From: a virus
Length of the DNA stretch: 41,604 nt
Reading direction: 5' to 3' (one strand)
IMG/VR virus record: IMGVR_UViG_3300048446_000527
Span: 1-41,604 of that record
The notes beneath the pieces are model-generated. The model worked only from the letters and a program-made list of their open reading frames with translations. It was not told where the DNA came from and searched no databases. Numbering within the stretch: the first letter of the stretch is position 1; each line of letters opens with the position of its first letter. The translations under genes were made by a program, and so were the position numbers. Of this stretch, positions 1 through 41,604 are shown one piece after another.

Positions 1-1
1 C

Positions 2-3000
2 ACGAGTCAAACCCTAGATGGTAAGCCTACCTTTATCAAAGGCATTCCATTAAAGTCGGGCAGATTTGACATAAGAGGCAATAGCGGAATATTTGCTCAA
101 CACTTTAATAATATCGTCTCAGAGATGGGCGGTAAGAAGTATGAAGTAACCCAAGAAACTAGACAAACTAGTGGTGGTCAAAAGAAGAAGAAAACACTAA
201 AGAAGAATGAGTTTATATCCTACAGCAACTCGGTAATCGAGGATAGCGTAGCAGGTGTTCAATTTAGCATAACAAGTTTCGGTGGCTCAAACATGTCGCC
301 GAAGGAGTACTTGGAGAGCGAACTTATACCACTTACAGATGATGACACACTAAAGCAGGTCAAAGAGCTTGGATTGCTTGGTGAGGGAAATGTTAGCGGG
401 TATTCAAAAAAAGCAATAGTTGTAGTGGATCATTATGGTCGTGTCGCAGTACGATCAATCTTCTATAAAAACAAGAGGAAGAAAGATGGTAAGTTACTAG
501 ATGAGATAAAGAAGCTGAAAGAAAAGAATCATTTCGGTTTCGGTAACTACAATCTCGTCATTCATAAATCCTCAGTAAGAAACAGTGGGGTATTTAATCC
601 ATTCTCAAAGCCCAACCCAAGTGATGTATCGAGTAGCTTTTCAACTGAAGGGCAAAACCAGGGTAGTCCTTTTGTAGATAATGGAGATGGTGTACAGGTT
701 AGAGGAGATTCAACCTTCAGGGTAGTTGGTCTTCTGGAGAGTGAAAACTTTTTTACTGCTAACTCAAACTTCGCAACCATGCAGAGCTTCATGGACGCAG
801 TTCGTGAGCAGAATGTAAAAGCTGTAGAGAATGGTCATCCTAAATATAGATTCGATAATGATCCTGAGAATGAGGAGCTTACAGATAGTGGAGGTTACAA
901 TCCATATGCTCACCTTTATTTTCCGCCTGACCAAAGAGAAGCAGCTAAAGCAGATATAGCAAAGTTTGCTGAGAGAAGAATATATGAGATTAAAAGTTTC
1001 ATACAACAAAAGCTGGCTGAGAATAAATATGCTGAATTTCCTGAGCTATCGGCATATCTTGATTACCTTACTCAAGGATTAGAGCAGGGCGGTCAGGTTC
1101 GCATAAGAGAGCTTTCCCAATTTGAACAACTTTGGGCTGCTCGCAAGCGTGCAAAGAATGGCGGTAAGCTCAACCTCGGTGCGGATTATGAGGAGCATAT
1201 GTATAATGGTAAGGAGGGTAATAATCCTTTCCTTAAGAAACTTTTTGGCGGAAAGAAAACAAGCCAGGGTATTGCAACCAAAGATAAGAATCCTAACTCT
1301 AACCTTCCGTATTGGTGGAGTGAGTTCAAGTCTTATGGATATAAGACGCTAAGGAATATACTTTTTGAAGATGGTAGTATACCTGACGAAATAAAAGACC
1401 GCCTGATCAAGCAGTATGGAAATAAGCTACCTGAGCTTTATAAGCTAGATATAACTGAAGAGGGTGCGATCTATAATTTCTTCATGGAGAATGGTGGAAT
1501 ACCTCCATTGCCCACCAAGGAAGAGATGTTGATTATGGCTGAGAAGGTCAGGCAGGCTGTCGAGTTAAGAAACCTACTTAATGTTTCTGAGCAAGAAGGT
1601 GCAGTGCATCAGGACATACTAGACATTCTTTACTGGTACTTTTTTGATTCTGATAACACAGAGCGTGTTAGTCCTGCTGATATTACTGAAGAACAAAAGG
1701 CTGAGATTCAGGAAGAGATAAATGAAACAGTCGACGGCACTGAGGATGAAAGCTTAGGCAAAAGCTATAGCGATGTTCTTGATAGTCTAAATGACCGAAT
1801 CGAGGGATTAAAGGAAGACAACAGAAAGATAATTCAGAATACTAAACAGGGTGATGTAATATCTCAGGATCAGATCAATATAGCTAAAGAGATACAGGAC
1901 TTAGAGGAAAGTAAGCGATTGGTTGAGGAGAAGATCCAAAAAACAAAAGAGTTTTCTGAGGGTATTCTTAATAGGCTAATTGATGATCCATCATTCAGGG
2001 AGAGCTTTGAGAAAAACTATGACCCCGATGAACCAGCTAAGGCTGTTGGTGGTGGAATCAATAAGGATGCTGTACGATCGGCTTCTGCTCAGTTAGGCTT
2101 GATAGATATAAGTCAGTCCACTGAGCTAGATATATCTAGAGTAAAGGCCGAGCTTAGTACTTGGGAGGACACATTTCACGCAGGGCATGGATATCAAATA
2201 TCGACATTAAGGTCGGAGGACATTCTTTCTGTTAGTAATGAAAGTCTAGCAAGTACTCTTCTGGATATGCAGGAGGAAGTAGGGCATGCTCCACTAGCGG
2301 TAGGCAAAATACTTTCTGAGGGTGATAGCCAGCCATCATTGTTCTTGGAGAAATGGAGGTCTGACCTAGAGGATGCTACTGGAAGAAATGTTTATGAGCA
2401 TGTTAGCAAGGCAGGGACAGACAAGAAGATTGTTGATGGAGAAGAGCAGCAGGATGGTGGCTTGCGTGCAGGAATCTACGATGGTGATACCACCCAACTC
2501 ACTACTAGGGTCACCGCTTCACAGAGGGTAGGTGCTGAACGTGAACCAAATCCTGAAGTCGCAGCACAGGAGAGTGACCGCATCCGCACACAATTCCTAC
2601 AGGGTGCAGAACCAGGAAAAGTAATCAAGGGATACGATGCATTAGTCCGTGCAATCAAACTGGTAGATGATGAGAGTACCGCAAGGGTACTGGAGATGCT
2701 ACAGCCACTCCGTAAGCAACTTAATGATGTTGATGTAGTATGGGCAACTGACGAGCAATGGGCGGCTGTTACTGAGCAACTCCGTATTGAGAAAGAGCGT
2801 GCGGGGCAACCTGTGCCTACAAGGTACGGGCAGTATAGTCCTTTATCTAGGGGCGGAGAAGAAGACCCACATATCATGATGGGTAACTATTACGGTTATG
2901 TTAAGTCTGACGGAACAGAGATGACAGAAGCCGAAAGACTCCAGCACATGATCAAGGTGCTAGCGGAAGAGCTTCAGCATGCCGTATTGTACACAACCAT

Positions 3001-6000
3001 AGATGCCTTACATAACTACAGAAGGAACGGATTCCTACCAAGCCACTACAAAGGTAAGTTAAGCATAAAAGACTTTGAGTACTTAAGTAAATCATCAGGA
3101 GCTATCTTTGACTTCCTTAGAGAGAAGTACGCCAAAGAAGGCAAGTACTCTGAGATATTAACTAGTGAGCAGGAGATGTGGGCAAGCTATGCAATAGACG
3201 CCAACTTCCGTGCAGAGATAGAAAACTTAAAGTTACCCAAAGAGTTTCGTGCTAGATACCGAACAACCCTCCAAAGGGTAGGTGACTTCTTCCGCAGAAT
3301 ACTTTCCCGTATATTTACAGGCATTCCAGAGGCATCAATCCTAGAGATGATGGATGACCACCTGAAGACATTCTTTAAGGACTCAAATAAGATCAGTGGT
3401 GAGAATCATATATTCCTTATGAGTTCACTGGAGAGCCAGCCAATACTGGCATCTCAGCAGTTCTTTGATTTTTGGGAAGGTAAGAGTGAGGGTAAAGACC
3501 CTGACCCTGTAGAAGACGATGATTGGAGAGCACCCACATATCAGGAATTTTACAGAATACCAAAAGAAGCAGTAGCGAATCGAGACTTCCAAACAATTGC
3601 CCGTAGTTATTTATCAAGAACAACAATTGATAATGATCAGTCTGATATGATTTCAGGCACAGCCCTGACCTTGGCAGGAGGATTAGGCTTAAATAAGGAA
3701 GGTGATGTTGATCGACTAGCTAATGCTATCCGAGCACAGCTTGGCATTTCTCGCCCAACGCTTGGGTCTGATATGTATGATCCTCCAAAGTATCGTGACT
3801 CAGCAAACGCAAGATCAATGATCGAAAGGGCGGGCACAGCTGAAGAAAAGGCAAGACTCGAAAGATTTGTAGATGACCAAACTAAGGTCATGGAAAAGAG
3901 GGTTTCCTCGAAGGTAAATATATATAACGAACACCTTAGGAAGGATGTCATCAGTGATATAAAAATGATTTTCGAATTTGGCGATCTGACTAGTGATACT
4001 GTTAAGAGGTTAATTCGTAGAACAAAAGATCGTATCGCAGATTCCTACAAAGATGCGTGGAGTGGTCGGGAGCCAATGTCAGATTTCGAAAGACAATTTC
4101 CTGATGGAGCTAAATATGTAGAAAACTATGCAAAAAAAACTTCTGCTTCCCTTCTGAATCTACTGGAAAGAGTAGAGAAAGGAGAAGCGACAGAGCAGGA
4201 TGTTGATAAATTTGCATTAGAGATGCGATCCAAGCCAACGCTTGGGTCTGATATTGGTTCGCGAGTAGATATTGAACTTACTGACTCGGATTTAGAGGAT
4301 GCAATGGATGGTAAATTTCAGGATTCATCCGCTGGGGGCATTAGTTGGTTTTCTCCAGCTTTTCGCAAAGCGAGAAGGGTAGCTGGTGAATTAGGTATTC
4401 AGTTAATTTCGGCCAAGGAAAAAAAGCGAACATCAGCGGGTCGTGAGTTATTTCAGGGTGGGGCAAGATTTGAGATAGTCGTTCCGATAGAGCCGAACGG
4501 GATGGTAAATAATAAGTACAGAAAGCTATTAATAGACGAACTTCGAGACATTACAAAATCCACAGAAACTAGAAATATTAAGGTCGATTCTGAAACCTCA
4601 GATAAAAAAGAGGACAGAGAAGTAGTAGTCTTGGGTGAGGCCCGTCAAGAGCAAGATGGCTCTATTAAAATTCAATCAGGTAGGGAGTATAGTCTTGTAA
4701 GGGATGTAATAATAAGTACCCAGTATAAAGCACAAGGCGGCGGTCGTTTTGTTGGCGGAAGTAACTTCCATCGCTTCGAGAAGGTATTAAAGGAAGCACT
4801 AAAAGTAGATAGAAATGTTAAGTTATCCGAAAACTCTTATGGTCGATACATATCTGACAATCTTATGGATAAGAGTAATCTTGAGGAAACCATTCCATCA
4901 AATGAAGCTATTGATGAATTAATAGAAGCTGGAATAGGCACCCTTGGGACACAGAAAAAATTTAGAGGAAAGGAATACATAGAATACCTCGAAACAATAA
5001 AAAGCATTACTGATAGTGTTGATGTTAAGTTCACAACAGATATGCGTAAGGGGAATGCAGGTTTTTGGCGAATAGGTGGTAAAACAGCCTATGTACACCC
5101 AGCATATAGAGCGACTTCCACAGGTATACATGAGATAGTTCATGCAACTATTGGAAATAAACTTGAAGAAGTTGGCTTATCCTCACGGTTAAAGGGAGAG
5201 GAATACTTGGAATTTATCTACGATCGCTCACAACAATTAGATGAAAATGATCCAATAAGGGCTTACCTTGAAGCGTACCTGCAAGCTGTTGATAATATAT
5301 CGAGTAAAGAAGATCGTGCTTTAATTAACGATTGGGCAAGAGATGAAAGTGATCAATTTATTTACACAAAGCGAGGCGGAACATACGGTGTATTTAATAT
5401 TCATGAGTTTGCTACTGAGATTTTCTCAGACAATGCTTTCCAGAAAGCACTCGCTGATATTAAAGTGCCTAAGCACAAGGAGTATAAGAACCTTTTTACA
5501 TTTGTAGTCGATGCTATAAGAAAGCTACTTAATTGGGATATATCACAGACTCTTCTTGAGAAAGGGATAATGGCTAGTGCTGAGATTATGGGTGAGGAGT
5601 ATACCGCATTAAGACCTGATGATCCTGAAGGTATATTTGGCGATCCAGGTACTGATATAGTCACTGACATGCGGGGAAATTTTAACAACTGGATGGACGG
5701 TGGGATGGAATTAGATCGTGATCCACAGTATATAGCCAAAGCATCCAGATCTATTATCAACAATAACGCACCTTACAAGGATGGTGGTGACCTGAAGGTA
5801 TACAAGGCTGACCGCGAGTTACTTAGACAATCCAAAGGTGTAATTAACCCTAATAGTCAATCTATCTTAGCAGGTCGCAGGGCAGCAAGAAGAGCGTATG
5901 TAGACGGAGTTGGTATGGTCAATTCACCAACATTAAACTCCGAGATGTACTCTCACACCCCAAGCAGGAGTGAGGTCGAGCAAAACTTGCAGAAGGAATA

Positions 6001-9000
6001 TGCAGCGTTGGCTGAGTTAATGAAGGTACTAACGGAGGCGACATCCACACTTCCTGAAGAGCTACAGAATGAAATTACCGAGAACCTTTTAAAGAACAGG
6101 CTGTCTGTTACGACTTCAGGTAAATTGAATCTCAATCTCGCCCTCAAAGCTGCCAAGCAAAAGCTCAAGAAGGGTCAAAACATTAAAAGGACTGCTGACA
6201 GAGAGCAGGCGTTATCCAAGATGCTTGAAAAAGAAGAGGCAGAACCGATTGATTCAATCGGAAAGTTTGCTACCACCGCAGAAAGGATGCGTGTCGCTAG
6301 AAGAACTCTGGAGCTAATTGAAGGCTCAAAGCGTGAGATTACTAAGCTGATGGAAAAGACCGACAAGATTGTGAAGAAGTCGGAGGAAGAATTAGCGAAG
6401 AACAAGAAGAGACTTGAAGACTTAGCATCAGGAAAGAGATATGATCCTGATAAGGTTAAGAAGCTTGTGGAAAAGAAGCTGAAGAGCTTAATCAATAACA
6501 CCCGATACAACAATCTTGCGGGTATGCCTGATTACAATAAGGGAGAGTTCATTGATAACCTCCGTGCTAATAAAGTGTACGAGGTACTTCAGGCAATAAT
6601 CGAAGGGGGTATGGCTCCAGAGCAGATGTCGAGACAGGAGATATATGATGCTCTTGAGGGACAGGTATCGTCGGCTGATATGTTTGAGGGGCTAACTGGC
6701 GAGAGACAGGATAATGTTGTTCGTGCCTTACTCGCTGAGATGCTACACAAGGACACCAAGAATAAAGCTAGGTCTGCATTTTCTATTGAGATGAGACTAT
6801 CCAAGAATGCACCAACCCGTGCATTGAAGCTGGAAGTAGAAGCTCTCAGACAGGCAGCAATATCAGATGATTGGAAGGATGTGTCCACCACAGGAATCCT
6901 TGGTAAACAGATAGATGAGGTTAAGCAGGTTCGTAAACAGATGACCGCTCTTAATCAGAAGATTGCCAAGCAGACACAATTGATGCCACTAGGCAAGCAT
7001 CTCATTGAGAAGTATAATGAGAGGTCTATGCAGATCGAAGACTACCTTGGTTCTGTGATTACTCCAGAGGTAGCCGTGGGTGATATGGTTGATATGCTCG
7101 ACCTGGATAAGGAAGGAAACATTGTACCAATAAAAGTTAAGTACATGGTTTCAGGGAAGGGCTACACTGAGTTTGTGCAGAAAGCAAACAGGATGAAGGC
7201 TATCCTTGAGAATCCCAAGCATAAGATATCGGATGCCCACAGGGATGCTTTTGCCAGAACCTATGCATTGATTGAACAAGGCTTGGCTAAATCCTATGAT
7301 GCCACATTTACAGGTACTATGTTCTCGTACCTTGAGTCATTCTCGCAGGTTGTTTCTCGTGCAGGTGATGAGGAAGCCTTGATGATTTCCACAATGATCA
7401 ACCGACTGAATACAGAGCTTAGACAGTATGGATCAAATGCAGTGAGGCAGGGACACTCAGTAAGTAGAGCATGGTACAACCTACAGGCTGAGTTACGGAA
7501 TGGTGCAGGTAAAAAACTTTCGCTCGAGCAAATCCAGCAGTATCTATTTGATCCATTCATGGCATATGTCGAGGGGCAACCCAAGATTGATGACCTTAAT
7601 TCGTTGGCTGAGGACTTTTGGTCTACTCTTAAAAGGCAAAGATTTAAGATTCATAACGATGATGCGAAGGCAAAGAAGAGATGGATGGAGCTTGTGCAGG
7701 AGATACAGGTAGCCAATAACCTAATTCAGAAGACAGCCAAAGAATTTAATATACCCATCGAGGATAGTATAAAGATCATGGATCCTCTGCTTCAGAAGAG
7801 AACACTTTATAGAGGCCAAATCCCAATAGGTGCATTGACTCTTCCTCGGATGCTGATGGTACAAAACCTCAGGGATGCTAGTCGTGCTTTAACGAAGAAT
7901 GATGAAAAGACTAATATCTTTAATCAGATAGTAAAAAGCATCAAAGAGAAGACAGATAAAAATGATCCTTTATTTGAGGAGGACTACGATAGAAACTCTT
8001 TTCAGGCAGAGTTATCAGGATGGAAATTATCAAGTGATGTAGAACTTTTCTTTCTTGAGCCTACCCTTAATGACTATAGCAACCCACGTAACCTTGGGTG
8101 GATGATGGGTGAGAGGCTTGTGTCTATGGATGAGGTTTCGGAAGCTTGGAATAATTCTGAGGGTGGAGATGTGGGTGCTAGAATTTATCAGACGATAGCC
8201 GAACTGATGCCCGATAATGTATCCAAGAAAGATTTCGTAAAGAACGGATTAGACTTTCTGACACAAATAAACAGTCGTGCGAATGCGATAGTCAAGAAGT
8301 ATGACGAGTACGAATCGAAAACAGCAGGGAGTAAGGAAAACCCAAATGCTATTATATACAAGGCAGAGGTCTGGAACTCTTTAAACTCACGGGACGAAAG
8401 TGTATCACTACCTAGTCATTTCTTCACATACAGCATGATGACAGAAATCGACATGAGGCAGATGGTAGCCAAGATGCTCATGGCTCATCACTTTGGCAGA
8501 AATCAGGAGAAGCTCGATGCTGCCTATAAAGAGTTGTTGAATAAGGAGAGAGAGCTAGAAGCTGAATGGGATGTAATCTATAGGAAGATAACAGATGAAC
8601 CATACCCATGGGCAGATCGTGATGACAATGAGCGCAACTTAGATAGCAGAAACTTCTTTAATATTCAGGCGACCAAGAAGTTTGGACTACCTCGTGCCTT
8701 ACGAAAGAAAATAACTTCTGATGAGTATGAAAAGCTCAAGAGCCTTTACACAAAAATCTATGCATTGAAAGAAGCACAGAAGATGAAGCCCGCCTTTGCT
8801 GCATATGCTAAGACTCAGGGTTCTGTTCTTTCTGATGAGAGGGCAGCAGTTGAAACACTACAGACTATTTCTAGCCTCTTGGTAGCGAATCCCAAGTCTG
8901 CTATAATGAACTTGGCTTCCCTGTATCAAATTTTTCAGCTATATGATTTACAGCCTGCTGGCTTCAAAGCTGCATTTAATGTTCTGAGAAGAATGCCAGT

Positions 9001-10870
9001 TGAAGCACTTGACACAATCATGCAGGGCTTTGGTAAGAATATGTTCTCCGCAGGTAAGAAGCAGTATGGAGAGGAAGCACTGGCTCCGCTATGGACATCA
9101 TTAGAGACAGCCACATCAGATAGATTTAGTGATGCTGGAGCTAAGGGTGTGCTAGGTGAAAATACCAAAACCTCCTCAATGCGTAAGTTCACAAGAATGC
9201 TACGCACGGCTCTACAGAGCGGTCTTAAAATCCCAGGCGTAAACAATCGGGTAATCAACATGATCTTAAATGGCGAGCCTGGGAGAGAGAAACTTGCGGA
9301 AGAAGGTACTTTGACGACTGCTCCTGGTTCAATGCTTACCTTCTCTTTAATCCCTGGATTCTCTAACCTTTTCTCATGGTTAAGTAATGCTACGCTTAAG
9401 CATACCACGCTTGAAGTATTGGCTGACCTGAAGAGAAGGGTTGAGGGGGCAGCGCATACCCTTGACCAACTGGGGATTGACCCAGAAGACAATGGCTATG
9501 AGTTGAGTTCTGAGAACATGGGGTACTCTAATAACTTCTTGGGCGTAAGTCTCAGAGATAGTAAAGAAGTAAATGATCGTATTGATCGTGAGCTTGCCAA
9601 CTTTGGTCTTTCGATCACTAAGCTTGCACAGGACTTCAGAAGGAGAAGAAAGGGTGACCTCAGTGCTGATCCTATTCTTGATAAGAACAAGTTAGTTGCT
9701 GCACATATAGCAAGTACCCAAATCACATTTGATGGCACGAGTGCCAAATCAAGGATTCTTGACACCAAGGGCGGTATCTACGCCAGCCCACTTCTTGGAT
9801 GGTCTACCAGTATGGCCGCTCATGCCAACCGAAAATTCCGTGGTGATAGCAGGGATGCAGTTGATCCTAGCAACATAGATACTTACCGAGCCTTTGGAGT
9901 CTTTGCACTATCTGCACTGGCAGTTGGTGTGCCTATCTCATTGTTTGTCATGCGTGGCAGTGAGTTGTATGATGAGGAGGTTCTTGGTAAAGACCCAGGT
10001 CTTGGCTATGTGCCACCTGAAGCATACTTACCATTTGGCTTATTGTTTGCAATAAACGACCCAGCCTTCAGGACACTCAGCTTGGTGGAGAGGCTTGGTA
10101 GGACATCATCGTTTGGTGGTATATATCAGGAAATGGCAACCAATGCATTGCTTGGTGCTACAGGTGAATCATTTCAACGGGACATTACTAATCGTATTAT
10201 GCTAATAAGTATGGCTAGTAACTTGAGTGATGTGTTCCTGAACTACCTGAGTGCAATCGACACTCGTTCGGCTGATACATTTGCACCTGAGTATTCCTCA
10301 GTCATCAGACCACTTATGAATATTGTGGGCATGAACAATGTCATACAATTCGCCCAGTACTCAAATAACTTACTAGGCACAGAAGACTTTCCATTATTCA
10401 GTTCAGAATACAAGGTTACCAATGTTCTGAATCAGCGTAACAAGTTGCGGGCAATCACCAAAGCTATTGGTATTGAGACGCAGAAGGTTGGGGGAGGACT
10501 ATCTTATCGACCCAACGCTATGTCCATAGCGATACGGGAAATGGAAAGGTCTGCATATGTGGGAGACAGGGACAGCTTCTTGGAAGCATATCGGTTAGCG
10601 TTGCAACTATCCGACGATGCCGATCCTAAGAAAGATGTCGCAGATAGATTTAAAAGAAGAAACTTAAGGAACGGAGTAAGTAAATACGCATTGGGTGATT
10701 CGGATTGGATTAAACTATTATCAGTTCTTGACCCCGAGGACAGAAATGACATCGAAGATGCGTTACTAAAGCATTCCTATTATCTACAACTCATAGGAGG
10801 AAAGCCAAAGGGAGAGAGCAGAACCAAGAGAGTCCAAATAGACGATCTGAGGAGACAAGCTTTATTATGA
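2..10870 (+). CDS. Giant multidomain (polyvalent-type) phage protein, 5' end cut by window edge
   Basis: The first in-frame ATG is at 125 (3,581 aa), but the frame stays open through every codon from base 2, so the true start lies left of the window and at least 3,622 residues are visible. Numbering from ATG 125: a zinc-peptidase-like HExxH is seen as H1669-E-I-V-H1673, followed by H1760-E-F-A-T-E. A similar but altered arrangement lies at E948-E-L-Q-H952 with Q1016-E-M-W. Residues about 1940-2130 are Lys/Glu-rich and probably coiled coil. A hydrophobic stretch at 3258-3276 could cross a membrane. The motif P-T-L-(G/N)-S-(D/E) recurs at 1211, 1371 and 1935. Size, mixed domains and phage setting fit the large polyvalent proteins that phages and conjugative elements are thought to send into the host with their DNA. 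Alternatives are an internal virion or tail-tube protein. It ends in an ATGA overlap with the next gene. Confidence 0.9.
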   Translation, partial: TSQTLDGKPTFIKGIPLKSGRFDIRGNSGIFAQHFNNIVSEMGGKKYEVTQETRQTSGGQKKKKTLKKNEFISYSNSVIEDSVAGVQFSITSFGGSNMSPKEYLESELIPLTDDDTLKQVKELGLLGEGNVSGYSKKAIVVVDHYGRVAVRSIFYKNKRKKDGKLLDEIKKLKEKNHFGFGNYNLVIHKSSVRNSGVFNPFSKPNPSDVSSSFSTEGQNQGSPFVDNGDGVQVRGDSTFRVVGLLESENFFTANSNFATMQSFMDAVREQNVKAVENGHPKYRFDNDPENEELTDSGGYNPYAHLYFPPDQREAAKADIAKFAERRIYEIKSFIQQKLAENKYAEFPELSAYLDYLTQGLEQGGQVRIRELSQFEQLWAARKRAKNGGKLNLGADYEEHMYNGKEGNNPFLKKLFGGKKTSQGIATKDKNPNSNLPYWWSEFKSYGYKTLRNILFEDGSIPDEIKDRLIKQYGNKLPELYKLDITEEGAIYNFFMENGGIPPLPTKEEMLIMAEKVRQAVELRNLLNVSEQEGAVHQDILDILYWYFFDSDNTERVSPADITEEQKAEIQEEINETVDGTEDESLGKSYSDVLDSLNDRIEGLKEDNRKIIQNTKQGDVISQDQINIAKEIQDLEESKRLVEEKIQKTKEFSEGILNRLIDDPSFRESFEKNYDPDEPAKAVGGGINKDAVRSASAQLGLIDISQSTELDISRVKAELSTWEDTFHAGHGYQISTLRSEDILSVSNESLASTLLDMQEEVGHAPLAVGKILSEGDSQPSLFLEKWRSDLEDATGRNVYEHVSKAGTDKKIVDGEEQQDGGLRAGIYDGDTTQLTTRVTASQRVGAEREPNPEVAAQESDRIRTQFLQGAEPGKVIKGYDALVRAIKLVDDESTARVLEMLQPLRKQLNDVDVVWATDEQWAAVTEQLRIEKERAGQPVPTRYGQYSPLSRGGEEDPHIMMGNYYGYVKSDGTEMTEAERLQHMIKVLAEELQHAVLYTTIDALHNYRRNGFLPSHYKGKLSIKDFEYLSKSSGAIFDFLREKYAKEGKYSEILTSEQEMWASYAIDANFRAEIENLKLPKEFRARYRTTLQRVGDFFRRILSRIFTGIPEASILEMMDDHLKTFFKDSNKISGENHIFLMSSLESQPILASQQFFDFWEGKSEGKDPDPVEDDDWRAPTYQEFYRIPKEAVANRDFQTIARSYLSRTTIDNDQSDMISGTALTLAGGLGLNKEGDVDRLANAIRAQLGISRPTLGSDMYDPPKYRDSANARSMIERAGTAEEKARLERFVDDQTKVMEKRVSSKVNIYNEHLRKDVISDIKMIFEFGDLTSDTVKRLIRRTKDRIADSYKDAWSGREPMSDFERQFPDGAKYVENYAKKTSASLLNLLERVEKGEATEQDVDKFALEMRSKPTLGSDIGSRVDIELTDSDLEDAMDGKFQDSSAGGISWFSPAFRKARRVAGELGIQLISAKEKKRTSAGRELFQGGARFEIVVPIEPNGMVNNKYRKLLIDELRDITKSTETRNIKVDSETSDKKEDREVVVLGEARQEQDGSIKIQSGREYSLVRDVIISTQYKAQGGGRFVGGSNFHRFEKVLKEALKVDRNVKLSENSYGRYISDNLMDKSNLEETIPSNEAIDELIEAGIGTLGTQKKFRGKEYIEYLETIKSITDSVDVKFTTDMRKGNAGFWRIGGKTAYVHPAYRATSTGIHEIVHATIGNKLEEVGLSSRLKGEEYLEFIYDRSQQLDENDPIRAYLEAYLQAVDNISSKEDRALINDWARDESDQFIYTKRGGTYGVFNIHEFATEIFSDNAFQKALADIKVPKHKEYKNLFTFVVDAIRKLLNWDISQTLLEKGIMASAEIMGEEYTALRPDDPEGIFGDPGTDIVTDMRGNFNNWMDGGMELDRDPQYIAKASRSIINNNAPYKDGGDLKVYKADRELLRQSKGVINPNSQSILAGRRAARRAYVDGVGMVNSPTLNSEMYSHTPSRSEVEQNLQKEYAALAELMKVLTEATSTLPEELQNEITENLLKNRLSVTTSGKLNLNLALKAAKQKLKKGQNIKRTADREQALSKMLEKEEAEPIDSIGKFATTAERMRVARRTLELIEGSKREITKLMEKTDKIVKKSEEELAKNKKRLEDLASGKRYDPDKVKKLVEKKLKSLINNTRYNNLAGMPDYNKGEFIDNLRANKVYEVLQAIIEGGMAPEQMSRQEIYDALEGQVSSADMFEGLTGERQDNVVRALLAEMLHKDTKNKARSAFSIEMRLSKNAPTRALKLEVEALRQAAISDDWKDVSTTGILGKQIDEVKQVRKQMTALNQKIAKQTQLMPLGKHLIEKYNERSMQIEDYLGSVITPEVAVGDMVDMLDLDKEGNIVPIKVKYMVSGKGYTEFVQKANRMKAILENPKHKISDAHRDAFARTYALIEQGLAKSYDATFTGTMFSYLESFSQVVSRAGDEEALMISTMINRLNTELRQYGSNAVRQGHSVSRAWYNLQAELRNGAGKKLSLEQIQQYLFDPFMAYVEGQPKIDDLNSLAEDFWSTLKRQRFKIHNDDAKAKKRWMELVQEIQVANNLIQKTAKEFNIPIEDSIKIMDPLLQKRTLYRGQIPIGALTLPRMLMVQNLRDASRALTKNDEKTNIFNQIVKSIKEKTDKNDPLFEEDYDRNSFQAELSGWKLSSDVELFFLEPTLNDYSNPRNLGWMMGERLVSMDEVSEAWNNSEGGDVGARIYQTIAELMPDNVSKKDFVKNGLDFLTQINSRANAIVKKYDEYESKTAGSKENPNAIIYKAEVWNSLNSRDESVSLPSHFFTYSMMTEIDMRQMVAKMLMAHHFGRNQEKLDAAYKELLNKERELEAEWDVIYRKITDEPYPWADRDDNERNLDSRNFFNIQATKKFGLPRALRKKITSDEYEKLKSLYTKIYALKEAQKMKPAFAAYAKTQGSVLSDERAAVETLQTISSLLVANPKSAIMNLASLYQIFQLYDLQPAGFKAAFNVLRRMPVEALDTIMQGFGKNMFSAGKKQYGEEALAPLWTSLETATSDRFSDAGAKGVLGENTKTSSMRKFTRMLRTALQSGLKIPGVNNRVINMILNGEPGREKLAEEGTLTTAPGSMLTFSLIPGFSNLFSWLSNATLKHTTLEVLADLKRRVEGAAHTLDQLGIDPEDNGYELSSENMGYSNNFLGVSLRDSKEVNDRIDRELANFGLSITKLAQDFRRRRKGDLSADPILDKNKLVAAHIASTQITFDGTSAKSRILDTKGGIYASPLLGWSTSMAAHANRKFRGDSRDAVDPSNIDTYRAFGVFALSALAVGVPISLFVMRGSELYDEEVLGKDPGLGYVPPEAYLPFGLLFAINDPAFRTLSLVERLGRTSSFGGIYQEMATNALLGATGESFQRDITNRIMLISMASNLSDVFLNYLSAIDTRSADTFAPEYSSVIRPLMNIVGMNNVIQFAQYSNNLLGTEDFPLFSSEYKVTNVLNQRNKLRAITKAIGIETQKVGGGLSYRPNAMSIAIREMERSAYVGDRDSFLEAYRLALQLSDDADPKKDVADRFKRRNLRNGVSKYALGDSDWIKLLSVLDPEDRNDIEDALLKHSYYLQLIGGKPKGESRTKRVQIDDLRRQALL

Positions 10871-11277
10871 GCGTACACAAGCACGCAGGCACATTATATG
10901 AGAGTATGTTTAAAGTAGAAGCGATGAAAAGAGGATTGCATGTGAGTGAAGCAGAAGGTGACTACCTTCCCTACGATGTAATCATAGACAATGGGAGGAG
11001 GCTATATAAGGTACAGGTAAAAGGAACTTCTTCCAGAAGAAGTAAGACAGGTTACAATATTAGCACAGCTATGGGGTCAAAGACCTCGGAGAAAAATCAC
11101 TATGCAGAGAAAGCATACGATATACTTGCAGCCTTAGTGGTAGGAGATGGAGAGTCCTACTGGTACATAATACCAAAGGAGAAAATAGGTAGAAATTTAA
11201 CAATCAAGTTATTTCCGAACCCCATGAGTAAAGCAAAGTGGGAGAAGTACAGACACGGATGGGAATTAATTTGCTAG
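10867..11277 (+). CDS. PD-(D/E)XK nuclease-like protein
   Basis: 136 aa, starting in an ATGA overlap with the giant gene, so probably translated with it. The residue order fits the PD-(D/E)XK fold as used by Holliday-junction resolvases and PDDEXK_5-type proteins: an N-terminal Glu in G-T-L-Y-E (E12), then Y-D-V-I-I-D, then Q-V-K-G-T on the next strand, where Q replaces the usual D/E as in several known subfamilies. The W-Y-I-I-P strand near the end is also typical. A metal-dependent DNA endonuclease is the natural guess. Its place behind a giant virion-type gene is unusual for a resolvase, so a role in DNA entry or host DNA degradation is equally possible. Confidence 0.7.
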   Translation: MSVHKHAGTLYESMFKVEAMKRGLHVSEAEGDYLPYDVIIDNGRRLYKVQVKGTSSRRSKTGYNISTAMGSKTSEKNHYAEKAYDILAALVVGDGESYWYIIPKEKIGRNLTIKLFPNPMSKAKWEKYRHGWELIC

Positions 11278-11306
11278 GTGTAACCTAATAAACTAGAATT
11301 ATTATA

Positions 11307-11501
11307 ATGAACTATAAATGTAAAGCAGGATTAGGAGCATGCCCACAAGGAGGCAGGCTTTGCCAAAGAGGATGCGTAAAGATGCAAAAAGCTCAACAGC
11401 TTGGTGGCGGTGATGTACGCAAAGGAGTCAGGCAACTTGGTCGCATGGAAGCCATGCAGAATATGAAGGGTAGAATGCCAAGGAGAAGGGGTATGCGATG
11501 A
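11307..11501 (+). CDS. Small Cys/Gly/Arg-rich basic protein
   Basis: 64 aa, not recognised as a named family. The first 24 residues carry four cysteines (C-K-A-G-L-G-A-C, then C-Q-R-G-C) that could bind zinc. The rest is Gly/Arg/Met-rich and ends P-R-R-R-G-M-R. The start has no Shine-Dalgarno but an AT-rich leader. It is the first of a run of tiny basic genes on the same strand and overlaps the next by ATGA. Nucleic-acid binding or a packaging-associated role is inferred only from charge. Confidence 0.6.
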   Translation: MNYKCKAGLGACPQGGRLCQRGCVKMQKAQQLGGGDVRKGVRQLGRMEAMQNMKGRMPRRRGMR

Positions 11502-11614
11502 ATAAAGGGAAAGCAATGTGTTGCTGTCAAAAAGCTGCACACCGCACACAGATGAAACTTAACCCACATTTAAAAAATGCCAAGAAAAGGAAAAAGCTCC
11601 AAAAAAAGCGCTAA
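11498..11614 (+). CDS. 38-aa basic peptide with a CCC motif
   Basis: A short ORF starting in an ATGA overlap with the previous gene. It begins M-N-K-G-K-A-M-C-C-C and ends K-L-Q-K-K-R. It is almost entirely basic and overlaps the next gene by 38 nt in another frame. Support comes from the coupled start and the company of similar peptides. The long overlap lowers confidence, and no family is recognised. Confidence 0.45.
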   Translation: MNKGKAMCCCQKAAHRTQMKLNPHLKNAKKRKKLQKKR

Positions 11615-11756
11615 GAAAGGTGCTAAAAAAGATGCTTGTTATAGCAAGGTAAAGTCCCGCTATAAGAAATGGCCTAGTGCATATGCTTCTGGAGCCTTAG
11701 TGAAATGTCGAAAAGTCGGTGCTAAAAACTGGGGGAACAAGTCCAAGAAGAAATGA
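11577..11756 (+). CDS. 59-aa basic protein with W-P-S-A-Y-A-S motif
   Basis: The Lys-rich N-terminus is followed by a well-defined core: A-C-Y-x-K-V-K-x-R-Y, then W-P-S-A-Y-A-S-G-A-L-V-K-C-R and N-W-G-N-K-S. I recognise this core as a short conserved domain found in phages and giant viruses (probably the one catalogued as DUF5872, from memory). Its function is unknown to me. It ends in an ATGA overlap with the next gene. Conservation of the core makes this a real gene despite its size. Confidence 0.75.
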   Translation: MPRKGKSSKKSAKKGAKKDACYSKVKSRYKKWPSAYASGALVKCRKVGAKNWGNKSKKK

Positions 11757-12304
11757 AGGATAAAATGCAAGATGTGAGAGTGCAGGGTGATGTAGGAGAT
11801 GGCATCCCTTACATACCTCGGACTCCAAGGAGACTTATTGATTATACTAGCTGGGATTCCACCTCGACAAGACCGATGAATTCTCCGTATGAGAGTGCTG
11901 GGAATGATAAACTAGACGATCTTTTAACCTTAAGTAGAAAGCAAGCTGATGGTGATCCACTCTGGGAAAATATACTAGAGTTTGGGGATATGACGGGAGT
12001 TGCCTCTTGGGATGATTTGTGGAGAGCCTACAGTGAATTCAAGAGGGGTGATGGGACTAAGCTTAACATTCTGCTTGAGGGTGTAGGGGCATTACCGATA
12101 GTGGGGAAGATCAAGAAGATCATGGCGCTTAATATGATGCCAAATGTTTCTCCCGTAAAAAAGAATTTAGCTAAAGCAGCTAATGCATACGGCTCTATGA
12201 AAGTTCCTTTGGATGTTATAAATAAAGGAGACGCAGTGCAGGATGCTTGGGAGGATAATATAAAGCCATCATTAACCCCACAGAAATTATTGTATGAGCA
12301 GTGA
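11753..12304 (+). CDS. Hypothetical protein, 183 aa
   Basis: Starts in an ATGA overlap with the preceding gene and overlaps the next by 11 nt. The N-terminal third is polar and Pro-rich (Y-I-P-R-T-P-R-R). The middle has an amphipathic segment containing L-L-E-G-V-G-A-L-P-I-V-G-K-I-K-K. The latter, a short Gly-containing hydrophobic helix, resembles segments in toxin-like or membrane-active regions of phage polyvalent proteins, but that is only a resemblance. It is the one non-basic protein in the cluster. No function assigned. Confidence 0.65.
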   Translation: MKDKMQDVRVQGDVGDGIPYIPRTPRRLIDYTSWDSTSTRPMNSPYESAGNDKLDDLLTLSRKQADGDPLWENILEFGDMTGVASWDDLWRAYSEFKRGDGTKLNILLEGVGALPIVGKIKKIMALNMMPNVSPVKKNLAKAANAYGSMKVPLDVINKGDAVQDAWEDNIKPSLTPQKLLYEQ

Positions 12305-12512
12305 GGGCTTGAAGAAATGGTTCTCCCGTAATGGGGGGAAAGGCTGGATTGACTGCAAGACAGGTAAGCCCTGTGGAAGAAAGTCTGCCAAGAAGGGTAA
12401 GAGTAAAAGACCATACCCTGCGTGTAGACCCACTAAGGCACAATGCAACTCATCTAAAAATAAGAAAAAAGGACCCGCACGAATTTCGTGGAAGAAAAAG
12501 AAAGGAAAATAA
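12294..12512 (+). CDS. 72-aa basic protein with G-L-K-K-W-F and Cys pairs
   Basis: Contains G-L-K-K-W-F-S-R-N-G-G-K-G-W and a C-K-T-G-K-P-C-G-R-K motif, then R-P-Y-P-A-C-R-P and a strongly Lys-rich tail. I recognise the general type from marine phage genomes but know no assigned function. The G-x-G-W plus Cys pair may form a small zinc-stabilised fold. A longer ORF in another frame at 12331-12630 covers the same DNA but lacks any family-like features and is treated as a shadow. Confidence 0.65.
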   Translation: MSSEGLKKWFSRNGGKGWIDCKTGKPCGRKSAKKGKSKRPYPACRPTKAQCNSSKNKKKGPARISWKKKKGK

Positions 12513-12513
12513 A

Positions 12514-12630
12514 ATGCCAAATGTAAATGGAAAGAAATTCCCTTACACAAAAAAGGGAAAAGCAGCAGCAAAAGCCTACAAAGCTAAATCAAAGATGGGC
12601 AAAAAGCCTGTCAGAAAAAAAAGATACTAA
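12514..12630 (+). CDS. 38-aa basic peptide, N-G-K-K-F-P-Y-T type
   Basis: Begins M-P-N-V-N-G-K-K-F-P-Y-T-K-K-G-K-A, a sequence type repeatedly seen as very small ORFs in marine phages (from memory). The start lies 1 nt after the previous stop, with a purine-rich AAAGGAAAA upstream acting as a plausible ribosome site. The stop shares its last base with the next start (TAATG). Eleven of 38 residues are Lys. Function unknown; DNA condensation is a guess from charge. Confidence 0.65.
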   Translation: MPNVNGKKFPYTKKGKAAAKAYKAKSKMGKKPVRKKRY

Positions 12631-12881
12631 TGCCAGCAAGAAAGAAAGCCTGTAAGCCCTCCAAGGGTAAACGCTTTGCCAAACGAGTGAAGGGTAAGTG
12701 CCGTTCGTTCGGGCAGAAGGGTAAGGCTAAGGATGGTAAGGATCGCATACGCCCAGGAACAAAAAAGGGAGATGCTTACTGTGCTCGCAGTGCTGGGATA
12801 AAAAAGTGCAAGAATCCGCCTTGTGCTAATGCTCTATCCAGAAAGAAATGGAAGTGCAGAGGTAAGAAGTCAATGAAGTGA
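12630..12881 (+). CDS. 83-aa Lys/Cys-rich protein
   Basis: Lys/Arg-rich throughout, with a C-terminal cysteine block: D-A-Y-C-A-R-S-A-G-I, K-K-C-K-N-P-P-C-A-N-A-L-S-R-K-K-W-K-C. Four closely spaced cysteines could hold one zinc. The D-A-Y-C-A-R-S-x-G-I string is familiar from small phage proteins, with no known role. It is translationally coupled on both sides (TAATG in, GTGA out). Confidence 0.65.
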   Translation: MPARKKACKPSKGKRFAKRVKGKCRSFGQKGKAKDGKDRIRPGTKKGDAYCARSAGIKKCKNPPCANALSRKKWKCRGKKSMK

Positions 12882-13144
12882 TAGGAATGAGAGCTAAGAG
12901 GAAGTACAAAAAAGGCGAAAAGGATTCTGAGTACGATGCATACCACGGCAAGAAGGAGCAAATCAAGAGACGCTCTAGCAGGAATAAAGCTCGCAGAAAA
13001 GCTAAGTGCAAGAAAGGGCAGGAAGCACACCACAAGGATGGAAACCCCAACAACAACAAGAGGAGTAATCTAAAATGTCTTCCGAAGAAAAAGAACCGTT
13101 CGATTCAGCCGAAGAGGGGACGACGCCGTACCACGAGCAAATAG
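12878..13144 (+). CDS. Minimal HNH-like basic protein
   Basis: 88 aa, GTG start overlapping the preceding stop. After a basic N-terminus comes A-H-H-K-D-G-N-P-N-N-N-K-R-S-N-L-K-C-L. The H-H-x-D-G-(N)-x-x-N-N-x-x-x-N-L pattern is the diagnostic core of small phage HNH endonucleases. The flanking Cys pairs of larger HNH enzymes are mostly absent, so catalytic competence is uncertain. It sits at the end of the basic-peptide cluster. Confidence 0.65.
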   Translation: MIGMRAKRKYKKGEKDSEYDAYHGKKEQIKRRSSRNKARRKAKCKKGQEAHHKDGNPNNNKRSNLKCLPKKKNRSIQPKRGRRRTTSK

Positions 13145-13308
13145 ATGCATTTACGATTGAACTAGATAACCTCATTGCGAGGTTCATGAATGAATTCGAT
13201 CTGCACATGGAAACGATAGTCGGCTGTTTGGAGATAGCCAAGAACTCAGTTAGTGATCCTATGATAATTGATTTAGGATCAGAGATGCTAGGAGAAGAAG
13301 AGGATTAG
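13075..13308 (+). CDS. 77-aa acidic protein, unknown
   Basis: Overlaps the previous gene by 70 nt, but its ATG has a strong ribosome site (AGAGGAG about 9 nt upstream), which supports the long overlap. The product is acidic, in contrast to its neighbours (begins M-S-S-E-E-K-E-P, ends G-E-E-E-D), and has a central amphipathic helix with L-D-N-L-I-A-R-F-M. It ends at the base next to the stop of the oppositely oriented integrase. Confidence 0.65.
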   Translation: MSSEEKEPFDSAEEGTTPYHEQIDAFTIELDNLIARFMNEFDLHMETIVGCLEIAKNSVSDPMIIDLGSEMLGEEED

Positions 13309-14388
13309 CTAATTCTTGTGAATGTAACCCTCGGTGGTCTTGGTACTTGAATGACCAACCACCTTGCCAATATCCTCCAGCATTATACCTGACTTGTACA
13401 GACGGGTGGTAAAGCTATGTCTGAGGCAATGAAATGATTTGCCCTCAATAAAAAGTCTTTTGAGTATACGATTAAAGTATACGCTAGTCTTGGATCGAGT
13501 CTTACTATTTGTCTGAACCTTGTGCCATTGTGGGAAGCAGTATACTTCATCTTCCTTTTCTATGCTTTTGATGGCTTGTATAACTTTCTGCCCACCGAAT
13601 AGCTTGTGACCTAATGGTATTCGTACCCGCTTATCTCTCTTGGCTGTCCATACAGTTATGTGTTTATCCGTAATGGATGCCCACTCTAAGCTACAGCAGT
13701 CACCCAATCGCAGTCCTGTCCAGTATGACAGAATGGTAGCTTGTTTAAAGAAGTAGGGTGCATGGTTTACCACCTGTTCGTATTCCCACTTAGTGAAAGG
13801 TCTTCTCTTTTCTACTTCCTTTTGCTCATGAGTCATCTTACCCATGTCTACCTTTACTAGTAAACTTGGGTTTATTTGCATGTAGCCTTTTGCTACAGCG
13901 AATTTAAATAGACTGCTTAGTGAAGTGAGTCGCAATTTTTTATTACTAAGAGATGTACCATCATTACGATTAATGAAATCATGAAGGTCTTTTTCGGAAA
14001 CATCAGAGATTGATCTTTTATCATACTTATAGTCTCTGGAGAACTGATAATATATTGCCATGATCGTATTGATCGTGTTGGGCGAGCTTGCTACTCGTTG
14101 TCTATGTTGTTTGTATTCACGCAAGACATCAATGAAGTTATGATTGGATGCACCAGTAAGCTTAGCGACAACTTCCTGTGAGAGCAGTTGAAGCTTGGCA
14201 GCCTTCTCCATCTCTGCAATCTTTAGCTCAGATACAATAGACTTAGCTTCACTTAGTTGGGTTACACCTAGAGCCGTGGACTTTTCTTTTCCGTCCTGAC
14301 CTGTGTATTTTACTGAATACTGACCACTCTTGTTTTTAACTAACTTCACTCTAAATACCTTTAATATCTTTAGGTAACACTTAGTCAA
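13309..14388 (-). CDS. int: Tyrosine recombinase (phage integrase)
   Basis: 359 aa from a TTG at 14388. A GTG at 14349 with AAAGGT upstream is an equally good start. All catalytic residues are present (numbered from the TTG): R227 in T-G-L-R-L-G-D, K250 in the beta-hairpin, H320-x-x-R323 in H-C-L-R-H-S-F, H346 in G-H-S-S and the nucleophile Y355, four residues before the end. A SAM-like core-binding domain lies at about 75-180. It would catalyse site-specific integration and perhaps excision. It is the last gene of the leftward block and overlaps the SNF2 gene by 8 nt. No excisionase or repressor is recognised nearby, and no attP core could be identified. Confidence 0.93.
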   Translation of the reverse strand: MTKCYLKILKVFRVKLVKNKSGQYSVKYTGQDGKEKSTALGVTQLSEAKSIVSELKIAEMEKAAKLQLLSQEVVAKLTGASNHNFIDVLREYKQHRQRVASSPNTINTIMAIYYQFSRDYKYDKRSISDVSEKDLHDFINRNDGTSLSNKKLRLTSLSSLFKFAVAKGYMQINPSLLVKVDMGKMTHEQKEVEKRRPFTKWEYEQVVNHAPYFFKQATILSYWTGLRLGDCCSLEWASITDKHITVWTAKRDKRVRIPLGHKLFGGQKVIQAIKSIEKEDEVYCFPQWHKVQTNSKTRSKTSVYFNRILKRLFIEGKSFHCLRHSFTTRLYKSGIMLEDIGKVVGHSSTKTTEGYIHKN

Positions 14389-16879
14389 TTAAAATTGGAT
14401 CAAACTCTTCCTTCCTTGGTTGTAGTTCCATTTGTAGTGCTACCCAATCCTGTTCGCATTCCACCTCGTTCATCGTGTTATCGTCACCACGCGAGTATGA
14501 TAGGAAGTGATCCGCAAATATCTCCTGCACGCTAGTATCTTGATAGTCATGAGGTATCGGTTCGCCGTGCAAGATAATAGTGGCAGAATCCCTCTTCTGT
14601 GCCAAGCGATCAAACATCATCTCCTCAATGCTACTCTCTGTAAGTACAATATAAGCGTTCACATCTTTAGGTGAGTTCAATCTGAATACTCTCCCCAATG
14701 CCTGATTGAGTGAACCATAGCTCCATTCAAGACCACCAATGATCAACTCCTTACACTGATCAAACGAGTGACCAGCAGCACACTTGATACCCATGAGCAT
14801 AACCTGAGCTTTCTTCTCCTTGAATATTGCAGCCTGAGCAGCCTGATCCAATCCTGGCGTACCATCAATCCTTGCCACCTTCACGCCTGCTTCCTGTAAC
14901 CGCTTCTCCAATTCATCATTCAGACCTGTGAAAGCAGAGACATGAACGACCTGCTCACCCTCCTGTATGCACTTGGCAATCTTAGATAGGATAGCAATTA
15001 CCTTGGGATTCATATTGCTTTCGACCATCTTAAAACCAGGAAACTTATTGAACTCACGACCCTCAGGGTCAGAGCAAATACCACGGAGTCGCATCATCTG
15101 CACACCATGCTTAGTCCTGTGGTCTTCGTGCGGTATATTGCCCAAGTCCATATTCCATGAGTACAATTGCTTCTGATACTTACCGAAGGGAACACGGATA
15201 GTCTCCACATTGCAGTCAACAAGATCAGGATTGCATTGTTCCTTGGTAATGAATGCAATGATTGTCTTGACCATACGCAGTAGCTTTTGCTTGTTGCTGA
15301 GTATAGGACTATTCTTGGGGGCTTTGTACTCACCATTCAAGCGAGCAGTAATATCATACTCTTTAGACTGAAACTCATTAACAAACCTGTTCTCATCATT
15401 AAGAGTGTAAGGCCACCGAGAGTTGGATACATCACCCTGATACCAATTAGGTACAGCAAGCCAACCCATCAGCGGGAATAGATTGCGTACAGCATTTGGG
15501 ATAGGTGTAGCTGTCAGGCAGAACTTGTACTTAGGCTGTAGCCTTAGCATACTGCGAGTGACTCCCGACTTGGGATTACAGATAAGATGTGCCTCATCCA
15601 AGATGACCATGTCGAATGCCTTACCCACCTTGGTAGAAAGATTTGGCTGAGCAATACAGGTGATTCCATTGCGTGTCTCACCAATCCCATATGCCACACC
15701 TTGCTCGCACTCGATGTTATAAGTCTTACGCAACCATTTCTTAAACCTAGCATTGTGTTCATTCACCTGCCACGATGCAGGGATATGCTCAAAGCCACGG
15801 AAGAAAACAGTATGGTAAGTAAAGTACACACCTGCTGGAAGCTCACCATGTTCTTGGATTATCTTCTGATAGTCCTTCTCTGAGAATAGCTTGAACACCT
15901 TACGGGTAGGGGAGAACTGCTTGAACTCCTTCATCCATTGAGATGCAAGGGATGCACCATTTAACTCACCATCCTTGATCGTACCCTTGGGTGCAATGAG
16001 TAGCGTACGCTTGTTGTTCTTTAGTAGGTCAAGCACGATGGCAATGAATGATTTACCCGTGCCTGTCTCTGCTGCAACCAATGCATAGTCGGTCATCCCG
16101 AGGGATGTGATGTAGTCCACTTGTCCAGGATAACACTTGAATCCATTCAGGAATCCAAGCTCATCAATCATCTGTAGCGTCTTGGCATACTCTTCAGGGT
16201 TTGCATCCTTGACCGTCTTTACCTCAACCTCCTGGAAGAATAGCCAGATCATCTCGCAAGGTAACTCACGATCACCAAGGGCATTGTCCCTGAACCTGAA
16301 CACATGACCCTGCTCATCACGAATGATAATCGAATGATCATTCCCTCGTAGTTCATACTCATTATTTACCACCACAGTCTCACCATTCTCTAGCTTAAGC
16401 CTTGGCTTCTTGTACCTTGATCTAAACTCCACGCTTTGGTAACGGGCTGTATAGTTCTCACCAGCTATAAGTATTGGTAGCTTTTGGGCAGGCTTTTTGT
16501 TTAGCAGTGCTTTCATCTTTGGATGCTCACGCACATCCATTGTCTCCAGAGCCGTCAGGTTAGAGTGGTCTTTGATATGTCCGAACCGCTCGTAATCTGT
16601 TGGCGGAAGAATAACAGGCACATCCTGCTTGGATGACTGTAAGGCTTTATGTATCTCACGCTTACATTCCAAACTAACATAAAGGCGACCTTTGTCATGT
16701 TGCTCCATTAGTCGCATTAGTGCTGTTCTGTCTGTCCCGTATGTCAGTGTCATCGGCTTCTTGCCTCTGACATAATTTAGTAGTGCATTGACCAACTGAT
16801 AATTAGTTGTTCGATCCACCCTGAACGCACCATTGGGGGACAATACAAGGTGCGGTTTTACTGCATGTAATTCAGGCAT
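14381..16879 (-). CDS. SNF2-family DNA helicase/translocase
   Basis: 832 aa. Walker A is A-E-T-G-T-G-K276-S, Walker B is the D428-E-A-H box, motif III is L-T-A-T-P-I-P-N, and motif VI is Q-A-L-G-R-V-F-R-L near residue 727, so both RecA-like lobes are complete. About 250 residues precede the ATPase and probably bind DNA or a partner. Phage SNF2 enzymes remodel protein-DNA complexes during replication or recombination and act in the cytoplasm. It lies between a small unknown gene and the integrase in a tight leftward operon. Confidence 0.92.
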   Translation of the reverse strand: MPELHAVKPHLVLSPNGAFRVDRTTNYQLVNALLNYVRGKKPMTLTYGTDRTALMRLMEQHDKGRLYVSLECKREIHKALQSSKQDVPVILPPTDYERFGHIKDHSNLTALETMDVREHPKMKALLNKKPAQKLPILIAGENYTARYQSVEFRSRYKKPRLKLENGETVVVNNEYELRGNDHSIIIRDEQGHVFRFRDNALGDRELPCEMIWLFFQEVEVKTVKDANPEEYAKTLQMIDELGFLNGFKCYPGQVDYITSLGMTDYALVAAETGTGKSFIAIVLDLLKNNKRTLLIAPKGTIKDGELNGASLASQWMKEFKQFSPTRKVFKLFSEKDYQKIIQEHGELPAGVYFTYHTVFFRGFEHIPASWQVNEHNARFKKWLRKTYNIECEQGVAYGIGETRNGITCIAQPNLSTKVGKAFDMVILDEAHLICNPKSGVTRSMLRLQPKYKFCLTATPIPNAVRNLFPLMGWLAVPNWYQGDVSNSRWPYTLNDENRFVNEFQSKEYDITARLNGEYKAPKNSPILSNKQKLLRMVKTIIAFITKEQCNPDLVDCNVETIRVPFGKYQKQLYSWNMDLGNIPHEDHRTKHGVQMMRLRGICSDPEGREFNKFPGFKMVESNMNPKVIAILSKIAKCIQEGEQVVHVSAFTGLNDELEKRLQEAGVKVARIDGTPGLDQAAQAAIFKEKKAQVMLMGIKCAAGHSFDQCKELIIGGLEWSYGSLNQALGRVFRLNSPKDVNAYIVLTESSIEEMMFDRLAQKRDSATIILHGEPIPHDYQDTSVQEIFADHFLSYSRGDDNTMNEVECEQDWVALQMELQPRKEEFDPILID

Positions 16880-17261
16880 TTTGTAATTCCTCCATTATTT
16901 GTTGATTTAACATTTCCTCCTCCGATGGGATTTTATCGAAGGTGGTAACACACGACATGTAGACATGAATTGGCGTATCAAGTGTGATGATAGGAAAGCT
17001 CAGGTTCTTCTTGTCGTTCTGGAAGTCCTTTGTGCAAACCATCCACATCAACCTGTAGTGTGGTTCTACCTTCATTCCGTGCTTGTGCTCGTGGATGTCC
17101 TTGCGAACCTCCATGTGCAGTCCTCCGTCCTCTGGTAGAACCTCCTTCAGTTTTTCTATGTTCACCTGTCGGTTGTAATCCATTTTCTGACCCGCCCGTG
17201 CCATTGTAATAAGCCCGTCCGAGTTCGTAATTATCTTGTTGTTTAGTGTATCTGAGAGCAT
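16872..17261 (-). CDS. Hypothetical protein, start uncertain
   Basis: 129 aa from ATG 17261, or 110 aa from ATG 17204 (begins M-A-R-A-G-Q-K-M-D-Y). The C-terminal part looks like a folded domain (V-E-P-H-Y-R-L-M-W-M-V-C-T-K-D-F, then V-Y-M-S-C-V-T-T-F-D-K-I). It overlaps the SNF2 start by 8 nt. Most of the gene is also covered by a second reading frame that begins in a coupled ATGA overlap with the upstream gene (see next entry). No family recognised. Confidence 0.6.
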   Translation of the reverse strand: MLSDTLNNKIITNSDGLITMARAGQKMDYNRQVNIEKLKEVLPEDGGLHMEVRKDIHEHKHGMKVEPHYRLMWMVCTKDFQNDKKNLSFPIITLDTPIHVYMSCVTTFDKIPSEEEMLNQQIMEELQNA

Positions 17262-17286
17262 CTCTTGCTAATTCCTCCACATTCAT
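16978..17286 (-). CDS. Overlapping ORF, coupled start; possible frameshift partner
   Basis: Begins at an ATGA overlap with the upstream gene, the usual start pattern here. Its first 30 residues look genuine (M-N-V-E-E-L-A-R-D-A-L-R-Y-T). After Y-Y-N-G the translation turns Gly/Arg/Thr-rich, as an out-of-frame shadow would, while a neighbouring frame takes over with M-A-R-A-G-Q-K. Either this is a short gene read through the overlap, or the two frames form one protein joined by a frameshift, a sequencing error or a decayed gene. Confidence 0.4.
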   Translation of the reverse strand: MNVEELARDALRYTKQQDNYELGRAYYNGTGGSENGLQPTGEHRKTEGGSTRGRRTAHGGSQGHPRAQARNEGRTTLQVDVDGLHKGLPERQEEPELSYHHT

Positions 17287-17939
17287 TGTACTTGTAAGCC
17301 GTTACCAGTTATGGTGACTGACTGTTTCTCAACTCCTCCGATCATATCCTTGATAGTTCTGTCTTTGAACAAGTGCATTAGATCCTCTTCGAGGTAACCT
17401 TGACCAAGCAGTGAACAGCCTGAGCCAGCTTGGTCACCTCTAGCTAGAAGAAATGTAATTGGTGAATCTCTAAAGCCAGAGTCCGCGTATACGTACTTTT
17501 TATCGCCCATTAAGGATTCTTTACTTTTGTACGCCCCGTATGCTCTGTGAGTAGAGAGAAGTATCACATTTATCAGTGCCTGCCCAACTGGCATACGCTT
17601 AAAGGTGTACCGCTGATATTCTGCATCTTCGGGTAATCCCTCAATGAAAGCAGAGAGTAGATGGTATAAGAATCTCCATGCACCCCACGCTTCTGCCATC
17701 TCATACTCATCGCCACGCATGGCATTAGACCCCTGCGCATCTACATTGTCGTAGACAAGAAAGAATGTTTCTACCGTCCACTCGAATATATTATCTTCCC
17801 CACCCATATTACCAATGACTTGACGATATTCCTTGCGCCAAGGCGTAATATTTCGGAATTCTTTATTTAGATTATCCCTGTATGCGTTTAGTTTTTGTTT
17901 TGCAGATTTATTTACCTGCTCTTCTATTTGATCTAACAT
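17283..17939 (-). CDS. Hypothetical phage protein, 218 aa
   Basis: Not recognised. Charged helical N-terminus (Q-V-N-K-S-A-K-Q-K-L-N-A-Y-R), an aromatic-rich middle (F-L-V-Y-D-N-V-D; W-G-A-W-R-F-L-Y-H-L-L) and a Gly-rich stretch (A-R-G-D-Q-A-G-S-G-C). No signal peptide or clear membrane helix. It is 1 nt from the previous stop and coupled to the next ORF by ATGA. Confidence 0.7.
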   Translation of the reverse strand: MLDQIEEQVNKSAKQKLNAYRDNLNKEFRNITPWRKEYRQVIGNMGGEDNIFEWTVETFFLVYDNVDAQGSNAMRGDEYEMAEAWGAWRFLYHLLSAFIEGLPEDAEYQRYTFKRMPVGQALINVILLSTHRAYGAYKSKESLMGDKKYVYADSGFRDSPITFLLARGDQAGSGCSLLGQGYLEEDLMHLFKDRTIKDMIGGVEKQSVTITGNGLQVQ

Positions 17940-17940
17940 T

Positions 17941-18639
17941 TTAGAATGCCTCCTTGAGTGTTTGTTTGATTAGTTTCTTTAGTTCAGTCTTGCTTGTTGG
18001 AACGCCCTTGAAGCCCTTGAGTTCCTCTTTGACCACCTCTCTGATTATCAGATGTAGACCACGGAGCATTTCTCGTTCGCCGATTTCAACTTCTTCATCA
18101 TCCTCGACCTCTTCCTCTAAGTCTTCATCCATCTCCAAGAAGTTGGGTGTCTCGTCTTCAATCCGCTCAGTCACGACAGGCTCCCGTGTATCAACAGCAG
18201 TAGCGATGTCTTCAGCTTCAGCCTCAGCAACTCCACCTTCCTCAAGTCTCTGCTCGAGCATATCATCCTCATCAGGTGGTGTGTCCGTGTCGTCCATTAG
18301 CTCGGTAGCGTCAATAACAGGATCATTGACTGACTCAGTTGGTGGGGTAGGGGCACCTGAATCAGTAGATATCGTACCATCCTGAATGGCTTCCCATATC
18401 TGATCATAGCATTTGTTCCTACCCACATTGAGAGCTTGCTCCATATCTTTCTTCTTACTTGGCCAGCCGTCCTCAGGCTCAGGTACAAAAGAACCATCTT
18501 TGTCGGCATGCAGGTTATGCACACCCTCAAAGCCTTCAATACCTAGCTTCTTCCTGCCATAGTCTGCAATGGCGTGTCGTCTGTGATCATTGCCATTACA
18601 CCACATTGTAATATCCCGTAGGGTTTGATTAACATTCAT
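17941..18639 (-). CDS. Hypothetical protein with acidic centre
   Basis: 232 aa in three parts: an ordered N-terminal part containing M-W-C-N-G-N-D-H-R-R-H-A-I-A-D-Y-G, a long acidic, probably disordered centre (about 95-190, many Glu/Asp and Thr/Pro), and a basic C-terminal helix (S-K-T-E-L-K-K-L-I-K-Q-T-L-K-E-A-F). The layout suggests a scaffold or adaptor, but no function can be assigned. The start has no Shine-Dalgarno; the leader is A-rich (AACTAAATAATT). Confidence 0.65.
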   Translation of the reverse strand: MNVNQTLRDITMWCNGNDHRRHAIADYGRKKLGIEGFEGVHNLHADKDGSFVPEPEDGWPSKKKDMEQALNVGRNKCYDQIWEAIQDGTISTDSGAPTPPTESVNDPVIDATELMDDTDTPPDEDDMLEQRLEEGGVAEAEAEDIATAVDTREPVVTERIEDETPNFLEMDEDLEEEVEDDEEVEIGEREMLRGLHLIIREVVKEELKGFKGVPTSKTELKKLIKQTLKEAF

Positions 18640-18641
18640 AA

Positions 18642-19259
18642 TTATTTAGTTTGTTCAGCCATGATGCACGTCTGTGCTTGATTGAATACTGAGCGTACAC
18701 CTTTGAGCATGGCTAACTTCTTGATGACGCTTGAGCCGAGACTGGTATTTGAGTTAAGCCAGTCTTGAATCTCATTAGGGTGAGGATTGTCTAGCGGTAC
18801 ACGAAAGCACCGATCCTCGAATCGTTTTTCTAGTTTCTCCAGATTGCTAGTGAATGCCAGCAATGCACCCTTGGGTAGGGTATCCATGATGTGAAGGAAC
18901 AAGTCCTGACACTTTCTTGGCAACAAGTCTGCCTCATTGACAATTACAGCAATGTAACCGCCCATTGGCACATAGTTTAGTTGTTGCTTCAGATTCCTGC
19001 ACCAATCGATGTCGATGTCCGCAGCAGATTCCTCAATGATCGAGGTATTTCTGTACGGATCAACAACGAGTTGCCTTGCAAGAAACCGTGCCATACTAGT
19101 CTTACCCACACCAGGAGGACCAGTGAGCAGAACCTTTAAGTTCCTAGACTCATTGTCCTTGATTGCCTGAACAGAACCATTCAGCAACCTAGCCCACTTC
19201 TGTTGAGATTTGCCGAGAAATTCAACAGGTTGTTTAGGGATGTACTCTCGTAAGTCCAT
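18642..19259 (-). CDS. AAA+ ATPase, clamp-loader (RFC small subunit)-like
   Basis: 205 aa. Walker A is L-L-T-G-P-P-G-V-G-K53-T. A Walker B-like strand I-A-V-I-V-N-E-A-D-L-L is followed by a sensor-1 region L-A-F-T-S-N and an arginine-containing F-E-D-R-C-F. This order matches replication-factor-C small subunits and other DNA-associated AAA+ proteins, but the protein is short and lacks the collar domain. It could load a helicase or clamp, or act with the SNF2 gene downstream. The ATG has a textbook AAGGAGG 6 nt upstream. Confidence 0.85.
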   Translation of the reverse strand: MDLREYIPKQPVEFLGKSQQKWARLLNGSVQAIKDNESRNLKVLLTGPPGVGKTSMARFLARQLVVDPYRNTSIIEESAADIDIDWCRNLKQQLNYVPMGGYIAVIVNEADLLPRKCQDLFLHIMDTLPKGALLAFTSNLEKLEKRFEDRCFRVPLDNPHPNEIQDWLNSNTSLGSSVIKKLAMLKGVRSVFNQAQTCIMAEQTK

Positions 19260-19480
19260 GGAGCCTCCTTTTCCTCTTCGACCAGTAAGTAAAGATTACC
19301 AGTCTTGTGAATATAGGTATCCTGCGTGATAGGATGTACCCACCTCGTCTCTGGCAGATCATTGGGCGTTTCGGCACAAGTCTGCTCAGAGGCACGAGTG
19401 AGTTCCATATCAAACATAGGATCATAGATCGATTCGACAGACAACTGACCTCCTGTAAGCGTGGTCAGTTTTACCTGCAT
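19181..19480 (-). CDS. Hypothetical protein, 99 aa
   Basis: Starts at TAATG on the stop of the DUF932 gene, so probably translated by coupling. Its last 26 codons overlap the AAA+ gene in another frame. Residues 45-70 (R-W-V-H-P-I-T-Q-D-T-Y-I-H and N-L-Y-L-L-V-E) look like a small beta-rich unit. No family recognised. Confidence 0.55.
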   Translation of the reverse strand: MQVKLTTLTGGQLSVESIYDPMFDMELTRASEQTCAETPNDLPETRWVHPITQDTYIHKTGNLYLLVEEEKEAPWTYESTSLNNLLNFSANLNRSGLGC

Positions 19481-20406
19481 TACGCAACAGTCGTCTCCTC
19501 GATTAAGTCAACCTCCCTGAGTCGGTTATTGAAACCTGAGAACTCATCGAGGATCATCGTTACTGCACGGGTACGCTCCTGATGTAAGCCACCAACAGCA
19601 CCATGCTTCTTAGCCACCTCAGTGTACGCATTGAGCAAAGCCCAGTAGTCACCACGCAGGAAGTCTACATGACCTGCACCTGTGTAGTAATTGGTACGCC
19701 AAGGACCGAAGGCATCACCACCAGGAATACGTACATGCTTCTCACGATCCGTACCCTGATTGAGCATGATACCCTTACCTGATGCACGAGACAAGATTGT
19801 CTCAAGAAGATCATCGGCATCATTGAGCTTGTACTGATTACCGAATGCAGTGAACTGACCACCATCCAATGGTGTGGACTTGTAGTGTTCGATCCTCATG
19901 TGATCTTTCTCGAACTGAGCACGACAGGTCTTGATCTTATCCTCGACCATTTGTGGAAGCTCGTTGTAGATGTTCTTGGTGTGCTTACGCTCGAACTGCT
20001 CCTCACCAAAGAAGCACATATTGTCACACACGAACACACGATTACCCAGAGCAAACCTAGCCTTGGAGTGCATCGTGTTAGAGTTCCTCAGTCCAATGGT
20101 AGGCTCATAGTCTGAGTACTTGGACTTTAGGCAGATGACACCGAACATAGTGTCCTTGTGTTTCATCTCCTTAGACCAACGATCATTGGCGAAGGTATTG
20201 ATTAGTGAGAACTCCATACGATCCTCACCTTTATCGTCCTTGCTAATCTCCCAGCCATACTTGCCTAGTTGGTGGATACACTCATCAACGAATCGATCAT
20301 GTCGAAGAGGGTAGTGCGTTTCAGTTAGTGGTTGAGGGTCGGGTAGTGCCCTCAGTTTTGGCAGAGAGATAGGCTCTGCACCGCAGTGATTTAGTAATCC
20401 TGGCAT
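19480..20406 (-). CDS. DUF932 phage/plasmid-like protein
   Basis: 308 aa. The overall pattern matches DUF932 (the phage/plasmid-like TIGR03299 type): H-D-R-F-V-D near residue 38, W-E-I-S near 54, a central I-G-L-R-N-S-N-T-M-H-S-K-A-R-F and G-N-R-V-F-V-C-D-N-M-C-F, then a C-terminal half with Y-W-A-L-L-N-A-Y-T. Family members are common on phages and plasmids; their biochemical role is not established. The start has AAAGGA 8 nt upstream. Confidence 0.88.
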   Translation of the reverse strand: MPGLLNHCGAEPISLPKLRALPDPQPLTETHYPLRHDRFVDECIHQLGKYGWEISKDDKGEDRMEFSLINTFANDRWSKEMKHKDTMFGVICLKSKYSDYEPTIGLRNSNTMHSKARFALGNRVFVCDNMCFFGEEQFERKHTKNIYNELPQMVEDKIKTCRAQFEKDHMRIEHYKSTPLDGGQFTAFGNQYKLNDADDLLETILSRASGKGIMLNQGTDREKHVRIPGGDAFGPWRTNYYTGAGHVDFLRGDYWALLNAYTEVAKKHGAVGGLHQERTRAVTMILDEFSGFNNRLREVDLIEETTVA

Positions 20407-20418
20407 TGTTTTTCCTTT

Positions 20419-21123
20419 CTACACAAGAAGCACACGCTCCTTGTATTCATTTAGTGTTTGTTTCTGCTCGGCAGTTGTTTCGCCTGCCTTAGCAGTAGTG
20501 TTAATTCCGATAGATGTGAGATAAGCCTCACGATCTGGTGTACTCAGTAGAGATACCTCCTTGAGGTAGCTCAGGTCTGAGAGGTCAGGGGATAGTTCAC
20601 GCTTCTCTATTAGATCGATAGCATTCCCCTGAAACTCATCCACGACAGCTTTTGCTTCCTTGGCTTGATGTGCCAACAAAGTACGAGCCTCATCAGAGCT
20701 TACAGCATTATCAATCAGTTTGAGTAGAGCCTCTGCTTCTTCGCTTATTCCTGCCCGCTCGATCAAGTTCCAAAGCAGTACGGGGTTTGTCGCTGTGATA
20801 GGAAAGGTTTGCTCGTAGTCGATACCAAGATCAACTGCTGCTTGCCTCTTTGTCTCACTGAATGCGATAGGCTTACGAAGATCGACAACGACCTTACCGC
20901 CACCCTCAGCAGGGAACAGATAACCAGCTTCTACAGGAGAAGTGACTGCGTCTTCCAAGACTGAGCGATCAATAGATATCCGAGCATCCTCGACCATCTC
21001 CTCCGCTTTCTTTTTCATCGCAAGCCCCTGAAGTAGCTTGGTTGCGTTTTCATTATGGAGAGTCTTCCGACGCTTGTGCGTCTTCTTCTTCTCCTCGGTT
21101 GCTTTTTTATTTATACTAAGCAT
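20419..21123 (-). CDS. Hypothetical Lys-rich helical protein, 234 aa
   Basis: Basic N-terminus (K-K-A-T-E-E-K-K-K-T-H-K-R-R-K-T) followed by largely helical, Glu/Ala-rich sequence, suggesting a coiled-coil or DNA-associated scaffold. Not recognised. It overlaps the Gp88-type gene by 13 nt and precedes the DUF932 gene. Confidence 0.65.
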   Translation of the reverse strand: MLSINKKATEEKKKTHKRRKTLHNENATKLLQGLAMKKKAEEMVEDARISIDRSVLEDAVTSPVEAGYLFPAEGGGKVVVDLRKPIAFSETKRQAAVDLGIDYEQTFPITATNPVLLWNLIERAGISEEAEALLKLIDNAVSSDEARTLLAHQAKEAKAVVDEFQGNAIDLIEKRELSPDLSDLSYLKEVSLLSTPDREAYLTSIGINTTAKAGETTAEQKQTLNEYKERVLLV

Positions 21124-21959
21124 GATTGTTTAGTTTTCTGGGTTACAGCCATGACCTCGTTGTATGTGATCATCGCCTTATAATCTATCTCCTTGGACTT
21201 ACCTTTCTTGTTGTAGCCCGTGAAGCCGTTTCGTTTGAGTAGTTGTAACGCTTGTTGTGCGTGACTACCCTTTGGTTGTGAGCCATGTAGCAGGATAGCA
21301 AAGTCACCGCTATCTGGGTTCATGGCAATTGTGTCATCATGATCAATCACAAGTCCTAACTCTTCAGCCTCTTCTTCTGAGTACACGATGTGTGCTTCAT
21401 TGAAGTATGAGTTAAGGTAGTCGAAGTGACCACCACTGCTGACATTGATCACAAAGTTTGGTGCAATCGATTCACCATGGAAGAAGTGAGGAGACTTAGT
21501 GTAGCAATACACCAGCATATCCTTGTGCTTCCATGCGAAGTCGTTGACCGCCATAGCGTACTCCTTGGAGAAGAAGTCGCCTCCGATATGTGGTCGCATG
21601 ATACCCTTGAAACCTGAGATAAACTCAGGCTTGTGCATCACAAGTGACCGCTCAAGTAGATCGACAATCTTGTCACGATCATCGCTTATTGATTTCATGA
21701 GCATAGTATTGTGCCATACTAGCTTACGCAGTGAGGGGTCGACCGCCTCAAGCATCGCAGCATAGCATCTGAACTCACCGAAGTCTTTGATCTTACCTGT
21801 CTTGCGGTTAGCCCGAGACAGACAATCCTTAGCACCTGGGCAAGTATACCCGCTAGCCAACGAGTATGCGTTGACTAGCTTGGATATCTTACTCGAAGGT
21901 CCATGGAACTTCAGCACCTCCTGATCATGATCTATATCTATGTCCATGGTGAGTCCCAT
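21111..21959 (-). CDS. Gp88-family phage protein
   Basis: 282 aa. Recognised by the cysteine-bearing N-terminal segment (S-G-Y-T-C-P-G-A-K-D-C-L-S-R-A) and the core R-P-H-I-G-G-D-F-F-S-K-E-Y followed by Y-C-Y-T-K-S, as in the family named after mycobacteriophage gene product 88. Its function is unknown; it is often found in early regions. The start may instead be the ATG at 21947, since the 21959 start overlaps the previous gene by 22 nt and lacks a clear ribosome site. Confidence 0.8.
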   Translation of the reverse strand: MGLTMDIDIDHDQEVLKFHGPSSKISKLVNAYSLASGYTCPGAKDCLSRANRKTGKIKDFGEFRCYAAMLEAVDPSLRKLVWHNTMLMKSISDDRDKIVDLLERSLVMHKPEFISGFKGIMRPHIGGDFFSKEYAMAVNDFAWKHKDMLVYCYTKSPHFFHGESIAPNFVINVSSGGHFDYLNSYFNEAHIVYSEEEAEELGLVIDHDDTIAMNPDSGDFAILLHGSQPKGSHAQQALQLLKRNGFTGYNKKGKSKEIDYKAMITYNEVMAVTQKTKQSCLV

Positions 21960-22399
21960 GCTGTAAGGGGTGTATCCTTCTCATACTCAGGATGTCCCTT
22001 GAATTTCTCCAAGTGTTCATCACAAGCAGAAGGATTCTTGAGGCGATAGCCTAAGAACTTCACGATAGCTTCCCTTTCTTTCATAAGCCCTAGCTCCTTC
22101 TCCTGAGCTTCAGCCCTACTAAGTTCTCCATCTTCGGAGAGACAAGCATCGTCATCTAAGCTGATGAGCACATCCTTGTATCTCCTTATGGCTTGTATTT
22201 CCCGTGTAGTATCAAGCGTCATGCATAACTCACCTGCCGTGTTCACAGGTTCGTTAGCGGGATTGATTTGATTCTGACGCTCGATGTCCATGTCCGACAT
22301 ATATGACATCTGTATTCCTTTTAGTTGTGCTATGTACTTCTCTGTGGCGTCCACAATCTGTTGGTTCGCCTTTACGAAGCTATTCAATTGGTTAATCAT
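21938..22399 (-). CDS. Hypothetical protein, 153 aa
   Basis: Helical, acidic-polar protein starting in an ATGA overlap with the upstream gene. A GGAGG lies 13 nt before the ATG, farther than usual. Contains I-Q-A-I-R-R-Y-K-D-V-L-I and E-R-E-A-I-V-K-F-L-G-Y-R-L. No family recognised. Confidence 0.65.
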   Translation of the reverse strand: MINQLNSFVKANQQIVDATEKYIAQLKGIQMSYMSDMDIERQNQINPANEPVNTAGELCMTLDTTREIQAIRRYKDVLISLDDDACLSEDGELSRAEAQEKELGLMKEREAIVKFLGYRLKNPSACDEHLEKFKGHPEYEKDTPLTAWDSPWT

Positions 22400-22893
22400 A
22401 ATGACTTAACAGCCTCCAATGCTTTTCCTGGCATAGGAAGGTTACGCTTCCTCATCAGGTGTTTGTTCACCTCAGCCATCATGACCATTTTGTTTTGTAT
22501 ATGATCAAGCTTGCGTTGCTCGTCATGACTCATGCCATCACGAGACACGCAGGACATACCAACAACTCTGCGTTCCCATTGCTTGATGTCCTGCTTGACC
22601 TTCTTATCGTTATGTGAGGCTACTTCTTCGCGTTGCAACACTCTAAAGCCCTCACCATTCATCCCTCGTTCAGTAGTAAAGAAGCCTCTACCCTCTAACA
22701 TCTGAGACACCTGCATCCACATGAATGCAAACTTAGGATCAACAATGCCATGTACTAGCCTAGGCATATCAGCAATCTCCTCAATGATGTGCCATTTAAC
22801 GACCTCACCATAGTCAATTGCATCCTCCAGTTGTTCGAAGACATGCTTCTCTACAGGATATTTACGAGTGGGTAGTAATGTAGACCTACTCAC
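22396..22893 (-). CDS. Hypothetical protein, 165 aa
   Basis: GTG start overlapping the previous stop (GTGA). Mixed alpha/beta composition with W-H-I-I-E-E-I-A-D-M-P and a basic C-terminal helix. Not recognised. Coupling at both ends (GTGA in, ATGA out) places it firmly in the leftward operon. Confidence 0.65.
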   Translation of the reverse strand: MSRSTLLPTRKYPVEKHVFEQLEDAIDYGEVVKWHIIEEIADMPRLVHGIVDPKFAFMWMQVSQMLEGRGFFTTERGMNGEGFRVLQREEVASHNDKKVKQDIKQWERRVVGMSCVSRDGMSHDEQRKLDHIQNKMVMMAEVNKHLMRKRNLPMPGKALEAVKSL

Positions 22894-23474
22894 TTGACGA
22901 CATTAGTTACTACAAACTTACCGAAACGCCCACGCTTCTCAGGACGCCAGTCACCCATACCGATAATTTTCCCGGCAGTCTCCGCAAACTTGATGACATC
23001 ATCCTCATCGATACCATCCACATCGATCAGTAGATTAATAGTGCCTGACCAGCCCACTGGAATCTTAGGACGAGTCCGTGCTATCTTTGCAGTACCTACT
23101 CGACAGATTCTCCTGTCCCTCATATCAGGGTCTTTCTCAAGCTTATCGAACTTAGTGGAGTTCTTGAACTTGATTGCCATATCATCATCCACAAGGATGT
23201 GTATGGATTGAGCACCTTGCTTCGTTTTCTTAGCGGCAGCCAATAACATAGCCTGTAGGTTCTCGGCAGGCATGAATACACCAAGCTTGTCGTCCCAATA
23301 CAGACCTGCTCGCCACTCTATATCCCCCATAAGGGCGTGATCTTCATCGGTCTTGTTGCGTTTCCCTGATACTTTCTTGAGTTCTTTACTGAACTCATTC
23401 AGTGGGTCAGCAGTCTGACCATTGTGTAATAACATGGGAGTAATCCCTTCTACATCTATACTTATTTTTTTCAT
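22890..23474 (-). CDS. Conserved phage protein, P-M-L-L-H-N type
   Basis: 194 aa. A recognisable phage-protein pattern: G-I-T-P-M-L-L-H-N-G near the N-terminus, E-W-R-A-G-L-Y-W-D, P-A-E-N-L-Q-A-M-L-L-A-A-A-K, and a C-terminal G-M-G-D-W-R-P-E-K-R-G-R-F-G-K-F. The glycine-rich end and the opening strand recall RAMP/Cas7-like RNA-binding folds, but that is a guess. The ATG has no Shine-Dalgarno; it is preceded by an A-rich leader and by the pseudoknot array described below. Confidence 0.7.
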   Translation of the reverse strand: MKKISIDVEGITPMLLHNGQTADPLNEFSKELKKVSGKRNKTDEDHALMGDIEWRAGLYWDDKLGVFMPAENLQAMLLAAAKKTKQGAQSIHILVDDDMAIKFKNSTKFDKLEKDPDMRDRRICRVGTAKIARTRPKIPVGWSGTINLLIDVDGIDEDDVIKFAETAGKIIGMGDWRPEKRGRFGKFVVTNVVK

Positions 23475-23569
23475 ATATATTATTGTTTATGTTTGTTAGT
23501 TGGGTGGAACCCTTCCACTCCAGTCTTTTCCCTTCCATGCCTGACCCGACATCGCAGATCCAAGCATTG

Positions 23570-23608
23570 AAATAGTCTGGATTGTTTAACGACTGCCCAG
23601 TCAGTCCC
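23570..23608 (-). repeat. Pseudoknot element R1
   Basis: One of four 39-nt copies. On the minus strand GACTG pairs with CAGTC (S1, loop begins with A), and CTGGG pairs with TCCAG with one G-U (S2). The 9-nt third loop is A-rich. Followed by ATTT as in the other copies. Confidence 0.8.
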
Positions 23609-23673
23609 ATGCCTCGCCTCGCCAGACATCGCCAAAGCCATGCGTGTCCTCGCCATTGCAGGCCTCGCCCCTG

Positions 23674-23712
23674 AAATACTCTAGGTTATTTATAGACTGC
23701 CTAGTCAGTCCC
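23674..23712 (-). repeat. Pseudoknot element R2
   Basis: Aligns to R1 without gaps. S1 GACTG/CAGTC; S2 is CTAGG/CCTAG, a compensated change relative to R1. Third loop TATAAATAA. Confidence 0.82.
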
Positions 23713-23792
23713 TCGCCAAGCCTGTCCTTTATACGCCCCTCCGGTCCGTGCAAATCCTCACCTCACCTACCCAGTCAGCGCAGCGCAAACCT

Positions 23793-23831
23793 AAATAGTC
23801 TGAGTAGTTTTACGACCGCTCAGTCAGTCGA
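23793..23831 (-). repeat. Pseudoknot element R3
   Basis: S1 is GACTG/CGGTC with one G-U on the minus strand (a C-A mismatch on the plus strand, which fixes the strand). S2 is CTGAG/CTCAG, again a compensated change. Third loop GTAAAACTA. Confidence 0.8.
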
Positions 23832-23943
23832 TTGGCTTGTCAAGCAAGGCCTCTCTCCTCACCGCCTTTCCGCTTCACGCCAATCCCTTCAGCTCAGTTC
23901 CGTTCACAGCCATGCCGTTCACCGACTTGCTTCTCCGATCCTT

Positions 23944-23983
23944 AAATACTAGGGGTTGTTTATCGACTGCCCCTACAGTCTCC
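23944..23983 (-). repeat. Pseudoknot element R4
   Basis: S1 GACTG/CAGTC; S2 is AGGGG/CCCCT, extendable by one pair. Third loop GATAAACAA. It is one base longer than the others in plain alignment, but the fold is the same. Confidence 0.78.
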
Positions 23984-24033
23984 TGCCACGCATCGCATTG
24001 CACTGCATCTCCTGTCGGTTGCACGCCATTTAC

Positions 24034-24109
24034 AAAGTGATAGGAAGCCTCGCACCCGAGTGTCGGTGTTGTTTTAGAGTCATCCAAGGGCTAACCACCC
24101 GAGGCTTCC
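24034..24109 (-). other. Long hairpin H1 with 15-nt sequence shared with H2
   Basis: GGAAGCCTCG (24043-24052) pairs with CGAGGCTTCC (24100-24109). An inner stem lies in the loop. The hairpin begins 8 nt after the stop of the 24118 gene on the minus strand. The 15-mer AAAGTGATAGGAAGC at 24034-24048 recurs exactly at 27053-27067. It could be a terminator-like 3' end, but the tail TATCACTTTG is a weak T-tract. Confidence 0.65.
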
Positions 24110-24117
24110 TAAAATTG

Positions 24118-24339
24118 TTACTGCAGTCTACCACCTTTATCCAATACATTACGCACTATAGATGTTTGACCCTTGCGATCAGTTAATTTGCGGTGACGCG
24201 CTGCTTCTTCTGGAGTCATCCAGACAATCATAAAAGTAGTTTTGTCTATCCATACTTTCACGGCTACAGTCTTCTTGGCTTTTTCTTCTTCATGCCTAGC
24301 CATTGATATGGATAATTGTTCTAGAAAGTCATGCTTCAT
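24118..24339 (-). CDS. Hypothetical protein, 73 aa
   Basis: The chosen ATG at 24339 overlaps the upstream stop as ATGA; a TTG further up is unlikely. A basic helical N-terminal half is followed by V-A-V-K-V-W-I-D-K-T-T-F-M-I-V-W-M, probably a beta-hairpin. Not recognised. Hairpin H1 follows its stop codon directly. Confidence 0.6.
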   Translation of the reverse strand: MKHDFLEQLSISMARHEEEKAKKTVAVKVWIDKTTFMIVWMTPEEAARHRKLTDRKGQTSIVRNVLDKGGRLQ

Positions 24340-24524
24340 TTCATTGTTTTGGTTTTCACATACCAAGATGGAGAATCAAATAACTCCTTCCCTCGACTCT
24401 GTGCCCACTTGTTAGCAAAGTCATGAGCACGATCATTTGAGCATCGTGGATATGTTCTGGTGAAACGATAGGTAGGATATTTATCATCCACCTTCTTATA
24501 TAATTCTATGATGATTCTATTCAT
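24336..24524 (-). CDS. Hypothetical protein, 62 aa
   Basis: Begins in an ATGA overlap with the ligase stop and ends in an ATGA overlap with the next gene. Sequence R-I-I-I-E-L-Y-K-K-V-D-D-K-Y-P at the start, W-Y-V-K-T-K at the end. Small basic alpha/beta protein, unknown role. Confidence 0.6.
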   Translation of the reverse strand: MNRIIIELYKKVDDKYPTYRFTRTYPRCSNDRAHDFANKWAQSRGKELFDSPSWYVKTKTMK

Positions 24525-25222
24525 TCCCACCTCGCTTTAATTAATGATTTGTTCTTACCACCCATGTATATGCTGTCTCTATGCTTGAGAACTACGCCCT
24601 CAATGAGGCGATCATCCTTAGCATCAAGTAAGCACGCACTGAATGGATACTTACATCCAGGAACAAGAGCCTCTAGTATACTCTTTCGGTTCTGTTCCTG
24701 TTTATCTGAATTGAAGTATCCCATTTGTTTCTGCCATGGGATATTTGGTATGATTCGTCTGGTATTCTCAGCGATAAATGGATCAACACTAGGCGTGTAG
24801 TTACATACACCTTGATCCTGTATCCAATCCCTGAGAATCTTCAGCCGTTCATGAAATGCGGTGCGCCTAACATCCTTGCCCCTATAGAATAGTATATCAA
24901 AGGGAAAGAACCACTCATGTCCTATACCTGACCTAGGAAGCTTAACAAGCTCCCCATTAACAATTGTATCTCTCCAAGCTGGAGTATCTAAGCGATACCT
25001 CAGTTGGTTGCGCCACTCCGCAAACTTAGTAAGAGGCTTACCATGCTTATTAAGAGCCACGATATCATTATTCATGACACCACAGATACCATGCTGCCCA
25101 TTGAGCTTAGGTTGTACTAAGTACTCATGACCCTTGTCCACGCCCCACAATGAGGCAGGAGAGATTTGCCTACCAATGATCATAGGCGTGATAGGAGGGC
25201 ATGCTTCAATAATCACATTCAT
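24521..25222 (-). CDS. Small ATP-dependent DNA ligase-like nucleotidyltransferase
   Basis: 233 aa. Motif I K39-L-N-G42 carries the lysine that takes AMP. V-N-G-E-L-V-K (motif III-like), W-F-F-P-F-D-I-L-F-Y-R-G-K-D (IIIa), I-E-G-V-V-L-K (IV) and S-L-I-K-A-R-W (V) follow in order. The protein stops just after motif V, so the usual C-terminal OB domain is missing. It may seal nicks with a partner supplying DNA binding; RNA ligase is a less likely reading. The leader is CA-rich without a Shine-Dalgarno. Confidence 0.85.
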   Translation of the reverse strand: MNVIIEACPPITPMIIGRQISPASLWGVDKGHEYLVQPKLNGQHGICGVMNNDIVALNKHGKPLTKFAEWRNQLRYRLDTPAWRDTIVNGELVKLPRSGIGHEWFFPFDILFYRGKDVRRTAFHERLKILRDWIQDQGVCNYTPSVDPFIAENTRRIIPNIPWQKQMGYFNSDKQEQNRKSILEALVPGCKYPFSACLLDAKDDRLIEGVVLKHRDSIYMGGKNKSLIKARWE

Positions 25223-25258
25223 CTGTTTTTCATAATGTGTGTGTGTTTGTAGTGGTGA

Positions 25259-25465
25259 TTAAGATTGCAAGAGTTTGATGTGAGCGAATACGGGCGAATT
25301 TAGATCAAGTTGATTCATCAAGTCATCTTTCCGTTTCATCAATTCAAGGTCTACTTGTTGGCGTTCTAATAGATTCTGTCTGATAGTTAACCATGCATTT
25401 AATGCTTCTTGTTCGATTTTTGATAAGTTCACAGTAGTAATAAGTTCAAGAAATAGTTTTCTCAT
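25259..25465 (-). CDS. Hypothetical helical protein, 68 aa
   Basis: Chosen start ATG 25465 (M-R-K-L-F-L-E-L-I-T) overlaps the previous gene by 20 nt. An upstream GTG/ATG would overlap far more. The rest is helical with E-R-Q-Q-V-D-L-E-L-M-K-R-K-D-D-L, likely a short coiled coil. Unknown function. Confidence 0.6.
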   Translation of the reverse strand: MRKLFLELITTVNLSKIEQEALNAWLTIRQNLLERQQVDLELMKRKDDLMNQLDLNSPVFAHIKLLQS

Positions 25466-25721
25466 TTTGCCACGATGGTGTATGCAATTTAACCTCAAGG
25501 TACTCACCTTCCTTAAACTCTCCAGTTGCTCCCTTTGGTGCACGCATAATAGTAAATGGTGACCACTCGACTGATCTTGTCATCTCTGCCTCATTGTTTC
25601 GTATCGCCTTGATACAAGACCATAGCGTGCCCTGAAAGATAGGCTTACCATTCTCCATCACAAGATGGGACATGGGTATGTGTGTTGCTTCCTTTTGGAA
25701 GTCTTTATCTCCTATATTCAC
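25446..25721 (-). CDS. Hypothetical protein, 91 aa
   Basis: GTG start with AAAGGAA upstream. Contains G-T-L-W-S-C-I-K-A-I-R-N-N-E-A-E and E-Y-L-E-V-K-L-H-T-P near the end; looks like a compact folded domain. Not recognised. Confidence 0.6.
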   Translation of the reverse strand: MNIGDKDFQKEATHIPMSHLVMENGKPIFQGTLWSCIKAIRNNEAEMTRSVEWSPFTIMRAPKGATGEFKEGEYLEVKLHTPSWQNEKTIS

Positions 25722-25734
25722 TAATGTTCCTTTC

Positions 25735-26349
25735 TTATCTTTTCAGTAGTTTATACTCGCTGTTAGTAATGGTGACGGTTGCTTCCTTAAAGCCATGCTC
25801 TGCTGAAGCCTTGCACAGGTTGTAGACATGATGAGACAACAACTCATCACCATCAGCCATTTCCCAATCTCTGTTGAGGTATGCTATTTTAATGGTCATT
25901 TCCTGCAGAATATCTTCAGCTACATTTAACTCAGACTTGTAAAGATGAGTATCCAAGTTACAGATATGCACCCACTTGCCACGATTGTGTTCTGCACGCG
26001 TTGCCCACTTTTTATAACCACCTTTGTGTTTGTGTATTGTAGAGCAGATCAAGGGAAGAATATGAATCTCCTTCATTTCAGGCGGTCCTCCGTATGAGTG
26101 CCTGGAATACGAATGAAGGGTGTCTTCAAGCTCATCCTCATCATCTTCATGTGGGCTATGTGTGAGTGACCAAAAATTGATTCCTACTTCCTCGTGTAGC
26201 TCACGGGCTGCAGTATCCACAAGAGATTCACCCGCCTCCTGATGACCCTTAGGGAATCCCCAATGAGTCTTATGCTCATGGTACAAGAGCACCCTATTGG
26301 TGCTGTAACAATACAGGAATACACCTGCACTTACTGCTTTTTTACTCAT
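25735..26349 (-). CDS. NUDIX hydrolase
   Basis: 204 aa. A perfect Nudix box spans residues 35-57: G35-x5-E41-x7-R49-E50-L-x-E53-E54-x-G56-I. The W-G-F-P-K-G lead-in is typical of diadenosine-tetraphosphate and mRNA-decapping-like (RppH/MutT) enzymes. It hydrolyses a nucleoside diphosphate linked to another group. A pool-sanitising or RNA 5'-end role would fit a phage early gene. The C-terminal 90 residues are extra and unassigned. AAGGAAC lies about 10 nt upstream of the ATG. Confidence 0.93.
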   Translation of the reverse strand: MSKKAVSAGVFLYCYSTNRVLLYHEHKTHWGFPKGHQEAGESLVDTAARELHEEVGINFWSLTHSPHEDDEDELEDTLHSYSRHSYGGPPEMKEIHILPLICSTIHKHKGGYKKWATRAEHNRGKWVHICNLDTHLYKSELNVAEDILQEMTIKIAYLNRDWEMADGDELLSHHVYNLCKASAEHGFKEATVTITNSEYKLLKR

Positions 26350-26483
26350 CTAGGCAGTTCCTTGAGAAAAGACAGCAAGCTTACCTTGCGGTTTACTCGG
26401 GTGTTTATCTTGCCCGAAAGCTTTTCGTGTTTCTTCAATGCAATAGGAGCTACTGCTTTACATAATTTGCGTGATATTTTCAT
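26346..26483 (-). CDS. 45-aa basic peptide
   Basis: A short ORF ending in an ATGA overlap with the NUDIX start and beginning M-K-I-S-R-K-L-C-K-A. Its stop and the start of the next gene are coupled, the standard pattern of this operon, and an A-rich leader precedes it. Lys/Arg/Leu-rich, amphipathic helix likely. Unknown function. Confidence 0.55.
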   Translation of the reverse strand: MKISRKLCKAVAPIALKKHEKLSGKINTRVNRKVSLLSFLKELPR

Positions 26484-26488
26484 ATTAT

Positions 26489-26785
26489 CTAGTTTTCTGG
26501 GTTACACTCAGTTATTTGAGTTATTAGTACGCCTCCTTGTTCAATGAGGCATTTAAATTGTTTAAGAACTTCATTTAGTTCTTTGTCCTCAAGTGACATC
26601 ATGCTGTCACCACCGTGTACTAGGCATACACGCAACAGGAACACCTCTTCAAGCCGAGGGTTCCCTTTAAGGCACTTGTCACCTTCGCGCTGCAGCAAAG
26701 ATGTGACACGCTCTACAAATGCCTTCTTATCAGGCTCCTGTATATCATTAGGATATACAGATGTTATATGTCTAGTTAGTTTCAT
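26489..26785 (-). CDS. Hypothetical protein, 98 aa
   Basis: The first gene of the leftward block. Helical, with V-T-S-L-L-Q-R-E-G-D-K-C-L, R-L-E-E-V-F-L-L-R-V-C-L-V-H-G-G-D and L-N-E-V-L-K-Q-F-K. The ATG follows an AT-rich leader without Shine-Dalgarno. No family recognised. Confidence 0.65.
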   Translation of the reverse strand: MKLTRHITSVYPNDIQEPDKKAFVERVTSLLQREGDKCLKGNPRLEEVFLLRVCLVHGGDSMMSLEDKELNEVLKQFKCLIEQGGVLITQITECNPEN

Positions 26786-26826
26786 ATTTTCTAATGTATT
26801 ATATTATTTTCTAAATTGGTAAAGAA

Positions 26827-26876
26827 ATTACCATTCCTAGCCTAGCCTCACCTAGCAGGGACTTGCTTTGCTTTGC
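26827..26876 (-). repeat. Five-base periodic GG-rich tract (short)
   Basis: On the plus strand successive pentamers mostly end in CC, CA or CT (TTACC ATTCC TAGCC TAGCC), i.e. GGNNN units on the minus strand. It lies in the leader of the 26785 gene. Followed on the minus strand's upstream side by AAGTATTT, similar to the tail of the pseudoknot elements, but no pseudoknot is formed here. Confidence 0.6.
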
Positions 26877-27010
26877 CGAGGCAGTAAATACTTGTGAAGC
26901 CACCCTACACGCTCCACAACGTCGTGTCCCAACCCGTATAACCGTATGACACGCCCGTGTTTGTTTGTTTGTTTGTATTAATAACCCAACCTAACCCGCA
27001 AATTGAAGGA

Positions 27011-27036
27011 CGAGCAGGAAGACAAAAACCTGCTCG
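27011..27036 (-). other. Hairpin, 8-bp perfect stem
   Basis: CGAGCAGG pairs with CCTGCTCG across a 10-nt loop that is T-rich on the minus strand. No T-tract follows on either strand, so it is not a typical intrinsic terminator. Confidence 0.6.
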
Positions 27037-27061
27037 CCCCACTTAACTAAGGAAAGTGATA

Positions 27062-27096
27062 GGAAGCGAACAGCTGGGGGACAACTGCTCGCTTCC
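27062..27096 (-). other. Hairpin H2, 15-bp stem on the minus strand
   Basis: On the minus strand GGAAGCGAGCAGTTG pairs fully with CAGCTGTTCGCTTCC around a 5-nt loop, using two G-U pairs. On the plus strand the same positions are A-C mismatches. It is followed by TATCACTTTCC and shares an exact 15-mer with H1. Confidence 0.7.
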
Positions 27097-27110
27097 ATGG
27101 GGGATATGGG

Positions 27111-27910
27111 GAAATAAAATAGATACAGGAGTTACCAACAATACTGCCCGTGCAATCCCACGCTGGCATTCTGAAGCGTCGATCGCACTCATTGTTGCAC
27201 TTTTAGTCCATTGTCAATGGACATGGTCTGTGATTATACTGCAAACCATTGCAGTCTCCTGTATTATTTAATACTCTGATTGCACTATAGTAGGGATTGA
27301 CTTTTCCGTTTTAGTTAAGGTAGAGATTCCCAAGCACGCTAATGCTCCCGTCTCTTACACACTGCAGGAGTAATTAAAGGTATAGTCGGAGTCATGATCT
27401 TAGTTTACTAACAGCGAATCCTTTACCTGACTTTCAACAAGAGTTACCTTCACCCGAGATTCCTGACGCCGTTAAGCTTTTGCAGAATCTACACATTTAA
27501 GAGCTAAAGATCACAACTCCAACTAGAAATAAAATAGATACACGAGTACCGACTATGATTGACGCTTTGTGTCGCGGACATAGTCCCGAATAGTAGTGTT
27601 GTACGAATCACCTCGTGCCGCCGTCCGCATCCTTACATAGTCGTATAGCTCCACTGAGCAAGCTATGCCCCGCAGGAAAAGGATGAGGCTGGACATCTAG
27701 CTGGTATGATAAGCTCTAGTCGAGTCACGGCAGTCGACTGAAACCTGAGTTACATAGTCTTACAGCTCTATCCATCTTAGCAAGCTAATGCAGGATTCTA
27801 CCAATGACCCGACTAGAGCCTACCAATACCATTAGTAGCTAGTCGGCACTTGTGTACCTACCTTGTAAATGTACTGCGAAGTGTTCTGTCGTGACATTAC
27901 AGTGTCACGC
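27111..27910 (+). ncRNA. Candidate large structured RNA, region 1 (two modules)
   Basis: About 800 nt without a gene but packed with stems. The 17-mer GAAATAAAATAGATACA opens two modules (27111, 27526). Module A is closed by ATACAGGAG/CTCCTGTAT (27123-27131/27256-27264) and contains GTGCAA/TTGCAC, GTCCAT/ATGGAC and ACTGCAA/TTGCAGT hairpins. Between the modules, GGAGT-TGATCTTAG pairs with CTAAAGATCA-ACTCC (27388-27403/27504-27520). Module B is closed by CACGAG/CTCGTG (compensated relative to A), with GACTATG/CATAGTC inside. Further stems are GTATAGCT/AGCTATGC, CATCCTT/AAGGATG, GCTCTAGTCG/CGACTAGAGC (27713/27810) and CGTGACA/TGTCACG. G-U pairs in the GACGC/GTGTC and GTATAGCT stems form only on the plus strand. 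A replication origin is an alternative. Confidence 0.55.
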
Positions 27911-27956
27911 TGTGGCACACCTGATACACATTGGGTTCGTGTTGAAGGGTTAAGGG

Positions 27957-28568
27957 TTATTTCCACATACGCTTACGGCGAGCATTCTCATTACTAATGG
28001 CACGATTAGTGCGCCAATAGTCACGCTCATCCGTAGCTAACTCTGTAGCACCACCTGCCCGAGCCGCTACGATATTCTCGATACGACGCAAGCCAGTAGC
28101 ACTACCATACACAGGAGTATACTTACCATTGCTAAGCTTCCGTAGATGCTTAGGGTAGGCAATATCTCCAATAGCACGATACAACAATTTGTTGCGAGGT
28201 CGTGCTCGTTGTACAGCTACGCCATGCCACATAACGAGTGAGTGAGTAACTACCTTGCCGTTGATCATAAGATCCTTACGGCACTTGTGTGGTACTTGAG
28301 GTGACAGCTTAGGCTCACCATTCTCTACACGAAAGCGTGTAGTAGGCGAAGCAAACGCTACCTTCTCATTGATACGCTTGGCAGTCCTGCGGTCAGATGC
28401 CATGACACGATGAGCATCATTGCAATCGAACCAACGAGTAAACTTACTCGGACGCTTGGGCACAGCAACAGCCTTGGTTGGAGGACGATGCTTCTGAGGC
28501 TTAAACCTATTCTTACTCCGTTTAAGCCTACGACGAGCAATCGCCTCAGGTGATCTTCGTGTTGCCAT
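27957..28568 (-). CDS. Very basic hypothetical protein, 203 aa
   Basis: Arg/Lys-rich throughout, with an N-terminal basic arm (R-R-S-P-E-A-I-A-R-R-R-L-K-R-S-K-N-R) and a more ordered middle (L-M-I-N-G-K-V-V-T-H-S-L-V-M-W-H-G-V-A-V). Composition resembles nucleic-acid-binding or ribosomal-type proteins. It lies between two candidate structured RNAs, so an RNA-binding role is a reasonable but untested inference. A hairpin sits about 10 nt before its ATG; no Shine-Dalgarno is seen. Confidence 0.65.
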   Translation of the reverse strand: MATRRSPEAIARRRLKRSKNRFKPQKHRPPTKAVAVPKRPSKFTRWFDCNDAHRVMASDRRTAKRINEKVAFASPTTRFRVENGEPKLSPQVPHKCRKDLMINGKVVTHSLVMWHGVAVQRARPRNKLLYRAIGDIAYPKHLRKLSNGKYTPVYGSATGLRRIENIVAARAGGATELATDERDYWRTNRAISNENARRKRMWK

Positions 28569-28577
28569 AAAGGTGGA

Positions 28578-28608
28578 TGCGTAGCTTTGCTCGCAAGGAT
28601 GCTACGCA
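28578..28608 (-). promoter_or_regulatory. Intercistronic hairpin before the basic gene
   Basis: TGCGTAGC (28578-28585) pairs with GCTACGCA (28601-28608), filling the gap between the stop at 28615 and the ATG at 28568. Its position directly upstream of a start lacking a ribosome site suggests control of translation or mRNA processing. Confidence 0.5.
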
Positions 28609-28614
28609 GTGCCG

Positions 28615-29427
28615 TCAGGCAGAAGCTAACTCAGGCAGTGCAGAGATTGCTTTGCCGTCGTCAAGAATACCTGTGTTACCCAGATCAGTTAGGATGTTGT
28701 CCATAGCCTCAGTCTTTACGGGCAGAAGGTAGTTGGCATCTAAGCCATGCTCACCCTTAGTCCACTCGAAGTCACGAGGCACATCAGTAATTACTGAGTT
28801 CTCGTGCTCGACTACAGCCTTGAACATACGCTGGGTATGTGGGCAGTTTTGTATACGCTCCTGACGAGCGACTACAGCCTTCGTGACAGCCTCTTTGACT
28901 GAGTCACGATTGCGTACCCACTGAGGTACTTTGCCCAGGAAGGACACAGCAACTCGCTCCTTGTCATCCTTTTTGACAATCAAATCTACCGCACGAGCAA
29001 TAAGCCCGCCACGATCTACAAGCTTGCCTGTCTCACCATCGTACTGAGGTGGACGCACAAGATGATCAAGCACATCACTACGGATGTCCCAGCGTTCAGC
29101 TAACTTGACAGCTTCTTCAGCCGACTCGACTTCAGCAAATGTGCCGTTGCCACGAACTGCATTGAGTTTTTCCTTGGCAGTTTTAAGTGCCAGTTCTTCC
29201 TCAGCAGTATGAGGCACAACGATGGAATCGAAAGCATGAACGCTACGATTCATACCACCGCTGTAGTTAACGGCAGGTGATGACCACTGATCTACAGCAT
29301 CGTCATCTACTTCAGCCCGAAGGCTACCGATAGCTTGCAAGGTATGGTTAGTGTTGGCTAGGCTTGCACCTAGCGATAAGCTAGTACCTAATGATACTAG
29401 TCCGTCGATGTTATTATCTGTTGACAT
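28615..29427 (-). CDS. Hypothetical protein, 270 aa
   Basis: Not recognised. A Ser/Gly/Leu-rich N-terminus (L-G-T-S-L-S-L-G-A-S-L-A) is followed by a helical charged region (residues 75-110) and a central alpha/beta part (V-A-V-S-F-L-G-K-V-P-Q-W-V-R-N-R, then V-V-A-R-Q-E-R-I-Q-N-C-P-H). No signal peptide or membrane helix. It forms a two-gene minus-strand unit with the basic 203-aa gene, bracketed by the two structured non-coding regions. Confidence 0.65.
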   Translation of the reverse strand: MSTDNNIDGLVSLGTSLSLGASLANTNHTLQAIGSLRAEVDDDAVDQWSSPAVNYSGGMNRSVHAFDSIVVPHTAEEELALKTAKEKLNAVRGNGTFAEVESAEEAVKLAERWDIRSDVLDHLVRPPQYDGETGKLVDRGGLIARAVDLIVKKDDKERVAVSFLGKVPQWVRNRDSVKEAVTKAVVARQERIQNCPHTQRMFKAVVEHENSVITDVPRDFEWTKGEHGLDANYLLPVKTEAMDNILTDLGNTGILDDGKAISALPELASA

Positions 29428-29452
29428 AAGATCGACAACACGAAACCCAAGG

Positions 29453-30203
29453 CACGAGGTGGCTCACTAGAGTATTGCGTGGATGACATCGACAAGCCGT
29501 GCACGAAACATCTGAAGCATTCATAGTGGCGGGAACTACCCCATAAGACCCAATGTGCAGACAATTCGTTCGTGAATAGTTGGCAATTACAATATAGAGT
29601 TAGTCTGTTGCATCAGACACAATACTCTAGAGAACCACCTCGCAGTGCATTCTGTTAATTTATTATAGTGGTTTGACAGCCTTCCACTCTGTCCCACCCA
29701 TAGATATGGGAATCGGACGCACTTTCCACAAGATCAACAAGCTAATAGGAAACACACTTGGATTGGAATGGCACTCGGACATTACTCGTTTACGCACCAT
29801 GCTATAGTATCTCGTTCCCTGACATTACAAGGACTAGGGTTCTCGCTCCGATGTCTCGCTTACACCTCACCTCATATGGATTATAGCTTTATATCCTTCC
29901 ACTCAATCCGAGGGTAGTTACTCTTTAAAAGCTTACTACAATGAGAAACAACTCTCACCATCGTTTGGGCGTGGCATCGTACCTAGCGTACTAATTGACT
30001 ACTAGCAGGCAGACTGTTACATTTTTGATCGATCGCTCGACTCGCAGAGCAGTTTGAAACTACTTGACTAGGACTTGGTTTTTAGACTGCTAACATCTCG
30101 CAGTGAAAGTTATAGGTAATCGATAGGCGTTTGGGTTATGTCAGTGATTGACTAGGTGATTGTTGAATTGTTCATACCTTAGTGGGCACGCCAACCTATC
30201 GAT
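29453..30203 (+). ncRNA. Candidate large structured RNA, region 2
   Basis: No gene in about 750 nt. A long-range helix joins CGAGGTGG (29455-29462) and CTAGAGTATTG (29467-29477) to CAATACTCTAG (29620-29630) and CCACCTCG (29635-29642), 19 pairs in all. Further stems: GTCTG/CAGAC, GACAG/CTGTC, CCCAT/ATGGG, CTTGGATTG/CAATCCGAG (29757/29904, one U-G on the plus strand), TGAGA/TCTCA, GCAGTTT/AGACTGC (30049/30084, one U-G), and ATCGATAGG/CCTATCGAT (30119/30195). It shares CAAGCTAAT and TGACATTACA with region 1. It may be a separate RNA or the 5' leader of the plus-strand gene at 30393. Confidence 0.55.
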
Positions 30204-30235
30204 GGTGTTGTATATAAGGGATTTAGGAAAGCAGT

Positions 30236-30259
30236 GTTACCTAAAACATATTAGGTAAC
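30236..30259 (+). other. Perfect 9-bp hairpin followed by G-runs
   Basis: GTTACCTAA (30236-30244) pairs with TTAGGTAAC (30251-30259) over a 6-nt loop. Seven G and then five G follow at once, and AAGGGGG can pair with CCCCCTT about 40 nt on. With no T-tract it is not a normal terminator. It may insulate the 30393 gene from the structured region. Confidence 0.55.
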
Positions 30260-30392
30260 AGGGGGGGCAAAGGGGGAATCGCCTTCGTGCAAATCAACAT
30301 AATATACCCCCCTTCTCTACTTTCCAGCCCCCAGAAACATCACAGAATGCCCATATAAGCCCCGAGAACCGCCCTAAAAAGGCACAGAATAA

Positions 30393-33300
30393 TTGACGAA
30401 TGGTATAGTACCTAGTAAACTAGGTTACATGGCACCACCAGATACACGAAATGTCTTTCAAAGAACCATGGATACTGTTACGGATTTTGCGAGTAATCTC
30501 TATACAGGTGTAGATAGATTAGCAGGAGGCATATTACCAGGCGGTCAGGATTTTAACCAGGGCTACATTGCAAATATTGGTACAAACCTTGGGTTAATTG
30601 ATCGCAATCAAGGAGTCCCTGGAGGAGTCGCATCTACGATAGATACTCAGTCTATACAGCCGAACTTAGACTTAAATTATGAGCAACCTTCACAGGAAAG
30701 TGCATTACAAGACTTTTTCTCCCCAGTAGACCAAGGAACAATGGGGTTATCTGAGGCATTTGGTAGTGGAGGAGGATTTATACCGCCAGGATATGACTCT
30801 GAGGCGGAAATGGTCGCTGCGGGAATAGGAGACGGGTGGACACCAACAACATATTATGAGTTTACTACTCAAAATGGATCACCTATTGGGGTAACTGACT
30901 TAGAAAATGGCAGATTTAAGATTGATACAGTAGATGCCAATACAGGTTTGATGGAAACTTTTATTCAGACGGGATATGATGGTAAGGGTGGAATAACTGA
31001 TTATGAGAATAATGCCACAGCTGCTGGTGAAATGTCTGTGAATACTGGAGCTACTAGGATTAATGGTATTGATCTAAGCTCATTATTTGCTACAGCGGCA
31101 ATTGATCCTAATTCTAAATTGGAAATGGGAACAAAGATGGGGTCGAATGCAGTAGATATGCAAAGGATTGATAATTTGGATAGTGCTACTTTTATAAGTC
31201 TTACGCCAGCGAGTCCAATAGGAGGTGGAGGAGTTACAGCAGAGAGTGAAAAGTTTTCTAATGATGTGTTAAATTACATGAACCAGCTTGATCAGGCTGG
31301 ATTGGGTACAGTCATTGAATCAAATCCCCTCATTCAGGAAGTTAAGAACGGAAAATCAGTTGAGGAAGTCTTTGGTACTACATTTACGAATACTGACCCT
31401 ATAGTTAATGATATAGGTAGTGATTTGAATACAACACTACCAACCTCAGATAATAATTCTTCATTAGCTGATGCATTTTCTAGTGGTGGGTTAGCAGATG
31501 GTAATCAGACAGCTACAAATAATATTACTACACCCGATATGGATAAGATATCTGGTGTGGATAATACACAGGGTTCGTTAAATACAAACACCAACTCTGA
31601 TGGCAGTAGGGAGAACCCAATGAATACTCCTGGCAATCCTATTACACAGGAGAATAGTAATGAAGGTATTGCAGATGGATACAGCGTAAATGAAGCAACA
31701 GGTATTATCACGCAGACAAACCCAGATGGTAGTCAGACGGAAATTGTATCAAATGAGAATCAATTAAATCCTAGAAGCGATGAGATTGGGCCTTCTATTG
31801 AGGCTTTTCATGACTATATGGAAACTCAAGCATTTTACGAGGACTTGAAAAGAAGACCGAATGAAGGGGGCGACAGTTCTTCATTGGTGCTTTATGATAT
31901 TGTTTCTGAACCGATGCTAGATGATCTTAAGAATGATTATGCTAAAATTTTAAAAGAGGTTGGAGTAGGTCAGGATCAAATAAATAAGCTTAAGGGAGAA
32001 AATACATGGGATGGCGTAAAGGGTGCATTTAATAAAATGACTCAACCCTTTAATGCTACTGCCAGTTTAAAGGGTGTTGTTCAGCTCGCGAAAGGTATTA
32101 TTAAATTTCCTAAGAATTTAGGAAAAGTCGAGGACGCTACGAAGACTCATAATATCAATATGCAGAAGCAGAAAGCAATCAGACCTCAGCTTGAGGAAAA
32201 GATGGAAGAGCTAAAGGCTCTTGGTGTAGAGATAGACTCTCTCGAAAAGCTAAATATATCGGGGTACGGACTGCAAGTTGCTATACAGGATGCAATCAAT
32301 AGTACCGATGATTTTGACACGAAGCTAGAACTTACTGAAGCATTAACTGAATTAAAAGGAGCAGACATACTTGGTCTAGATGTTGAACTAACAGATGAAG
32401 ATTTTTCACTTACACTGACTAGAGAGGAAGACGAGAGATACAATAACACTTATGAAAGTGATGGTCTGGGTGACACATCTTCACCAGCTAGTTATTATAG
32501 TGGTAAGCTTGCAGATTACGAAAATCCATTTAATCCTAGTGACGATCCATTTAAGCAGCCTACGCTTGCTGAGGGTGGGAATCAAGAAGGGTGGGACATT
32601 TCAAAAGATACCACTCGTGAACCTGAATCATGGGGAGTAATGAATGAGGATGGTAGGGCTGTAGCAAAATGGAATCCATTTGCTAAGGAGAGTGCACAGG
32701 AAGAAGTTGCTAAGGATATAGTTAATCCTAATCGTTCAGTATCAGACGGCTATTCCTCCCCAACTATGGCTACTATTGATCGTAATATTCGACCAACACT
32801 TGATCGGGTAGGGGATTTTATTGAATATCCGTTTGAAGTAGCAGGTATGGGTATGTATAACACGATTGGTCGATTACCACTTGTTGGTGGTGCTGGTAAA
32901 TCAATAGGTAATGCATTAGCAAGGACTGGACAGGGGATTGACCGAGCAATTGATACCAAGCTACCTGATAGTTTATTTGGACTAAAGACTGGTGACGATG
33001 GAACAGGTGGAGATGGTGAGGGAAATGAAATTCCACCTGAAATGTTTGAGGTAATGAAATCTGGTATTTATGGACCAGGAAATTCTCCACTTGTCGAATT
33101 ACTTAGAGATAAACACTACGGCACGGGTTACTATGCAAATAATGGCAATGGAGGGCAGGGAACTCCAGGGTACATGAACTCCGTTAGTGACCCAAGCATG
33201 ACAATATATGGTGGTTCAGGAGGGGTCGCATCATCAGGTGGTGTTCCTGGCGGTGTCGGAGGTATGGACGGAGGCTCAGGTAGTGCTCGTTCAGGAATGA

Positions 33301-33587
33301 GCAGTATGGCTGATGGATTTGATTTATCCACTTCTGATGGTCAGGCAAAGTATGCGGATCTATACGGAGAGGATAGACTTGCCGATGAGCTATCCAGGCG
33401 AGGGTTATTTGATCGAAGAGCAGCCGAAGTAGAGCAAGGGAATCCTGAGCAGGGAGACACATATGCTGGTATCGCAAACGAGAACTATCGTCTGAAAGAA
33501 CACTTTGAACAGCCTCAGCAAAATCTTGGCGAAGAAATAGCTAAAGGCATAAATAAGGTGCAAGGCAAAGAGGGCGTATTTGCGTGA
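30393..33587 (+). CDS. Large low-complexity phage protein, 1,064 aa
   Basis: Start uncertain: TTG 30393, or the in-frame ATG 30429 (M-A-P-P-D-T-R-N). Rich in Gly, Ser, Asn and Asp, with no membrane helix. A short motif recurs: G-I-A-D-G-Y-S, S-V-S-D-G-Y-S, S-M-A-D-G-F-D and G-L-A-D-G-N. A helical region spans about 500-700. The far C-terminus is Gly-rich, then acidic. Composition suits an internal virion or scaffold-type protein, but no family is recognised. The downstream gene starts in a GTGA overlap with its stop. Confidence 0.75.
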   Translation: MTNGIVPSKLGYMAPPDTRNVFQRTMDTVTDFASNLYTGVDRLAGGILPGGQDFNQGYIANIGTNLGLIDRNQGVPGGVASTIDTQSIQPNLDLNYEQPSQESALQDFFSPVDQGTMGLSEAFGSGGGFIPPGYDSEAEMVAAGIGDGWTPTTYYEFTTQNGSPIGVTDLENGRFKIDTVDANTGLMETFIQTGYDGKGGITDYENNATAAGEMSVNTGATRINGIDLSSLFATAAIDPNSKLEMGTKMGSNAVDMQRIDNLDSATFISLTPASPIGGGGVTAESEKFSNDVLNYMNQLDQAGLGTVIESNPLIQEVKNGKSVEEVFGTTFTNTDPIVNDIGSDLNTTLPTSDNNSSLADAFSSGGLADGNQTATNNITTPDMDKISGVDNTQGSLNTNTNSDGSRENPMNTPGNPITQENSNEGIADGYSVNEATGIITQTNPDGSQTEIVSNENQLNPRSDEIGPSIEAFHDYMETQAFYEDLKRRPNEGGDSSSLVLYDIVSEPMLDDLKNDYAKILKEVGVGQDQINKLKGENTWDGVKGAFNKMTQPFNATASLKGVVQLAKGIIKFPKNLGKVEDATKTHNINMQKQKAIRPQLEEKMEELKALGVEIDSLEKLNISGYGLQVAIQDAINSTDDFDTKLELTEALTELKGADILGLDVELTDEDFSLTLTREEDERYNNTYESDGLGDTSSPASYYSGKLADYENPFNPSDDPFKQPTLAEGGNQEGWDISKDTTREPESWGVMNEDGRAVAKWNPFAKESAQEEVAKDIVNPNRSVSDGYSSPTMATIDRNIRPTLDRVGDFIEYPFEVAGMGMYNTIGRLPLVGGAGKSIGNALARTGQGIDRAIDTKLPDSLFGLKTGDDGTGGDGEGNEIPPEMFEVMKSGIYGPGNSPLVELLRDKHYGTGYYANNGNGGQGTPGYMNSVSDPSMTIYGGSGGVASSGGVPGGVGGMDGGSGSARSGMSSMADGFDLSTSDGQAKYADLYGEDRLADELSRRGLFDRRAAEVEQGNPEQGDTYAGIANENYRLKEHFEQPQQNLGEEIAKGINKVQGKEGVFA

Positions 33588-33919
33588 GGCTCTGGGAATT
33601 TGCAAAAGTCCTCTGGAGGGAAGGCTTCCATTTTTCATTTCTTTACATTTTTATAATCGGATTCTTACATTTACTGCCCTTTTGGCTGTATCGAGGAAAA
33701 AAAGAAACACAGGAATGGAGAAGAAGATACCGAGTATGCTTAAAGTGTCCCTTGTTTGATGCTGAATTAAAAAGATGTAAACCATTTGATGCTAGTGAAC
33801 GGGGCTGTGGATGCTATGTCCCGTTTAGTAATCTATTCTATGACGAATGCTGGGGACGCATGAATTACGGAAGCCCGTTTGGATGGTCGAAATACGATGA
33901 GGGGAGTAAAAGCTCCTGA
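33584..33919 (+). CDS. Membrane-anchored Cys-rich small protein
   Basis: 111 aa, GTG start in a GTGA overlap with the previous stop. One N-terminal hydrophobic helix (F-S-F-L-Y-I-F-I-I-G-F-L-H-L-L) is followed by a cysteine module: C-L-K-C-P-L-F-D-A, K-R-C-K-P-F-D, G-C-G-C-Y-V-P. The cysteines probably bind metal, with the module on one side of the inner membrane. No function assigned. Confidence 0.65.
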   Translation: MRLWEFAKVLWREGFHFSFLYIFIIGFLHLLPFWLYRGKKETQEWRRRYRVCLKCPLFDAELKRCKPFDASERGCGCYVPFSNLFYDECWGRMNYGSPFGWSKYDEGSKSS

Positions 33920-34157
33920 CTACATCCGCAAGTTTGTTGCGGAAGAAGAGGGAAATGTTTGGAAGATTCGTTTTTGGTCTGAAATAATGGGTTACAGACC
34001 TATAGGTAGCCGATTAGGAAAGGGAAGTTTGCCCAAGTTAGACCTCAGTGCTGACAACTATGCGGATGCTGTGCTATTATGTGATCAATGGAACAAATGG
34101 TACCAGGACAACAAGTGCATACGCACATCCTCGAAGGCTCGTTCGAATCGTTTATAG
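33897..34157 (+). CDS. Hypothetical protein, 86 aa
   Basis: ATG 33897 chosen (M-R-G-V-K-A-P-D-Y); a TTG at 33879 would lengthen the overlap. Alpha/beta character with V-W-K-I-R-F-W-S-E-I-M-G-Y and Y-A-D-A-V-L-L-C-D-Q-W-N-K-W. Unknown role. Confidence 0.55.
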   Translation: MRGVKAPDYIRKFVAEEEGNVWKIRFWSEIMGYRPIGSRLGKGSLPKLDLSADNYADAVLLCDQWNKWYQDNKCIRTSSKARSNRL

Positions 34158-34285
34158 TATACACCCGTGGCGAAGCTTTTGATTGGAATACATTCCTGTA
34201 CTTTTATGAAATGGGCGATGAATATCCAATCGCGGCGATGCCACAGATTATAAAATACTACGATATAAACTTTGAATCCGTATAA
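34088..34285 (+). CDS. Hypothetical protein, 65 aa
   Basis: Overlaps the previous gene by 70 nt in another frame, with no clear ribosome site; a later GTG start is possible. The protein looks folded (F-E-S-F-I-V-Y-T-R-G-E-A-F-D-W, F-L-Y-F-Y-E-M-G-D). Unknown. Confidence 0.45.
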   Translation: MEQMVPGQQVHTHILEGSFESFIVYTRGEAFDWNTFLYFYEMGDEYPIAAMPQIIKYYDINFESV

Positions 34286-34314
34286 CGGAAAAAGCGGAAA
34301 GTCCCGCACCCCTT

Positions 34315-34599
34315 ATGAAAAGAACTCCCCTAAAAAGAAAGACTCCCCTGCGTCGTGTATCGAAGACTCGACAAGCCGCTATGAAAACATACTCAAAGCT
34401 GCGCCAGAACTTCCTACAGGAATTGCCGTTTTGCGAGGTTTGTGCAAAATCAAAAAGTACAGACATTCATCACAAAAAAGGAAGGGGAAAACACTACCTA
34501 GACGTTGATAGCTGGCTTTCTGTATGCCGACAATGCCACGATCGGATTCATGTGAATCCGTCCTGGGCGCGAGAGAAAGGTTACATTGAGGATAGGTAA
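34315..34599 (+). CDS. HNH endonuclease
   Basis: 94 aa. Zinc ligands C40-x2-C43 and C71-x2-C74 frame the core D50-I-H52-H53 and C-H75-x3-H79, followed by N-P-S-W-A-R-E-K-G-Y, the standard pattern of small phage HNH enzymes. In many tailed phages such an enzyme lies by the terminase genes and assists DNA packaging. No terminase is in this window, so that role is inferred. Its last base touches the stop of the oppositely oriented next gene. Confidence 0.88.
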   Translation: MKRTPLKRKTPLRRVSKTRQAAMKTYSKLRQNFLQELPFCEVCAKSKSTDIHHKKGRGKHYLDVDSWLSVCRQCHDRIHVNPSWAREKGYIEDR

Positions 34600-34785
34600 T
34601 TACAGATCGGAATCAGACACAGCTCTGAGGGTAATGTTTTCGAGTTTTTGCTCTACTTCCTCCAGCTGTTTTTCTGTATCTGCCTGTACCCTAATTAATG
34701 CATTTCTCCACTCCCTGATACGAGCAATCTTATCCTGTTGTGGTTCAGGTTCCTCAGTATCATGGTACTTGGTTGCGATATTCAT
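34600..34785 (-). CDS. Small coiled-coil protein, 61 aa
   Basis: Starts in an ATGA overlap with the upstream gene and ends the leftward replication operon. Mostly one helix with heptad-like spacing (R-V-Q-A-D-T-E-K-Q-L-E-E-V-E-Q-K-L). Function unknown; oligomerisation likely. Confidence 0.6.
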   Translation of the reverse strand: MNIATKYHDTEEPEPQQDKIARIREWRNALIRVQADTEKQLEEVEQKLENITLRAVSDSDL

Positions 34786-35249
34786 GGCATACTTTTTAAC
34801 TCTTTGATTCCCAAAGCATACACCATACTGCGTAACTTAATCAAGTTTAATGGGTTACAAATATCATCCTTAAGTGCGTATCCCCTAAAGTTAAAAGTAG
34901 GCAACTCACCAGTTGCTAATACATATATGTCACACGAGTGACCCTCATTTATCTTATCAGGTGCTACGATCAATCTGGCGTTTTTATGTTTTGATGTCTT
35001 AACATCAACAGTCTTTCCATTTACTACAAAGTCACAGCTTCCTGATCTTATACCGATATCAAAGGGTGGGTACAACCCGTACGCTTTTGCGAACGCTATC
35101 TCTGCACCCACCCCCTGTATATCCATATCCATGGGGTTCTCTCGTGCCACCAGTTTGTCAGTGATGTTATTTGCACGATTACTCCCCCTGCGTTTTGCCC
35201 CCAGTATCCGAGCAAACTCGCATTCAGTCTCAGTTAGTTTGATTATCAT
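34782..35249 (-). CDS. PD-(D/E)XK-like putative nuclease
   Basis: 155 aa. G-V-G-A-E-I-A-F-A-K supplies the first acidic residue, S-C-D-F-V-V and V-D-V-K-T-S-K-H supply the D...DxK pair, which is the PD-(D/E)XK signature order. Later strands (C-D-I-Y-V-L-A-T-G) are consistent. It could act on branched DNA or as a modification-type nuclease. It is coupled by ATGA to the next small gene. Confidence 0.65.
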   Translation of the reverse strand: MIIKLTETECEFARILGAKRRGSNRANNITDKLVARENPMDMDIQGVGAEIAFAKAYGLYPPFDIGIRSGSCDFVVNGKTVDVKTSKHKNARLIVAPDKINEGHSCDIYVLATGELPTFNFRGYALKDDICNPLNLIKLRSMVYALGIKELKSMP

Positions 35250-35271
35250 TTTTGCATGATAAAAAATGCGT

Positions 35272-35319
35272 TGATTAACATTTAGGCATATAAACCTTAA
35301 TATCCCTTTCTGTTAATCA
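35272..35319. repeat. Inverted repeat, 9 bp, 30-nt spacer
   Basis: TGATTAACA (35272-35280) and TGTTAATCA (35311-35319), overlapping the end of the 35317 gene and lying upstream of the 35249 start. TGCATGATA also occurs on both sides (near 35254 and 35325). It could be an operator or an RNA hairpin. Confidence 0.5.
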
Positions 35320-35478
35320 GGTTTTGCATGATATATCAGTCTCAGAATCTGGCCCTGGACAATCACACTCAGCGTAATGTTCTTCGCATTCATCACACCA
35401 AGGTTCTCCACAATCAGGGCACTCCTCGCATTCCGATGCAAACTTTATAGGTTTCCTTGCCTTGCCTGTCCGTTCCAC
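35317..35478 (-). CDS. Zinc-ribbon-like acidic Cys-rich protein, 53 aa
   Basis: Chosen start is a GTG at 35478, with AAAGGAG 4-5 nt upstream. The distinct part is C-E-E-C-P-D-C-G-E-P-W-C-D-E-C followed by C-D-C, a cysteine-rich acidic module that surely binds metal. The N-terminal ten residues are encoded inside the pentamer tract and are of low complexity. No function known. Confidence 0.5.
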   Translation of the reverse strand: MERTGKARKPIKFASECEECPDCGEPWCDECEEHYAECDCPGPDSETDISCKT

Positions 35479-35536
35479 GCCGCTCCTTTCACTTCCCGTC
35501 CTTGCCTGACCGTGCCTCACCGTACCTTTCCCTACC
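35452..35536 (-). repeat. Five-base periodic tract, 17 consecutive units
   Basis: On the plus strand 16 of 17 successive pentamers end in CC (the exception is TTTCA at 35487-35491), so the minus strand reads GGNNN in perfect phase over 85 nt. The three variable bases differ from unit to unit. It separates the lipoprotein gene from the zinc-ribbon gene and overlaps the start of the latter. Confidence 0.85.
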
Positions 35537-35537
35537 T

Positions 35538-35678
35538 TTATTTAAGAAATTCGTCCCATATAAACCATGTTCTGTCTACTGGATGATTAGGACATGGCCC
35601 ATGTCCCTCAGCAGGGCATACATGCTTTGTTGTAGCACACCCGCTACACATAATGATTATTAGCAGCACTCTACTCAT
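35538..35678 (-). CDS. Small lipoprotein, 46 aa (spanin-like candidate)
   Basis: A short ORF overlapping the kinase stop by 8 nt. Signal peptide M-S-R-V-L-L-I-I-I-M-C-S-G-C14 ends in a lipobox-like C-S-G-C, with lipidated Cys at 14, followed by A-T-T-K and a short Pro/His-rich periplasmic part. Length and shape fit Rz1-type outer spanins, but no inner spanin or lysis gene is nearby, and the -3 Cys is not the usual Leu. Other small phage lipoproteins (for example superinfection-exclusion types) are alternatives. Confidence 0.6.
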   Translation of the reverse strand: MSRVLLIIIMCSGCATTKHVCPAEGHGPCPNHPVDRTWFIWDEFLK

Positions 35679-36207
35679 CTAACAGTATCTCCTTGTCCAC
35701 CAATTCATCAGGAACACCAGCCTCAGAAACATGGGAATCATTGGTTTCCACACCCGCGCGTTTTAATCTCCATACTTCTCCCTTATTTCTGCGTATCATA
35801 TCCGCCTCATTCTTAAATCGGATATCATCCACAATTATCCTTTGAGAATAACAGTCAGTGACCTTCCATCGTCCTTGAGCCTCTGCTATCTTCTCCTCAA
35901 CAAAGTTTATCCATATTTCAGGATAATGGTTTCGTCCCCATTCTGTCCCCAAGGTCTGCATTAATAGTCTAGCATTTACCCCTTTAGGGAATCCAGGAAT
36001 ATCTCTTTCCTTCTCCTCATATATGAATATCTTCGGTACTATTACCTCAAGCATCTTTTTTATCGGAGATGCTAAACTAATTACCTCCCCACCCATCTGA
36101 TGAGCAAAGGTAGATTTCCCAACACCCTTGACCCCAGATAGTCCAATTACTTTTGGATATGTAAATTCTGAGCCTTCGCCCGTTTCGCTGATCTTAAATG
36201 TCTGCAT
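35671..36207 (-). CDS. Deoxynucleoside monophosphate kinase
   Basis: 178 aa. P-loop G-L-S-G-V-K-G-V-G-K-S-T at about 23-34; then A-R-L-L-M-Q-T-L-G-T-E-W-G-R, the typical substrate-region string of phage dNMP kinases, and I-I-V-D-D-I-R-F-K-N-E as the Walker B region. It phosphorylates dNMPs to supply DNA synthesis. It lies in the replication operon and overlaps the SWIM-type gene upstream by 61 nt. Confidence 0.88.
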   Translation of the reverse strand: MQTFKISETGEGSEFTYPKVIGLSGVKGVGKSTFAHQMGGEVISLASPIKKMLEVIVPKIFIYEEKERDIPGFPKGVNARLLMQTLGTEWGRNHYPEIWINFVEEKIAEAQGRWKVTDCYSQRIIVDDIRFKNEADMIRRNKGEVWRLKRAGVETNDSHVSEAGVPDELVDKEILLDE

Positions 36208-36380
36208 TGTTTAAATGGTTTTTTTCCTAGTTTTAATTTAGGCGCGATCATGTAGGTAAAATACTCACAAGAGCATTCCCCGTAGCCATCATACTCCTCA
36301 AGGTCTACCAGATGTACATTCATTGGATTTCTTAGACTTACTAGAAGAAACCTTTCTGCCTCCAAATGCTGAATGGTCAT
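36147..36380 (-). CDS. SWIM-type zinc-finger protein, 77 aa
   Basis: ATG 36380 chosen; a GTG at 36419 would add 13 residues and overlap more. The core C-S-C-E-Y-F ... C-R-H-L is the C-x-C-(n)-C-x-H arrangement of SWIM fingers, preceded by V-H-L-V-D-L as in typical SWIM domains. DNA or protein binding is likely. It overlaps genes on both sides. Confidence 0.6.
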   Translation of the reverse strand: MTIQHLEAERFLLVSLRNPMNVHLVDLEEYDGYGECSCEYFTYMIAPKLKLGKKPFKQCRHLRSAKRAKAQNLHIQK

Positions 36381-36549
36381 TCCGTTGTCTTGGAATCCCT
36401 GTTCCGATTCTTTTGCCACTTTTATCGTACCCTCTCGTTTCGTCTCTGCTCCAAAAATATTCCCATCCCTGATTTACCAAGGTTCTCAATTCAGCCATAC
36501 AACTACGGGAAAGCTCAACAGGGTTCGGACCTGAAGGCTTATCTCCCAT
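36298..36549 (-). CDS. Hypothetical protein, 83 aa
   Basis: Helical N-terminus with V-E-L-S-R-S-C-M-A-E-L-R-T-L, then a basic Ser/Lys-rich tail. It is 3 nt from the previous stop. Its C-terminus overlaps the SWIM gene. Unknown. Confidence 0.55.
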   Translation of the reverse strand: MGDKPSGPNPVELSRSCMAELRTLVNQGWEYFWSRDETRGYDKSGKRIGTGIPRQRNDHSAFGGRKVSSSKSKKSNECTSGRP

Positions 36550-36552
36550 TAG

Positions 36553-36858
36553 TTACTCTTCCTTTTTTGAGTCGTAGGCTACCATCTCCTCTACCACTCG
36601 TTTAGCCAGTGCGTCCTTGAAATCAGACCCTTCGAACTCCGCTTTCTGCTCCAGATTCTTCAATCGCAAATCGATCTTTTCTACCAAGTTTGCGATGTTA
36701 TTTATCGCTTGCCCCATATTATTGACCGCAACAATAGAAGCTGCTCCGCTTTCAATAATATCGATTCTTTCCTCGATAGTGCGTTCTTCTTGCTGCTCTT
36801 CTCCATCAGTTGGGAAATCAAGCGTTTCTTCCTCTGTTTTACCTTTGTCCTTAGACAT
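36553..36858 (-). CDS. Hypothetical acidic helical protein, 101 aa
   Basis: Starts in an 8-nt overlap with the preceding stop. Acidic N-terminus, then I-N-N-I-A-N-L-V-E-K-I-D-L-R-L-K-N-L-E-Q-K-A, a probable coiled coil. Unknown role. Confidence 0.6.
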   Translation of the reverse strand: MSKDKGKTEEETLDFPTDGEEQQEERTIEERIDIIESGAASIVAVNNMGQAINNIANLVEKIDLRLKNLEQKAEFEGSDFKDALAKRVVEEMVAYDSKKEE

Positions 36859-37042
36859 TATGTACGTTCCTCATGATTGTGTAGAGTTTCTTGATATCCA
36901 TGCTTACTTCTGCTTTCGCAGTTCTACCTTTTGGTTTTATAGATATCGATTGATCCTCTGCGTTTAGTGTGATTACAAGTTTTCTCCCATCCTCATCGGT
37001 TGCGGTACTTACCCGTGTTAGATTTTTTGTAAGCTCAGTCAT
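36851..37042 (-). CDS. Hypothetical protein, 63 aa
   Basis: Beta-rich centre (K-L-V-I-T-L-N-A-E-D-Q-S-I-S-I-K-P-K-G-R-T) with a short helix at the end. Lies next to the SSB gene; a small DNA-binding or SSB-accessory role is possible but unproven. Confidence 0.6.
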   Translation of the reverse strand: MTELTKNLTRVSTATDEDGRKLVITLNAEDQSISIKPKGRTAKAEVSMDIKKLYTIMRNVHNV

Positions 37043-37053
37043 TTTAAAAAATT

Positions 37054-37428
37054 TTAAAACGGTGAGTCTTCAGTAGATTCCGATGTTTGTTGGGCGATCC
37101 CATTCTTGGGAGCGCCCGCTGGCACGAATCCAAAGCTGTATGGTTTGATTAGATATTTTGTGGCTTTTCTGTCCTTACCTTCTTTATCCTGATAGCTGTC
37201 TATTTTGATTTCAGCATCGCAATATACAACATCGCCCTTTTTTGCGTATTGGGTAATGTAGTCACCTTGCTGACCCCATGCTTCAAGATCGAAGAAGCTT
37301 GCCTGATTTTCCCCACCTTTGCTTTTTCTATTTACCGCGAGGGATAGGGTGGTGAGTTGTGTTTCACCGACTTTTTTACTTTCTGGGTCGCGTACTACGC
37401 GCCCTAGGAACTGTGCTATAGCTTTCAT
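37054..37428 (-). CDS. ssb: Single-stranded DNA-binding protein
   Basis: 124 aa OB-fold SSB: A-Q-F-L-G-R-V-V-R-D-P-E near the start, S-F-F-D-L-E-A-W-G, Y-A-K-K-G-D-V-V-Y-C-D and an acidic, hydrophobic C-terminal tip ending D-S-P-F, the usual docking peptide for replication partners. It coats single-stranded DNA during replication. The start has no Shine-Dalgarno, only AACTAACTAAACAT. It is 8 nt from the DnaB gene. Confidence 0.93.
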   Translation of the reverse strand: MKAIAQFLGRVVRDPESKKVGETQLTTLSLAVNRKSKGGENQASFFDLEAWGQQGDYITQYAKKGDVVYCDAEIKIDSYQDKEGKDRKATKYLIKPYSFGFVPAGAPKNGIAQQTSESTEDSPF

Positions 37429-37436
37429 ATGTTTAG

Positions 37437-38735
37437 TTAGTTTAATCTTGGTTGATTAGTGAATCTTTGGAGATGAGCTTCAAACTTGAGGTCGATATCT
37501 CCAACCCTTCCATTTCTTTGCTTGAGGACAGATAATGTCCTTTCCTCAATTTTCTCATCATCTTTTCTCCAGAGTCCCAAAACGATATCTGCGTCCTGCT
37601 CCAATCCTCCTGATTCTTTGAGGTCAGATAATCGTGGTTTCCGATTTGGTTCGTCTGCTTTTCTAGAAAGTTGAGCTAGGAGTATTACGGGCACTCCTAG
37701 CTCTCGTGCCAATATTTTCATTGAGCGACTAACATAACTGACACGAACATAGTCGCTTTCTTTATCTCTCCCTGGGTCGGACTGAACTATTTGTGCATAG
37801 TCTACGATGATCATATCCAGTCCTTTTCGTGCTAGTTTTCTCCCTCTAGCCCTTATTTGCATAAATGACAGACAACTATCGTCATCTATCCAAAGTGTTT
37901 CTTTTGCTTTCTCCTTATTGAAGAACTTACAGGTTGCACTAAACTTTTGCTTTTGCTCTGCGGTTGCGGTGTCATCTTCAATTGGTTTGATTGGAACACC
38001 TGAGTGATTTACCTGCATTCTTTGCATTACTTCCTCAGCTTCCATTTCTAAGGATATAAAATATAGCTTCTTCTCTTGGCGTAGACATGAGACGGCAGCA
38101 TCCACCGCATAAGCTGTTTTTCCCATTGAAGTTCTTGCACATACAACAACCAGTTGCCCTGCCTTAAATCCTTGGGTCATGAAGTCTAGTTGTGAAATAC
38201 CAGATTTTATACCACTGATGACCCCGTTTTCTCGCCTTTCCTTTATTCTCTCAATTGTAGATTGGACAACTTCTGCACCTGATCTAACTTTTGATGAATC
38301 ACTTTGAAGCAATTCTGTAGCTCCCCTGTCGGCATGATTTAAAATCTCATCAATCTGATTCCCTTCATTGACCATATCAGACAACTCCATGACATACTTT
38401 TTTACTTTCCTGTACCTGTAAGAGTCATGAAGTTTATTTAGGTATGCTTTCCAGTGCCCTGCAGTTTCTACTGAATCGAATACACTTCTGATTTCTTCCT
38501 GTAGTTCTGTTGGCATTTCCAATTGAACAACTAAATCCAAGCAGTCTCCCTGATCGTTTAATTCAACGAGCTTCTCCCATATCTGTCTATGCAAGGGCAG
38601 GGTAAACCACTCAGACCTTACCTGATCCATTGCTTCATGCAGTGCCTCGGTAGATATACCGCAACACGCAAGAAGACCTCGTTCTGCGTCAAAATTTTCC
38701 AATGTTTTGTTTGTATTCTTGAATGTAATAACCAT
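37437..38735 (-). CDS. dnaB: Replicative DnaB-type helicase
   Basis: 432 aa. N-terminal domain with N-F-D-A-E-R-G-L-L-A-C-C. RecA-type C-terminal domain with Walker A A-R-T-S-M-G-K206-T and Walker B M-I-I-V-D-Y-A-Q-I. L-A-Q-L-S-R and the final L-K-Q-R-N-G-R-V-G are also typical. It unwinds DNA 5'-3' at the fork. It overlaps the upstream replication gene by 47 nt. Confidence 0.95.
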   Translation of the reverse strand: MVITFKNTNKTLENFDAERGLLACCGISTEALHEAMDQVRSEWFTLPLHRQIWEKLVELNDQGDCLDLVVQLEMPTELQEEIRSVFDSVETAGHWKAYLNKLHDSYRYRKVKKYVMELSDMVNEGNQIDEILNHADRGATELLQSDSSKVRSGAEVVQSTIERIKERRENGVISGIKSGISQLDFMTQGFKAGQLVVVCARTSMGKTAYAVDAAVSCLRQEKKLYFISLEMEAEEVMQRMQVNHSGVPIKPIEDDTATAEQKQKFSATCKFFNKEKAKETLWIDDDSCLSFMQIRARGRKLARKGLDMIIVDYAQIVQSDPGRDKESDYVRVSYVSRSMKILARELGVPVILLAQLSRKADEPNRKPRLSDLKESGGLEQDADIVLGLWRKDDEKIEERTLSVLKQRNGRVGDIDLKFEAHLQRFTNQPRLN

Positions 38736-39246
38736 CTATATCATCTATGCTTTGCACATCCCTTAGCTTGCCGTACCAAGAGGGACGCTCGTCTTTTACC
38801 CAGTTTAAAAAGTCCTGTAGTTTCAGGTTTGTTGTGTTATCAGTCTGAACAGGTCGCCAATCAGCATTGTTCTGTTGGAATGTTGTCAGACAGCATCCCC
38901 AGTTCTTAATTGGTGAACCACTGCGTAGTTGCCATCCTTTTGACTGATAGTGTTCGTAGAAGATTTTCGCTTTTGGCTCAACAGGCTCAGGTACTTGTCT
39001 TTGTCTAAAAAACTGGGTTACCTCTTTTATGTCTTTTGGTCGTGAGCCTTCACCAAGATGCTTTTCTTTCTTAGTAGCTGTGACTCGTCTTTTTTTCTTA
39101 GGCTCCTCAGCCTCTATATCTAAACGATACTGAGCTAGGGCTGCCAAAAAGACATCCTGCTTGCTCTTCATACCTGTTACGCTCACCAGCTTTTCAAGCC
39201 TAGCGAATGCTAAAGAATCTTCATCTAATGTAATGCAAATTCTCAT
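38689..39246 (-). CDS. Replication-associated protein, helicase-loader/organizer-like
   Basis: 185 aa. N-terminal I-C-I-T-L-D-E-D-S and a helix suggest a ribbon-helix-helix or winged-type DNA-binding part. After a basic linker comes F-Y-E-H-Y-Q-S-K-G-W-Q ... P-I-K-N-W-G-C-C-L-T-T, resembling the F-x-D-Y-Y-x-S-K-G-W...W-K-x-A-x-x-T-W motif that ends many phage replication-initiation proteins. With DnaB directly downstream, loading DnaB is the likely job. Confidence 0.65.
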   Translation of the reverse strand: MRICITLDEDSLAFARLEKLVSVTGMKSKQDVFLAALAQYRLDIEAEEPKKKRRVTATKKEKHLGEGSRPKDIKEVTQFFRQRQVPEPVEPKAKIFYEHYQSKGWQLRSGSPIKNWGCCLTTFQQNNADWRPVQTDNTTNLKLQDFLNWVKDERPSWYGKLRDVQSIDDIDGYYIQEYKQNIGKF

Positions 39247-39686
39247 ACCTCGAAATCCTCTAGTGTGTGTGCAGGGTATAGTTTTACCCCAATCCCTGGA
39301 TTTTCTGATCTTACTTTTACAATCCTTACATCCACTAGTTGTGAATCTCCTTTATCAAAAAAATTAAGTCTTTCCATTATGTCCTGAAAAACTTTGAGTA
39401 AATTATCTGCATCAGGCTTTTTATCATGGTACGCCCATCCTTTTTCCCTGATTGCTTTTCTTTCTGTCTTAAGAAAGGGCAGGGCATATCTTACTTCCAT
39501 ACATAGTGGCCCATCTAATGCCTTGAGCGGAACATATGGCATGAGCAGACTCATAAACTCATTGTGTAATGATTTCCCACGAGCACTTGTATAACTGAAC
39601 GGTTTGCCATTCTTACGCACACCAACCTTTTTAGTTGCCTGCCCAGTTGAGCGTGGTGGTCTGCAATTTATCCAAAATCTATACAT
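39243..39686 (-). CDS. rusA: RusA-type Holliday-junction resolvase
   Basis: 147 aa from ATG 39686. R-P-P-R-S-T near the start and K-P-D-A-D-N-L-L-K-V-F-Q-D, followed by G-D-S-Q-L-V-D-V-R-I, are the characteristic acidic motifs of RusA, which cuts four-way junctions. The ATG lies inside the stop region of a 24-aa ORF. Fits the recombination genes upstream. Confidence 0.92.
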   Translation of the reverse strand: MYRFWINCRPPRSTGQATKKVGVRKNGKPFSYTSARGKSLHNEFMSLLMPYVPLKALDGPLCMEVRYALPFLKTERKAIREKGWAYHDKKPDADNLLKVFQDIMERLNFFDKGDSQLVDVRIVKVRSENPGIGVKLYPAHTLEDFEV

Positions 39687-39753
39687 CAAAAGAATCCATT
39701 ATTAATGCCATTACAACAAGGGTTAGGATGATAAATGTGCATAGCTCGATCAT
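39679..39753 (-). CDS. 24-aa hydrophobic peptide
   Basis: ATGA-coupled to the preceding nuclease stop, with its TAG overlapping the RusA start. Sequence M-I-E-L-C-T-F-I-I-L-T-L-V-V-M-A-L-I-M-D is one possible membrane helix. Exact fit between two genes suggests it is real or serves to couple translation. No homolog known to me. Confidence 0.45.
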   Translation of the reverse strand: MIELCTFIILTLVVMALIMDSFDV

Positions 39754-40832
39754 ACCCTTGAAATGCTTTTAGATTTCTCCTTTTGAGATATCGCATTTTC
39801 TAATCTTGTGCGTAAGTCCTCTTTTGCCTTCTTGGCAGGGAGTCCTGTGTATTTCTGCCAAGCCTTTATCAATGCAGGTTCTTTGATCGAGCAGCACCCC
39901 AAGAATTCCTCGATACTGAGATTAGCATCAAATAGAATTTTCGAAGCTTCAACAGGATTATAAGTAGTAATTTTCCCAGTTGAACGAAGCTTGAAATCAG
40001 GAACCTCAATGTCTTTTTCAAGCCTAGCCCTGACCAAGTCTTTAATTTCCTTAATAAATCTCTCCAAAAGGGGTGCAAAGCCCATTTTTTCAGATAGTTC
40101 TTCATTACCAATAGCTTCCATCTCAATTTCATCTTGTGTATTTTTCTTTATGTATTCGTACGCCTCTGGACAGTGAGCTAACGCTTTACACCATCTGCAT
40201 TGATCCGCACCCGCCGTTCTTTTTGGATTCTCCCCCATCGCCTCGTCTATTAGCTTTATGAGATTCTCCCTTAAAATTTTTATGGATTTAACATCCAATG
40301 ATGCTTTGGTTACTTTTCCTAGCATCGGTTGTACTAACCCAAGGTATACTTTTTGTAGCTTTGGATATTCTTCTAGTAGCAGAACAGAGTAGATTTGTAG
40401 CTGTCTGTTAATCTCTGCTGGTGCATGATATCCAAAGAGTGTTTTATAATCTATGATTGATGCGATTGTCTGATCTTCTGATACCTCAAAGAAGTCTATC
40501 TCGCCTGAGAACTTTGGTTCTCCTTTTTCTTCCAACCATATTCTTTTTTCCCGTACCACATTTCCATTTACCTGAAATTCCTGACGAAGCTGTTCGGTCA
40601 TTTTCCTAGCTGTTGTCACCGCAAACTCTACATGATCAGGTAAATCATCTTCAGCTGTTTCCTCAGACAAATGCCAATGTATCTCTGTTCCCAAGTTTGC
40701 ATCATTGTCATCTTTGTCAGGAAAGTTCTGCTGTGCCTGATGTCTACCTATACAGTTTCTTAGGTAACCAATGGATGAGCCAGAAGGGTAGGCTATGCCT
40801 CCTTTTGCTCTTTTGTCTACAGGTTCAGCCAT
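39750..40832 (-). CDS. RecB/Cas4-like PD-(D/E)XK nuclease
   Basis: 360 aa. H in L-G-T-E-I-H-W-H, G-E-I-D-F and I-I-D-Y-K-T (D-x-K) make the RecB-family active site, and Q-L-Q-I-Y is the typical motif that follows. C27 together with C212-x2-C215-x5-C221 matches the four-cysteine iron-sulfur arrangement of Cas4/AddB. It would resect DNA ends to feed the annealing protein encoded just upstream. Overlaps that gene by 16 nt. Confidence 0.85.
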   Translation of the reverse strand: MAEPVDKRAKGGIAYPSGSSIGYLRNCIGRHQAQQNFPDKDDNDANLGTEIHWHLSEETAEDDLPDHVEFAVTTARKMTEQLRQEFQVNGNVVREKRIWLEEKGEPKFSGEIDFFEVSEDQTIASIIDYKTLFGYHAPAEINRQLQIYSVLLLEEYPKLQKVYLGLVQPMLGKVTKASLDVKSIKILRENLIKLIDEAMGENPKRTAGADQCRWCKALAHCPEAYEYIKKNTQDEIEMEAIGNEELSEKMGFAPLLERFIKEIKDLVRARLEKDIEVPDFKLRSTGKITTYNPVEASKILFDANLSIEEFLGCCSIKEPALIKAWQKYTGLPAKKAKEDLRTRLENAISQKEKSKSISRV

Positions 40833-41548
40833 GCTGTGTCTGCTTGCTTAAAGGTTTCTACGACTTCAGGTGCTGTTGGGTCATCGGCTCCTTGCTCAGC
40901 TATCTCGTCGATTGGAGCAGGTCTGAATACATCTAGTGCATCATCTATTCTCTGTGCCCACTTTTTGGTTGTTACCATTTCCTGAAGCTCGACTAATTCA
41001 TCTTCCTTCAAATCAGAAAGTAATCTACCGCCATACTTTTTGACTGCTGTAGGAATCGCTTCCTCAATTGGATTGTCCGTACTTTGACGAACCATGCCCT
41101 CAATGACTGAATAATTCTTTTCCACCGACTCCTCTAAATGCTCTTTAGTTTTTTTTTGAGTATCTTTGAAATCGTCAGCTTCTTCCTCGGAGTAAACATC
41201 ACCATGAAGACCAACCAATTTCAGGATTACACGATCCTTTGCCCGTTTCTCAGCCATCGCAAATGGATATGAGTTCTTGTTATTGTACGCTGTGGCTTCC
41301 CCGATTGACCATTCAGTCTTATCCCCCAGATGCCCCTGTACCATAATTATGCAGATCTTCTTTTCAGCAGATGTTTCAATATATTCAGGAAGATCAAACT
41401 TTACGCCTTTGAACGCTGCAATCTTCTCCAAAGACTTGTGCTTCATGATCCATGTACCTTTTCTTTGTGGCAACTCCCAGCACGCTTCGCTTGAACTTAA
41501 TTCAATCTCTTTGCAGATTGCTTTTACATTTTCAGGTATATCAGACAT
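40817..41548 (-). CDS. Single-strand annealing-type recombination protein
   Basis: 243 aa. The string W-S-I-G-E-A-T-A-Y-N-N-K-N-S-Y-P-F-A-M-A-E-K-R-A-K-D is characteristic of phage proteins next to RecB-like nucleases and annotated as Rad52/Sak-like annealing proteins. Acidic C-terminal tail. Family assignment is from pattern and context. The ATG has AAAGGAG 8 nt upstream. Confidence 0.7.
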   Translation of the reverse strand: MSDIPENVKAICKEIELSSSEACWELPQRKGTWIMKHKSLEKIAAFKGVKFDLPEYIETSAEKKICIIMVQGHLGDKTEWSIGEATAYNNKNSYPFAMAEKRAKDRVILKLVGLHGDVYSEEEADDFKDTQKKTKEHLEESVEKNYSVIEGMVRQSTDNPIEEAIPTAVKKYGGRLLSDLKEDELVELQEMVTTKKWAQRIDDALDVFRPAPIDEIAEQGADDPTAPEVVETFKQADTAWLNL

Positions 41549-41604
41549 CTAAATCTCCTTTCGAAATAAGAACAGGTTGATTAATTTTTTTTACCTCACG
41601 GATT
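41541..41604 (-). CDS. Partial ORF, C-terminal end only
   Basis: An open minus-strand frame enters from the right edge and ends ...K-K-I-N-Q-P-V-L-I-S-K-G-D-L-D-V at a TGA that overlaps the next start by 8 nt. The rest lies outside the window. No function can be said. Confidence 0.5.
   Translation of the reverse strand, partial: IREVKKINQPVLISKGDLDV

Follow-up and report, generated by a model that had tools for sequence, protein, structure and literature searches.

What are four closely spaced RNA pseudoknots doing in a noncoding stretch of a phage genome? The question is raised by IMGVR_UViG_3300048446_000527, an IMG/VR virus record analyzed over positions 1-41,604 (41,604 nucleotides; hereafter the window), in which the element under study lies at 23,570-23,983. 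The phage setting of the window is given by integrase, replicative helicase, and SSB-like genes, and no DNA similarity to known phages was found for it. The array region is noncoding, G-skewed, and near the replication genes; elsewhere, one open reading frame (125-10870, plus strand; 3581 codons) takes up about one-quarter of the window. A preliminary description had reported four minus-strand copies of a 39-nt element, beginning at 23570, 23674, 23793, and 23944. The four copies are present as placed, whereas the conserved pseudoknot unit measures 37 nt, as follows.

23944-23980, minus strand: pseudoknot tail R4, S1 GACTG/CAGTC and S2 AGGGG/CCCCT
23793-23829, minus strand: pseudoknot tail R3, S1 GACTG/CGGTC and S2 CTGAG/CTCAG
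23674-23710, minus strand: pseudoknot tail R2, S1 GACTG/CAGTC and S2 CTAGG/CCTAG
23570-23606, minus strand: pseudoknot tail R1, S1 GACTG/CAGTC and S2 CTGGG/TCCAG

All four copies have the H-type geometry first ascribed to them, with a nearly constant S1 of 5 bp, a 1-nt L1, an S2 of 5 bp, and an A-rich L3 of 9 nt, and a constant ASTATTT follows directly after every pseudoknot. In R3, the 3' side of S1 reads CGGTC instead of CAGTC, giving a U-G pair. The pattern had no match in 100 shuffles of the window and, across the whole of IMG/VR, its corrected form found one further contig only, the 62-kb sister phage IMGVR_UViG_3300046170_000369, which has R2 and R3 unchanged and is without R4. Its R1 provides a further homolog with a compensated S2, CTGGG/UCCAG having become CAGGG/CCCUG (CAGGG/CCCTG in the DNA) while the sequence on either side is the same as in the window. 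S2 is distinct in each of the four window copies and always fully paired, and pair counting over these four plus the sister-phage copy (n = 5) found 100% of cells paired (50/50) and two-sided changes in 4 of the 5 S2 pairs. The covariation score was 0.460 versus 0.205 for shuffles, only 1 of 500 of which scored as high, and sliding the partners by 1-3 columns removed the covariation support, bar one pair at +1. The G-U pairs favor the minus strand, on which the neighboring genes also run, in agreement with the leftward transcription read from them at the outset. Folded by standard methods that exclude pseudoknots, single copies are unremarkable, as expected, since the elements are pseudoknots. 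These data support the view that the four elements are real H-type pseudoknots under selection for RNA structure, as the preliminary description had argued. Rfam gave no gathering-level match in the window and, at lax thresholds, only chance-level matches in the region. A tmRNA identity for the four pseudoknots was ruled out, ARAGORN calling neither tRNA nor tmRNA in the window. Promoter-like sites occurred at shuffle level, and no terminator-like site was found on the array strand.

What identifies the system is a feature absent from the preliminary description, the 5-nt periodicity of the spacers. The copies are 104, 119, and 151 nt apart because guide tracts sit between them, in the form of pentanucleotide arrays of 10-18 units with the consensus A/C-NN-K-G (A 43% and C 42% at position 1, T 27% at position 4), which enter each pseudoknot in register when counted off five bases at a time along the minus strand, beginning at the pseudoknot start. 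Tracts scored 20.6-54.7 bits in a scaffold-weighted scan, in which ten shuffled windows reached at most 16.4, and the period-5 power of G was judged against 2000 dinucleotide shuffles. The tracts are listed below, those with tails being numbered as vrRNAs, a name introduced further on.

23981-24030, minus strand: guide tract of vrRNA-4, 10 pentamers, 22.6 bits including the first pseudoknot bases
23850-23939, minus strand: guide tract of vrRNA-3, 18 pentamers (ATCGG ... AGAGG), 51.4 bits for the run 23840-23944
23830-23849, minus strand: extra pentamers of vrRNA-3 between guide and tail, CCTTG CTTGA CAAGC CAATC
23711-23790, minus strand: guide tract of vrRNA-2, 16 pentamers (GTTTG ... CGAGG), 40.0 bits for the run 23701-23790
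23607-23672, minus strand: guide tract of vrRNA-1, 13 pentamers, runs of 20.6 and 21.2 bits
23510-23569, minus strand: fifth tract without a pseudoknot tail, 12 units, 34.1 bits
26831-26880, minus strand: orphan tract, 10 units, 24.3 bits, 3 kb from the array
35455-35539, minus strand: orphan tract, 17 nearly perfect units, 54.7 bits, highest of all runs in the window

The register is seen in vrRNA-2, which reads GTTTG CGCTG CGCTG ACTGG GTAGG TGAGG TGAGG ATTTG CACGG ACCGG AGGGG CGTAT AAAGG ACAGG CTTGG CGAGG and then passes into GACTG. Its period-5 power (2.31) and that of vrRNA-3 (2.34) were reached by 0 of the 2000 shuffles, as was that of the fifth tract, which ends in a predicted GTGGAA/TTCCAC hairpin just before vipr. 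In vrRNA-1, one extra base after the seventh pentamer makes a 1-nt slip, and 32 of the 2000 shuffles reached its power. The G-periodicity of vrRNA-4 is weak when taken alone (141 of 2000); its units are AATGG CGTGC AACCG ACAGG AGATG CAGTG CAATG CGATG CGTGG CAGGA. The extra pentamers of vrRNA-3, judging from their letters, could form a hairpin between guide and tail.

The protein encoded next to the array points in the same direction as the tracts. Two genes follow on the same strand:

22890-23474, minus strand: vipr, a RAMP protein of 194 aa (phrog_4652), directly downstream of the array
22396-22893, minus strand: probable vap1-like accessory gene, 165 aa, overlapping the end of vipr

VIPR, a relative of CRISPR carried by phages, recognizes DNA by means of guide RNAs; it became known through a 2026 preprint (PMC13142463) and has been proposed as an ancestor of CRISPR. 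Its published scaffold is YNNGG, with 9-16 repeat units per guide (PMC13142463), so that vrRNA-3 lies above this range among the four guides of the window (10, 18 or 22, 16, and 13 units from vrRNA-4 to vrRNA-1). The Escherichia phage SUSP1 carries a type II VIPR (PMC13142463, PDB 36pp, KT454805), the guide RNAs of which, called vrRNAs, were detected by RNA sequencing, and the VIPR tail is described as invariable and structured, with a pseudoknot in the SUSP1 clade (PMC13142463). The window Vipr is 34% identical to that of SUSP1 over 192 aa (E = 1e-35), and a profile of eleven Vipr relatives matches the PDB entry 36pp, "SUSP1 Vipr protein" (E = 5.9e-55). An AlphaFold2 model built on the 11-sequence alignment reached a pLDDT of 90.2, replacing a three-sequence model with a pLDDT of 42, and its best Foldseek matches are Csm3/Cas7 RAMPs (E = 6.7e-7). 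The product of 22396-22893 has phrog_5926 as its best PHROG, with a weak match (E = 0.021); SUSP1 vap1 belongs to the same family (E = 1.1e-75), and the direct comparison of the two is likewise weak (E = 0.025), suggesting from sequence that 22396-22893 is probably a vap1-family gene.

The tails themselves have counterparts in SUSP1. In its sequence, all four pentamer tracts run straight into an H-type pseudoknot with an A-rich L3 (e.g. GTAGT T AGTCTCA GCTAC ATTAAAA TGAGACT), and 2 of the 4 tails have a 5-bp S1, a 1-nt L1, and no L2. The tail rule holds for 11 of 11 tails, seven from the window and the sister phage and four from SUSP1, versus about 2.5% of random starts. Of 15 further loci with a Vipr homolog that were scanned, 14 also have strong xNNGG tracts close to vipr, the exception (L026) having xNNTG tracts only. 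Given three independent lines of evidence, namely the homology and fold of Vipr, the SUSP1 tails of the same rule, and the tracts near vipr in relatives, together with the period-5 guides in register with the tails, the locus taken as a whole is very probably a phage-encoded VIPR locus, likely of type II, in which the pseudoknots are the 3' tails of four vrRNAs. Several features sit less well with this identification, namely a scaffold looser than YNNGG, the slip in vrRNA-1, the weak periodicity of guide 4, and the weak vap1 link. The likeness to SUSP1 extends to a homologous phage-borne Vipr, NN pentamers with scaffold G's, four tailed vrRNAs with the A-rich-L3 pseudoknot right after the last guide unit, and a probable vap1-family gene directly after vipr. 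The two loci differ in layout, the window having its four tailed vrRNAs upstream of vipr whereas SUSP1 has one upstream and three downstream; in scaffold (A/C-NN-K-G versus YNNGG); and in their stems, S1 being constant and S2 variable in the window whereas both vary in SUSP1. The window further differs in its fifth tract without a pseudoknot before vipr and its two orphan tracts.

The window itself shows the RNA structure with its covariation, the guide architecture, the homology and fold of Vipr, and the homology of the tails. If the locus is expressed and its RNA processed, and if Vipr binding, the skip rule, target type, and repression are as in the published SUSP1 system, one or more minus-strand transcripts would yield four vrRNAs, each with 10-18 pentanucleotides as its 5' guide, where NN alternates with a near-constant scaffold, and with an H-type pseudoknot as its 3' tail. 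Copies of Vipr would align along the guide scaffold and the tail would cap the complex, much as the handle of a CRISPR RNA does. Double-stranded DNA would then be read by the NN pairs, which skip one base from each pair to the next, and the gene so bound would be repressed; it would most likely belong to a competing phage, satellite, or prophage. Class 1 CRISPR-Cas systems (Cas7/Csm3 with crRNA) share with this arrangement the RAMP fold and the combination of a variable guide with a constant structured handle, whereas the window is without contiguous-complementarity spacers or palindromic repeats, has one short RAMP, and carries its constant part as a 3' pseudoknot. No guide targets were found in a local search of about 315 kb. 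Scans of IMG/VR with short exact seeds of 15-16 bases, one common to both guide-3 alleles and one of guide 2, gave chance-level matches only (16 and 19 contigs), and the remainder of each guide did not extend in these contigs; the failed search is weak evidence against a targeting function.

Other explanations have to be weighed against VIPR. The T4 gene 32 operator is an H-type pseudoknot upstream of its gene, and tandem pseudoknots in a vipr mRNA leader could by analogy act as an autogenous translational operator. The array does sit immediately before vipr, in the same orientation, and the 1-nt L1 and A-rich L3 recall gene 32-type pseudoknots. However, the T4 operator is a single leader element with no guide tract and an unrelated protein, whereas the protein downstream of the array belongs to the Vipr family of guide-RNA-binding RAMPs and a period-5 guide tract precedes each pseudoknot. 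In SUSP1, moreover, 3 of the 4 vrRNAs come after vipr and vap1, a position in which an operator in the leader would be senseless, which leaves this explanation highly improbable, although Vipr may bind its own leader as a side effect. The preliminary description had offered such an operator, an RNase-resistant element, or repeated protein-binding sites as possible functions; the first two give way to guide-RNA tails, every one of them with a tract of guide pentanucleotides before it, and the third survives in a broad sense.

Arrays of short H-type pseudoknots that a protein would recognize are also a feature of ToxI antitoxin RNA, in which the repeats lie adjacent to one another. A ToxI-like type III toxin-antitoxin RNA, made of toxin-processed inhibitory pseudoknots or serving as a phage decoy for host ToxN, would account for tandem H-type pseudoknots of about 37 nt with A-rich loops, which resemble antitoxin repeats (PMC8860590, PMC5086642). 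On the other hand, guide tracts separate the window copies, at distances of 104-151 nt, and no ToxN-like gene was found adjacent to the array, where the neighbor is Vipr, so that hardly any probability attaches to this role. A repeat acting at the level of DNA (iterons, or a replication origin with single-stranded hairpins) would suit a noncoding G-skewed region near replication genes but is scarcely credible in view of the compensated S2 changes, the G-U pairs on the transcribed strand only, the register with guide tracts, and the matching SUSP1 RNAs sequenced as RNA (PMC13142463).

Within the VIPR locus, the order in the direction of transcription is a fold, vrRNA-4, vrRNA-3, vrRNA-2, vrRNA-1, the fifth tract, vipr, and the probable vap gene. 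The fold lies just upstream of the array:

24041-24111, minus strand: four-way-junction RNA fold, -32.3 kcal/mol over 24035-24117, z = -4.7

A second strong fold (27062-27096, minus strand; z about -4.7) is also found upstream of pentamer tracts. Both folds start with GGAAGC and end with GCTTCCTATCACTTT, and an exact 13-mer, TTCCTATCACTTT, is common to them; they are possibly a shared regulatory or boundary element. Neither orphan tract was found to have a pseudoknot tail: the one at 35455-35539, 12 kb from the array, is without an H-type pseudoknot and is identical in a third phage, and no pseudoknot was found after the one at 26831-26880, which is conserved in two sister phages. Both are conserved in the third contig, IMGVR_UViG_3300047453_000635. 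The 17-unit tract runs into a Cys-rich open reading frame of 67 aa with several CxxC motifs, the start of which lies inside the tract (35317-35520, minus strand). Just upstream of the tract at 26831-26880, inspection by eye suggests a possible divergent pseudoknot (26889-26940, minus strand), ACACG/CGTGT with TTGTGGAG/CTTCACAA, ending in AAGTATTT, which resembles the ASTATTT of the tails.

Variation of the same parts is seen among relatives. For example, in three Vipr-bearing contigs (L021 5560-6010, L017 4480-5005, and L016 5550-5880), guide tracts are followed by an apparent tRNA-like minihelix instead of a simple pseudoknot, in which an acceptor-like stem of 6-7 bp closes a T-arm that carries TTCGA or GCGAAT (e.g. 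ACATGG...GGTTCGACTCC...CCATGT). L021 gave tRNA-Sec and mascRNA matches, both sub-threshold, and one minihelix element of L017 is called tRNA-Pro by ARAGORN. Such tRNA-like tails suggest RNase P/Z-type processing of some vrRNAs, of which the main text of the preprint makes no mention. The scaffold is ANNGG in L023 (5576-5926) and xNNTG in L026 (4865-4939 and 6027-6106), in the latter case on the strand opposite vipr and with a Vipr only 26% identical; these variants indicate that the pentamer scaffold itself evolves.

Comparison with the sister phage, about 97-99% identical to the window around the locus, shows that guides can differ within closely related genomes. Guide 1 is identical and guide 2 is wholly different. 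In guide 3, the 3' halves nearly match and the 5' halves differ, the 5-nt register being preserved. Over the first ten aligned units of guide 3, 12 of 20 NN bases differ versus 1 of 10 position-5 bases. Such change, concentrated in NN while register and tails stay, is what one would expect were NN to carry the specificity and the scaffold and tail to be under constraint. It is conceivable, but in our judgment rather unlikely, that these phages re-programme their VIPR guides in an active manner, swapping pentamer blocks without giving up register and tails; speaking for this are the replaced guide 2, the changed 5' half of guide 3, the gain or loss of vrRNA-4, and the swapped R1 tail. If a dedicated or recombination-based mechanism were responsible, it would amount to an acquisition-like process in VIPR, one that is absent from the main text of the preprint.

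VIPR is already known, and the window locus is an additional member, distinguished by a looser scaffold, an 18-unit guide, a constant S1 with a covarying S2, the placement of all tailed vrRNAs upstream of vipr, and tail-less and orphan tracts. As an independent case found from sequence alone, it contributes covariation in support of the pseudoknot tail and an example of a pentamer scaffold less strict than YNNGG, and the guides that changed between nearly identical sister phages open VIPR guide evolution to comparison.

Follow-up and report, generated by a model that had tools for sequence, protein, structure and literature searches.

Organization of the locus

The window, i.e., the whole stretch of DNA analysed here (an IMG/VR virus record of 41,604 bases), encodes DnaB, a DNA helicase, an integrase and a ligase-like gene. 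In G001, a 62-kb relative of the window, there is a terminase as well as a match, though a weak one, to a portal. On the gene content of the two, the window is therefore taken to be a tailed-phage genome fragment. The G001 counterpart of its 3,581-aa open reading frame (125–10870) is a 2,323-aa frame, preceded by a stretch without long frames.

The element under study, region 2 (29453–30203), lies in a 965-nt spacer between two divergently oriented genes. Region 1 lies further along the minus strand, beyond a second gene.

26786–27956: region 1, spacer downstream of the 203-aa gene
27957–28568, minus strand: basic orphan gene of 203 aa, following the 270-aa gene in the minus operon
28615–29427, minus strand: 270-aa orphan gene; the hairpin lies upstream of it on this strand
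30429–33587, plus strand: the "1,064-aa" gene, a 1,052-aa reading from ATG 30429

The 270-aa, 203-aa and 1,064-aa proteins had no family in Pfam, PHROGs or NCBIfam, and PADLOC returned nothing above its cut-offs for the two minus-strand proteins. Among the cassette proteins, the only above-cut-off match in these four resources was a SAP domain at the end of the 271-aa protein of L025. Predicted structures of the 203-aa and 270-aa proteins were unusable, with mean pLDDT values of 41.5 and 40.9, respectively. A Shine–Dalgarno-like motif is absent before the 270-aa gene, as it is before 17 of the 29 genes examined.

Viral contigs searched with the 270-aa, 203-aa and 1,064-aa proteins returned only a handful of contigs. 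A DnaB search of viral contigs gave 80 loci, of which the eight closest new ones (L018–L025) were compared with the window and the more distant were left out. Pattern scans recovered the same relatives only, plus 11 unrelated-looking matches in one scan. No relatives of the 1,064-aa protein or of DnaB were found in prokaryote genome contigs. Among named phages and plasmids, a search for similar DNA gave no match for region 2 and, for region 1, one 31-nt match (E 0.3) that was judged to be due to chance. The phage lineage is without close named relatives in the collections searched.

A long helix upstream of the 270-aa gene

The dominant feature of region 2 is an inverted repeat in which 29455–29480 faces 29617–29642.

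29455–29480, minus strand: long helix, one arm (3' arm on the minus strand)
29617–29642, minus strand: long helix, other arm (5' arm on the minus strand)
29440–29660, minus strand: hairpin domain; the long helix closes a loop of 136 nt (window) or 82 nt (L005 and L003)

Twenty-three of the 26 positions are Watson–Crick pairs; on the plus strand the others are two C·A and one A·A. Read on the minus strand, both C·A become G·U, so that 25 of the 26 positions are paired counting the two G·U. The two perfectly paired segments that were first noticed, CGAGGTGG (29455–29462) with CCACCTCG (29635–29642) and CTAGAGTATTG (29467–29477) with CAATACTCTAG (29620–29630), were confirmed and are parts of this one stem. 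It lies 28 nt upstream of ATG 29427, the start of the 270-aa gene on the minus strand.

Stems were scored by adding 1 for each pair and subtracting 2 otherwise. When the 965-nt spacer was shuffled 300 times with its dinucleotides preserved, the best stems averaged 9.07 (SD 1.0) and peaked at 14; the long helix scored 17, the highest of any stem in the window. When the window and the 62-kb relative were divided into 107 fixed blocks of 965 nt, a partition that can split a stem, only one block, in the relative's region 1, scored higher (19). The ortholog of the long helix in this set scored an equal 17, and all other blocks scored 12 or less. The long helix is real and unusual for this genome.

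Folding energies agreed with the stem scores over the hairpin domain. With 60 shuffles, 29440–29660 gave z = −4.2 on the minus strand and −3.4 on the plus strand, and the ortholog in L005 gave −5.3 and −5.0. The stem is unchanged in L005, where alignment shows a loop about 54 nt shorter. Since the arms are invariant between the haplotypes, the long stem itself offers no covariation.

The remainder of region 2

Region 2 had been proposed in the earlier note to be a single structured RNA of about 750 nt with many smaller helices. A structured non-coding element is indeed present, but neither energy nor stem counts support one RNA of that size. Folding z-scores were +1.0 (plus) and +1.25 (minus) for 29660–29930 and −0.03 (plus) and −1.75 (minus) for 29930–30235; the entire 811-nt stretch gave −0.06 (plus) and −0.96 (minus) over 20 shuffles. 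Outside the hairpin domain the energy is not below that of shuffles, and chance gives as many small helices: region 2 has three stems scoring at least 9, compared with a mean of 2.2 per block in 31 control blocks and 2.4 per shuffle in 60 shuffles. The stem thought to close the RNA, ATCGATAGG/CCTATCGAT at 30119–30127/30195–30203, exists as a perfect 9-bp stem, but one of ordinary strength.

29691–29718, no strand assigned: short hairpin, in minus reading GTCC/GGAC in the window and GTCT/AGAC in L005; 29694/29715 changed on both sides
29914–29939, no strand assigned: short hairpin, GTAGT/ACTAC in the window and GCGAT/ATCGC in L005; three adjacent pairs changed on both sides
29944–29955, no strand assigned: short stem; pair 29944/29955 changed on both sides
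30119–30203, no strand assigned: ATCGATAGG/CCTATCGAT stem; chance-level strength; only the right arm is kept in L004

Three short hairpins retain pairing through double compensatory changes between the window and the only other haplotype found. In the second, the changes affect 29915–29917 with 29936–29938. Three adjacent double changes that convert GTAGT/ACTAC to GCGAT/ATCGC would be hard to explain unless the pairing were under selection. Region 2 is unlikely to be a conserved reading frame because the haplotypes differ by indels of 54, 36, 14, 4 and 1 nt. Purine content is neutral in regions 1 and 2 (0.49), compared with 0.54–0.69 in plus genes and 0.39–0.48 in minus genes.

Conservation in relatives and cargo types

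L003 is identical to L005 over the 800 nt of region 2 compared, hence only two haplotypes are available, and covariation across region 2 is weakly testable with two. Between the window and L005, 774 of 822 aligned positions of region 2 are identical, with 110 gap columns. Other spacers of the same genome gave 1511/1606 with 143 gap columns, and coding sequence 19,214/19,738. Because its divergence resembles that of other spacers, region 2 is not regarded as hypervariable. The neighbouring genes are unusually conserved between the haplotypes, at 806/813 positions for the 270-aa gene and 607/612 for the 203-aa gene.

More distant loci carry other cargo. L004 aligns only from about window position 30157 rightward and is without the stem and without the left arm of ATCGATAGG/CCTATCGAT. 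L023 and L025, whose DnaB is 46% identical, share the control block, while their genes and leader differ. According to the earlier note, the proposal would fail if homologs lacked the helix; it is missing from these three loci with other cargo but kept in the close relatives L005 and L003. When a covariance model of the hairpin, built from two sequences, was run against 15 sources (249,296 bases of the phage and its relatives), nothing beyond the locus and its orthologs matched. The leader of L023 folds with z = −3.6 on the minus strand vs −1.2 on the plus strand, and that of L025 with −2.5 vs −1.0. The L004 leader showed no comparable fold (z = +0.5 to +1.4). The cargo slot as a whole (26786–30430 in the window) holds different orphan gene sets behind one divergent control block when compared with L023, L025 and L004.

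Control block and candidate promoters

The right end of the slot contains promoter-like and operator-like sequences.

30239–30256, no strand assigned: palindrome ACCTAAAACATATTAGGT, operator-like; counterpart in L023
30299–30326, minus strand: candidate promoter TGGAAA-16-TATTAT, a putative site that aligns with CAGAAA-16-TATAAT in L023
30393–30421, plus strand: candidate promoter TTGACG-17-TAAACT, 7 nt before ATG 30429; kept in L004, L005, L023 and L025
30410–30425, no strand assigned: palindrome ACCTAGTAAACTAGGT, overlapping the plus promoter; counterpart in L023

The mRNA of the 1,064-aa gene is probably leaderless, judging from the position of its candidate promoter. The same promoter type (TTGACG-17-TAAAYT) abuts the ATG of a 1,376-aa gene in G001. 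With the candidate minus promoter, read from 30326 to 30299, the leader of the 270-aa gene would be about 865 nt long. Promoter-like sites are not commoner than chance (10 observed, shuffle mean 13.3), and the promoter assignments are inferred. No separate promoter or terminator was found at the borders of region 2. Both palindromes contain ACCTA/TAGGT half-sites. Together with promoters that abut the ATG, also in G001, they may point to a phage regulon with leaderless mRNAs.

Which strand may be transcribed

U–G pairs in two helices had been taken as support for plus-strand transcription toward the 1,064-aa gene. A 12-position stem at 30048–30091 does have two G·U on the plus strand; the main helix, however, contributes two to the minus strand, which makes the window tally 2 to 2. 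In L005 the strong stems of region 2 have six G·U on the plus strand and three on the minus, and a helix in the L005 loop, assigned by eye from the predicted fold, has two on the minus strand. Going from the window to L005, 9 of 11 variable pairs are kept on the plus strand and 8 of 11 on the minus; going from L005 back to the window, the counts are 3/11 and 9/15.

Region 1 has long stems with 14 G·U on the minus strand vs four on the plus strand, and its segment 27701–27900 folds with z = −5.7 on the minus strand and −0.7 on the plus. The pairing evidence in region 2 is mixed, and we lean to the minus strand on four grounds: the main stem, where that stem lies relative to the 270-aa gene, the candidate plus promoter, and the 14-to-4 count in region 1. 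Region 2 is unlikely to serve the 1,064-aa gene as a plus-strand leader: that gene's own candidate promoter, conserved in relatives, abuts its ATG. As the candidate promoter at 30393–30421 predicts a leaderless plus mRNA, region 2 is no longer needed as a plus leader.

Comparison with known RNAs

Leader or intergenic hairpins processed by RNase III are known in phages, as in the T7 early mRNA and the lambda N leader, and stems of such length are typical substrates of double-strand RNases in phage mRNAs. The element resembles the T7 and lambda stems in being a long imperfect stem with internal irregularity in what is predicted to be untranslated RNA near a start codon. Processing stems of the RNase III type span at least some 20 bp of untranslated sequence; here there are 26 positions, 25 of them paired on the minus strand. 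The element differs from the T7 and lambda stems in its loop of 82–136 nt, its putative leader of about 0.8 kb and the orphan genes behind it.

Rfam gave no gathering-level match in the window or in five relatives; relaxed E-values added only sub-threshold matches, judged to be chance. A literature search of partial coverage found no description of the element. OLE RNA, an Rfam family, is a large structured bacterial ncRNA; region 2 has no covariance-model match and a phage context. GOLLD and ROOL are described (Nature 2025, PMC12286853) as large ncRNAs of phages and prophages that have no known function, often lie near tRNA islands and adopt compact covarying folds. As a proposed large phage non-coding RNA, region 2 is like them. 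It is unlike them in having no Rfam match and no tRNA gene in the window scanned, and also in that one large compact fold was not found with the two haplotypes available: only 29440–29660 beats shuffles.

Interpretation

The best explanation, which we put forward tentatively and at somewhat less than even confidence, is that the element is a cassette-specific 5' leader hairpin of the variable minus operon. Transcription would start at the divergent control block (30206–30430) and run through region 2, so that the leftward operon in the variable cargo slot, the 270-aa gene and then the 203-aa gene, would carry an untranslated 5' leader of about 0.8 kb. The near-perfect 26-bp stem would fold about 28 nt before the first start codon and could act as an RNase III-type processing or stability site or as a structural insulator shielding the start site. 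We infer the minus transcription, the single leader RNA, the processing by a double-strand-specific RNase and any regulatory effect.

The significance of the stem, the stability of its domain, the conversion of both C·A to G·U on the minus strand and the 28-nt distance to ATG 29427 argue for a minus-strand leader. It is also consistent with the plus gene having its own conserved promoter, with the alignment of the minus promoter candidate in L023, with the L023 and L025 cargo-type leaders that also fold better on the minus strand, with the G·U excess in region 1, downstream on the same strand, and with the frame-breaking indels. Less favourable are the G·U tallies (even in the window, toward plus in L005), covariation without a clear minus preference, promoter-like sites that do not exceed shuffles, a stem without covariation, and the L004 leader without a comparable fold. 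As a processed or regulatory leader, the element would be a further example of long phage stems controlling an accessory operon; the present work chiefly revises the first account of its strand, extent and promoter context.

The significant hairpin domain and the compensatory hairpins would also suit an independent, stable minus-strand ncRNA of a new phage class that is either cut free from the 270-aa gene or stops short of it, region 1 then being another RNA of this kind in the same operon. The neutral purine content of both regions and the strong minus-strand structure of region 1 agree with this. Such an RNA is nevertheless unlikely, as most of region 2 is no stabler than shuffles, the borders yielded no promoter or terminator and no relative was found beyond the two haplotypes. 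Rather less probable is an RNA of the plus strand, independent or directed toward the 1,064-aa gene as first proposed. It would draw on the two G·U of the 30048–30091 stem, the 6-to-3 tally in L005 and the 9 of 11 variable pairs kept, but it has to contend with the two C·A that the main helix has on the plus strand and with the conserved promoter abutting the ATG of the 1,064-aa gene. Moreover, the left end of region 2 is without a plus promoter-like site, the one found lying mid-region at 29995–30023. We consider it just as improbable that region 2 is no more than a variable spacer of the usual kind, whose one long inverted repeat does nothing important. The haplotype divergence is like that of other spacers and the rest of region 2 folds like shuffles, but the strength of the stem and three neighbouring double changes that keep one hairpin speak against this.

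A broader possibility, a shade more doubtful again, is that regions 1 and 2 both belong to a new class of structured RNA from the phage minus strand, co-transcribed with exchangeable orphan proteins in the cargo slot, in which stem bases are kept and tips or whole modules swapped, as in an RNA or RNA–protein system that diversifies against host defence. If this were true, it would represent a new phage RNA type, with a testable link between the exchange of modules and host defence. Least probable, in our estimate, is an element acting at the level of DNA, either an inverted repeat with a role in replication, recombination or the exchange of cassettes, or what is left of an inserted element. 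Its place within a slot of genes exchanged between relatives would fit, as would 26-nt terminal inverted repeats around a loop of changing length. However, the hairpin is single copy in the 15 sources, where the covariance model matches the locus and its orthologs only, rather than the several copies of a MITE-like element. No obvious target duplication was seen by eye at 29455 and 29642, and no empty-site sequence aligns. As DNA the arms do not match perfectly, and their mismatches pair in minus-strand RNA; no DnaA-box cluster was found.

Region 1 and its relation to region 2

Similarity between the two regions, raised as a possibility in the earlier note, was not detected by blastn (E up to 1) or by covariance search. 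Within 29436–29461 of region 2, two short stretches could pair with stretches of region 1b on the same strand, 27609–27619 (11 nt) and 27931–27944 (14/15, with a bulge). These matches may be due to chance: short motifs of this kind between region 2 and region 1b are each estimated to occur about once by chance, and blastn (E up to 1) did not pick them up.

Direct repeats of GAAATAAAATAGATACA (27111 and 27526) flank a module of about 414 nt (27112–27526) that L003 and L005 lack. The region 1b stem (27707–27825 in the window, 2170–2274 in L005) has in the inner part of the L005 copy one extra base pair, added on both sides, and an entirely different tip. A GGAAG/CTTCC-like hairpin followed by TATCAC on the minus strand, terminator- or processing-like in appearance, occurs in the window at 24036–24111 and 27055–27096 and once each in L023 and L025. 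Finally, a hairpin sequence is partly duplicated (27633–27665 and 27750–27787), the copy lying in the variable tip of the same RNA region, with 76% identity over 38 nt.
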